Shown here in pieces: positions 1 to 33,801 of a stretch of 33,801 nucleotides of DNA. Each line of letters opens with the position of its first letter. The first letter of the stretch is position 1. The stretch is from Chthoniobacteraceae bacterium (lineage in GTDB: Bacteria > Verrucomicrobiota > Verrucomicrobiia > Chthoniobacterales > Chthoniobacteraceae). The position numbers were made by a program, and so were the translations under genes. The stretch is taken from contig JAQTMF010000007.1 of the NCBI GenBank assembly GCA_028714515.1, positions 1 through 33,801 on the forward strand, given 5' to 3'. The notes under the pieces are model-generated. The model was not told the DNA's origin. It saw only the letters and a program-made list of their open reading frames with translations, and did not search any database.

Positions 1-842
1 GGCAGGAAGGGATACCGCACCGCCCGGATGCGCGGGTGCCGCTCCAGCCACGCGGCCAGTTCGAGGGCCGTGGCGCAATGGCGCTCCATGCGCAGGCCGA
101 GCGTCCGCTGGCCGCGCGTGACGAGCCAGGCGTCGAAGGGCGCGGGTTGCAGGCCGAGGGCTTTTTGGGCGAAGACCATGCGCGCGTTCCAGGCTTTGTC
201 GTTGGTCACGACGGCTCCCCCCAGGCAGTCGCTATGGCCGTTGATGTACTTGGTGGTGGAGGAGAGCGAGAGCGTGGCCCCGAGGGCGAGCGGATGCTGC
301 AAGTAGGGGGAGGCGAAGGTGTTATCCACGAGCGTGGCCGCGCCCACTTCGGCGGCCACCCGGCTGATCCCCGCGATGTCTACAATTTTTAACAGCGGGT
401 TGGTGGGGCTCTCCAGCCAGACGAGCGCGGGACGGCTCCGGCGAATCTCCGCCCGGTTCTCCTCGCGGCTCAAGTCCACGTAGCGGGCCTGGACGCCGAA
501 TTTGCCGAAAACGCGCTGAAAAAGCCGGTAGGTGCAGCCGTACAGGTTCTCCTCCGCCAGCACGAGGTCGCCGCTTTTGAGGCTCGAAACCACGGCCGTG
601 ATGGCGGAGACGCCGCTGGCGAAAGCGACGGCATACTGCCCCCCTTCCATCGCCGCGACGCTCTCTTGCAGCAGCCGGAAGTTCGGGTTCCCGGAGCGGG
701 TGTAATCGAAGCCATCGGCATTCCCCTGCTCGAAGGTCGAGGTCAGGTAGACGGGCGGCATGACCGCCCCGGTGTTTCCCGCGTAGCCGCGCCCGGTATG
801 GACGGCCCGCGTGTTGAACCCTTGCGCATTCTCTGGATCCAT
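1..842 (-). CDS. Trans-sulfuration enzyme (cystathionine gamma-synthase/lyase family), 3' end missing
   Basis: PLP-dependent Cys/Met-metabolism enzyme. The frame runs from ATG at 842 off the left edge, about 280 of the usual 380-400 residues. Seen: YTRSGNP near residue 48 (phosphate-binding region), VDNTFASPYLQ before the active site, and SSTTKYINGHSD with the PLP lysine at K198. Families with this signature are cystathionine gamma-synthase (MetB), cystathionine gamma-lyase (MccB) and O-acetylhomoserine sulfhydrylase; the visible part does not separate them. It lies 8 bases behind the Rrf2-type regulator on the same strand, so the two are probably cotranscribed. With cysK divergent, a role in cysteine/methionine interconversion is the best inference. 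The Shine-Dalgarno is weak (TGAG), so translation may be coupled to the upstream gene. Confidence 0.92.
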   Translation of the reverse strand, partial: MDPENAQGFNTRAVHTGRGYAGNTGAVMPPVYLTSTFEQGNADGFDYTRSGNPNFRLLQESVAAMEGGQYAVAFASGVSAITAVVSSLKSGDLVLAEENLYGCTYRLFQRVFGKFGVQARYVDLSREENRAEIRRSRPALVWLESPTNPLLKIVDIAGISRVAAEVGAATLVDNTFASPYLQHPLALGATLSLSSTTKYINGHSDCLGGAVVTNDKAWNARMVFAQKALGLQPAPFDAWLVTRGQRTLGLRMERHCATALELAAWLERHPRIRAVRYPFL

Positions 843-850
843 AGAAAAAC

Positions 851-1309
851 TCAAATAACGTAATCGAGCACGCCCGCGCTGCCGCGCAGGTTCCGCGCGC
901 GCTCACAAAGGTCGGCCAGGGTGACGTGTTCCAGGACTTTCAGGATGGCTTCGCGCACTTCCCGCAGGACGCTGCGAATGGCGAGTTGCACCTCGTCGGG
1001 CGGCACCGCGCCCCGGGGCGTCGGCTCCGCGTCGGGCGGCAGGGCGACCAGCGATCCCTCGACGTAGCGGATCAAGTCCGCCAGCGTGATCTGTTCGGGC
1101 GGACGCGCGAGCTGGTAGCCGCCCGCGATACCCCGGCGGCTTTCCACGAAACCGCCCGCTTTCACATCGTTGAGAATTTGCTCCAGGAACCGTTTGGGGA
1201 TGGCTTGCTGCTCCGAGATCGTCTGAATGCGGACGATCCCCCGCCCGTAGTGCTCGGCGAGCACCATCAGGGCGCGCAAGGCGTAATCTCCTCGAAGCGA
1301 AAGTTTCAT
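851..1309 (-). CDS. Rrf2-family transcriptional regulator, CymR-like
   Basis: A 152-residue winged-helix regulator. The MKLSLRGDYALRAL start is typical of the family, and the recognition part includes KRFLEQILNDVKAGGFVESRRG with GGYQLARP in the wing (about residues 25-70). IscR-type members carry three cysteines near residues 92-106 for an Fe-S cluster. Here that stretch is VALPPDAEPTPRGAVPP with no Cys, and the only cysteine is C135, so a cluster is unlikely. The family member that lacks a cluster and controls sulfur genes is CymR, which in Firmicutes acts together with CysK. This gene sits between cysK (divergent) and a trans-sulfuration gene (downstream, 8-base gap), which supports a CymR-like role by inference. 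The start at 1309 is chosen because the conserved N-terminus begins there; in-frame sequence upstream is unlike the family. Confidence 0.9.
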   Translation of the reverse strand: MKLSLRGDYALRALMVLAEHYGRGIVRIQTISEQQAIPKRFLEQILNDVKAGGFVESRRGIAGGYQLARPPEQITLADLIRYVEGSLVALPPDAEPTPRGAVPPDEVQLAIRSVLREVREAILKVLEHVTLADLCERARNLRGSAGVLDYVI

Positions 1310-1320
1310 AATGGCATTAT
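1308..1320. promoter_or_regulatory. Perfect 13-bp palindrome over the Rrf2-gene start codon
   Basis: ATAATG-G-CATTAT is a perfect inverted repeat with a one-base centre. Two bases of the regulator's own ATG lie inside it. Rrf2 proteins bind as dimers to AT-rich dyads, so this may be an autoregulatory operator. That is inference from position and symmetry only. Confidence 0.35.
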
Positions 1321-1418
1321 CGTAATCTCCATCGAGAAAATCAAGATCAAGGCGCTGATTTCCATGATCTTCTCTGGAAATCCCCCTCTTTTTGACGCAC
1401 TTTTCTACGCAAACCCGA

Positions 1419-1446
1419 TTGACATGGCGTAGTTTTTCTTTATTCT
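1419..1446 (+). promoter_or_regulatory. Candidate sigma-70 promoter for cysK
   Basis: A consensus -35 TTGACA (1419-1424) is followed after 16 bases by TATTCT (1441-1446, four of six to TATAAT). It lies about 50 bases before the cysK start, inside the region shared with the divergent regulator, so repression of cysK by that regulator would be geometrically possible. Confidence 0.45.
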
Positions 1447-1495
1447 TGGCCCACGTCCACGGACGATCAACGCAAAATCCAATCGTAAAAAACCT

Positions 1496-2470
1496 ATGTC
1501 CCGCATCTTTAATGACATTAGTGAAACCATCGGCAATACTCCTCTGGTGCGCCTGAACCGGACGGCGAAAAAACACGGCGCGCAGGCCGAGATCCTGCTC
1601 AAGCTGGAGTTTTTCAACCCGCTCTCCAGCGTCAAGGACCGCATCGGCGTGGCGATGATCGACGCCGCCGCGAGTGAGGGGCGCATCAAGCCGGACACCG
1701 TGCTCATCGAACCGACCAGCGGCAACACGGGCATCGCGCTCGCGTTTATCGCGGCGGCGCGGGGGTTGAAACTGATCCTCACGATGCCGGAGACGATGTC
1801 GCTGGAGCGCCGCAAGCTACTCAAAATCCTGGGAGCCCGGCTCGTGCTGACCGAGGGGCCCAAGGGAATGAAGGGGGCCATCGCCAAGGCGGAGGAACTC
1901 CACGCGAAGATCCCCAACAGCATCATTTTGCAACAGTTCGCCAACCCCGCCAACCCGGAAGCCCACCGCCGCACGACGGCCGAGGAGATCTGGCGCGACA
2001 CCGAGGGGAAGGCGGACTTCATCGTGGCGGGCATCGGCACCGGCGGGACGCTCACCGGCATTGCCGAAGTGCTCAAGGCCCGCAAGCCCGGGTTCAAAGC
2101 CATCGCGGTGGAACCGGCGCGCTCGCCCGTGCTCTCCGGCGGCCAGCCCGCGCCCCACAAATTGCAGGGCATCGGCGCGGGATTCGTCCCGGCCGTGCTC
2201 AATACGAAGATCATCGACGAGATCATCCCGGTGCTGGAAGAGAACTCCGGGCCGATCTCCAAGGAGGTCAACCAGCTCGACGGCATCCCCGTGGGCATTT
2301 CCAGCGGCGCGGCCATCTGGGCGGCCCTGGAACTGGCCAAGCGGCCCGAAAACGCGGGCAAGCAGATCGTGGTGATCGTCCCCTCCTCCACCGAGCGCTA
2401 CCTCTCCTCGTGGCTCTTTGCCGACGTGGTGGCGGAAAGCGACAATGTGGATGATTTGATCCCGGCGTAA
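1496..2470 (+). CDS. cysK: Cysteine synthase (O-acetylserine sulfhydrylase)
   Basis: Makes L-cysteine from O-acetylserine and sulfide with PLP; cytoplasmic. 324 residues, the usual CysK length (310-325). Seen in order: [11 protein letters not shown] near the N-terminus, [11 protein letters not shown] with the PLP lysine at K47, the substrate loop PTSGNTGI (73-80), the phosphate-binding [10 protein letters not shown], and SSGAA near the C-terminus. CysM is the alternative, but [12 protein letters not shown] fits CysK well. There is no obvious Shine-Dalgarno before ATG 1496 (only an A-rich leader). The gene is divergent from the CymR-like regulator and ends in a strong intrinsic terminator, so it is probably monocistronic. 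In Firmicutes CysK also serves as the partner of CymR; whether that holds here is unknown. Confidence 0.96.
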
Positions 2471-2491
2471 GGCAAAGCGTTCGTTCCGTGT

Positions 2492-2528
2492 GCCCGTGGG
2501 AGCGATTTTCTCCCACGGGCTTTTTTTT
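2492..2528 (+). terminator. Rho-independent terminator of cysK
   Basis: Perfect 11-bp stem GCCCGTGGGAG / CTCCCACGGGC (2492-2502 with 2510-2520), a 7-base loop, then eight T (2521-2528). It starts 21 bases after the cysK stop codon. Confidence 0.92.
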
Positions 2529-2554
2529 GGACTTTCCCCGGATGCTCGGGCAGC

Positions 2555-3742
2555 ATGGTCCGCGTCATGTCGATTTTAGCCAAACTCAAGGGCTGCACCG
2601 TTTTCGTCGGGTGCGGGTTCGCCGCCAAATACCTCCTCGGAGGCGGGAATTTCTCGGTGCCGCTACAGTGGATGCTGGGCCTGCGGCGGCTGGGGGTGGA
2701 TGCCGTTTGGCTGGAGCTTCTCCCCGCGACGGACGACTCGGCCAGCGATGCCCGGCACATCCGCGTCTTTCAAGAGCGCCTGGAACAGCACGGCCTGGGC
2801 GGCAACTATTGCCTGCTCCACCACCGCCGCCCCGGCGAGGAACAGGAGCTGGATTGCATGGAGGCCCACGGGCTCTCGAAGGAGGAACTCGAAAAACGGC
2901 TCGCCGGGCCCAACATTCTCCTCAACCTGAGCTATTCGATCCATCCCCCTTTTCTCCAGCGCTTTGAGCGCCGCGTTTTTTGCGACCTGGACCCGGGCGA
3001 GATCTCCTATTGGATGGCGCGGATCGAAATGGGGCAGTCTTTCCACGATGTGCTGTGGACCATCTGCCTGAACCTGAACGCGCCGGATTGCACCGCCGCC
3101 CCGGCCGTGATGCCCCGGCACACGTTCTACCCCATCGTCGATACGGAGCTTTTCGTCCCCTCCCCCCGCCCCGCCCGTCCCCGGTTCACGACCGTCACGC
3201 AGTGGTATTGGGGCAAATACATGGAGGTCAACGGCCAGTACCCGGAGCTTTCGAAGCAGGCGGCTTTTGGACAATACATGACGCTCCCCAGCCGTGTGCC
3301 CGAGGCGCAGATGGAGATCGCGGTGAATTTGAACCCGGACGACCCGGAACGGGAACGCATTCGCGGGTTCGGCTGGAACCTGGTGCATCCGCACGAGATC
3401 GCCCCCGGCCCGGCCGAATACCGGGCCTACATCGCCGGTTCGCTGGCGGAGTTCACCCCCGTCAAGCAGGCGGACGCGCTCTGGCGCACGGGGTGGTTCA
3501 GCGACCGCGCGGCCGCGTACCTGGCCTCCGGGCGGCCCGAGATCACGGAAGACACGACGGCTTCGCGCTATCTGCCCGAGGATTCCGGCGTCTTGATTGT
3601 CTCCAACCTGGAGGAGGCCGTGGACGCTGTGCAACGGGTGCTCAAGGATTGGGATCACCTTTCCAAATGCGCCCGGCAAACGGCCGTGGAATGCTTTGAC
3701 TCGGCGAGGAATCTGGAGCGGATCCTGGCCAGCGTGGTGTAG
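2555..3742 (+). CDS. Glycosyltransferase-like protein (GT-B / CgeB-like C-terminus)
   Basis: 395 residues, soluble, no signal peptide. The N-terminus GCTVFVGCGFAAKYLLGGG looks like a nucleotide-binding beta-strand/loop. The C-terminal part (about 285-390) resembles the sugar-nucleotide-binding half of GT-B transferases: AEYRAYIAGSLAEFTPVKQ, then WFSDRAAAYLASGRPEITED, then a SNLEEAVDAV segment before a final helix. In that family the (A/S)SGRP...D stretch contacts the donor. The acceptor and the sugar cannot be told. A second ATG at 2567 (MSILAKLKG) is an equally possible start; neither has a clear ribosome site. It stands alone between the cysK terminator and a small secreted protein. Confident as a gene, moderate as a glycosyltransferase. 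Confidence 0.75.
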   Translation: MVRVMSILAKLKGCTVFVGCGFAAKYLLGGGNFSVPLQWMLGLRRLGVDAVWLELLPATDDSASDARHIRVFQERLEQHGLGGNYCLLHHRRPGEEQELDCMEAHGLSKEELEKRLAGPNILLNLSYSIHPPFLQRFERRVFCDLDPGEISYWMARIEMGQSFHDVLWTICLNLNAPDCTAAPAVMPRHTFYPIVDTELFVPSPRPARPRFTTVTQWYWGKYMEVNGQYPELSKQAAFGQYMTLPSRVPEAQMEIAVNLNPDDPERERIRGFGWNLVHPHEIAPGPAEYRAYIAGSLAEFTPVKQADALWRTGWFSDRAAAYLASGRPEITEDTTASRYLPEDSGVLIVSNLEEAVDAVQRVLKDWDHLSKCARQTAVECFDSARNLERILASVV

Positions 3743-3790
3743 CGCCTATACAATCTTGAGGCGCGCGGGGTTCGAAATAGTTCATATACC

Positions 3791-3805
3791 CGGCAATTAT
3801 TGCCG
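3791..3805. promoter_or_regulatory. Perfect 15-bp palindrome before the His/Tyr-rich gene
   Basis: CGGCAAT-T-ATTGCCG ends 7 bases before ATG 3813, in the place of the ribosome-binding site. It could be a repressor site or an RNA hairpin masking initiation; the sequence alone cannot say. Confidence 0.3.
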
Positions 3806-3812
3806 TATTCCT

Positions 3813-4076
3813 ATGAACACGTATCGCTCTATTCTGCTTCTGGGGGCCGCTGTCGTTCTGACGCTCGGCTCGGTCACGCCCGCCTCGGCTTATCCCGTGG
3901 TGGTCACTCGCGGTTATCACCATCGTTACTACCACGGGCCGCGCGCGGTGGTTGTCCGGCCCGCGCCGGTCTACGCCTACCACCCCTACCGTCACCACCA
4001 CCGCCTCTATGGCAGCAATGTGGTCGTCGTCCGGCGCGGACACGGCCCTTATCACCACCACTACTGGGCCCGGTAA
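3813..4076 (+). CDS. Small secreted His/Tyr-rich protein
   Basis: 87 residues. A signal peptide is clear: MNTYRS, a hydrophobic core (ILLLGAAVVLTLGS), then a likely cleavage after ASA (26/27). The mature part of about 60 residues is unusually rich in His (15), Tyr (11), Arg and Val, with clusters such as GYHHRYYHG, HHHR and YHHHYW. Such composition could bind metal ions or associate with the envelope, but no known domain is recognised. The start at 3813 is fixed by the signal peptide, although the usual ribosome site is replaced by a palindrome. It is followed by hairpins that may end transcription. Confidence 0.72.
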   Translation: MNTYRSILLLGAAVVLTLGSVTPASAYPVVVTRGYHHRYYHGPRAVVVRPAPVYAYHPYRHHHRLYGSNVVVVRRGHGPYHHHYWAR

Positions 4077-4108
4077 GGATCGCGGACGCTGGCCCTCGCC
4101 TCGCGTGA

Positions 4109-4160
4109 CGAGGCTGGAGCCTCGATGACAGAGGCGTTCCCAAGCTCCAGCTTGGGAACG
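4109..4160. repeat. Double-hairpin intergenic repeat (REP-like)
   Basis: Two adjacent perfect hairpins: CGAGGCT-GG-AGCCTCG (4109-4124), and 4135-4160 with the 12-bp stem CGTTCCCAAGCT / AGCTTGGGAACG around CC. Sequences of the type GTTCCCAAGCT...AGCTTGGGAAC occur as dispersed intergenic repeats in several bacterial groups (from memory). Here it lies between convergent genes and may also stop transcription from both sides. There is no T tract. Confidence 0.6.
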
Positions 4161-4218
4161 AGAGGGTTCGACGAGAGTTGTTCACTCGCTGTCTCCCGCT
4201 GCGCTCGGGCCCGGCGCT

Positions 4219-5685
4219 CTATTGGCCTTTCTTCGCGGCTTTTCCGCTCACGGGTTGCAGGTCGGCGTCGTAGACGGTGACTTTGCCGTATTTCTCCAAC
4301 TGCGGGACGATTTCCTTGGCTTCGCCGACGACGACGATGACGAGGTGCGCCGGGTCGATGTATTGCTTGGCCAGTTCCGCCGCTTTTTCCGGCGTGAGGG
4401 CGGCGAGCTTGGCGGCGTAGGTTTTGTAGTAGTCGGCGGGCAGGCCGTAGAGGTCGATCTCTTGCTGGCGCTGCGCGGTTCGCTCGTCGTTTTCGACGCT
4501 CATCAGGAAGTTGCCGATGAGGTAGTTGCGCTGGAGGGCCAGTTCTTTTTCCGGGACGGGTTCGGTGTGGATGCGCTTCAACTCGGCGAGGATTTCCCCG
4601 ACCGCCGCGCCGGTGACGGCGTTGCGCACTTGCGCGGTGGCGGCGAAGGTTCCGCCGAATTTTTTCGCCGTGAAGCCGGAGTAGGAGCCGTAGGTGTACC
4701 CGTGTTTCTCACGCAGGTTGGCAAAGAGACGGCCCGACATCCCGCCGCCCAGCACGGCGTTGACGACGCCCAGTTGCGGCAGGTCCGCGTTGTTCTTCGC
4801 CACGCCGCGCCCGGCTACGAGGATGTTGCTTTGCACGGATCCAGGGCGGTCTACGACGGCGACGGAGATGCCTTTGATTAAGGGAAAGAGGCTCCCTTTC
4901 TTGGTGGAGAAAATGGGGTAGTTCATCGCCACCGTGCCTTGTTTCCACGTGCCAAAGGCTTCCTTCACTTGCGCAAGGACGGCTTCCGGCTGCACGTCGC
5001 CTACGATGACGAGCGAGGCGTTGTTGGGCAGGAAATGTTCTTCGTGAAATTGGACGATGTCCTCGCGCGTGATGGTCTGGACTGTCTCCGGCGTGGGCGA
5101 GGCTCCATAGGGGTGCTGCCCGTAGAGGAGCTTGTCGCGCAGGCGTTCCGAGAGGTCCTCCGGCTCCATTTTCTTTTGGGTGAGATCGGCGATCATTTTG
5201 CGCTTCTCTTTGTCCACTTCCCCTTGCTGGAAGGCGGGGTGCAGGGCGGCGTCGCGCAGGAAGCCCAATATTTCGGCGCTGTCGCGGCTGAGGCCGCTGG
5301 CGGTGATGGCGGTGGCGTCGTCGCCCGCCTGGGCCTCGACGCGGATGCCCAGGAAGTCGGTCTTTTTGGCGAACTCCCCGGCGCTCAACTCGGCGGTGCC
5401 TTTGTTCAGCAGGGAGGCGGTCAAATCCGCCAGGCCCGGCTTGGTTCCGTCGCAGATTTCGCCCGACCGGAGGAGAAGCCGGAATGTCACCATGGGCTGC
5501 TTTTGGGTCGGCAGGATGAAGACGTTCATGCCGTTGGGAAGGGTCTCGGTGACGGCGTCGGGAAAGGTGACGGCGGGGAGCGGGCCGGCGGCGGGGGGCT
5601 GGGTGCGGTCCACGTCGTCGGGGGCGGTGAAGCCGAGCGGGGCCGAGGCCAGGCTGAGGGCAAGCATCAAGGAAAGTGTTTTCAT
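4219..5685 (-). CDS. M16-family peptidase-like protein, non-catalytic partner
   Basis: 488 residues with a signal peptide (MKTLSLMLALSLASAPLGFTA), so exported. Two M16 domains: N-terminal about 45-250, C-terminal about 265-470. Active M16 enzymes carry HxxEH after the first helix. Here the matching place reads GLADLTASLLNKGT (84-97) with no His or Glu, so zinc cannot be bound. The C-terminal domain keeps the substrate-binding Arg/Tyr motif SGRLFANLREKHGYTYG (R325, Y330/Y332). This is the known division of labour in bacterial M16B heterodimers, where one subunit has the zinc site and the other the R/Y pair. The start follows the stop of the catalytic-subunit gene after one base, implying translational coupling. 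It probably acts in periplasmic peptide degradation. Confidence 0.9.
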   Translation of the reverse strand: MKTLSLMLALSLASAPLGFTAPDDVDRTQPPAAGPLPAVTFPDAVTETLPNGMNVFILPTQKQPMVTFRLLLRSGEICDGTKPGLADLTASLLNKGTAELSAGEFAKKTDFLGIRVEAQAGDDATAITASGLSRDSAEILGFLRDAALHPAFQQGEVDKEKRKMIADLTQKKMEPEDLSERLRDKLLYGQHPYGASPTPETVQTITREDIVQFHEEHFLPNNASLVIVGDVQPEAVLAQVKEAFGTWKQGTVAMNYPIFSTKKGSLFPLIKGISVAVVDRPGSVQSNILVAGRGVAKNNADLPQLGVVNAVLGGGMSGRLFANLREKHGYTYGSYSGFTAKKFGGTFAATAQVRNAVTGAAVGEILAELKRIHTEPVPEKELALQRNYLIGNFLMSVENDERTAQRQQEIDLYGLPADYYKTYAAKLAALTPEKAAELAKQYIDPAHLVIVVVGEAKEIVPQLEKYGKVTVYDADLQPVSGKAAKKGQ

Positions 5686-5686
5686 G

Positions 5687-7054
5687 TTACTTGGAAGGAT
5701 TCGGTTTCACGACGGGGTAGTGCAGCACGTTGGCGCCTTGCGGCGTCAGGTATTTGACGGCGGCGGCTTGGATCGCCTCCGGTGTGACGGCGTCGTAGCG
5801 TTCCCACTGGTGGTTGAGCGCGTTGGTGTCGCCGAACATGACGTGGTAGTGGGCGAGGTTGCGCGCCCGGTTTTGCATGGTGGCGTAGGAGGAGGCGAGT
5901 TCGCGCAGTTTGTTGTTTTTGACTTTTTGGAGTTCCTCGGCGCTCACGCCGTGGTCGCGCACTTTGGCGATCTCTTCGTCCAGGATCTTGTCGAGTTTCT
6001 CCAGCGGCGTGCCCGGGTTGCCGGTGGCGAAGATGCCGAGCGTTCCGCCTTTTTCCAGCAGGTAGGGGAAGACATCGACGGCCGAGGCGGCTTGCTCCTG
6101 GCGCACGAGGCGCTCGTGGAGCCGCGAGCTGCGGCCTGTGCCGAGGATATCGGCGAGCAGTTCGACCGCCGGGGCGTCGTCCGCCGTTTCCGCCGGGGCC
6201 CGCCAGGCATGGACGGCCGCGGGGAGCGGCGTGGTGGGCAGGGCGACGGTTTTTTCCGTGGGGGCGGTCTGCGGCTGGAGTTCGAACTGCGGCCGCTCGA
6301 TCTCTTTGCCGCGCGGGATCGGCCCGAAGTAGGCGGCGATCTGTTTTTTGACGGCCTCTATGTCGAAGTCGCCCGCGACGACGAGGGTCGCGTTGTTGGG
6401 GACGTAGTATTTGTGATAAAAGTCGCGGAATTCGGCCAGGCTCGCCTGGTCGATGTATTGCGCGGAGCCGATGGGGGTCCACTGGTAGGGGGTGCCCGCG
6501 AAGACGGCGGCGGCGAGATTCTCGAAGAGGGTGCCGTAGGGGGCGTTGTCGGTGCCGAGGCGGCGCTCTTCTTTGACGACTTGGCGCTGGGTTTCCACGC
6601 CCACTTCCTCCACTTTGCCGTGCAGCATCCGCTCGCTCTCGATCCAGAGGGCCAGGCCGAGCTGGTTGGCGGGGAGGTTGAAGTGGTAGTCGGTGCGATC
6701 GAAGGAGGTGGAGGCGTTCAGGTTGCCCCCGGCGGCGGAGACGAGTTTGTCGATCTGCCCGCGCTGGATGTTCTCGCTCCCTTCGAACATGAGGTGCTCA
6801 AAAAAGTGGGCGAACCCGGTGCGGTCGGCCCGCTCGTTTTTGCTGCCGACGTGGTAAAGCAGGTAGGTGGAGACGACGGGCGCGGTTTTGTTTTGGTGCA
6901 GGATGACGTGGAGGCCGTTGGGAAGGTCGTATTCCACGAAGTCGATCACGGGCATTTTCACGGCGGCCTGGGCGGGGGCGGGTTCGGCGAAAAGGGAAGG
7001 CATCGCCCCCAGGAATGCGGCCGCGGCGAACGCGGCGAGAAGAGGTAATTTCAT
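5687..7054 (-). CDS. M16-family zinc metallopeptidase, catalytic subunit
   Basis: 455 residues, exported: a signal peptide begins at MKLPLLAAFAAAAFLGAMPS with cleavage near LFA (23). The zinc site HFFEH (H83, E86, H87) lies in GFAHFFEHLMFEGS, and the third ligand is probably E162 or E163 in VVKEERR. Two M16 domains are present (about 35-245 and 255-450). An in-frame ATG exists at 7087, but only the start at 7054 puts the signal peptide at the N-terminus. First gene of a two-gene operon with the non-catalytic subunit one base downstream. Together they should form a periplasmic M16B peptidase cutting peptides or small proteins; the natural substrate cannot be read from sequence. Confidence 0.93.
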   Translation of the reverse strand: MKLPLLAAFAAAAFLGAMPSLFAEPAPAQAAVKMPVIDFVEYDLPNGLHVILHQNKTAPVVSTYLLYHVGSKNERADRTGFAHFFEHLMFEGSENIQRGQIDKLVSAAGGNLNASTSFDRTDYHFNLPANQLGLALWIESERMLHGKVEEVGVETQRQVVKEERRLGTDNAPYGTLFENLAAAVFAGTPYQWTPIGSAQYIDQASLAEFRDFYHKYYVPNNATLVVAGDFDIEAVKKQIAAYFGPIPRGKEIERPQFELQPQTAPTEKTVALPTTPLPAAVHAWRAPAETADDAPAVELLADILGTGRSSRLHERLVRQEQAASAVDVFPYLLEKGGTLGIFATGNPGTPLEKLDKILDEEIAKVRDHGVSAEELQKVKNNKLRELASSYATMQNRARNLAHYHVMFGDTNALNHQWERYDAVTPEAIQAAAVKYLTPQGANVLHYPVVKPNPSK

Positions 7055-7214
7055 AAGCGTTGGGAAAACACGGGATGCATCCGGCAAATACGTGGGAAAG
7101 GGAAGTTAAGCGCCTGGGTTTCCAGACGCAAGTCATGGGTTTAGATAAGACCACGGCGAAAACCCGGCGTTCAAATCAGGGCCGCAAAAAGACGTTCCCC
7201 GCGATTCCATCCGC

Positions 7215-7481
7215 ATGAGACGGATTACCTCGCTCGATTTCCTCGCCGTCGCGGCCGCTCTGGCTCTGCTTCCCCTCGCCTCTTGCGAACAGAAAAAGGA
7301 GACGGCGGTTCCCACGCCCCCCGCGACGCCTTTCCCCACGGCTACGCCGATACCAACACCGATGCCGACGGCCGCGCCCACTCCGGCGGCCACCCCGGTG
7401 CCCACGCCTGTCGCGACCGCCACGCCGGAGCCCGCGACTCCCGCGCCAGACGTGTCCCCAAGCCCCGCGCCCGCACCCTGA
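7215..7481 (+). CDS. Small Pro/Thr/Ala-rich lipoprotein
   Basis: 88 residues. Signal sequence MRRITSLDFLAVAAALALLP followed by the lipobox LASC, with lipidated Cys at residue 24. After EQKKE the rest is a low-complexity run of PTPPATP-like repeats to the C-terminus, with no folded domain expected. Such proteins are usually tethers or spacers on the outer membrane or periplasmic face. The gene is divergent from the M16 operon and is followed 8 bases later by the four-Cys protein on the same strand. Confidence 0.72.
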   Translation: MRRITSLDFLAVAAALALLPLASCEQKKETAVPTPPATPFPTATPIPTPMPTAAPTPAATPVPTPVATATPEPATPAPDVSPSPAPAP

Positions 7482-7489
7482 TCCCGCGT

Positions 7490-7723
7490 ATGGAGAAAGA
7501 GCCGAGATTTCCGCCGGGCATCCACGAGATTTCCCGGGAAACCACGCCTGTGCAGGAGGAGTTCATCCAGCCGGAGGCCACTCCTTCGCGGGATCTGCAC
7601 GACAGGCCCTGCCCCCGGTGCGGGAAGCCGCGTAAACAATGGGATGGCGAGGGGGCGACGCGCATGGAGGTGCTCTATTGCTCCGAGGAATGCGCGGAGC
7701 CGCCGCCCGGGATTTGCGATTGA
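7490..7723 (+). CDS. Small four-cysteine (zinc-ribbon-like) protein
   Basis: 77 residues, no signal peptide. CPRCGK (C41, C44) and YCSEEC (C64, C68) form a CxxC...CxxxC arrangement 19 residues apart, suggesting a structural zinc site; C76 near the end is extra. The N-terminal 40 residues are acidic and proline-rich and probably unstructured. The family is not recognised. It starts 8 bases after the lipoprotein stop, so the two may share a transcript, although one is exported and the other should stay in the cytoplasm. Confidence 0.6.
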   Translation: MEKEPRFPPGIHEISRETTPVQEEFIQPEATPSRDLHDRPCPRCGKPRKQWDGEGATRMEVLYCSEECAEPPPGICD

Positions 7724-7734
7724 GCGGCGAATCT

Positions 7735-7770
7735 CTTCTTTGCGTCTTCGGGTCTTTGCGTGAGAGTATC
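7735..7770. repeat. Degenerate GCAAAGA-type intergenic repeat
   Basis: On the minus strand the stretch reads as spaced copies of ACGCAAAGA / GCAAAGA. This resembles a widespread intergenic repeat that is often mistranslated as HAKTRRRKE-like peptides. Recognised from memory and short, so the call is tentative. Confidence 0.3.
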
Positions 7771-7781
7771 TCTCCGCTTTC

Positions 7782-8897
7782 ATGACGCCGATCCGCCATC
7801 TTTATCTGCACATTCCGTTTTGCCTGCGGGCCTGCCCCTATTGTTCCTTTTACAAGGAAGTGGGGAGCCTGCGCAAAACCCCGCGTTTTCTGGACGCTCT
7901 GCTGGCGGAACTGGACGGGCAACTGGCCCGCCACGCCGTGCGGCCGCGCACGATTTTCCTCGGCGGCGGCACGCCGAGCGCTCTTTCCACGCCGCAATTG
8001 GAACGCCTGCTCTCGGGTTTGCGCGAGCGCCTGGACTTGGGCGAGCTGACGGAGTGGACGATGGAGATGAACCCGGCCACGGTTTCGCCGGAGAAAGCGC
8101 GCACGCTGCGCGCCTTGGGGGTGAACCGGATCAGCATGGGGGTGCAGGCGTGGGATGACGCTCTGCTGCGCGTGCTGGGGCGCGTTCACACGGCGGCGCA
8201 GGCGGAGCGCTCCTACCATGTTTTGCGCGAGGCCGGGTTTGAGAATGTGAACCTCGACCTGATGTTCGCCATTCCCACGCAGACCCGCGCCCAATGGGCG
8301 GCGACGCTGGAGAAGACGTTCGCGCTGGGGCCGGAGCATGTCTCCGCCTATTGCCTGACGTATGAGGAGGACACGGATTTCTTCCGGCGCTTCCAGGCGG
8401 GCGAATACCGGCAGGACAAGGAGTGGGACGCGGATCTTTTTGAGATGACGCTCGACCGGCTGGCGGCGGCGGGGTTCGAGTCCTACGAGATTTCCAACCA
8501 CGCCCGGCCCGGCCGCGAGTGTCTGCACAACCTGGCCTACTGGGAGGGGGCGGACTACCTGGGCCTGGGCCCGAGCGCGTTTTCCACGCGGGGGACGGAA
8601 CGCTGGGAGAATGTGGCCGACGCGGAGGCGTATACCGCCCGCGTGCTGGCGGGGGAATCGGCCGCCGGTTTCCGCGAGACGCTCGACGAATCGACCCGGC
8701 TCTCGGAGCGGATCGCTTTTGGGCTGCGCACCAACCGGGGCGTCCCGGCGGCGCTGCTCGGGCCGTGGCAGGCGGCCGTGGACGAATACCTTGATGCGGG
8801 GTTTTTCACCCGCGCGGCCTCGCCGGAGGGCGAACGCATCCGGCTCACCCGCCAGGGCGTGCTGGTGGCCGACGCCCTGGCGGAAGCGTTTGTGTAG
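7782..8897 (+). CDS. hemW: Heme chaperone HemW (radical SAM, formerly HemN-like)
   Basis: 371 residues, cytoplasmic. The radical SAM motif is CLRACPYCSF (C14, C18, C21) followed by Phe, as in HemW; true HemN has CxxxCxFCxC. GGGTPS (61-66) is the SAM-binding GGE-equivalent motif. CLHNLAYW (H249, N250) is the HNxxYW heme-binding signature of HemW. The family transfers heme to target proteins rather than oxidising coproporphyrinogen, although databases often use the older name. The C-terminal winged-helix part (about 300-371) is complete. It appears to be transcribed alone; hemB lies 11 kb away. Confidence 0.92.
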   Translation: MTPIRHLYLHIPFCLRACPYCSFYKEVGSLRKTPRFLDALLAELDGQLARHAVRPRTIFLGGGTPSALSTPQLERLLSGLRERLDLGELTEWTMEMNPATVSPEKARTLRALGVNRISMGVQAWDDALLRVLGRVHTAAQAERSYHVLREAGFENVNLDLMFAIPTQTRAQWAATLEKTFALGPEHVSAYCLTYEEDTDFFRRFQAGEYRQDKEWDADLFEMTLDRLAAAGFESYEISNHARPGRECLHNLAYWEGADYLGLGPSAFSTRGTERWENVADAEAYTARVLAGESAAGFRETLDESTRLSERIAFGLRTNRGVPAALLGPWQAAVDEYLDAGFFTRAASPEGERIRLTRQGVLVADALAEAFV

Positions 8898-8930
8898 CGC
8901 GCCGCCCCGCTCTAGGAATGGAACACGGCT

Positions 8931-9332
8931 CTACTTTTTGACTTTGGCTTTTTCGGGTTCGGCTTTCTTCTCGGGCTCCGCTTTTTCCTTCATGGTCTCC
9001 ATCATTTTTTTCATGTGGGTTTCCATTTCGGCATGCCAGGCTTTGCGCTGTTCCATCATCTTGTTGATGACGGCGGCGACGGCGTCCGCTTTTTTCTCGG
9101 CGGGGGCCGCGTTCATGTCGGCGACCAGTTTATCGAGTTCGGCCTGGCTCGCTTTCATTTTCTCCATCATCTTCTGATGCCACTCCATCATGGCGGCTTT
9201 CTTGGCTCCCATGCCCTGCATCATGCCGCAGGGACAGGGACACATGGGCATTGCCGGGGCTTCCTGGGCGAAAACCGTGCCCGCTGAAAGGAGCCCCGCC
9301 GTCACGATACTGACTAATAACAATTTTTTCAT
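8931..9332 (-). CDS. Secreted Met/Lys-rich helical protein with MCPCPCGMM motif
   Basis: 133 residues. Signal peptide MKKLLLVSIVTAGLLSAGTVFA with cleavage near 22. The mature start holds MPMCPCPCGMMQGMG: three Cys and several Met in 15 residues, a possible soft-metal (copper) site. The rest (about 45-133) is a charged coiled-coil-like helix full of Met, Glu and Lys (WHQKMMEKMK, HMKKMMETMKEK) with a Lys/Glu/Pro tail. No known family is assigned. Start 9332 is chosen over the longer frame because it begins the signal peptide. A 61-residue membrane protein lies 72 bases upstream on the same strand and may be cotranscribed. Confidence 0.75.
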   Translation of the reverse strand: MKKLLLVSIVTAGLLSAGTVFAQEAPAMPMCPCPCGMMQGMGAKKAAMMEWHQKMMEKMKASQAELDKLVADMNAAPAEKKADAVAAVINKMMEQRKAWHAEMETHMKKMMETMKEKAEPEKKAEPEKAKVKK

Positions 9333-9404
9333 AGGTAAGGGATTGACGCGATGGGAATCGTATCCCGCGTGCGGATGGGTTTGCTCCAAACCGGCGTCTT
9401 CCGC

Positions 9405-9590
9405 TTACTGCTTCCACCAAACCCACGTGATGTAGGCCGCGGGCACGGCGAAGAGGACGGCAAACAGGCAACGCCACGGGGCCAGCAATTCCGGCCAGGT
9501 CGCGCCCACGAGTATCCCCAGGGCCAGCATGGAGAGTTTGAAAAGACTCGTCTGCCACCACTGGAGGGTGATTGTTTTCAAGATCTTCAT
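9405..9590 (-). CDS. Small membrane protein, two transmembrane segments
   Basis: 61 residues with two hydrophobic helices, about 16-33 ([17 protein letters not shown]) and 41-58 ([17 protein letters not shown]), separated by a short Pro-containing turn. Trp is frequent (six). No family is recognised. It lies upstream of, and on the same strand as, the Met-rich secreted protein. The hydrophobic pattern and a clean ATG support a real gene, but there is no strong ribosome site. Confidence 0.55.
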
Positions 9591-9704
9591 AGGGAAAATG
9601 TAGCACAGCGGCGGCGGGTTGCCGCGGGGTTCCCCTGTTTCCCTGGGGTTCGCGCCAGTTTCGGCTTCTCTTTCGCCGTGTTTTGGCCCTTAAATGAGGG
9701 CTTT

Positions 9705-11279
9705 ATGAACGCACAATCTCTCTGGGACCGTTATGCCGCGCACCTTCTCCGTTATGATGATCTGGGGTTTACCCTCGATATCAGCCGGATGCGCTTCGGT
9801 GACGATTTCTTTGTCACGATGCAAGGCGACGCGGATCACGCTTTCGCGGCGATGAAGGCTCTGGAGGAGGGCGCGATCGCCAACCCGGACGAGCAGCGGA
9901 TGGTGGGCCATTACTGGCTGCGCACTCCTCCCCTTGCGCCCACCGCCGAGTTGCACAAGACGATCGACGAGGCGAAGGCGAAGGTTGAACTCTTCGCGGC
10001 CGCCGTGCATTCCGGCAGCGTGACCGCGCCGGGCGGCAAGAAGTTCACCGATGTTCTCGTGGTCGGCATTGGCGGTTCCGCGCTGGGGCCGCAGTTCGTG
10101 GCCGACGCGCTCGGCTCCACGGCCAACCCGATCCAGATGCACTTCCTGGATAACACGGACCCGGACGGGATCGACCGCGTGGTGGACGAGTTGAGCGACC
10201 GCCTCTGCACGACGCTGGTGGTGGTGATTTCCAAGAGCGGCGGCACGAAGGAGACGCGCAACGGGATGCTGGAGACGCAGGCCGCGTTTGAGCAGCGGGG
10301 CCTCGACTTCGCGAAGCACGCGGTGGCCGTTACCGGCGAGGGGAGCGAGTTGGACAAGGTGGCGACGCAAGCGGGCTGGCTGGAGCGCTTCCCGATGTGG
10401 GACTGGGTGGGCGGACGCACGTCGGTAATGAGCGCCGTGGGGCTGCTGCCGATGGCTTTGCAGGGGCTCGCCATTGACGACTTTCTGGCGGGCGCGGCGG
10501 CCATGGATGCGAAAACGCGCGTGCCGAGCATCCGCGACAACGCCGCCATGCAACTGGCCCTGATGTGGCACTATGCCACGGGCGGGCGAGGCGAAAAGGA
10601 CATGGTGGTGCTGCCCTACAAGGACCGTTTGGTCCTCTTTTCCAAGTATTTGCAGCAGTTGGTGATGGAGTCCATCGGCAAACGGCTCGACCTGGACGGC
10701 AAGGTGGTCAACCAGGGGCTCACGGTTTACGGGAACAAGGGGTCCACCGACCAGCACGCGTATGTGCAGCAGCTCCGCGACGGCGTGGCGAACTTCTTCG
10801 TCACCTTCATCGAAGTCCGCAAGGGGCGCGATGGCGAGTCGATGGAAGTCGAGCCGGGAGCGGCCAGCGCCGATTACCTGCAAGGGTTCCTCCGGGGAAC
10901 CCGCACGGCCTTGTATGAGGGCGGCCGCGATTCCCTTACGATCTCGATTCCCGAAGTGAACGCTTTCCAGGTGGGCTTGCTCATCGCGCTCTACGAAAGG
11001 GCCGTCGGGTTCTATGCCAGTCTCGTGAACATCAACGCCTACCATCAGCCCGGTGTGGAAGCGGGCAAGAAAGCCGCCTCCGCCGTTCTCGCGCTGCAAG
11101 CCCGCGTGCTTGCCGCCCTGGACGTCCAGCCGCGCACCGCGGGGGAGATTGCCGCCACGCTGCTGGCCGATCCGGAAGCCGTGTTCCACGTCCTGACCCA
11201 CCTTGCCGCCAATCGCCGCACGCTCAAGCGGACGCCCGGCGCCACGGCGGCGGACGACCGTTTCAGCGCCGCAGCCTGA
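9705..11279 (+). CDS. pgi: Glucose-6-phosphate isomerase
   Basis: Interconverts glucose-6-phosphate and fructose-6-phosphate in glycolysis; cytoplasmic. 524 residues, slightly short of the common 545-550. Seen: GIGGSALGP (121-129), [10 protein letters not shown] (175-184, phosphate binding), [13 protein letters not shown], and [18 protein letters not shown] around the catalytic His region. The frame is open further upstream, but ATG 9705 is preceded by GAGGG at 5 bases and begins a typical N-terminus. The last 70 residues ([20 protein letters not shown]...) look like an added small helical domain that could be winged-helix-like. The kinase gene begins 11 bases later, so read-through into it is possible. 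Confidence 0.96.
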
Positions 11280-11290
11280 GGCTCCCCCTT

Positions 11291-11983
11291 ATGAATCCCC
11301 CGCTCCAACCGATCGAATCTGTCGTGCCCTTGGAGCGGGTGGCCAAGTTCGTGCGCCAGTTGACGCACGATGTGCGCAACGGCTTGAGCGCCATCGACCT
11401 CGAAACGGCGTTTATTGCCGAGATCGCCGAGGACGAGGAGGTCCTCGTGGAGACGCGCAAGCTGCGGGAGATGATCGCCGAGACGGCCAAGATGTTGCGC
11501 GCCGTTTCGCAGCATTTCCAATCCGTGAGCATCCATGCCATCCCCTGGGCGGCGGCCACGGTGATGGAGGAGCTGCGCAAACGGCTCCAGACCGAGTTTC
11601 CCGAAGACGCGGGGCGCATCGCGGTGGAGCACTATTTCGCGGCCGAAACGCTCCGCATCGACCTCCTGCAAACCCTTGGGGCCGTGGTGGCGATTGTCCG
11701 CAATGCCCTGGAGTTTGGGGACGGCACCGCGCCCCTGCGCCTCACCGGGGAGATGCGGGACGGCGTGGCCGTTCTGGAACTGAGCGAGCCGAAAACCGCG
11801 TTCGAGCCCGATCTGCCTCCCGAACAGTGGGGCACTCTGCCGCTCTATTCCACGCGGCCGGGCGGCTATGGCCTGGGGCTTTACCAGGCCCGGCAGATCA
11901 CCCAGGCGCAGGGCGGCGGGATGGAGATTCAATGGACGGGCCAGGCGCTCGTCACGCGCATGACGCTCCCGTTGGAGGAGTAG
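11291..11983 (+). CDS. Soluble histidine kinase (NtrB-like, no sensor domain)
   Basis: 230 residues, no membrane segment and no PAS or other sensor domain. The phosphoacceptor helix holds QLTHDVRNGLSAIDLE with H26. The ATPase part is compact: an N-box-like AIVRNALEFGD and a G-box GGYGLGLYQARQ followed by GGGMEI. The D-box region is poorly conserved (ELSEPKTAFEP), so activity may be modest. It starts 11 bases after pgi and is followed 32 bases on by an NtrC-type regulator and then glnD. By context it is an NtrB equivalent that would take its signal from a partner such as PII; that partner is not in the window. Confidence 0.85.
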   Translation: MNPPLQPIESVVPLERVAKFVRQLTHDVRNGLSAIDLETAFIAEIAEDEEVLVETRKLREMIAETAKMLRAVSQHFQSVSIHAIPWAAATVMEELRKRLQTEFPEDAGRIAVEHYFAAETLRIDLLQTLGAVVAIVRNALEFGDGTAPLRLTGEMRDGVAVLELSEPKTAFEPDLPPEQWGTLPLYSTRPGGYGLGLYQARQITQAQGGGMEIQWTGQALVTRMTLPLEE

Positions 11984-12015
11984 GTGCGCTTTTCCGCGGG
12001 AGGGGGAAGGGAAAA

Positions 12016-13416
12016 ATGGGAACCCAGGAGAAAGCCGCCACACAAGCCGCCGAACGTAAAATCCTTGTCATCGACGATGACCGGGTGATCCAGGTTACGC
12101 TGGCCGGGTGGCTGGGCCGGCACGGTTTTCGCGTCTCGGCCGCCTCGACCGCCGCCGCGGGTCTCGCCGCGCTGGCCCGCGAGGAACCCGACGTGGTGCT
12201 CCTGGATTTGGGCCTTCCCGATGCCGGGGGGCTCGAAACGCTGAACGAAATCCATGCCCGCCAGCCCCAGGCGGCCGTCATTATTGTCACCGCCCAGGAT
12301 TCGCTGGATAACGCCATCGAGTCGATCAAGCGGGGGGCTTTCCACTTTATCAGCAAGCCTTATGTGCCGGAGGAGCTTCTCTCGCTGGTGCGCCGCGCGG
12401 CCGAGAAGCGGGAGCTTGTGCGGGAAACGGCCCACCTGCGCAACCGGGCCGAACTCCTTTCCCGGCGGCTGGAGGAGGCCCAGCAGCAGCTCCAGCCGGG
12501 CTGTTCGAACGGGGTGATGAAGGAGGTGGACGCGCTGATCCGCCGCGTCGCGCCTTCCGATTCCAATGTGTTCTTGATCGGCGAAAGCGGCGTGGGCAAG
12601 GAGGTGATGGCCAACCGTATCCACCGGCTAAGCCGCCGCTCCGACCGCACGATGATCCGGCTCAACTGCGCGGCGTTCCCGGCGAATTTGATCGAGGGGG
12701 AGCTTTTCGGCTATGTCAAGGGGGCGTTCACGGGGGCGGTGGCCGATTTCCCGGGGATGATCGCCCAGGCGGAGGGGGGGACGCTTTTCCTGGATGAGAT
12801 TGTGGAGATGCCGGCGGATCTGCAAACGCGCTTTCTGCGGGTGCTCCAGGAGCGGGAGTTTCGCGCCCTCGGCAGCACCCGGACGGTCCAGGCCGACTTC
12901 CGGCTCATCGCCGCGACGAATCGCCCGGTGGCCGACGCGGTGCGCGACGGGCTCTTGCGGCGCGATCTTTATTACCGGATCAATACGTTCCAGATCGAGA
13001 TTCCCCCGCTGCGGGAGCGGAAGGAGGATATCCCGGCGCTCGTGACCGCTTTTCTGAACCAGTTCGCCTGCCGCCTGGGCAAGCCGCCGCCGCAGATCGC
13101 GCCGGAGGCGTTCGCCCGCCTGGCTTCTTATGATTGGCCCGGGAATATCCGGGAGTTGCAAAACGCCATCGAATACGGCGTGGTGCTGGCCTGCGGCGGC
13201 CGGATTACAGAGAAAGAACTGCCCAAGGAACTCTTCTCCCCCACCCCGTCCGCAACGCCGGAGGGGGGGACGCTGAACTTGGATACGCTGGAGCGGAATG
13301 CAATCCTCCTTGCACTTGGCAAAACTTCTGGGAATAAAAAGAAAGCTGCACAACTGCTTGGCATTCATCGCCCGACGCTTTACAGCAAGATGAAGCGCCA
13401 CCGGATTCCACCGTGA
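12016..13416 (+). CDS. Sigma-54-dependent response regulator, NtrC family
   Basis: 466 residues. Receiver domain (about 14-125) with acidic pocket DDD (20-22), phosphoacceptor D64 in VLLDLGLPDAGG and K114. AAA+ domain (about 165-390): Walker A GESGVGKE (189-196), the sigma-54 contact loop GAFTGA (236-241), Walker B GGTLFLDE, and a DWPGNIRELQN helix. Fis-type helix-turn-helix at the end: NKKKAAQLLGIHRPTLYSKM (about 440-459). All elements for sigma-54 activation are intact. ATG 12016 has GGAAGGG at 5 bases. It sits between its presumed kinase and glnD, with a GTGA overlap to glnD, so it is most likely the nitrogen regulator. Function as NtrC is inferred from this context. Confidence 0.93.
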   Translation: MGTQEKAATQAAERKILVIDDDRVIQVTLAGWLGRHGFRVSAASTAAAGLAALAREEPDVVLLDLGLPDAGGLETLNEIHARQPQAAVIIVTAQDSLDNAIESIKRGAFHFISKPYVPEELLSLVRRAAEKRELVRETAHLRNRAELLSRRLEEAQQQLQPGCSNGVMKEVDALIRRVAPSDSNVFLIGESGVGKEVMANRIHRLSRRSDRTMIRLNCAAFPANLIEGELFGYVKGAFTGAVADFPGMIAQAEGGTLFLDEIVEMPADLQTRFLRVLQEREFRALGSTRTVQADFRLIAATNRPVADAVRDGLLRRDLYYRINTFQIEIPPLRERKEDIPALVTAFLNQFACRLGKPPPQIAPEAFARLASYDWPGNIRELQNAIEYGVVLACGGRITEKELPKELFSPTPSATPEGGTLNLDTLERNAILLALGKTSGNKKKAAQLLGIHRPTLYSKMKRHRIPP

Positions 13417-16307
13417 CACCTTTTTTACGCCACCGCTCCAAACCCGCCGCTCCCGCCAAAACCGAAAACCGGCAGGGAACGGAGGAGCCGCCCATTCTCG
13501 AACCTCACTCGCCGCTTTTCTCGCCCTTGGCCGCCCGCTCGGCCAGGCACCGGGAGTTGGTGCTCGCCCATGCGGAGCAGGAGTTGGCCTCCCAGGGGAT
13601 GGACGACGAGCCGCGGCTGCTGCTGCTGTATAAGAAATTCCTGCGCATCGAGAACCACCGCCTGCGCCTTAAACACCAGGCGGGCGGCGGGGGGCGCGAG
13701 ATCGCCCAGCAACGCGCCGTTCTGGTGGACATCGTGCTGCGGCATCTTTACCACGCCGCGACCAAGATGGGCCCCTCCCCCTCGGAAGCCGGATGCGGCA
13801 TCGCGCTGGTGGCTATCGGCGGGTTTGGCCGGGGGGAGTTGAACCCGTATAGCGATGTGGACCTGATGTTCCTGCACGAGGATTGCAAGGTGATCCCGGC
13901 GCAGATCGGCGCGGTGATCGAGGCGATCCTGCGTACGTTGTGGGATGTCGGCTTCAAGGTGGGCCATTCGACGCGCTCCATCGACGGGGCCGTCAAGCAG
14001 GCCAATGTGGATATGCTTTCCAAGACGGCGCTTCTTGAGTCCCGCTTTATTGCCGGGGACCGCGCGCTGTTTGACCGGTTCAAGGCTGATTTTGAGAAAA
14101 AGTGCATCGTGGGGCACGAGAAGGAATACCTGGCCCAGCGGATGGAGAACCAGAAGGACCGGCATCTCAAAAACGGCTCCAAAATCACGATGCAGGAGCC
14201 CAATATCAAGAGCGGCTGCGGCTCCCTGCGCGATTACCAGAACTTGATCTGGGTTTCCATCTTCACCAACCGCGCGGGCAGCACCGGCAAGCTGGTGGAG
14301 GCGAAGCTGCTAACGGAGAGCGAACGCCGCAAGCTGGACCGCGCCTATGACTTTCTGCTGCGCGTGCGCACGGAGTTGCATTATCTCAACAAGCGCGCGT
14401 GCGATTCGTTGAGCCACGTTTACCAGCTCCAGGTGGCGACCAAGCTGGGCTACGAACAGAAGAGCCCGCTGCGGCGCATCGAGGCCTTCATGCGCGACTA
14501 TTACCGGCACACGCGCGATATTTACCAGATTACCGAGAGCACCGCCGCCAAGCTCTCGCTGCCCGGCCAGGAGCCGGTGCGCAAGGGGATGTTGAGCTTC
14601 CTCAAACCGAAAAAGAAATACGAGACGTTTGACGGCTTCCGCCTGATCGAGGGGCTGCTTTACCCGGAATCGCGCGAGATCTTCAAGGAAGACCCCTTCC
14701 GCATGATGCGCGCCTTTCAGCACGCCCAGCAGCGGCAGGCGCGGTTTTCGCCGGAGCTGGAAACGCTGATCCGCCGCCGCCTCCAGCTCGTGGATCGCAC
14801 TTATATCTATGCCCGCTCCGCCCGCGAGACTTTCTGCGCCATCCTGAGCCGCAAGGGCGAGGTGGGCCGGATTCTGCGAATGATGCACGGCTGTGACTTC
14901 CTGGGCCGCTACATCCCGGAGTTCGCGCCGATGACCTGCCTGGTCCAGCATGAGTTTTTCCACCGCTACACGGCAGACGAGCACACGCTGGTCTGCCTGG
15001 AGAAGCTCGATGAGTTGATCGATACCCAGGCGGAGCGCCTGGGGGGTTACCGCGATTTGTTCCAGAAGATCGACGATCCGTGCATCCTGTATTTGGCGAT
15101 GCTGCTCCATGATGTCGGCAAATCGTCCAATGCCCGCTACCACGCGGAGGCCAGCGCCATGGTCGCCGCGCGCGTGGCCGCCCGCCTCCAGCTTTCCTCG
15201 GAGCGGCGCAAGATGCTCGTTCTGCTGGTGGACCAGCACACGCAGCTTTCCAACACGGCCCAGCGCCGCAATGTGGAGGACCCGGCCACGATCTCCGAGT
15301 TCGCCGCCGCGATCCACAACCAGGCGAATCTGGACGCGCTGATGCTGATCACGCTGGCCGACGGCATGGGCATCGGCGACGATACGTGGTCGGACTGGAA
15401 GGAGTCGCTGGTATGGCAGCTCTACCGGAGCGCCTCGCGTTACCTGGCCGAAGGCGAGGCTTTCTTTACGGAGCGCGCTCAGGAACGCCTGATTACCCAG
15501 GAGGCGGTCCTCAAGCGCCTGGGCCCCGCCTACGCGGGAGAGGTGGAAGCCCACTTCCTGTTCATGCCCGACGGGTATTTCAACTCCTTCGACGAGCTGA
15601 CGATTGCCGCCCATATCCGGCTGTTCCGCACTTTCTTTGAAGCGCGCGAGACCGACGGCCTGGCTCCGGCGATCCGCTGGGTCCCCCACCCCGATCGCGG
15701 GCACAGTGAACTGTGGGTCTGCACCTGGGACCGCAAATATCTGCTGGCCAAGATCGCCGGTTCCCTCGCCGTGGCGCATCTGAATATCCTGAGCGCCGAT
15801 ATTTATACCCGGGGCGATAATCTCGTCTTCGATGTTTTCCGCGTTTGCGACACGAAATTCCAGGCCGTGACCAATGCGCGCGATATCGAGGCGGTGGAAA
15901 AGGCGCTCACGGCTTCGCTGGTCAAGGAGTATTTCGATTTCCGGCCCGCGCTGCAAAAGGCGATGCGGCGGCCCGCCTCCCACCTCTCGCAGGAGCTGGA
16001 GTTCCCCACGCGCATCGGCATCGACAACGATACGCACCCGGTTTACACGGTGGTGGATATCCAGACGCCCGACCGCCTGGGGCTGCTTTACAATATTCTC
16101 ACGGGGTTCGTTGAAGCGGGGCTGAATATCGCCCTCTCCCGCATTGCCACGGAGAAGGGCGCGGCCATCGACAGTTTCTACGTTACCGATGCCTTGGGGA
16201 ACAAGATCAAGGGGGCGCCCGCCGTCGCCCGGCTCCAGGGCATTCTCCAAAAAGCCGCCGAACGCGCCCATGCGGCGCAGGCCGAGGCCGAGGCGAAGGC
16301 GGGGTAA
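13413..16307 (+). CDS. glnD: [Protein-PII] uridylyltransferase / uridylyl-removing enzyme
   Basis: Bifunctional nitrogen sensor that adds UMP to PII when glutamine is low and removes it when glutamine is high. 964 residues (Escherichia coli GlnD is 890). Domains in order: nucleotidyltransferase with GGFGRGELNPYSDVDL (metal ligands D148, D150), a helical GlnD linker with SGCGSLRDYQNL, an HD hydrolase with LLHDVGK (H566, D567), and two C-terminal ACT domains (about 765-845 and 877-945; the second contains TPDRLGLLYNILTGF). The start is GTG 13413, overlapping the TGA of the regulator gene, so expression is coupled. The first 50 residues are a variable extension. No glnB or glnA is present in the window. 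Confidence 0.95.
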   Translation: MTPFLRHRSKPAAPAKTENRQGTEEPPILEPHSPLFSPLAARSARHRELVLAHAEQELASQGMDDEPRLLLLYKKFLRIENHRLRLKHQAGGGGREIAQQRAVLVDIVLRHLYHAATKMGPSPSEAGCGIALVAIGGFGRGELNPYSDVDLMFLHEDCKVIPAQIGAVIEAILRTLWDVGFKVGHSTRSIDGAVKQANVDMLSKTALLESRFIAGDRALFDRFKADFEKKCIVGHEKEYLAQRMENQKDRHLKNGSKITMQEPNIKSGCGSLRDYQNLIWVSIFTNRAGSTGKLVEAKLLTESERRKLDRAYDFLLRVRTELHYLNKRACDSLSHVYQLQVATKLGYEQKSPLRRIEAFMRDYYRHTRDIYQITESTAAKLSLPGQEPVRKGMLSFLKPKKKYETFDGFRLIEGLLYPESREIFKEDPFRMMRAFQHAQQRQARFSPELETLIRRRLQLVDRTYIYARSARETFCAILSRKGEVGRILRMMHGCDFLGRYIPEFAPMTCLVQHEFFHRYTADEHTLVCLEKLDELIDTQAERLGGYRDLFQKIDDPCILYLAMLLHDVGKSSNARYHAEASAMVAARVAARLQLSSERRKMLVLLVDQHTQLSNTAQRRNVEDPATISEFAAAIHNQANLDALMLITLADGMGIGDDTWSDWKESLVWQLYRSASRYLAEGEAFFTERAQERLITQEAVLKRLGPAYAGEVEAHFLFMPDGYFNSFDELTIAAHIRLFRTFFEARETDGLAPAIRWVPHPDRGHSELWVCTWDRKYLLAKIAGSLAVAHLNILSADIYTRGDNLVFDVFRVCDTKFQAVTNARDIEAVEKALTASLVKEYFDFRPALQKAMRRPASHLSQELEFPTRIGIDNDTHPVYTVVDIQTPDRLGLLYNILTGFVEAGLNIALSRIATEKGAAIDSFYVTDALGNKIKGAPAVARLQGILQKAAERAHAAQAEAEAKAG

Positions 16308-16327
16308 TATCGGGGGCTCGCGGGCGC

Positions 16328-17368
16328 TTACCGGGTTCCGTCGATCGCCCGCGTGAGGCCGGTGTAGATCGCGTCCCGGAAGAGCCTGTGCTCTTCGACC
16401 TTTTGGCGGAAATAATCGTAGGCGTGCACGGTGTCGAAGGAGAGGATATCCGCCCGGCTCGCAAATCGCAGCTCGCCCAGGAACTTCGGCACGAGGGTGG
16501 CGCGCTCCGAGCTGCCCAGGTTGCGCACGTTCTGATTGGAGAAAAGCTGGACGGCGCGCAGGATCGCGGGGCTTTTGTAGTCGCCGGATACCGCTCCGGT
16601 CTTCTGGCAATGCCGGAAGAGGGTGATGAAGTCCTGGCTGAGAAGCTCGATTTTCTCCACTTGCTGCGCCTGGGCGTAAAAGACGGGCCATTGGATCGGC
16701 TCCCACGTTTTTACGTGGTCAAGCCGGTAGCCGAACCGGCGCGGCTCCACCGTGACGCATTCCGACGCGTCTTTGCTGACGTTGCGCTTGATGAGGTAGG
16801 TGGCGACGCCGAGCACTTTGCCCGTTGCCTGGTGGATGATGGGGCTGCCGCTGTTGCCGGGCACGAAGGGGGCGTCCACTTCCACCAGGTTGGGGCCGAT
16901 GCCGACCACTTTCCCCTCCACGGGCCGGACTACCTTGGCCCCCTCGGCGTTGCCCAGGACGGAGACCGCGTCGCCGATTTTGACGTTGGCGTCCAGGTTC
17001 TCCATGACCTCGAAGATCTCGTCCGGGCCGGGATTCGCGCCGACTTCCAGTTTCACCAGATCGTGCCCCACCGCGACCGCTCCCGATTGCACGGTGAAGG
17101 CCGTGCCCGCGATGCTGGTCAGTTTGAAACCGGGGATGCCGCCGATGACATGGGCGTTGCTGATGACGACGGGGCGGCCGTCAAGCCGGCATAGGAAAGC
17201 GCTGCCGCCCCCTTGTTTCCCTTCCACGATCAAGAGCGCCTTGCTGTGGCCCGGCATGCGTTGTTCGGCCACCGGTTTGCCAACCAGATGGTCCCAGCGC
17301 TCTTTGAAAGACTGGTTCCATCCCAGGATCAGAAGCAGGGCAATCATTGCCAGGAGGGTCTTTTCCAT
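16328..17368 (-). CDS. Membrane-anchored trypsin-like serine protease
   Basis: 346 residues. The N-terminus MEKTLLAMIALLLILGW is a signal anchor or uncleaved signal peptide, placing the rest outside the inner membrane. The trypsin-fold triad is visible: H73 in ISNAHVI, D103 in GHDLVKLEV, S173 in PGNSGSPI (for GDSGGP). The protease domain ends near residue 195. The following 150 residues form a helical domain with no PDZ motif and no recognised family. It is close to the S1C/DegP fold but lacks PDZ domains. It is divergent from the ECF sigma gene with 92 bases between; a role in processing envelope-stress proteins is only suggested by that position. Confidence 0.85.
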   Translation of the reverse strand: MEKTLLAMIALLLILGWNQSFKERWDHLVGKPVAEQRMPGHSKALLIVEGKQGGGSAFLCRLDGRPVVISNAHVIGGIPGFKLTSIAGTAFTVQSGAVAVGHDLVKLEVGANPGPDEIFEVMENLDANVKIGDAVSVLGNAEGAKVVRPVEGKVVGIGPNLVEVDAPFVPGNSGSPIIHQATGKVLGVATYLIKRNVSKDASECVTVEPRRFGYRLDHVKTWEPIQWPVFYAQAQQVEKIELLSQDFITLFRHCQKTGAVSGDYKSPAILRAVQLFSNQNVRNLGSSERATLVPKFLGELRFASRADILSFDTVHAYDYFRQKVEEHRLFRDAIYTGLTRAIDGTR

Positions 17369-17460
17369 AGGGGTGGCGCCAGTGTGGGTCGCGCGGCGAA
17401 AAAAATCACGGTTTTTCTAAGAAACCGGCGGGCGGTGCGTTACTATCTTTGAACGGGCCC

Positions 17461-17979
17461 ATGACAACCCCGAGCACCCTCAGCTGGATCGAACCGATCC
17501 TGGAGCGCTTCGAGCGTCCGCTGATCCAGTATGCCACGAGCATCGCCGGAACGGAGGATCGCGCCCGCGACATTGTGCAGGATACGTTCCTGCGGCTCGC
17601 TCAACAGGGGCCGCTGGAGCCCGAACGCCTGGCCCCGTGGCTTTATACCGTTTGCCGCAACCGTGCCATTGATCTGAAACGCAAGGAAAACCGAATCGTC
17701 GCCATGAACGAGGATTCCCATCCCGAACCGGCGAGCAGCGAGCCCTCTCCGGCCGCCCGTCTGGAGGCCAAGGAGCAGGCGGACTGCCTGGGCAGGCTGC
17801 TGCTGCGCCTGCCGGAGAACCAGCGCGAGGTGCTGCGGCTGCGTTTCCAGTGCGATTTGAGCTACCGGGAGATTAGCGAGATTACCCAGCTCGGCGAGGG
17901 CAATGTGGGGTTCCTGCTCCACACCGGCATTAAGACGCTGCGCCAACTTTGGCCCCATCCCCTGGAGGTCCGACCATGA
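17461..17979 (+). CDS. ECF-type RNA polymerase sigma factor
   Basis: 172 residues. Region 2 (about 14-80): RDIVQDTFLRL with WLYTVCRNRAIDLKR following. Region 4 (about 110-162): LPENQREVLRLRF, then LSYREISEITQLGEGNV as helix-turn-helix. Length and domain order are normal for ECF factors. ATG 17461 is chosen; an in-frame TTG at 17449 would add four residues. The downstream gene overlaps by ATGA and encodes its likely anti-sigma. GAAACC at 17421-17426 could be the -35 of a self-regulated promoter, as ECF promoters often contain an AAC motif; this is weak evidence. Target genes cannot be told, but the adjacent protease and anti-sigma suggest envelope functions. Confidence 0.93.
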   Translation: MTTPSTLSWIEPILERFERPLIQYATSIAGTEDRARDIVQDTFLRLAQQGPLEPERLAPWLYTVCRNRAIDLKRKENRIVAMNEDSHPEPASSEPSPAARLEAKEQADCLGRLLLRLPENQREVLRLRFQCDLSYREISEITQLGEGNVGFLLHTGIKTLRQLWPHPLEVRP

Positions 17980-19415
17980 ATTCCGACGATCCCAAACTGA
18001 CCGCTTACGCGCTGGGCGAGCTTTCCGGCCCCGAGCGCGATGCCGTGGAGCAACGCCTGCGCGATGACCCGAATCTCCGCGCGGAGGTGGACGAAACGGC
18101 CGCGTTTGGCCGGATGTTGACCGGGGCGTTCCACGCGGAACCGGCTCCCGCCACGCTCGCTCCCGCCCAGCGCGCCGAGGTCCTGGAAGAGGCGCGCCAC
18201 GGGAGGAAGACGATCCCGTTCCCGCACCGGCCGTGGGTTGTCTGGACGCTGCGCATCGCCGCCGCGCTGGTGGCACTGGCCGCTCTCGGCCGGTTCGTGC
18301 ATGTCCCGGCCGCGCGCCCGCCGCACGTTGCCACGGTTTCCCAGATGGAGGGAGCCGATCCTGAAGACCGGTTTGTCGCCAAGGGCGAGGCGCTCCCGGC
18401 GGATTCTCTCCTCGCCAAGAACAGCGGGGAGACGCGGCCCAACGCGGATGTTGTTGGCGGCTCCGTCGCGGCCCCAGCGAAGGAGCCGCTCGGCCTTGAC
18501 CAATCCGCCGCTTCCAGCGACTTCCTGAGCCTGACCAACTCCCAGACCACGCCCGCCCTGGCGTTCCGGAATACGAACAACGCGTCCCCGCTCGACCTCA
18601 CGGCGCAAAAACCGCGCGCCGAAGGAGCGGATGCGGCGGGTGCGGCGGATCGACCGGCCGAGCGTCTTGAGGCTCCGGCAGCCACGGCCGGGGCGCGCTA
18701 TTCGCTGGAAACCAAGGTCCAATCGCAAATCGGGTTTGCCGGGCAGAACTTTGGCAACGGCACGCCCATTGACGCACGCGCGGCGGCGGCTCTCGCTGAG
18801 GCTCCCGCTCGCTCCGCGGCTCCCGCGGCACCATCCGCGCCCGCCGCCGCCAGCCAGCCGCTCCTGGCGGGGCAGGTTTCGCTCAAGAACAAGCAAGCCG
18901 CCGGTCTGTCGAGGGGGGGCGGGGCGATCACCGCCAACGGAGACGGCGCGGCCCTTTTCGGCGCGGTTCTTTTGCAAGGGCCCTCTTTTTCCGGCAAGGA
19001 ACTCGCGGAGGCCGTTAACCACTACGTGGCGCTCGGCGAGGAGGGCGCGATTCGAGAACTGACGGAATTGACCGCCAAGGCCCCCGGGGACCGGCGGCTC
19101 CGCGAACGCGTCGGCCTCGTCTGCCGCGTTCTTTATACTCCACGGGACGCCCAGGCGCTCCGTCCGCCCCGGTTTGGCGGGGAGAGAGTGCTAAGGGACG
19201 GCAACACGTATACGGGGACCAAGACAGTTCAACCTGCGAAGGAGCTGAAGGCGGACAAGGACGGGAAAAGCGCGGCCGAGCGGGAGGTTTCCAAAGATGC
19301 CGAGGCCCCGGAAGAGAGCGTGGCGGATTACCTCGCCTTTTGCCGGGCGCACGGGGTCTTCCGCTCGTTGCCGGTGCCGCTTCCCAAGGCGTCGCCGGAG
19401 GGGACGCCGCGCTAG
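17976..19415 (+). CDS. Probable membrane anti-sigma factor with long Ala/Pro-rich exterior part
   Basis: 479 residues. N-terminal cytoplasmic domain (1-85) begins MNSDDPKLTAYALGEL and contains RDAVEQRLRDDPNLRAEV, a short helical domain often placed after ECF sigma genes. It lacks the HxxxCxxC zinc motif of classical anti-sigma domains. One membrane segment follows (about 87-105, WVVWTLRIAAALVALAALG). The exterior part (about 110-479) is rich in Ala, Pro and Gln with no catalytic motif, ending in a small helical stretch (ESVADYLAFCRAHGVF). GGAGG (17964-17968) gives a good ribosome site at 7 bases and the ATG overlaps the sigma-gene stop. Call rests on context plus topology. Confidence 0.75.
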   Translation: MNSDDPKLTAYALGELSGPERDAVEQRLRDDPNLRAEVDETAAFGRMLTGAFHAEPAPATLAPAQRAEVLEEARHGRKTIPFPHRPWVVWTLRIAAALVALAALGRFVHVPAARPPHVATVSQMEGADPEDRFVAKGEALPADSLLAKNSGETRPNADVVGGSVAAPAKEPLGLDQSAASSDFLSLTNSQTTPALAFRNTNNASPLDLTAQKPRAEGADAAGAADRPAERLEAPAATAGARYSLETKVQSQIGFAGQNFGNGTPIDARAAAALAEAPARSAAPAAPSAPAAASQPLLAGQVSLKNKQAAGLSRGGGAITANGDGAALFGAVLLQGPSFSGKELAEAVNHYVALGEEGAIRELTELTAKAPGDRRLRERVGLVCRVLYTPRDAQALRPPRFGGERVLRDGNTYTGTKTVQPAKELKADKDGKSAAEREVSKDAEAPEESVADYLAFCRAHGVFRSLPVPLPKASPEGTPR

Positions 19416-19416
19416 G

Positions 19417-19540
19417 GCTGGAAACCCCGTTTTCTGCCACCCTTCCAGGGTGAATACACGGCGGGGGCGAGTTCCGGTGGTGTCGGCGCGGGGACGCGCC
19501 TTGACCACCGGCTATTGGCTGGAAACCCTCCGGGTTTCTC
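19417..19540. repeat. Three-hairpin dispersed intergenic repeat
   Basis: Within 124 bases lie CACCCT-tcc-AGGGTG (19438-19452), CCGGTGGT...ACCACCGG (19474-19481 with 19504-19511) enclosing GGCGCG-ggga-CGCGCC, and GAAACCC-tcc-GGGTTTC (19522-19538). GGCTGGAAACC occurs at both ends as a direct repeat. This order (a CCAGGGTG-type hairpin, a GGTGGT/ACCACC hairpin, a CCCTCCGGG-type hairpin) matches intergenic repeats of Planctomycetes and related groups as remembered. No protein is encoded. Confidence 0.6.
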
Positions 19541-19560
19541 GCTCTTAATCCGCGCTTCGT

Positions 19561-19692
19561 ATTATACGAGTTATACAGTCAAAAGGCGTTTTATCCGCAG
19601 ATTTCGCAGATCTTCGCAGATTTATTTTAAAGGAGGATTTTCATCTGCGTAATCTGCGGTTTCTTGCTCTATGACTGTAGAATTCGTATGAT
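19561..19692. repeat. Long imperfect inverted repeat with CGCAGAT units
   Basis: Nested arms pair over 132 bases: ATTATACGA / TCGTATGAT (one mismatch), TACAGTCA / TGACTGTA (19574-19581 with 19672-19679), CCGCAGATT / AATCTGCGG (19595-19603 with 19651-19659). CGCAGAT occurs three times on the left arm and its complement twice on the right. MITE-like in shape, with no transposase nearby. Confidence 0.6.
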
Positions 19693-19723
19693 ACCAGTTC
19701 AAAAAGTAAAACGGACAGATGGA

Positions 19724-19791
19724 ACACAGGATTTTGCGGATGAACAGGATTTCTATTCCTGAGAATCCTGTAAAATCTTGTGAATCCTGTT
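19724..19791. repeat. Inverted repeat built from ACAGGATT units
   Basis: ACAGGATT at 19726-19733 and 19744-19751 faces AATCCTGT at 19764-19771 and 19783-19790, forming two nested perfect pairs. Together with the two elements to its left it fills most of the gap between the anti-sigma gene and hemB; the remaining bases (19792-19910) show nothing I can identify. Confidence 0.55.
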
Positions 19792-19910
19792 GAATTTTCC
19801 AGAGCCAAGTATCTGGATATTTCTGCGAGTTGGTATTACCTCGCTAAACAGGAACCCGGGTTTCTTTTGTGCTCCCGTTTTTTCTGGGCCAACCGCCCCT
19901 TTCGCCTGTG

Positions 19911-20894
19911 TCAGCCTTCCCGCAGCCAGCGGGCCGCGTCGCGGGCGGCGTAGGTGACAATCAGGTCGGCTCCCGCGCGCTTGAAGGCCAATAGTGTTTC
20001 CATCGTTACGGCTCGCTCGTCCAGCCAGCCGTTGGCGGCGGCGGCTTTGACCATGGCGTATTCGCCGCTGACGTGGTAGACCGCTGTCGGCATCTCAAAA
20101 CGCTCTTTGACCCGCCAGAGGATGTCCAGGTAGGGCAGGCCCGGCTTGACCATCACCATGTCGGCGGATTCCTCGATGTCGAGCGCCACTTCGCGCAAGG
20201 CTTCCAGCGCGTTGGCCGGGTCCATCTGGTAGCTGCGGCGGTCGCCCGCTTGCGGGGCGCTGTCGGCGGCGTCGCGGAAGGGCCCGTAGAAGGCGGAGGC
20301 GAATTTCGCGGCGTAGCTCAGGATGGCGGTGTTTTCGAACCCGGCGTCGTCCAGCGCGAGGCGGATGGCGGCCACCCGCCCGTCCATCATGTCGCTGGGG
20401 GCCACGATGTCCGCACCGGCGGCGGCGTGGGAGACGGCGGCGCGCGCCAGCAGTTCCAGCGAGGCGTCGTTGAGGACTTCCACGTGGTCCCCTTCGATCT
20501 GCGCGATGCCGCAGTGGCCGTGGCTCATGTATTCGCACAGGCAGACGTCGGTGATGACGATCATTTGCGGCACGGCGCTCTTGATGGCCCGCACGGCCCG
20601 CTGGACGATGCCGCCGCTCGCGTAGGCCTGGCTCGCCTGCTCGTCTTTCTCCGCCGGGATGCCGAAGAGGAGGACGCTGCGCACGCCCTCGGCCCAGGCG
20701 GCGGCGGCTTCTTGCGCGGCCTCTTCCACGGTTAGCTGGGCGACGCCCGGCATGGAGCTGACGGGGGTGCGCCGGGTGATGACTTCGCTGACAAAAAGCG
20801 GGTAGATCAAATCGGAAACCGCGAGGGGGGTTTCCCGCACCAGGCTGCGGAGGACCGGGGTGGCGCGGAGACGGCGGGGACGACGGGATAACAT
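19911..20894 (-). CDS. hemB: Porphobilinogen synthase (delta-aminolevulinic acid dehydratase)
   Basis: Condenses two 5-aminolevulinate molecules to porphobilinogen in tetrapyrrole synthesis; cytoplasmic, usually octameric. 327 residues, normal length. The two Schiff-base lysines are K197 ([17 protein letters not shown]) and K250 ([13 protein letters not shown]). The zinc-type cysteines are present: VCLCEY...GHCG (C118, C120, C128), so this is a Zn-dependent form rather than the Mg-dependent Asp-rich type. ATG 20894 is chosen because GGGAGG lies 4 bases before it; a longer frame would need GTG 20906. Divergent from the Gfo/Idh/MocA gene with 98 bases between. Confidence 0.96.
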
Positions 20895-20992
20895 AATGCC
20901 TCCCACGGTAACGCCGGGCCGGGCCGTTGTGCAAGCGGCGGCGTTTTTTCCCTTTCCCTTGTCCGGCGGCTCCGGGATAATGCCGCTTTTGT

Positions 20993-21922
20993 ATGCAAAA
21001 AATCAGAGTCGGTGTTGTCGGTACTGGGTCCATCGGGAAAAACCACGCGCGCGTGATGTCGGAGCTCGGCGATGTCGAGTTCGCGGCGATCTATGACGCC
21101 AACCCCGCCACGGCGGCGGAGATCGGCGCGCGCCTCGGCGTAAAGGCCGTCAGTTCCCTGGACGAGTTCGCCTCGCTGGTGGATGCCGCCACCATCGCCA
21201 CGCCCACGCCGACGCATTACCCCGTCGCCAAGGCGCTCCTGGAGGCGGGCAAGCATTGTTTGGTGGAAAAGCCGATCACGGAAAACACGCGGGACGCCAA
21301 GGCGCTTGCCGACCTGGCCCAGCGCTCCGGGCTTGTGCTGCAAGTGGGCCACATCGAGCGGTTCAACCCGGTGCTGAAGGCTCTGGAAAGCCGGCTCACC
21401 CAGGCCCGCTTTATCGAGGCGCACCGGCTGTCCCCTTACCCGAACCGGAGCATTGAGATCGGCGTGGTGCTGGACCTCATGATTCACGATTTGGAGATCG
21501 TGCTCCACCTCGTCCGCTCGCCCGTCCAGTCTGTCGATGCGGTCGGCATTCCCGTTTTGAGCAAGGGCGAGGATATCGCCAATGCCCGCATCCGGTTCGA
21601 GAACGGTTGCGTGGCGAACCTGACGGCCAGCCGGATCAGCCCGGAGAAGATGCGCAAAATCCGCGTCTTCCAGCACGACGCTTATCTCTCGCTGGATTAC
21701 CAGAACCAGACCGGAGAGATCCACAAGCTGGAGGGCGGCCGGATTCTGCGCGAAACGGTGGAGATCGAGAAAGACGAGCCGCTCAAGCGCGAGATCGCGT
21801 CTTTTGTGCGGTGCGCCCGGGAGGGGGCCAAGCCGGAGGTGACGGGCTACGAAGGCGCGGCCGCGCTCGACTTGGCGATCCGCATTACCCACCAGATCGA
21901 AGCCGCCGGGATCAAGCCGTAA
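20993..21922 (+). CDS. Gfo/Idh/MocA-family NAD(P)-dependent oxidoreductase
   Basis: 309 residues. Rossmann motif [12 protein letters not shown] (7-18), then [20 protein letters not shown] and the family signature EKP (92-94) with the conserved Lys; the C-terminal substrate domain has [16 protein letters not shown] with the expected His/Asp. Such enzymes oxidise or reduce sugar hydroxyls. The next gene, 45 bases on, is lpxB. A dehydrogenase of this family is often found beside lpxA/lpxB; one member, GnnA, oxidises UDP-GlcNAc at C3 to make diamino lipid A. Whether this is GnnA cannot be settled: its aminotransferase partner GnnB is not in the window. Confident on family, low on substrate. Confidence 0.9.
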
Positions 21923-21967
21923 GACGCGCTTGCGGCCCGGCGCGGAGAGCCCGAGATTTCCACCGAT

Positions 21968-23101
21968 ATGAACTTCTACCTGATCGCGGGTGAGGCCAGC
22001 GGCGATGCGCGCGCCGCGGAAGTGATGCGCCATCTGGCCGCTTTGGCGGAGGCGCGGGGGGAGCCGGCGCGGTTTTTCGGCGCGGGCGGGCCGAAGATGC
22101 GGGCGCTCGGGCCGGAGATCGAGGACTGGAGCGGGGAGGCGGTGCTGGGCCTATGGGATGTGCTCAAAAAATACCCGTATTTCCGCCGGAAGTTCGCGGC
22201 GATGCTCCGGGAGATCGGCGAGCGCAAGCCGGACGCGGTGGTTCTCGTCGATTACCCCGGCTTCAATCTCCGCATGGCCAAGGCGGTGAAGCGGCGGTAT
22301 CGGGGCCAGCGCGTCATTTATTACGTCAGCCCGCAGGTCTGGGCCTGGAACCGCAGGCGCATCCCGCAGATGGCCCGCACGCTCGATTTGATGCTCTGCA
22401 TTTTCCCGTTTGAAAAGGCGCTCTATGAAAAGTCGGGCCTGAAGACGGAGTTTGTCGGCCACCCGCTTCTCGACGCTCTCGCGCCGGAAAAGGCGCGGGC
22501 GGAGGCGCGGGCGGAGGCGCGGGCGGAAACGCTTGTCGGTCTCTTCCCCGGCAGCCGCACCAAGGAGGTGTCGCGCATTTTTCCCCTCATGCTGCAAACG
22601 GCGAAAATCCTACGCCAGGCGCGGCCGGAGCTCCGCTTTGAGGCCGCGGCCGCGAGCGAGCCGCTCGCCGCCACGATGCGCGCCATGGCCGCCGGTGTGG
22701 AGATCGACATCCATGTGGGCGGGGCGCACGGCCTTATGAATCGCGCGGCCGCCGGGATGGTGACTTCCGGCACGGCCACGCTGGAGGCGACTTTCTTCGG
22801 GCTCCCGTTCGTCCTGGTTTACAGCGTCGCGCCCGTGACGTGGGTGATCGGCAAGTGGCTGGTGCGCGTCCCTTTCCTCGGCATTTCCAACATCCTGGCG
22901 GGGCGCGAGATCGTGCGCGAATTTCTCCAGAAAGACGCCGACCCCTCGGCGATGGCGGATGAACTCCTCAGTATGCTCAACAATCCCGAGAAACGGGCGG
23001 CCCAACAAGCGGAGTTCCGGCGCGTTATCGAGGGCTTGGGGCCGGGCGGGGCAAGCCTCCGGGCCGCGCGGGCCATCGTCGCGGAGCTGCGGGGCGCTTA
23101 A
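21968..23101 (+). CDS. lpxB: Lipid-A-disaccharide synthase
   Basis: Joins UDP-2,3-diacylglucosamine and lipid X to the tetra-acyl disaccharide of lipid A; a GT19 enzyme at the inner face of the cytoplasmic membrane. 377 residues. Seen: GEASGD (8-13), VLVDYPGFNLRMAK, YYVSPQVWAWN, EFVGHPLLD, GLFPGSRTKEV, and SGTATLEATFFGLP for the donor site. The linker near residues 175-187 carries the repeat ARAEARAEARAE, encoded by three perfect 12-bp units. No clear ribosome site precedes ATG 21968. Presence of lpxB is direct evidence for an outer membrane with lipid A. Confidence 0.96.
   Translation: MNFYLIAGEASGDARAAEVMRHLAALAEARGEPARFFGAGGPKMRALGPEIEDWSGEAVLGLWDVLKKYPYFRRKFAAMLREIGERKPDAVVLVDYPGFNLRMAKAVKRRYRGQRVIYYVSPQVWAWNRRRIPQMARTLDLMLCIFPFEKALYEKSGLKTEFVGHPLLDALAPEKARAEARAEARAETLVGLFPGSRTKEVSRIFPLMLQTAKILRQARPELRFEAAAASEPLAATMRAMAAGVEIDIHVGGAHGLMNRAAAGMVTSGTATLEATFFGLPFVLVYSVAPVTWVIGKWLVRVPFLGISNILAGREIVREFLQKDADPSAMADELLSMLNNPEKRAAQQAEFRRVIEGLGPGGASLRAARAIVAELRGA
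22491..22526 (+). repeat. 12-bp tandem repeat (3 copies) inside lpxB
   Basis: AGGCGCGGGCGG is present three times without mismatch, in frame, coding for ARAE units in a surface linker between the two LpxB domains. Probably made by slippage and tolerated because it keeps the frame. Confidence 0.85.
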
Positions 23102-23179
23102 TCACAGCCCGTCTCCGCGTCTCCCGTCTTTTCTGCGTGTGCTTCGCGCTTTCCCGTGGGAGACTTGGTATCCCCCCCT

Positions 23180-23689
23180 ATGCCTCCCCTACTCTCTTTT
23201 CTCCTCGGCGAAAAAGTGAAAATCCTCCTCGCGGCGGCCGTTCTGGTCGGCCTGGGCTGTGCCTGGCTGTGGCGGCCGGAACGCCAGGTGCGCCTGCATC
23301 AGCGCCACTTCCTGAATGCCGCGGAGAATCGCGATTGGCCCAAGATCAAGGCGATCCTTGATGATGGCTTCCGCACGCCTTACGGCCATGACAAGCCCAT
23401 TGCGCTGGCGCTCATGGCCGAGGGGTTGCGGCCGTTTTTCGCGCTGCAAATCTTCGACAGCGAGACGGAAGTCACCGTCTCCGGCCGCGACGGCGCGGTG
23501 CGGACCCGGTTGCGGTTCAGCGGGACGGGCATGGCGCTCGCCGAGATCGTCCAGGGGGCGGTCAACGATTCCCGGGAGCCGTTCGAGTTCACCTGGCGGC
23601 GGCAGAGTTGGAAGCCGTGGGACTGGCGGCTCGTCAGCGCCAGCCATCCGCTGATGGCTCACGCTTCGGGGCAGCTCCCAAGCCTTTGA
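23180..23689 (+). CDS. Membrane-anchored protein of unknown function
   Basis: 169 residues. One N-terminal membrane segment (about 13-31, ILLAAAVLVGLGCAWLW), then a soluble domain of about 135 residues that begins RHFLNAAENRDWPKIKAILDDGF and contains a beta-rich stretch (SETEVTVSGRDGAVRTRLRF). This layout resembles small periplasmic NTF2/SnoaL-like domains, but no firm match is claimed. ATG 23180 is preferred; an in-frame GTG at 23156 would add eight residues. It lies between lpxB (78 bases upstream) and the LemA cluster (46 bases downstream), all on the same strand. Confidence 0.7.
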   Translation: MPPLLSFLLGEKVKILLAAAVLVGLGCAWLWRPERQVRLHQRHFLNAAENRDWPKIKAILDDGFRTPYGHDKPIALALMAEGLRPFFALQIFDSETEVTVSGRDGAVRTRLRFSGTGMALAEIVQGAVNDSREPFEFTWRRQSWKPWDWRLVSASHPLMAHASGQLPSL

Positions 23690-23735
23690 AATTCCGCTCG
23701 CCAGCGGCCCGGTTTTCGCGGAAAATCGGCTTCCT

Positions 23736-24377
23736 ATGAAACCAGTTCTGGGTTGTCTCGGGGTTGTTGTCGTTGCCGTGCTGATCGCCGCCATTATGAC
23801 GATCGCCACGTGCGTCGGCGGCTTTAACAAGCTCACGGGCCTTTCGCAGTCCGTGGATGCAAAATGGGCGCAGGTCCAGAATGTCTACCAGCGGCGCGCG
23901 GACTTGATTCCCAACCTGGTCAACACGGTCGCGGGGGCGGCGAATTTCGAGAAATCGACGCTCGTCGAGGTCACCAATGCCCGCGCGTCGGTGGGCAAGG
24001 TGCAGATCAACCCCAATTCCGCCCCGACCGACCCTGCCCAATTGCGCCAGTTTGAGGCGGCGCAGGGGGGCTTGAGTTCCGCTCTTTCGCGCTTGCTGGT
24101 GGTGGCCGAGAAGTATCCCGATTTGAAGGCGAACTCCAATTTCCAAGCCTTGCAGGCGCAGTTGGAGGGAACGGAAAACCGCATTTCGGTGGAACGCGGA
24201 CGCTTTAATGAGGCCGTCCAGGAATACAACACGACGGCGCGCCGGTTTCCGCTGGTGATCTTCGCCCCGGCGATGGGTTTCCTGCCAAAGCCGTATTTCT
24301 CGGCCAGCGCGGGTTCCGAGGTACCGCCCAAGGTGCAGTTCGATTTCTCCTCTCCGGCGGCCAGCCCCGCGAAGTAA
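23736..24377 (+). CDS. LemA family protein
   Basis: 213 residues. N-terminal membrane helix (about 3-26) ending in TCVGGFNKL, then the LemA helical domain: KWAQVQNVYQRRADLIPNLV, a long coiled helix pair, and YNTTARRFPLVIFAPAMGF with PYF near the end, all typical. LemA proteins are membrane-linked with a long helical exterior; their molecular role is unclear. The gene is followed by two TPM-domain genes, a common trio (LemA, YgcG-like TPM, second TPM). The C-terminal tail is Ser/Pro/Ala-rich. Confidence 0.92.
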   Translation: MKPVLGCLGVVVVAVLIAAIMTIATCVGGFNKLTGLSQSVDAKWAQVQNVYQRRADLIPNLVNTVAGAANFEKSTLVEVTNARASVGKVQINPNSAPTDPAQLRQFEAAQGGLSSALSRLLVVAEKYPDLKANSNFQALQAQLEGTENRISVERGRFNEAVQEYNTTARRFPLVIFAPAMGFLPKPYFSASAGSEVPPKVQFDFSSPAASPAK

Positions 24378-24389
24378 AGGCGGGAAGCC

Positions 24390-25217
24390 ATGAAGCCACT
24401 CTGCTTGTTTGCCAAATGCGGTCTGATTTTCCTCCTGGCCCTGTGGAGCTGCGGCGCGCTGGCGGCCGAGGTGATCCCGCCCCCGCCGAAGGCATACTTC
24501 AACGACGAAGCGGGGGTCGCGCGGAAGGAGACGGCGAGCCGCCTCAATCGCGAGCTGGAGCAGTTTGAGCGCGACACGTCCAACCAGATCGTCGTCGCGG
24601 TGTTCCCGAAGATGCAGTCGGATTCCTCGATTGAGGATTACACGGTGCGCGTCGCCCACGCATGGCGGGTCGGTCAAAAGGGGCTCAACAACGGGGCCGT
24701 GCTCTTCGTCTTCGTCCAGGACCGGAAGATGTATATCCAGGTGGGCTACGGGCTGGAGGGCACGCTGACGGATTATCTTTGCAGCCAGATTATCAACAAT
24801 GAGCTGAAGCCCCGGTTCCGCGCCGGGGACTTTGATGGCGGGCTGAGCGCGGCCGTGCATGCGATGATCGCCGCCACGAAGGGCGAATACAAGGGCTCCG
24901 GCCAAACCGTCGCGGACCGCAACACCGTGCACCCGCAGCCCCGGCACCAGGGAGGCGGTTTCGGGTTGATCGGCACGCTGTTCCTCTTCTTTTTCATCTG
25001 GGTAATCTTTCGCATCCTTGGCGGGATTTCCGGCGGGAACCGGCCCTCGGGCGGCGGCCCCATTTTCTTTGGAGACAGCGGCGGCAGCGGATTCGGCGGC
25101 GGCGGCTTTAGCGGAGGCGGCGGTTTTGACAGCGGTGGCGGCGGTGGCGGCGGAGGTGGAGGCTTTAGCGGCGGCGGCGGCGACTTCGGCGGCGGCGGCG
25201 CGGGAGGGAGTTGGTAA
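24390..25217 (+). CDS. TPM-domain membrane protein with Gly-rich tail (YgcG-like)
   Basis: 275 residues. Signal peptide to about residue 26 (LALWSCGALAA), then a TPM domain (about 35-165) opening with YFNDEAGV and containing NNGAVLFVFVQDRKMYIQVG and GLEGTLTD. A membrane helix lies at about 190-212 (LFLFFFIWVIFRILGG), and the last 60 residues are nearly all Gly, Ser and Phe in GGGGFSGGGG-type repeats. This architecture is standard for YgcG proteins; TPM domains are proposed to act in membrane-protein quality control or as phosphatases. It starts 12 bases after the LemA gene and its stop overlaps the next start by one base (TAATG). Confidence 0.9.
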   Translation: MKPLCLFAKCGLIFLLALWSCGALAAEVIPPPPKAYFNDEAGVARKETASRLNRELEQFERDTSNQIVVAVFPKMQSDSSIEDYTVRVAHAWRVGQKGLNNGAVLFVFVQDRKMYIQVGYGLEGTLTDYLCSQIINNELKPRFRAGDFDGGLSAAVHAMIAATKGEYKGSGQTVADRNTVHPQPRHQGGGFGLIGTLFLFFFIWVIFRILGGISGGNRPSGGGPIFFGDSGGSGFGGGGFSGGGGFDSGGGGGGGGGGFSGGGGDFGGGGAGGSW

Positions 25218-25651
25218 TGAGAGCAAAAGCATTTCTAAATCAACTGGATGATCAGCGGATCGTGGCGGCGATTACGGAAAGCGAGCGCCACACTTCCGGC
25301 CAGATCCGCGTGTATATCTCCCGCAAGGACGTTGAGGATGCGCTGACGCGCGCCAAGGCCCGGTTCATGGCCCTCGGGATGGACAAGACCCGCGATCGCA
25401 ATGCCGTCTTGATTTATTTCGCCCCCCGCAGCCACCAGTTTGCCGTGGTGGGGGACGCTGGCGTTCACGAGCGCTGTGGCGACGATTTCTGGCGGCAATT
25501 GACCGCCGCGATGGGTGCGGCGTTGAAGAACCGGCAGTTCACCGAGGCGGTCATTCTGGCTGTCGAACGCTGCGGGGCGCTTCTCGCGGAACATTTCCCG
25601 CCGAGGCCGGACGGCTCCAATGAGCTGCCCAACGAGGTAGAGGGGGATTAG
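25217..25651 (+). CDS. TPM-domain protein, cytoplasmic type
   Basis: 144 residues, no signal peptide. A single TPM domain: IVAAITESERHTSGQIRVYI at the N-terminus, RDRNAVLIYFAPRSHQFAVV in the middle and ALKNRQFTEAVILAVERCG near the end. It is the short companion of the preceding TPM gene, with the start codon overlapping that gene's stop. GGGAG lies 9 bases before ATG. Its stop (TAG 25649-25651) overlaps the stop of the convergent UroD-like gene by three bases. Confidence 0.9.
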   Translation: MRAKAFLNQLDDQRIVAAITESERHTSGQIRVYISRKDVEDALTRAKARFMALGMDKTRDRNAVLIYFAPRSHQFAVVGDAGVHERCGDDFWRQLTAAMGAALKNRQFTEAVILAVERCGALLAEHFPPRPDGSNELPNEVEGD

Positions 25652-26754
25652 GAAAAGGTTGCCTGTCGGCGCGGGCGTTTCACGCGCGCCGCGAGATCCG
25701 CCGCTTCGCGTTCATTGCGGAACTGCGTCAGGATATGGACGCCCTTGGTGCCGATGGCGTTGAGCAGCGGCGGGACTTCCTCCGGCATTACATCGACGAT
25801 TTGCACCGATTTTCCGGCCGCCAGGATGCGCCGGTAGAGGTCATACCAACGCGGCGAGCCGCCCCGCTCGATCCCCGCCTGCGGTGTCCACTCGATGGCG
25901 TCGAGCGCGCCGATGCCCAGCAGGTGGTCGAGATGGCAAAGCGCCTGCGTGCCGTCGAGGTGGTAGACCGAGTGGTCCAGCCACTCGCATTGTTCCGTGA
26001 GGGAGGGCAGGACGATTTCCGCGAACATCGCGGGCGAAAACATCGCCGACAGGTCGCATTGCACTTTGGCGGTTTTGCCCGGTCCCCAATGGTAGAACGC
26101 CCAGCAGGCCGAACTCCCGTCGGAGAGTTTGATGATGTCGTAGATGCGGCGGTAGGCTTCAAACCAGACTTGGTTGATTTCGCGGAGTTTGGCGCGCACC
26201 CAGTCCGGACGCTCGATCATATCCAAGAGTACTGTTTGCGGATCGCGCAGCGCCGCGAGGATGTCGATGTTTTCTACCAGATCGGGGCATCCCACCATGT
26301 AGTCCGTCCCGGCTTGCGCCCGGGATTGACGGAGCAGGTCTTCCGTGAGCCGCCACCAGCGGTTCTCCGGGTCGAACCGCAGCGGCGGCAGGTCCTCCGG
26401 CGCGTCGATCCCCTCCATGCAAGGCGTATACCAGACGGTTTCGGGCGTGAAGCGCGGCTCGGCACCGAGGAAGGTCGCCAGCGATCCCGGCCCGAGGTTC
26501 GTGTCGGCGATCGGCACAATGTCGGCGGGAAAAGCGGAGCGGGAAAGGTCGTGGTGGATTTTGCGAACCCGCCAAGCGTTGTTGGTGTAGGCCTCGGCGA
26601 CTGTGGCGGGGCGCTCGGGAGCTGGCGGGCCGGAGCGGGGATGATCCGAGGGGGGCGCGCCCCACATACTGATCACCAGGCCGTCACGGCGCCACCATTC
26701 GGTGAAATGTTGTTTGGTTTCTTCCCAGTTTGGTTTCCAGGCACATTCAGGCAT
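25648..26754 (-). CDS. Uroporphyrinogen decarboxylase-like protein (UroD/methyltransferase superfamily)
   Basis: 368 residues, soluble. The overall pattern follows the URO-D/MtaA superfamily: DGSSACWAFYHWGPG, MFAEIVLPSLTEQCEWLDH, YHLDGTQALCHLDHLLGIG with ALDAIEWTPQAG, and a final KGVHILTQFRNEREAADL. True HemE features (N-terminal RQAGR, catalytic Asp) are not seen, so heme synthesis is unlikely. Members like this are often methyltransferase-like or act in C1/glycan-linked catabolism. A possible soft-metal site is H265...C273-H274. Start 26754 (MPECAWKPNW) gives the usual N-terminus. Divergent from an AraC regulator, which probably controls it. Substrate unknown. Confidence 0.82.
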   Translation of the reverse strand: MPECAWKPNWEETKQHFTEWWRRDGLVISMWGAPPSDHPRSGPPAPERPATVAEAYTNNAWRVRKIHHDLSRSAFPADIVPIADTNLGPGSLATFLGAEPRFTPETVWYTPCMEGIDAPEDLPPLRFDPENRWWRLTEDLLRQSRAQAGTDYMVGCPDLVENIDILAALRDPQTVLLDMIERPDWVRAKLREINQVWFEAYRRIYDIIKLSDGSSACWAFYHWGPGKTAKVQCDLSAMFSPAMFAEIVLPSLTEQCEWLDHSVYHLDGTQALCHLDHLLGIGALDAIEWTPQAGIERGGSPRWYDLYRRILAAGKSVQIVDVMPEEVPPLLNAIGTKGVHILTQFRNEREAADLAARVKRPRRQATFS

Positions 26755-26840
26755 AGCGGTGTTGATTGAAAGGGCCGGCCCTCCCCCGGAACGGGAACGC
26801 GCCGACGCCGCACACTTTGCCAAAGCCCGGGGATATGCGC

Positions 26841-26869
26841 TTTTCATTGTCCGCCCGTTTTCCTATCAT
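26841..26869 (+). promoter_or_regulatory. Candidate promoter of the AraC-type gene
   Basis: TTTTCA (26841-26846), a 17-base spacer, TATCAT (26864-26869; five of six to TATAAT). The -10 ends 11 bases before ATG 26881, so the leader would be only a few bases long, which weakens the call. Confidence 0.3.
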
Positions 26870-26880
26870 TTTGTGTCGTC

Positions 26881-27717
26881 ATGAAAGAGGAACTCCGCAT
26901 CCCGGTGGGCATCGAAGGCTTTGCCCATCCGGTCTGTTCGCCTCTGGATCACGGCGTGCCGCATCACCATGATGAGCTGGAGGTGAATCTGGTCCTCTCG
27001 GGTTCCGCCGCCTATTTGTTTGGAACGGAGCGGCTGCCGCTGGTTGCCGGGTCGATGGTTTGGCTTTTTCCCCGGCAGGAGCACGTCCTTATCGATTGCT
27101 CGCCGGATTTCTCGCTGTGGGTGGTTGTGTTCAAGCCCGGCCTCGTGGAACGCCATGCGGCCCACCCGCAACGGTGCGTTCTGCGTTCTCCCGATCCCGG
27201 CTCGCTCTTTTGCCGCCAGTTGGAAAGCGGGGACGTGGACGCGCTGAACCGCGTGTATCAGAGCGCATCGATCGGCGGGGACGACGCGGAGTTTGCCAAC
27301 ACGGCGCTCGCCTACGCGCTGATCGCCTCGTGGCAGGCGTTCCAATTTTCGCCGGACGCGATCGCGCGAACGGATGTGCACCCGGCCGTGGCGAAGGCGG
27401 TGCGCATTCTCGCGGAAACCGAGGGGGCGATGCCTTTGGCGAAGCTGGCGCGGGCGGCGGGGCTGAGCGCCTCGCGTCTGAGCCGCCTTTTCAAGGAGCA
27501 GACGCACGTCAGCCTGACCACCTTTCGCCAGCGACAATGCCTGGAGCGTTTTTTGCGGATCTACCGAGCGGGGGCGCGGTATTCGCTGACGGAAGCGGCT
27601 TTTCTGGCGGGGTTTGGCAGTTACGTGCAATTCCACCGGGTCTTCCGCCGTCAGATCGGCAAGAGCCCCGCCGAATATGGGCGGGATTTGAAGGCGGCAA
27701 CCCCGGCGGGGTTGTGA
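26881..27717 (+). CDS. AraC-family transcriptional regulator
   Basis: 278 residues. N-terminal cupin-like sensing part (about 15-95) with HGVPHHHDELEVNLVLSG, the His-rich strand usual in AraC sensors. The C-terminal DNA-binding part has two helix-turn-helix motifs: MPLAKLARAAGLSASRLSRL (about 184-203) and SLTEAAFLAGFGSYVQFHRV (about 235-254), then GKSPAEYGR. No membrane segment. It is divergent from the UroD-like gene with 126 bases between, the classical arrangement for a local activator. The effector is probably a small molecule related to that enzyme's pathway; no identity can be read. Confidence 0.93.
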   Translation: MKEELRIPVGIEGFAHPVCSPLDHGVPHHHDELEVNLVLSGSAAYLFGTERLPLVAGSMVWLFPRQEHVLIDCSPDFSLWVVVFKPGLVERHAAHPQRCVLRSPDPGSLFCRQLESGDVDALNRVYQSASIGGDDAEFANTALAYALIASWQAFQFSPDAIARTDVHPAVAKAVRILAETEGAMPLAKLARAAGLSASRLSRLFKEQTHVSLTTFRQRQCLERFLRIYRAGARYSLTEAAFLAGFGSYVQFHRVFRRQIGKSPAEYGRDLKAATPAGL

Positions 27718-27742
27718 CGATGGGGAGCCATCGAACAAGAAG

Positions 27743-27818
27743 TGGTGCACCCTCTGGGACTCGAACCCAGAACCTAGTGATTAAGAGTCACGTGCTCTAC
27801 CAATTGAGCTAAGGATGC
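27743..27818 (-). tRNA. tRNA-Lys (anticodon CTT)
   Basis: 76 bases with encoded CCA. Acceptor stem GCATCCT / AGGGTGC with one T-G wobble, D-arm TAGCTCAATTGGTAGAGC, anticodon loop CTCTTAA (anticodon CTT, reading AAG), T-arm CTGGG-TTCGAGT-CCCAG. A perfect TTGACA lies at 27868-27863 on the minus strand, suitably placed for a -35. Confidence 0.95.
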
Positions 27819-27947
27819 CCTTGAAAACGGCGGACGTGAACGATGTCCTTTAACGTCCGATTTGTCAACGAGAACGCCCGATTTTTTTTCCTCACGGCGA
27901 AATAAATGCCGCCCGCGCAAAAAATCTCCCCAAAATGCGAAAAACGC

Positions 27948-27975
27948 TTGCAAACAGCAGCCGGGCGCGTAGAAA
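27948..27975 (+). promoter_or_regulatory. Candidate promoter of tRNA-Asn
   Basis: TTGCAA (27948-27953), 16 bases, TAGAAA (27970-27975). Transcription would begin about 20-25 bases before the tRNA, a normal leader length. Each hexamer matches consensus in four of six positions. Confidence 0.4.
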
Positions 27976-28005
27976 TACGCCTCCCCTCTCCAAAGGGGGA
28001 GAGAC

Positions 28006-28080
28006 TCGAGCGTAGCTCAGTGGTAGAGCGATCGGCTGTTAACCGATTGGTCGTAGGTTCGAATCCTACCGCTCGAGCCA
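28006..28080 (+). tRNA. tRNA-Asn (anticodon GTT)
   Basis: 75 bases with encoded CCA. Acceptor stem TCGAGCG / CGCTCGA, D-arm GCTCAGTGGTAGAGC, anticodon arm ATCGG-CTGTTAA-CCGAT, T-arm GTAGG-TTCGAAT-CCTAC. Gene content and base composition change directly after it, as at integration sites that use a tRNA 3' end. Confidence 0.96.
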
Positions 28081-28235
28081 TATTCTATCGGCATCGCCGG
28101 GGATATGACCCGAAAAAGTTCCAGGAAGTTCCAAAAATAAAACAATCCCTGGCCCGAAGCATTGGAAAAAATGCGATGCGCTTGAAAAGGACTAAGCGCA
28201 GTTTTTGAAAATTCCGCAAGGGGCAGCATGGCAAA

Positions 28236-28451
28236 TCACGCTGATTTTCGTCCAGCGTCCGCCCACTCCGTCAAAATCTGCGGAATGCTGGCCCTAGCTG
28301 GCCGCCTGTGGGCTTTTTCCTCTCGGGCAGCTACGACAAGGCGCGCCGGGATTTTGACGGCAATCTGAGGCTCTCCAGGAGGACGCCCGGCTCCGGGGCG
28401 TTTTCCGCCCCGGGTTGGTTTGCGTTTGGTTTTGTATTCGGCAGGGGTCAT
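28236..28451 (-). CDS. Small basic protein with GGKRPGAGRP motif
   Basis: 71 residues, very basic. RGGKRPGAGRPPG (about 15-27) is a Gly/Arg/Pro motif found at the N-terminus of many small phage and plasmid DNA-binding proteins. It is followed by VKIPARLVVAAREEK, a plausible ribbon-helix-helix strand/helix, and IPQILTEWADAGR. Likely a DNA-binding protein of the mobile region; target unknown. First gene to the right of the tRNA-Asn, transcribed toward it. The N-terminus fits the family, but there is no strong ribosome site. Confidence 0.65.
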   Translation of the reverse strand: MTPAEYKTKRKPTRGGKRPGAGRPPGEPQIAVKIPARLVVAAREEKAHRRPARASIPQILTEWADAGRKSA

Positions 28452-28466
28452 CGGGCGTTGAGGAAA

Positions 28467-28730
28467 TCAATGATTTTGGCTGGAGTCATTTGGACTCGGC
28501 CATGGGGACGGTAATTGAGGGATGAGATTAAGGATTTTTTTGCGGGTATTGTCTGGCAATTTAGCTGCATTGCCATGGGCCATCGCATTAACTAATGCTC
28601 TGGCGGCACGCTTTTCAGCAATGGCGGAATTCTGATCAAGTGCTTGAATTGCCGTGGCTATTTCCTCAGTATTCGCTCCGATAGCGATGACCTGACTCAA
28701 TGCCCACCGAGTGATGTTTTCAGGAATCAT
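28467..28730 (-). CDS. Small protein of unknown function
   Basis: 87 residues, mostly helical (TEEIATAIQALDQNSAIAEK, RAARALVNAMAHGN), with a Pro/Ser-rich tail. No domain is recognised. Its ATG is separated from the annotated stop of the next upstream gene by three bases. If that upstream gene is read through its homopolymer frameshift, the two overlap by ATGA instead, a normal coupling arrangement. Confidence 0.55.
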   Translation of the reverse strand: MIPENITRWALSQVIAIGANTEEIATAIQALDQNSAIAEKRAARALVNAMAHGNAAKLPDNTRKKILNLIPQLPSPWPSPNDSSQNH

Positions 28731-28733
28731 ATT

Positions 28734-28964
28734 TTAAGCCTCGCAGCAGACTCCATTGTAGCTCTGGCGAGCATTCGATGTGCGGCTGGCGGGGCGGTCG
28801 CAAACAGTAACCTGATGACTGCAGCTGAAATTGGGTTGCGCAAATGCCCCCCCCCGATAACCGAGTTTTGCAGCCCCGCGAGAGAGAGCATCGTCAAACC
28901 GCTCGTCTCCGCGCTGAATAAAATTGACGGATTTTCCTGCGACTGTGAGAGAGAATTTTTTCAT
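28734..28964 (-). CDS. Small protein interrupted by a G9 tract; likely frameshifted
   Basis: As written the frame has 76 codons. Up to residue 41 (MKKFSLTVAGKSVNF, ERFDDALSRGAAKLGY) it looks normal. After a run of nine G (plus-strand C9 at 28847-28855) it turns into Cys/Ser-rich sequence unlike a protein. Reading with one G fewer gives HLRNPISAAVIRLLFATAP, then AHRMLARATMESAARLKI and a stop at 28727-28729 that overlaps the next ATG as ATGA. The 78-residue version is far more plausible. Either the tract is slippery (phase variation or transcriptional slippage) or the assembly has an extra base. Function unknown. Confidence 0.5.
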   Translation of the reverse strand: MKKFSLTVAGKSVNFIQRGDERFDDALSRGAAKLGYRGGAFAQPNFSCSHQVTVCDRPASRTSNARQSYNGVCCEA

Positions 28965-29111
28965 AGTGTGTTTTCTGGTTTAGCTCGGGCCTCATTGCCC
29001 TCGACGATTCAAAAGATACCAAAACTCCTTTGATTTGCAACAACTTTTTTCAAAGAAAATACAAGATGCTGATCTGCAATGAGTTGCGATGCGAGATTCG
29101 TAGCGAATTGC

Positions 29112-29753
29112 CTATTTCGTCTGTCCTTCGAGTTCCTTTTTTTCGGCCACATGCATTTTTGCAACCGCCTCCAATTTGCTCCCGTTGTCTGATGACCTCC
29201 ATGCCACGAGTTTTCCGTCAACATAGGCCTGGACAATCCAGGATTTGACGGTGTCCCCGCGCTCATAATGCGCTCCGAGTGCTGCGTAATTATCAACGTG
29301 CTTCATTGCGGAGCACTCGAATTTCTGCGATTGGTTTCCCGGTCGTTCAAAGTCAAGACGGGCTCCGCTTTTCCCGAGTTCTATCAATCCTTCTCGATCT
29401 CCGAAAAAATAGCACAGCAAACGAACTGTTTTTGGGGTCCCAAAAAGCGAGACGGAACATTCGATACTGCGTCGGCTGTCAATGTCTCGATTGTATGACC
29501 CCCAGTCGGTTTTCCACGTGTCGTTTTGTTTGTGTCCCGTGGCTCCGCTTTTTACGTCGAGCGTGATGCTCGTTTTTGTTTGCGTAGGATTCTGCTGCAC
29601 TGACGCCCGGTCCGCCTGCTGTGAGCGGAGTTTTTCCAGGGCGGCCGCTTTACGTTCCTCCATGGTTGGTGTAGGGCTCGGAATCGGCGTTTGGCAGATT
29701 GCGGAAAGTGGAAACGCGAGAAGTGCTGCGGTGGCCATCATCCTGATGTTCAT
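29112..29753 (-). CDS. Secreted protein of unknown function
   Basis: 213 residues. Signal peptide MNIRMMATAALLAFPLSAIC with cleavage near 20, followed by a Pro/Thr linker (TPIPSPTPT), a short charged helix (MEERKAAALEKLRSQQADR), and a beta-rich domain (about 60-190) with ITLDVKSGAT, WKTDWGSYNRD and CSVSLFGTPKTVRLLCYFFGD. Four or five Cys could form disulfides. The domain looks like a single globular exported module but is not recognised. It is the only clearly exported protein in the accessory segment and stands alone on its strand. Confidence 0.72.
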   Translation of the reverse strand: MNIRMMATAALLAFPLSAICQTPIPSPTPTMEERKAAALEKLRSQQADRASVQQNPTQTKTSITLDVKSGATGHKQNDTWKTDWGSYNRDIDSRRSIECSVSLFGTPKTVRLLCYFFGDREGLIELGKSGARLDFERPGNQSQKFECSAMKHVDNYAALGAHYERGDTVKSWIVQAYVDGKLVAWRSSDNGSKLEAVAKMHVAEKKELEGQTK

Positions 29754-29784
29754 GCCGCCCTTTTACTCTGGCGTCCGCGCGCGG

Positions 29785-30009
29785 TCAATCCTGGTTTTGG
29801 TCGCTGGATTTATCCGTCACAAACTCCAGGGGAACCGCGAATAGCTCTCCGCGTTTAGATTGCAGCGTAAATGCCGTCACGGCCGCCTCAATAAATTTCG
29901 TGGCCGTTGCAAAGTCCTCGCTCTTACGGATCGCGCGTAAAAATTCGGCTTTTAAGGGGGCAGAGAGCTTGGTGTGAATAAAGTCTGATTGCGGCACCTG
30001 GTAATACAA
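29785..30009 (-). CDS. Possible ribbon-helix-helix DNA-binding protein
   Basis: Up to 74 residues. No ATG is available; the frame can start at TTG 30009 or GTG 29997 (VPQSDFIHTKL). The segment DFIHTKLSAPLKAEFLRAIR followed by FATATKFIEAAVTAFTLQSK has the strand-helix-helix spacing of Arc/CopG-type regulators. It faces a palindrome-rich control region and a rightward set of genes that also starts with a ribbon-helix-helix candidate, so it may be a regulator or antitoxin. Weak start evidence lowers confidence. Confidence 0.45.
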   Translation of the reverse strand: MYYQVPQSDFIHTKLSAPLKAEFLRAIRKSEDFATATKFIEAAVTAFTLQSKRGELFAVPLEFVTDKSSDQNQD

Positions 30010-30326
30010 AGCCCCGTTTTACAGAGGGAGAAGGCTTTATTTGTGTTCCCATGTGTGTTCCCTATTATGTTGCCTACCAGTGTGTTGCAACGTGACCCCG
30101 TTGCAAATTGGGAGCAAGACGTATTGCGCACATTGTAGGAATTCGTAATATCCCGCCATGGCCAGGAAGCGGCCGCTTCAAACATCTCCCCAGATGATCC
30201 CGATAAAGAAAAATAGGGAATCCCGCATTTCATGCTTGCATGTTTTGAGAGATTGTCCTACAAACACGAACAGTTCCGAGGGTAACTGATTCTCACGAGA
30301 ACACGCCAACCTCCTGAACGCAGTTT
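30010..30326. other. Divergent control region of the accessory segment (no gene seen)
   Basis: Some 317 bases between the leftward and rightward gene sets. It holds GTTGCAAC (30084-30091, self-complementary) and GTTGCAA (30100-30106) 8 bases apart, plus short direct repeats of TGTTCCC (about 30040-30062). No convincing promoter pair was found. A 43-codon frame at 30158-30289 is present but has no supporting features. Confidence 0.5.
30084..30106. promoter_or_regulatory. Paired GTTGCAA sites (candidate operator)
   Basis: GTTGCAAC followed after 8 bases by GTTGCAA; the outer halves also read as an inverted repeat (TTGCAAC...GTTGCAA). A dimeric ribbon-helix-helix repressor could bind such a site; two candidates flank it. 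Inference only. Confidence 0.3.
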
Positions 30327-30503
30327 GTGACAAAGAAAAAAGAAAACCCTGCCCGGCCTGGGAGAAAACGCCGGGAAGTGCCTCTGAAGAAAATCACGAT
30401 GGCCTTAGAAGATCCAGTCAAGGAAGCCTTCGATAAAAGGTCCGCAGAGCTAAAGCTCTCAAGGCCAAAAACCCTGGCTCATTTACTGGGAATGAAACCA
30501 TAA
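30327..30503 (+). CDS. 58-residue ribbon-helix-helix candidate
   Basis: GTG start, 58 residues, strongly basic N-terminus (TKKKENPARPGRKRREVP) and then LKKITMALEDPVKEAFDKRS, AELKLSRPKTLAHLLGM. The second part has the beta-strand (KKITMAL), helix, turn, helix pattern of small Arc/MetJ-like repressors. An in-frame ATG at 30399 would keep only part of the fold, so GTG 30327 is preferred. First gene of the rightward set; a perfect 12-bp hairpin begins 8 bases after its stop. Probably an autoregulator of the element. Confidence 0.5.
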   Translation: MTKKKENPARPGRKRREVPLKKITMALEDPVKEAFDKRSAELKLSRPKTLAHLLGMKP

Positions 30504-30510
30504 ACAAAGA

Positions 30511-30540
30511 CCCCATGGAGTGTTGAAGCACTCCATGGGG
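30511..30540 (+). promoter_or_regulatory. Perfect 12-bp hairpin before the next gene (attenuator or start-masking)
   Basis: CCCCATGGAGTG (30511-30522), loop TTGAAG, CACTCCATGGGG (30529-30540). There is no T tract, so it is not a standard terminator. One of the three possible start codons of the following gene (ATG 30535) is inside the right arm. Confidence 0.6.
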
Positions 30541-30552
30541 CACATACAGAAG

Positions 30553-31077
30553 ATGAAGTCGCTAAACATCAAATCTTCTGCCGAGCAGATTACGCCCGGC
30601 GGAACCGCAGATCAATCGGAAATTTCTCAGGGAAAACCTGAAGAACAAGCAGCGGCAGGAGCCGTCTACCTCGTCAATACTCGCTGGCCCTCTTGTGGCT
30701 CTGACTATGTTCTAAAAAAGAACCTGGAGAGCATCGCGGAACAAGAAGACATCGCCAAAAAGCAGCGCGCGTTCATCGCAAAACACAGTGCCGTTCTAGC
30801 GGGACTGGAGTGGAGCGTAACCTGCGTGTGGCCAGAAATCGACATTGATCCGACACACTACCGCGGCAAAGAGACAACCGCGCAGGAAATCGCCGCTATC
30901 TGGCCTGGGCTCGCATGGGCCTGGGCGGAAAACCGCTACGATAGCAGCGAAATCTGCGATTGGATTGCCACTATCGACGGGATTACACTGCGTTTGAGGG
31001 ATGCAGGCAAGGTGGATCGTCCGCGCCACACCAACGGTGAGCCAATAGCCATCGCCAAAGCGGAAGGCCGCCCCTAG
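30553..31077 (+). CDS. Protein of unknown function (accessory segment)
   Basis: 174 residues from ATG 30553; ATG 30535 and GTG 30520 are in frame further upstream, the former inside the hairpin arm. The N-terminal 35 residues are Ser/Gly/Gln-rich and probably disordered. A middle helix (VLKKNLESIAEQEDIAKKQR) leads to a Trp-rich part: LEWSVTCVWPEIDIDPTHYR, then IAAIWPGLAWAWAENRYD and DWIATIDGITLRL. The Trp content and composition resemble small phage proteins of unknown role. A hairpin follows 15 bases after the stop. Confidence 0.6.
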   Translation: MKSLNIKSSAEQITPGGTADQSEISQGKPEEQAAAGAVYLVNTRWPSCGSDYVLKKNLESIAEQEDIAKKQRAFIAKHSAVLAGLEWSVTCVWPEIDIDPTHYRGKETTAQEIAAIWPGLAWAWAENRYDSSEICDWIATIDGITLRLRDAGKVDRPRHTNGEPIAIAKAEGRP

Positions 31078-31091
31078 GACAGTAACCCCCA

Positions 31092-31113
31092 GCCGGGTCC
31101 ACTCGGGCCCGGC
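31092..31113 (+). terminator. Strong hairpin after the 174-residue gene (no T tract)
   Basis: GCCGGGTCC (31092-31100), loop ACTC, GGGCCCGGC (31105-31113), nine pairs with one T-G wobble. It lies 15 bases after a stop and before the mini-gene array, so it could slow or end transcription, but AAAACAC follows instead of T residues. Confidence 0.4.
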
Positions 31114-31182
31114 AAAACACAAAATCATACCCAAGGCACACCCGTGCCCAACTTCTGACAAAATTCGTTATACATTGTCTAT

Positions 31183-31344
31183 ATGTCAAATCTCAATTTA
31201 ACACCCGTTTTTGTTGGAACTTTCGTCCGTGAGTTTCCGTTTAATTCGCACAACGGGCCAAAAATCGGAACCATTACCTATGCGACGCAAAAGGGCCTTG
31301 AGTTCATTCGCCGCCGGCTTACTCGGGACGGAGGTGCGGAATGA
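31183..31344 (+). CDS. 53-residue protein, first of the mini-gene array
   Basis: Too short for most gene finders. MSNLNLTPVFVGTFV at the start, then NGPKIGTITYATQKGLEFIR and a basic end (RRRLTRDGGAE). Possibly a small beta-rich fold; no family recognised. TATACA at 31169-31174 is a possible -10, only 8 bases before the ATG. Its stop overlaps the next start as ATGA (31341-31344), good support for both being translated. Confidence 0.5.
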   Translation: MSNLNLTPVFVGTFVREFPFNSHNGPKIGTITYATQKGLEFIRRRLTRDGGAE

Positions 31345-31526
31345 CATCCCATTACCTCCTATGTTACATAGGCATCGTGTGGCTATTAGGTATCTGTTGG
31401 GTATCCATAGCACCGATCATCCGCGACGAAATCCATAGGCGGCGTTATCGCAACCGATACCGTTTTCATCCCCATCGGTTTTTAGTGGAGGCGATCCGGT
31501 ATTTTAACGGGCCAAAACGTCATTAG
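31341..31526 (+). CDS. Small single-pass membrane protein
   Basis: 61 residues. One hydrophobic helix near the N-terminus (about 5-26, YLLCYIGIVWLLGICWVSIA) followed by a very basic tail (IRDEIHRRRYRNRYRFHPHR), giving an N-out/C-in orientation by the positive-inside rule. Coupled to the preceding gene by ATGA. In size and shape it resembles small phage or plasmid membrane proteins; function unknown. Confidence 0.55.
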   Translation: MTSHYLLCYIGIVWLLGICWVSIAPIIRDEIHRRRYRNRYRFHPHRFLVEAIRYFNGPKRH

Positions 31527-31530
31527 CACT

Positions 31531-31713
31531 ATGACCTACATCATCGAAATCCTAATGGACGATGGACAAAAAGGTCGTTTACGCATCCGGCGCGATTCCG
31601 TTCTGCTCGCCTCGCGAAAGGCACAGGATTTTGCAGGGAAGCTCGCGAGTCCAGGAACGGTCTATCTATTCACTCAGGATGGAACCTGCATTGAGCACTA
31701 TCGCCATGACTAG
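31531..31713 (+). CDS. 60-residue protein of the mini-gene array
   Basis: MTYIIEILMDDGQKGRLRIR then DSVLLASRKAQDFAGKLASP and TVYLFTQDGTCIEHYRHD: an alternating beta-helix-beta pattern of a small globular domain. No family recognised. It begins 4 bases after the membrane-protein stop, and its last 8 bases overlap the next gene. Confidence 0.55.
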   Translation: MTYIIEILMDDGQKGRLRIRRDSVLLASRKAQDFAGKLASPGTVYLFTQDGTCIEHYRHD

Positions 31714-32017
31714 TCAATACGAGGTATTGCAGCCGTTCGTGACTGAGCGTATACGCGAGTTGGTTCGCGGGCGGCTACTTGAGGGTTTGAAGTTTTTTGA
31801 TGGGCACAACATTCGCCCAGGGTTTGACCGTGCAGAGGTAAAGCTAGCGCTGCTCTTGACGAAGATCGGAAACCCAATGGAATGCCTGTCTATTGACGAA
31901 ACCAGCCTCCTTGATTCACCAATGCGTCAACAACAAGTTAAGTCAAAGAGCGAACATATAAAAGTAGATTATGGACAAATTAAGGCATCTTTGGAATCTC
32001 CAAAAAAACGGGATTAG
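31706..32017 (+). CDS. 103-residue protein of the mini-gene array
   Basis: Start ATG 31706 lies inside the end of the previous gene; a longer in-frame start at 31562 would overlap that gene almost fully and is rejected. N-terminal amphipathic helix (VTERIRELVRGRLLEGLKFF), then NIRPGFDRAEVKLALLLTKI, and a charged C-terminus (VKSKSEHIKVDYGQ, SPKKRD). Not recognised. The helical first half could mediate dimerisation; this is only a structural impression. Confidence 0.55.
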   Translation: MTSQYEVLQPFVTERIRELVRGRLLEGLKFFDGHNIRPGFDRAEVKLALLLTKIGNPMECLSIDETSLLDSPMRQQQVKSKSEHIKVDYGQIKASLESPKKRD

Positions 32018-32035
32018 GCTTCGCTCATCGAAGAC

Positions 32036-32308
32036 ATGGAATCAAACATTAAAGACGCCGATATCTATTTTGAAACCGAGATGCGCCTTGTCGGCGAGCG
32101 GGTGGAGAACATCGCTAGGCAGTTCATCCAAAGCGAGTGCTGCACAGACATCCGCGGGGCGGCTCAACTCCTAGGGCTATCAATGGCAAACACCAGAAAA
32201 TGCGCAAGGCACTGGCCGCTTATTAATCTCGGAGAGCGTTCCAACCGTTACCGCATCGCGGATATAATCAAATACCGCGATTCAAAAACTAAACAACCCA
32301 AAATATAG
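32036..32308 (+). CDS. Excisionase/AlpA-like DNA-binding protein
   Basis: 90 residues. After an N-terminal helix (residues 10-35) comes CTDIRGAAQLLGLSMANTRK, a helix-turn-helix, then LINLGERSNRYRIADIIKYR, the wing and last helix of the MerR-like excisionase fold. This is the clearest mobile-element signature in the segment: such proteins direct excision or regulate early genes. The partner integrase is not visible in the window. It follows the previous gene by 18 bases. Confidence 0.7.
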   Translation: MESNIKDADIYFETEMRLVGERVENIARQFIQSECCTDIRGAAQLLGLSMANTRKCARHWPLINLGERSNRYRIADIIKYRDSKTKQPKI

Positions 32309-32310
32309 TC

Positions 32311-32574
32311 ATGCCGCACAATGTTTGTCTTCGGGGGCCTATATATACATTCCGGTGTTATGGAGTGCATGAGGCAAAGGATGCCGGAATCATAGATAAA
32401 TTGGGAAACAACGGAACACATGCATCAGTGAGCACTCCGTTCACGCAATGCGAGGGACTGCTATTGGAAGACTGGATCAAGAAACTTCCTGACGCCGTTC
32501 TGATTGAGACAGGACGCAATGAAATCACGGTTTACAGGCCAAAATCCCGCCTGGTGATTCTCCAGCAAGAATAG
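32311..32574 (+). CDS. 87-residue protein of the mini-gene array
   Basis: Starts 2 bases after the excisionase-like stop. A beta-rich beginning (CLRGPIYTFRCYGVHEAK) leads to EGLLLEDWIKKLPDAVLIET and ITVYRPKSRLVILQQE at the end. Two Cys in the first 20 residues. No family recognised; the pattern suggests a small alpha/beta domain. Confidence 0.55.
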   Translation: MPHNVCLRGPIYTFRCYGVHEAKDAGIIDKLGNNGTHASVSTPFTQCEGLLLEDWIKKLPDAVLIETGRNEITVYRPKSRLVILQQE

Positions 32575-32576
32575 CC

Positions 32577-32759
32577 ATGCACCGTTCCTGTTCCTGTTCC
32601 TGCGCTGACAGACTATGCGGAGCGCTGGATTGCATGACATGCCATCCCGAAAATCGCGAGGTAGATACCATGGAACAACAGATTGATGTATGGGATGCGC
32701 GACAGGACGACGACCTCTATCAATTTCAGCAAGTCGAACTTCGGGACATTTTGATATGA
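32577..32759 (+). CDS. Small Cys-rich N-terminus protein
   Basis: 60 residues; six Cys in the first 22 (C5, C7, C9, C14, C19, C22) ending in DCMTCHPEN, then an acidic, Cys-free second half (EVDTMEQQIDVWDARQDDD). The spacing CxCxC...C...CxxC could bind a metal ion or cluster. The start is 2 bases after the previous stop, and the end overlaps the next start (ATGA, 32756-32759). No known family. Confidence 0.5.
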   Translation: MHRSCSCSCADRLCGALDCMTCHPENREVDTMEQQIDVWDARQDDDLYQFQQVELRDILI

Positions 32760-33079
32760 ACATCTACGACAAAATATTTCGCGTTCTGCGCCAGGATGAA
32801 TTTTTGGAACCAGGGGATGTTTCCATGAATGGATCCGTTCCTCGGGAGATCACATACGCAAACTGCGGGTTCCGAGTCGATCGCGGCTATTACCTCCGGC
32901 CTGTTCTTATCGCGACTGTAGCAAAACGCATCCTCGATCTCGTACCGAGCGAATGCGCGCCGGATGAGCAATACCAAATCCCCGGAGCACTTCTCAACAT
33001 CCTGCGCACGGCGTTGGATGGAAACCTAACCATTTCAAATGCGAGCTGCGGCGTGGACGGAGACACGCACCTGATGTGA
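32756..33079 (+). CDS. 107-residue protein, last of the mini-gene array
   Basis: ATG 32756 overlaps the previous stop; the longer frame would run through the Cys-rich gene. MNIYDKIFRVLRQDEFLEPG, then YLRPVLIATVAKRILDLVPS and IPGALLNILRTALDGNL: mixed alpha/beta with several amphipathic helices. Not recognised. After its stop come 96 bases with a tRNA T-arm-like sequence before the repeat protein. Confidence 0.55.
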   Translation: MNIYDKIFRVLRQDEFLEPGDVSMNGSVPREITYANCGFRVDRGYYLRPVLIATVAKRILDLVPSECAPDEQYQIPGALLNILRTALDGNLTISNASCGVDGDTHLM

Positions 33080-33127
33080 GGCTCGGTCAAGCCAGTGGGT
33101 ATCCACTTTAAAAATGCCCAACCCGAA

Positions 33128-33155
33128 GCCGGTTCAATTCCGGCCCGCTCGCACC
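33128..33155 (+). other. tRNA T-arm-like remnant
   Basis: GCCGG-TTCAATT-CCGGC (33128-33144) is a complete T-arm with the invariant TTC and A, followed by CCGCTCG and CACC like an acceptor 3' strand. The upstream sequence gives only a five-pair acceptor match (GTGAG at 33076-33080) and no normal D-arm or anticodon arm. Probably a decayed tRNA or an attachment-site relic rather than a working tRNA. Confidence 0.4.
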
Positions 33156-33175
33156 TTTTAACCAAACAAAAACAC

Positions 33176-33801
33176 ATGTGCCAATTCAAATCAGCAATCG
33201 TAACAGCAACACTGGATGTCCTCAGTAATCCCTACACGGACGCCCACGAGGATCTCATTCGACTTTTTAAGCTCAACGACACACCTACACCGAGAGGAGA
33301 GCCGCGCTTCGCCCGTGTCGAGTTCCGCCCCGAAAAAGTGGAGGATATGGCAGACCCGGACAAATATATCCTTGTCATCGACGAGCAACGCACGCCGGAA
33401 TGGTTCGACGACAAGGCGAAAGAAAAAGTCACTGAAAAACTCAAGATCATCATCTCTGGGATGATCATCAAGGGTGATGCTGATCTTCTCTGTGGGGGTG
33501 CATATATCCTGGCCAATGACGCGAAAGTTGCGTGCGTCAAAAACGCACTCATTCATGCCATGCTGGGAACCTCCCGGGTCGGCGAGATGCGGGAAACCTC
33601 CCGGGTCGGCACGATGTGGGGAACCTCCCAGGTCGGCACGATGTGGGAAACCTCCCAGGTCGGCGAGATGCGGGAAACCTCCCGGGTCGGCACGATGTGG
33701 GGAACCTCCCAGGTCGGCGAGATGCGGGAAACCTCCCAGGTCGGCAAGATGTGGGGAACCTCCCAGCTCGGCAAGATGCGGGAAACCTCCCGAGTCGGCA
33801 C
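33176..33801 (+). CDS. Nonapeptide-repeat protein (mobile-element type), 3' end missing
   Basis: Open to the right edge, 208 codons visible. Residues 1-130 form a unique domain: MCQFKSAIVTATLD, FARVEFRPEKVEDMADPDKY, TPEWFDDKAKEKVTEKLKII, GGAYILANDAKVACVKNALI. From residue 131 the protein is built of nine-residue units [GE]TS[RQ]VG[ETK]M[RW], eight complete and one cut. From memory, the MCxFKSAI start with (N/T)SxVxxM repeats occurs in hypothetical proteins of gut-type phages and mobile elements; the function is unknown. Nine-residue periodicity with Thr, Val and Met in fixed places suggests a beta-solenoid. The ATG is preceded by an A-rich leader only. Confidence 0.75.
   Translation, partial: MCQFKSAIVTATLDVLSNPYTDAHEDLIRLFKLNDTPTPRGEPRFARVEFRPEKVEDMADPDKYILVIDEQRTPEWFDDKAKEKVTEKLKIIISGMIIKGDADLLCGGAYILANDAKVACVKNALIHAMLGTSRVGEMRETSRVGTMWGTSQVGTMWETSQVGEMRETSRVGTMWGTSQVGEMRETSQVGKMWGTSQLGKMRETSRVG
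33566..33801 (+). repeat. 27-bp tandem repeat array (in frame, reaches window edge)
   Basis: Eight full units plus 20 bases, starting GGAACCTCC. Differences sit at few positions: CGG/CAG (R/Q), GAG/ACG/AAG (E/T/K), CGG/TGG (R/W) and GAA/GGA (E/G); the rest is nearly invariant at the DNA level, which points to recent expansion or exchange between units. Confidence 0.97.

What the first reader, a model, noticed from the sequence alone, without database searches (positions are those of the whole stretch)
33176..33801. Nonapeptide beta-solenoid candidate with nearly identical DNA repeats
Units [GE]TS[RQ]VG[ETK]M[RW] run in exact 27-bp phase. R and W at position 9 mostly alternate and couple with E or G at the next position (MR-E, MW-G), giving an 18-residue super-unit, similar in period to a two-strand coil. 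Variation is confined to outward-looking positions while Thr, Ser, Val, Gly and Met stay fixed, as if a binding surface were being diversified.
Basis: partly seen in the sequence, partly recalled or inferred. Interest (0 to 1): 0.7.

Follow-up and report, generated by a model that had tools for sequence, protein, structure and literature searches.

The report
Fast-shuffling phage repeat-solenoid binding protein
The window ends inside a phage-type gene whose protein is a fixed head plus a coiled stack of nearly identical 9-residue units; in related phages the number, order and exposed residues of the units change much faster than the rest of the gene, and the same head is used elsewhere by proteins that a mutating retroelement diversifies, so this looks like a retroelement-free way to keep changing a binding surface.

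Summary
An ORF starting at 33176 (MCQFKSAIV...) has a 130-residue head followed by eight full 9-residue units and one partial unit, and the contig ends inside the array. AlphaFold2 predicts a confident beta-solenoid (pLDDT 94.5), one strand per unit. Relatives (58% head identity at best) are early genes of temperate phages. Same-type heads carry arrays with 7-, 8- or 9-residue units. Within arrays, changes fall on the same three codons per unit (motif X-hydrophobic-Z-[D/G/E]): pN exceeds pS in 30 of 30 arrays at those codons, and in 26 of 30 over whole units. Genes with ~99% identical heads and tails have arrays of 34 versus 12 units; a pair using the closest unit type has 16 versus 10, reordered.

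In Lachnospiraceae the same head is fused instead to a C-type-lectin-like domain diversified by a classical diversity-generating retroelement (92/154 template adenines substituted versus 8/448 other bases). No reverse transcriptase was found in array-bearing virus records or in the window's genome.

Best reading: a variable binding protein diversified by repeat turnover plus selection, not by a retroelement. Ligand and head function are unknown.

The parts
33176..33565 (+). conserved head domain (130 aa, MCQFKSAIV...NALIHAML); start codon set by homologues that nearly all begin M-C-x-F-K-S
   Evidence: AF2
33566..33801 (+). tandem array of 27-bp units (8 full + 1 partial) encoding 9-aa beta-solenoid repeats [GE]TS[RQ][VL]G[ETK]M[RW]; cut by the contig end
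28081..33801 (.). low-GC island (about 0.48-0.56 against 0.63-0.64 to the left) that starts at tRNA-Asn and holds the gene; probable integrated mobile element, right end not in the assembly
   Evidence: no second copy of the tRNA 3' end in the genome
28006..28080 (+). tRNA-Asn (GTT) at the left edge of the island, possible integration site

Best explanation
The gene encodes a phage-type (probably temperate-phage early-region) variable binding protein. A constant ~125-residue head carries or anchors a beta-solenoid built from near-identical 24-27 bp (rarely 21 bp) units. The array gains, loses and reorders units by recombination or slippage between direct repeats, which also keeps the scaffold codons identical. 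Diversifying selection keeps several alternative residues at three positions per unit (X, Z and the D/G/E turn position), so each phage lineage presents a different combination of side chains along the solenoid. It is a retroelement-free counterpart of a DGR variable protein: the same head is fused in Lachnospiraceae to a C-type-lectin-like domain that a classical DGR diversifies. SHOWN by computation: array, predicted fold, shared head, DGR in the sister architecture, turnover, pN>pS at the same codons. INFERRED: outward orientation of the variable residues, ligand binding, the recombination/slippage route. GUESSED: the ligand (host or rival-phage intracellular factor, e.g. for counter-defence or superinfection control, because the gene sits near repressor/antirepressor genes and has no obvious signal sequence).
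For: AF2 solenoid, pLDDT 94.5 / pTM 0.87. Head homologues with arrays in IMG/VR phages, Dulem virus 35 and Clostridia genomes. 30/30 arrays pN(surface codons) > pS, medians 0.24 vs 0.00, scaffold pN 0.008; whole-unit pN>pS in 26/30, p=4e-7, with no choice of positions. Turnover: L085/L095 head 267/270 nt and tail 122/123 nt identical, 34 vs 12 units; L117/L120 (unit type closest to the window) head part 109/111, tail 45/45, 16 vs 10 units in different order; L092/L094 differ by one unit inside a run of identical units; L066/L067 heads 95.8% identical, arrays differ from unit 1. Array GC3 above locus codon usage in 28/30, mean +0.26, p=2e-8, as recombination-linked GC bias would give. Same head in DGR loci: BLASTP window vs L034 E=8e-13, L027 vs L034 56% over 106 aa; VR-TR-RT order with RVT_1; 92/154 TR adenines vs 8/448 other bases substituted. 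No RVT_1 in array-bearing virus records or in G000. Early-region setting with integrase and cI-like repressor upstream in many loci; Bro-N/KilAC antirepressor and RecT neighbours in L027.
Against: No ligand, no expression data, no experiment. Foldseek finds no significant solved structure for the model, so the fold rests on AF2, which can over-stack repeats. Some arrays are nearly uniform (L085, 28 of 34 units identical), so strong diversity is not universal. Older arrays (L046, L050, L053, L011) carry many synonymous changes too. The three-position motif was noticed on some of the same arrays it was tested on (the whole-unit test avoids this). Arrays of related loci are not fully independent. 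IMG/VR records are often incomplete, so absence of a reverse transcriptase is only indicative.
Confidence: 0.62

Rival explanations
1. Neutral or selfish repeat turnover: the solenoid is a rod or spacer, units drift and slip, and the variable positions are merely unconstrained.
For: Slippage-like changes exist (L092/L094 differ by one unit; L085 has 28 identical units). Some arrays show little diversity.
Against: Per-site nonsynonymous difference at the three codons exceeds synonymous difference in 30/30 arrays, and over whole units in 26/30; neutral positions should give pN about equal to pS. The same three positions vary in 7-, 8- and 9-residue units.
Confidence: 0.2
2. Virion structural protein: a spike or adhesin with a T4 gp5-like triple-stranded beta-helix, whose repeats set length and receptor specificity.
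For: The 8-residue array of L012 matches Pfam Gp5_trimer_C at E=1.3e-6, just under the cut-off; the T4 spike ends in a triple-stranded beta-helix (PMC4576200).
Against: The window protein has no Pfam match. AF2 folds it as a confident monomer. Several relatives lie in the integrase/repressor/antirepressor region rather than among tail genes; L028 lies just upstream of what look by sequence like packaging genes.
Confidence: 0.12
3. The arrays are diversified by an undetected diversity-generating retroelement acting in trans.
For: The same head is a DGR target in other lineages. Variable nucleotide columns are more frequent at codon positions 1 and 2 (60, 73) than 3 (39).
Against: No RVT_1 in the array-bearing virus records searched or in G000. 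Scaffold adenines stay unchanged (e.g. AGC and ACG in all 19 units of L012; ATG in all 18 of L071), unlike adenine mutagenesis. Copy-number changes are not a DGR product.
Confidence: 0.05
4. The array acts as DNA (iteron, partition or recombination site) and its translation is incidental.
For: Third bases are almost invariant and GC3 is high even in low-GC phages.
Against: Arrays keep frame with a conserved head; variation is mainly nonsynonymous; unit DNA differs between families (SATVRAYD, GGTVSAIR, TSQVGEMW); AF2 gives a confident fold.
Confidence: 0.04

Closest known systems
DGR variable proteins with a C-terminal DUF6273 / C-type-lectin-like variable region (e.g. Faecalibacterium phage targets, PMC11792537; Mtd, TvpA)
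   Same: Homologous head in L033-L036, L047, L049, L052; diversified C-terminal module on a constant N-terminal domain
   Different: Here the module is a repeat solenoid, with no reverse transcriptase found; diversity comes as unit number, order and three codons per unit
T4 gp5 C-terminal triple-stranded beta-helix (Gp5_trimer_C; PMC4576200)
   Same: Short-period beta-helical repeats in a phage protein; a related 8-residue array scores just below the Pfam cut-off
   Different: 9-residue unit in the window, no match for the window protein, early-gene setting in several relatives, near-identical DNA units
Pentapeptide-repeat proteins and ice-binding beta-solenoids
   Same: Beta-solenoid made of short repeats; the best though non-significant PDB folds are ice-binding proteins
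   Different: No pentapeptide or ice-binding family match; hypervariable positions instead of a regular surface
Fast-evolving tandem repeats of Borg elements (PMC9879509)
   Same: Recently formed, rapidly evolving in-frame DNA repeats in mobile-element genes
   Different: Borg repeats are reported to create disordered regions; these are predicted to be ordered solenoids with a fixed set of varying codons
Lamprey variable lymphocyte receptors (from my own knowledge, not tested)
   Same: Solenoid repeats whose exposed residues vary by shuffling units on a constant frame
   Different: Unrelated fold (leucine-rich repeats), somatic gene assembly, immune function

Membership tests
DGR variable protein system | reverse transcriptase (RVT_1) in the same element or genome | tested here: not met
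   none in G000 (genome 92.9% complete) nor in the array-bearing virus records searched
DGR variable protein system | template repeat with adenine-specific differences to a variable region | tested here: inconclusive
   shown for the sister loci L033-L036, L047, L049, L052; the window array has no second match in G000, but the gene is truncated and the assembly incomplete
DGR variable protein system | C-type-lectin-type variable domain | tested here: not met
   window protein predicted as a beta-solenoid; the sister L034 has DUF6273 below cut-off and weak C-type-lectin fold matches
DGR variable protein system | shared N-terminal head domain with the sister DGR proteins (link, not a general DGR feature) | tested here: met
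   BLASTP E=8e-13 window vs L034; 56% identity over 106 aa L027 vs L034
beta-solenoid repeat proteins (fold class) | regular strand-turn coils stacked along an axis | tested here: met
   AF2: one strand per 9-residue unit, pLDDT 94.5, pTM 0.87; prediction only, no significant PDB match
T4 gp5-type triple-stranded beta-helix | octapeptide repeats matching Gp5_trimer_C, and trimerisation | tested here: inconclusive
   window has no match; L012 array 28.9 bits vs cut-off 30.9; trimerisation not testable
Pentapeptide-repeat proteins | match to Pfam pentapeptide families | tested here: not met
   no Pfam match at E<=1 for the window protein
known anti-phage defence proteins | match to PADLOC models | tested here: not met
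   no match for the window protein

The most novel reading that the evidence does not exclude
Phages carry a widespread, retroelement-free protein diversification system: modular arrays of 21-27 bp units on several unrelated heads (this head, DUF7666-like, a Bacteroides-type head) that are shuffled by repeat recombination and selected at three codons per unit, interchangeable on the same head with DGR-diversified lectin domains, and used to track a changing intracellular or surface target.
Probability: 0.42. Interest if true: 0.85.

Novelty: new variant of a known kind. Interest (0 to 1): 0.64.

Why it matters
Targeted protein diversification in phages is usually discussed in terms of diversity-generating retroelements. 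Finding one head domain attached either to a DGR-diversified lectin or to a fast-turnover repeat solenoid suggests two interchangeable routes to the same end, and it gives a natural control for asking what DGR targets outside tail genes do. Arrays of this kind occur on several other heads in phage genomes and seem to break assemblies (several genomes have the array at both contig ends), so their diversity is probably under-counted in metagenomes. No description of these arrays was found in the literature searches.

Tried and rejected
Pfam, PHROGs, NCBIfam and PADLOC searches of the window protein gave nothing for the head. PDB sequence search and Foldseek gave no significant relative. R-E/W-G coupling as a structural rule: reversed in L066. 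DGR acting on the arrays: no reverse transcriptase. RecT annealase as the general driver of turnover: only 3 of 20 array records have RecT. Recovering the missing end of the gene or array from other contigs: none carries array or head. Prophage right end via a repeat of the tRNA-Asn 3' end: not found. Window neighbour ORFs 28467-33079 have no relative in the loci held at that stage. None of the other 96 genomes from genus to order has the head, so it is probably a recent arrival in this genome.

Full report
OBSERVATION. The window is the whole of contig C7 of a 340-contig, 3.24-Mb assembly, and it ends inside the repeat array. The reading frame begins at M33176; homologues that start M-C-x-F-K-S fix this start. 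Residues 1-130 (33176-33565) are unique sequence. From 33566 there are eight full 27-bp units and one partial unit. All codon changes among the full units are nonsynonymous. The claimed MR-E/MW-G coupling is 4/4 and 3/4, not significant by itself; it is reversed in L066 and absent in L004, and unit identity shows no lag-2 excess in 18 arrays. The linkage is what unit duplication leaves behind, not a structural rule.

SETTING. The gene lies in a low-GC stretch (about 0.48-0.56 against 0.63-0.64) that begins at tRNA-Asn 28006-28080, as expected of an integrated element, though no second attachment copy was found. The head occurs in none of 96 other genomes from genus to order. It occurs in phage contigs: best match 58% identity in IMG/VR (L007), 40% over the full length in Dulem virus 35 (L004). 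In Dulem virus 35 the gene follows integrase and repressor genes and precedes AAA and helicase genes. Ten loci have a related integrase, mostly on the opposite strand and 4-8 kb upstream, and seven have repressor-type genes a few kb upstream. In L027 the neighbours are a Bro-N/KilAC antirepressor and a RecT protein. Position is not uniform: L028 lies upstream of what look like packaging genes. This is a temperate-phage early or accessory gene in many cases.

FOLD. AlphaFold2 with an alignment of 33 sequences from the window and fetched loci gives pLDDT 94.5 and pTM 0.87, with one strand per 9-residue unit. Foldseek finds no significant solved structure (best ice-binding solenoids, E 0.26) and only uncharacterised viral proteins in BFVD. 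The solenoid is therefore a confident prediction, not a demonstrated fold, and side-chain exposure was not measured.

ARRAYS ON THE SAME TYPE OF HEAD. Arrays use units of 9 (SSQVGEMWG, SSTVQEMYD, NASITGVRD types), 8 (GGTVSAIR, SATVRAYD, NATSKHYS) or 7 residues (HGTVTDN). In all of them the varying codons are X and Z on either side of a conserved residue and the following D/G/E: X-hydrophobic-Z-[DGE]. Per-site nonsynonymous difference at these codons exceeds synonymous difference in 30 of 30 arrays (medians 0.24 and 0.00; scaffold codons 0.008). Without choosing positions it does so in 26 of 30 (p=4e-7). The commonest residues are E/R/K/A at X, Y/W/R/C at Z and G/D at the turn.

TURNOVER. L085 and L095 share 98.9% of head and 99.2% of tail nucleotides but have 34 and 12 units (these two have another head type, see below). 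L117 and L120, with the unit type nearest the window's, share 109/111 head-side and 45/45 tail bases and have 16 and 10 units in different order. L119 and L121 share 128/129 tail bases with different arrays. L092 and L094 differ by one unit within a run of identical units. L062, L063 and L064 (84-88% head identity) and L066/L067 (95.8%) also differ. Third-position GC in the arrays exceeds the expectation from each locus's codon usage in 28 of 30, mean +0.26, which fits frequent recombination with GC-biased repair but is not proof of it. Several viral contigs have the array at both ends, as if assembly of a circular genome failed only there.

LINK TO DGRs. In Lachnospiraceae and related loci (L033-L036, L047, L049, L052) the same head (window vs L034 BLASTP E=8e-13; L027 vs L034 56% over 106 aa) is followed by a domain with sub-threshold DUF6273 similarity and weak C-type-lectin fold similarity (model pLDDT 85.1). 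Its last ~90 bp have a template copy downstream, then an RVT_1 reverse transcriptase; a conserved 120-aa ORF lies between variable gene and template (no Pfam match). In the seven template/variable pairs 92 of 154 template adenines are substituted against 8 of 448 other bases. Array-bearing virus records and the window's genome have no reverse transcriptase. The head therefore carries two kinds of diversified module.

OTHER HEADS. The same kind of array sits on other N-terminal domains in phage contigs: a QAELDAALA...GVWL head with a DUF7666-like tail (assigned by eye), a Bacteroides-type head (L085, L095), and more divergent MC-type heads (L097, L122). Pseudanabaena phage Pan4 has a Pfam DUF7666 head followed by a different short repeat. 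The closest relative's phage carries a second such gene upstream (L007 4948-5694).

MECHANISM. Shown: array, predicted fold, shared head, DGR in the sister architecture, turnover, excess nonsynonymous change at fixed positions. Inferred: the variable residues are exposed and bind; unit gain, loss and reordering arise by recombination or slippage. RecT is present in only 3 of 20 array records, so no RecT-type phage annealase is required. Guessed: the ligand is intracellular (no obvious signal sequence, early-region location), perhaps a host or rival-phage factor. The head's function is unknown; its near-invariant positions are C2, K5, S6, H24, E49, P52, D69, P74 and W76, but Cys2 is Gly in L047.

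NOVELTY. Tandem-repeat variation and DGRs are both known. The combination - a repeat solenoid diversified at fixed codons on a head shared with DGR targets - was not found described in the papers searched. I file it as a new variant of a known kind.

Noticed in passing
window 33091-33157: tRNA 3'-half-like sequence (T-arm GCCGGTTCAATTCCGGC plus CCGCTCGCACC) just upstream of the head gene; Rfam tRNA-Sec 16.9 bits, far below the gathering score, not called by ARAGORN; single copy in the genome. Possible tRNA remnant or attachment core.
   Followed up: partly
L007 4948-5694: Second gene in the closest relative's phage with 8-residue SSHVVAWG-type repeats of the same X-hydrophobic-Z-[GE] pattern on a different head.
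   Followed up: partly
L085, L095, L087, L089, L091, L092, L102, L109: SATV-type arrays on several unrelated heads (QAELDAALA head with DUF7666-like tail; MKTFEELKKDLLERAKK head; N-terminal DUF7666-like head): a modular array shared by different phage proteins.
   Followed up: partly
IMG/VR contigs 3300012078_000002, 3300037076_000127, 3300032893_000128, 3300033067_001294: Array found at both contig ends: apparently circular phage genomes broken by the assembler only in the array.
   Followed up: no
L034 8001-10491 and equivalents in L033, L035, L036, L047, L049, L052: Complete-looking DGR cassettes (variable gene, 120-aa conserved ORF, template repeat, reverse transcriptase); L033, L034 and L035 are near identical except in the variable region.
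   Followed up: yes
window 28081-33175: Island ORFs between tRNA-Asn and the head gene: those tested have no Pfam match above cut-off and none has a relative in the loci fetched by then.
   Followed up: partly
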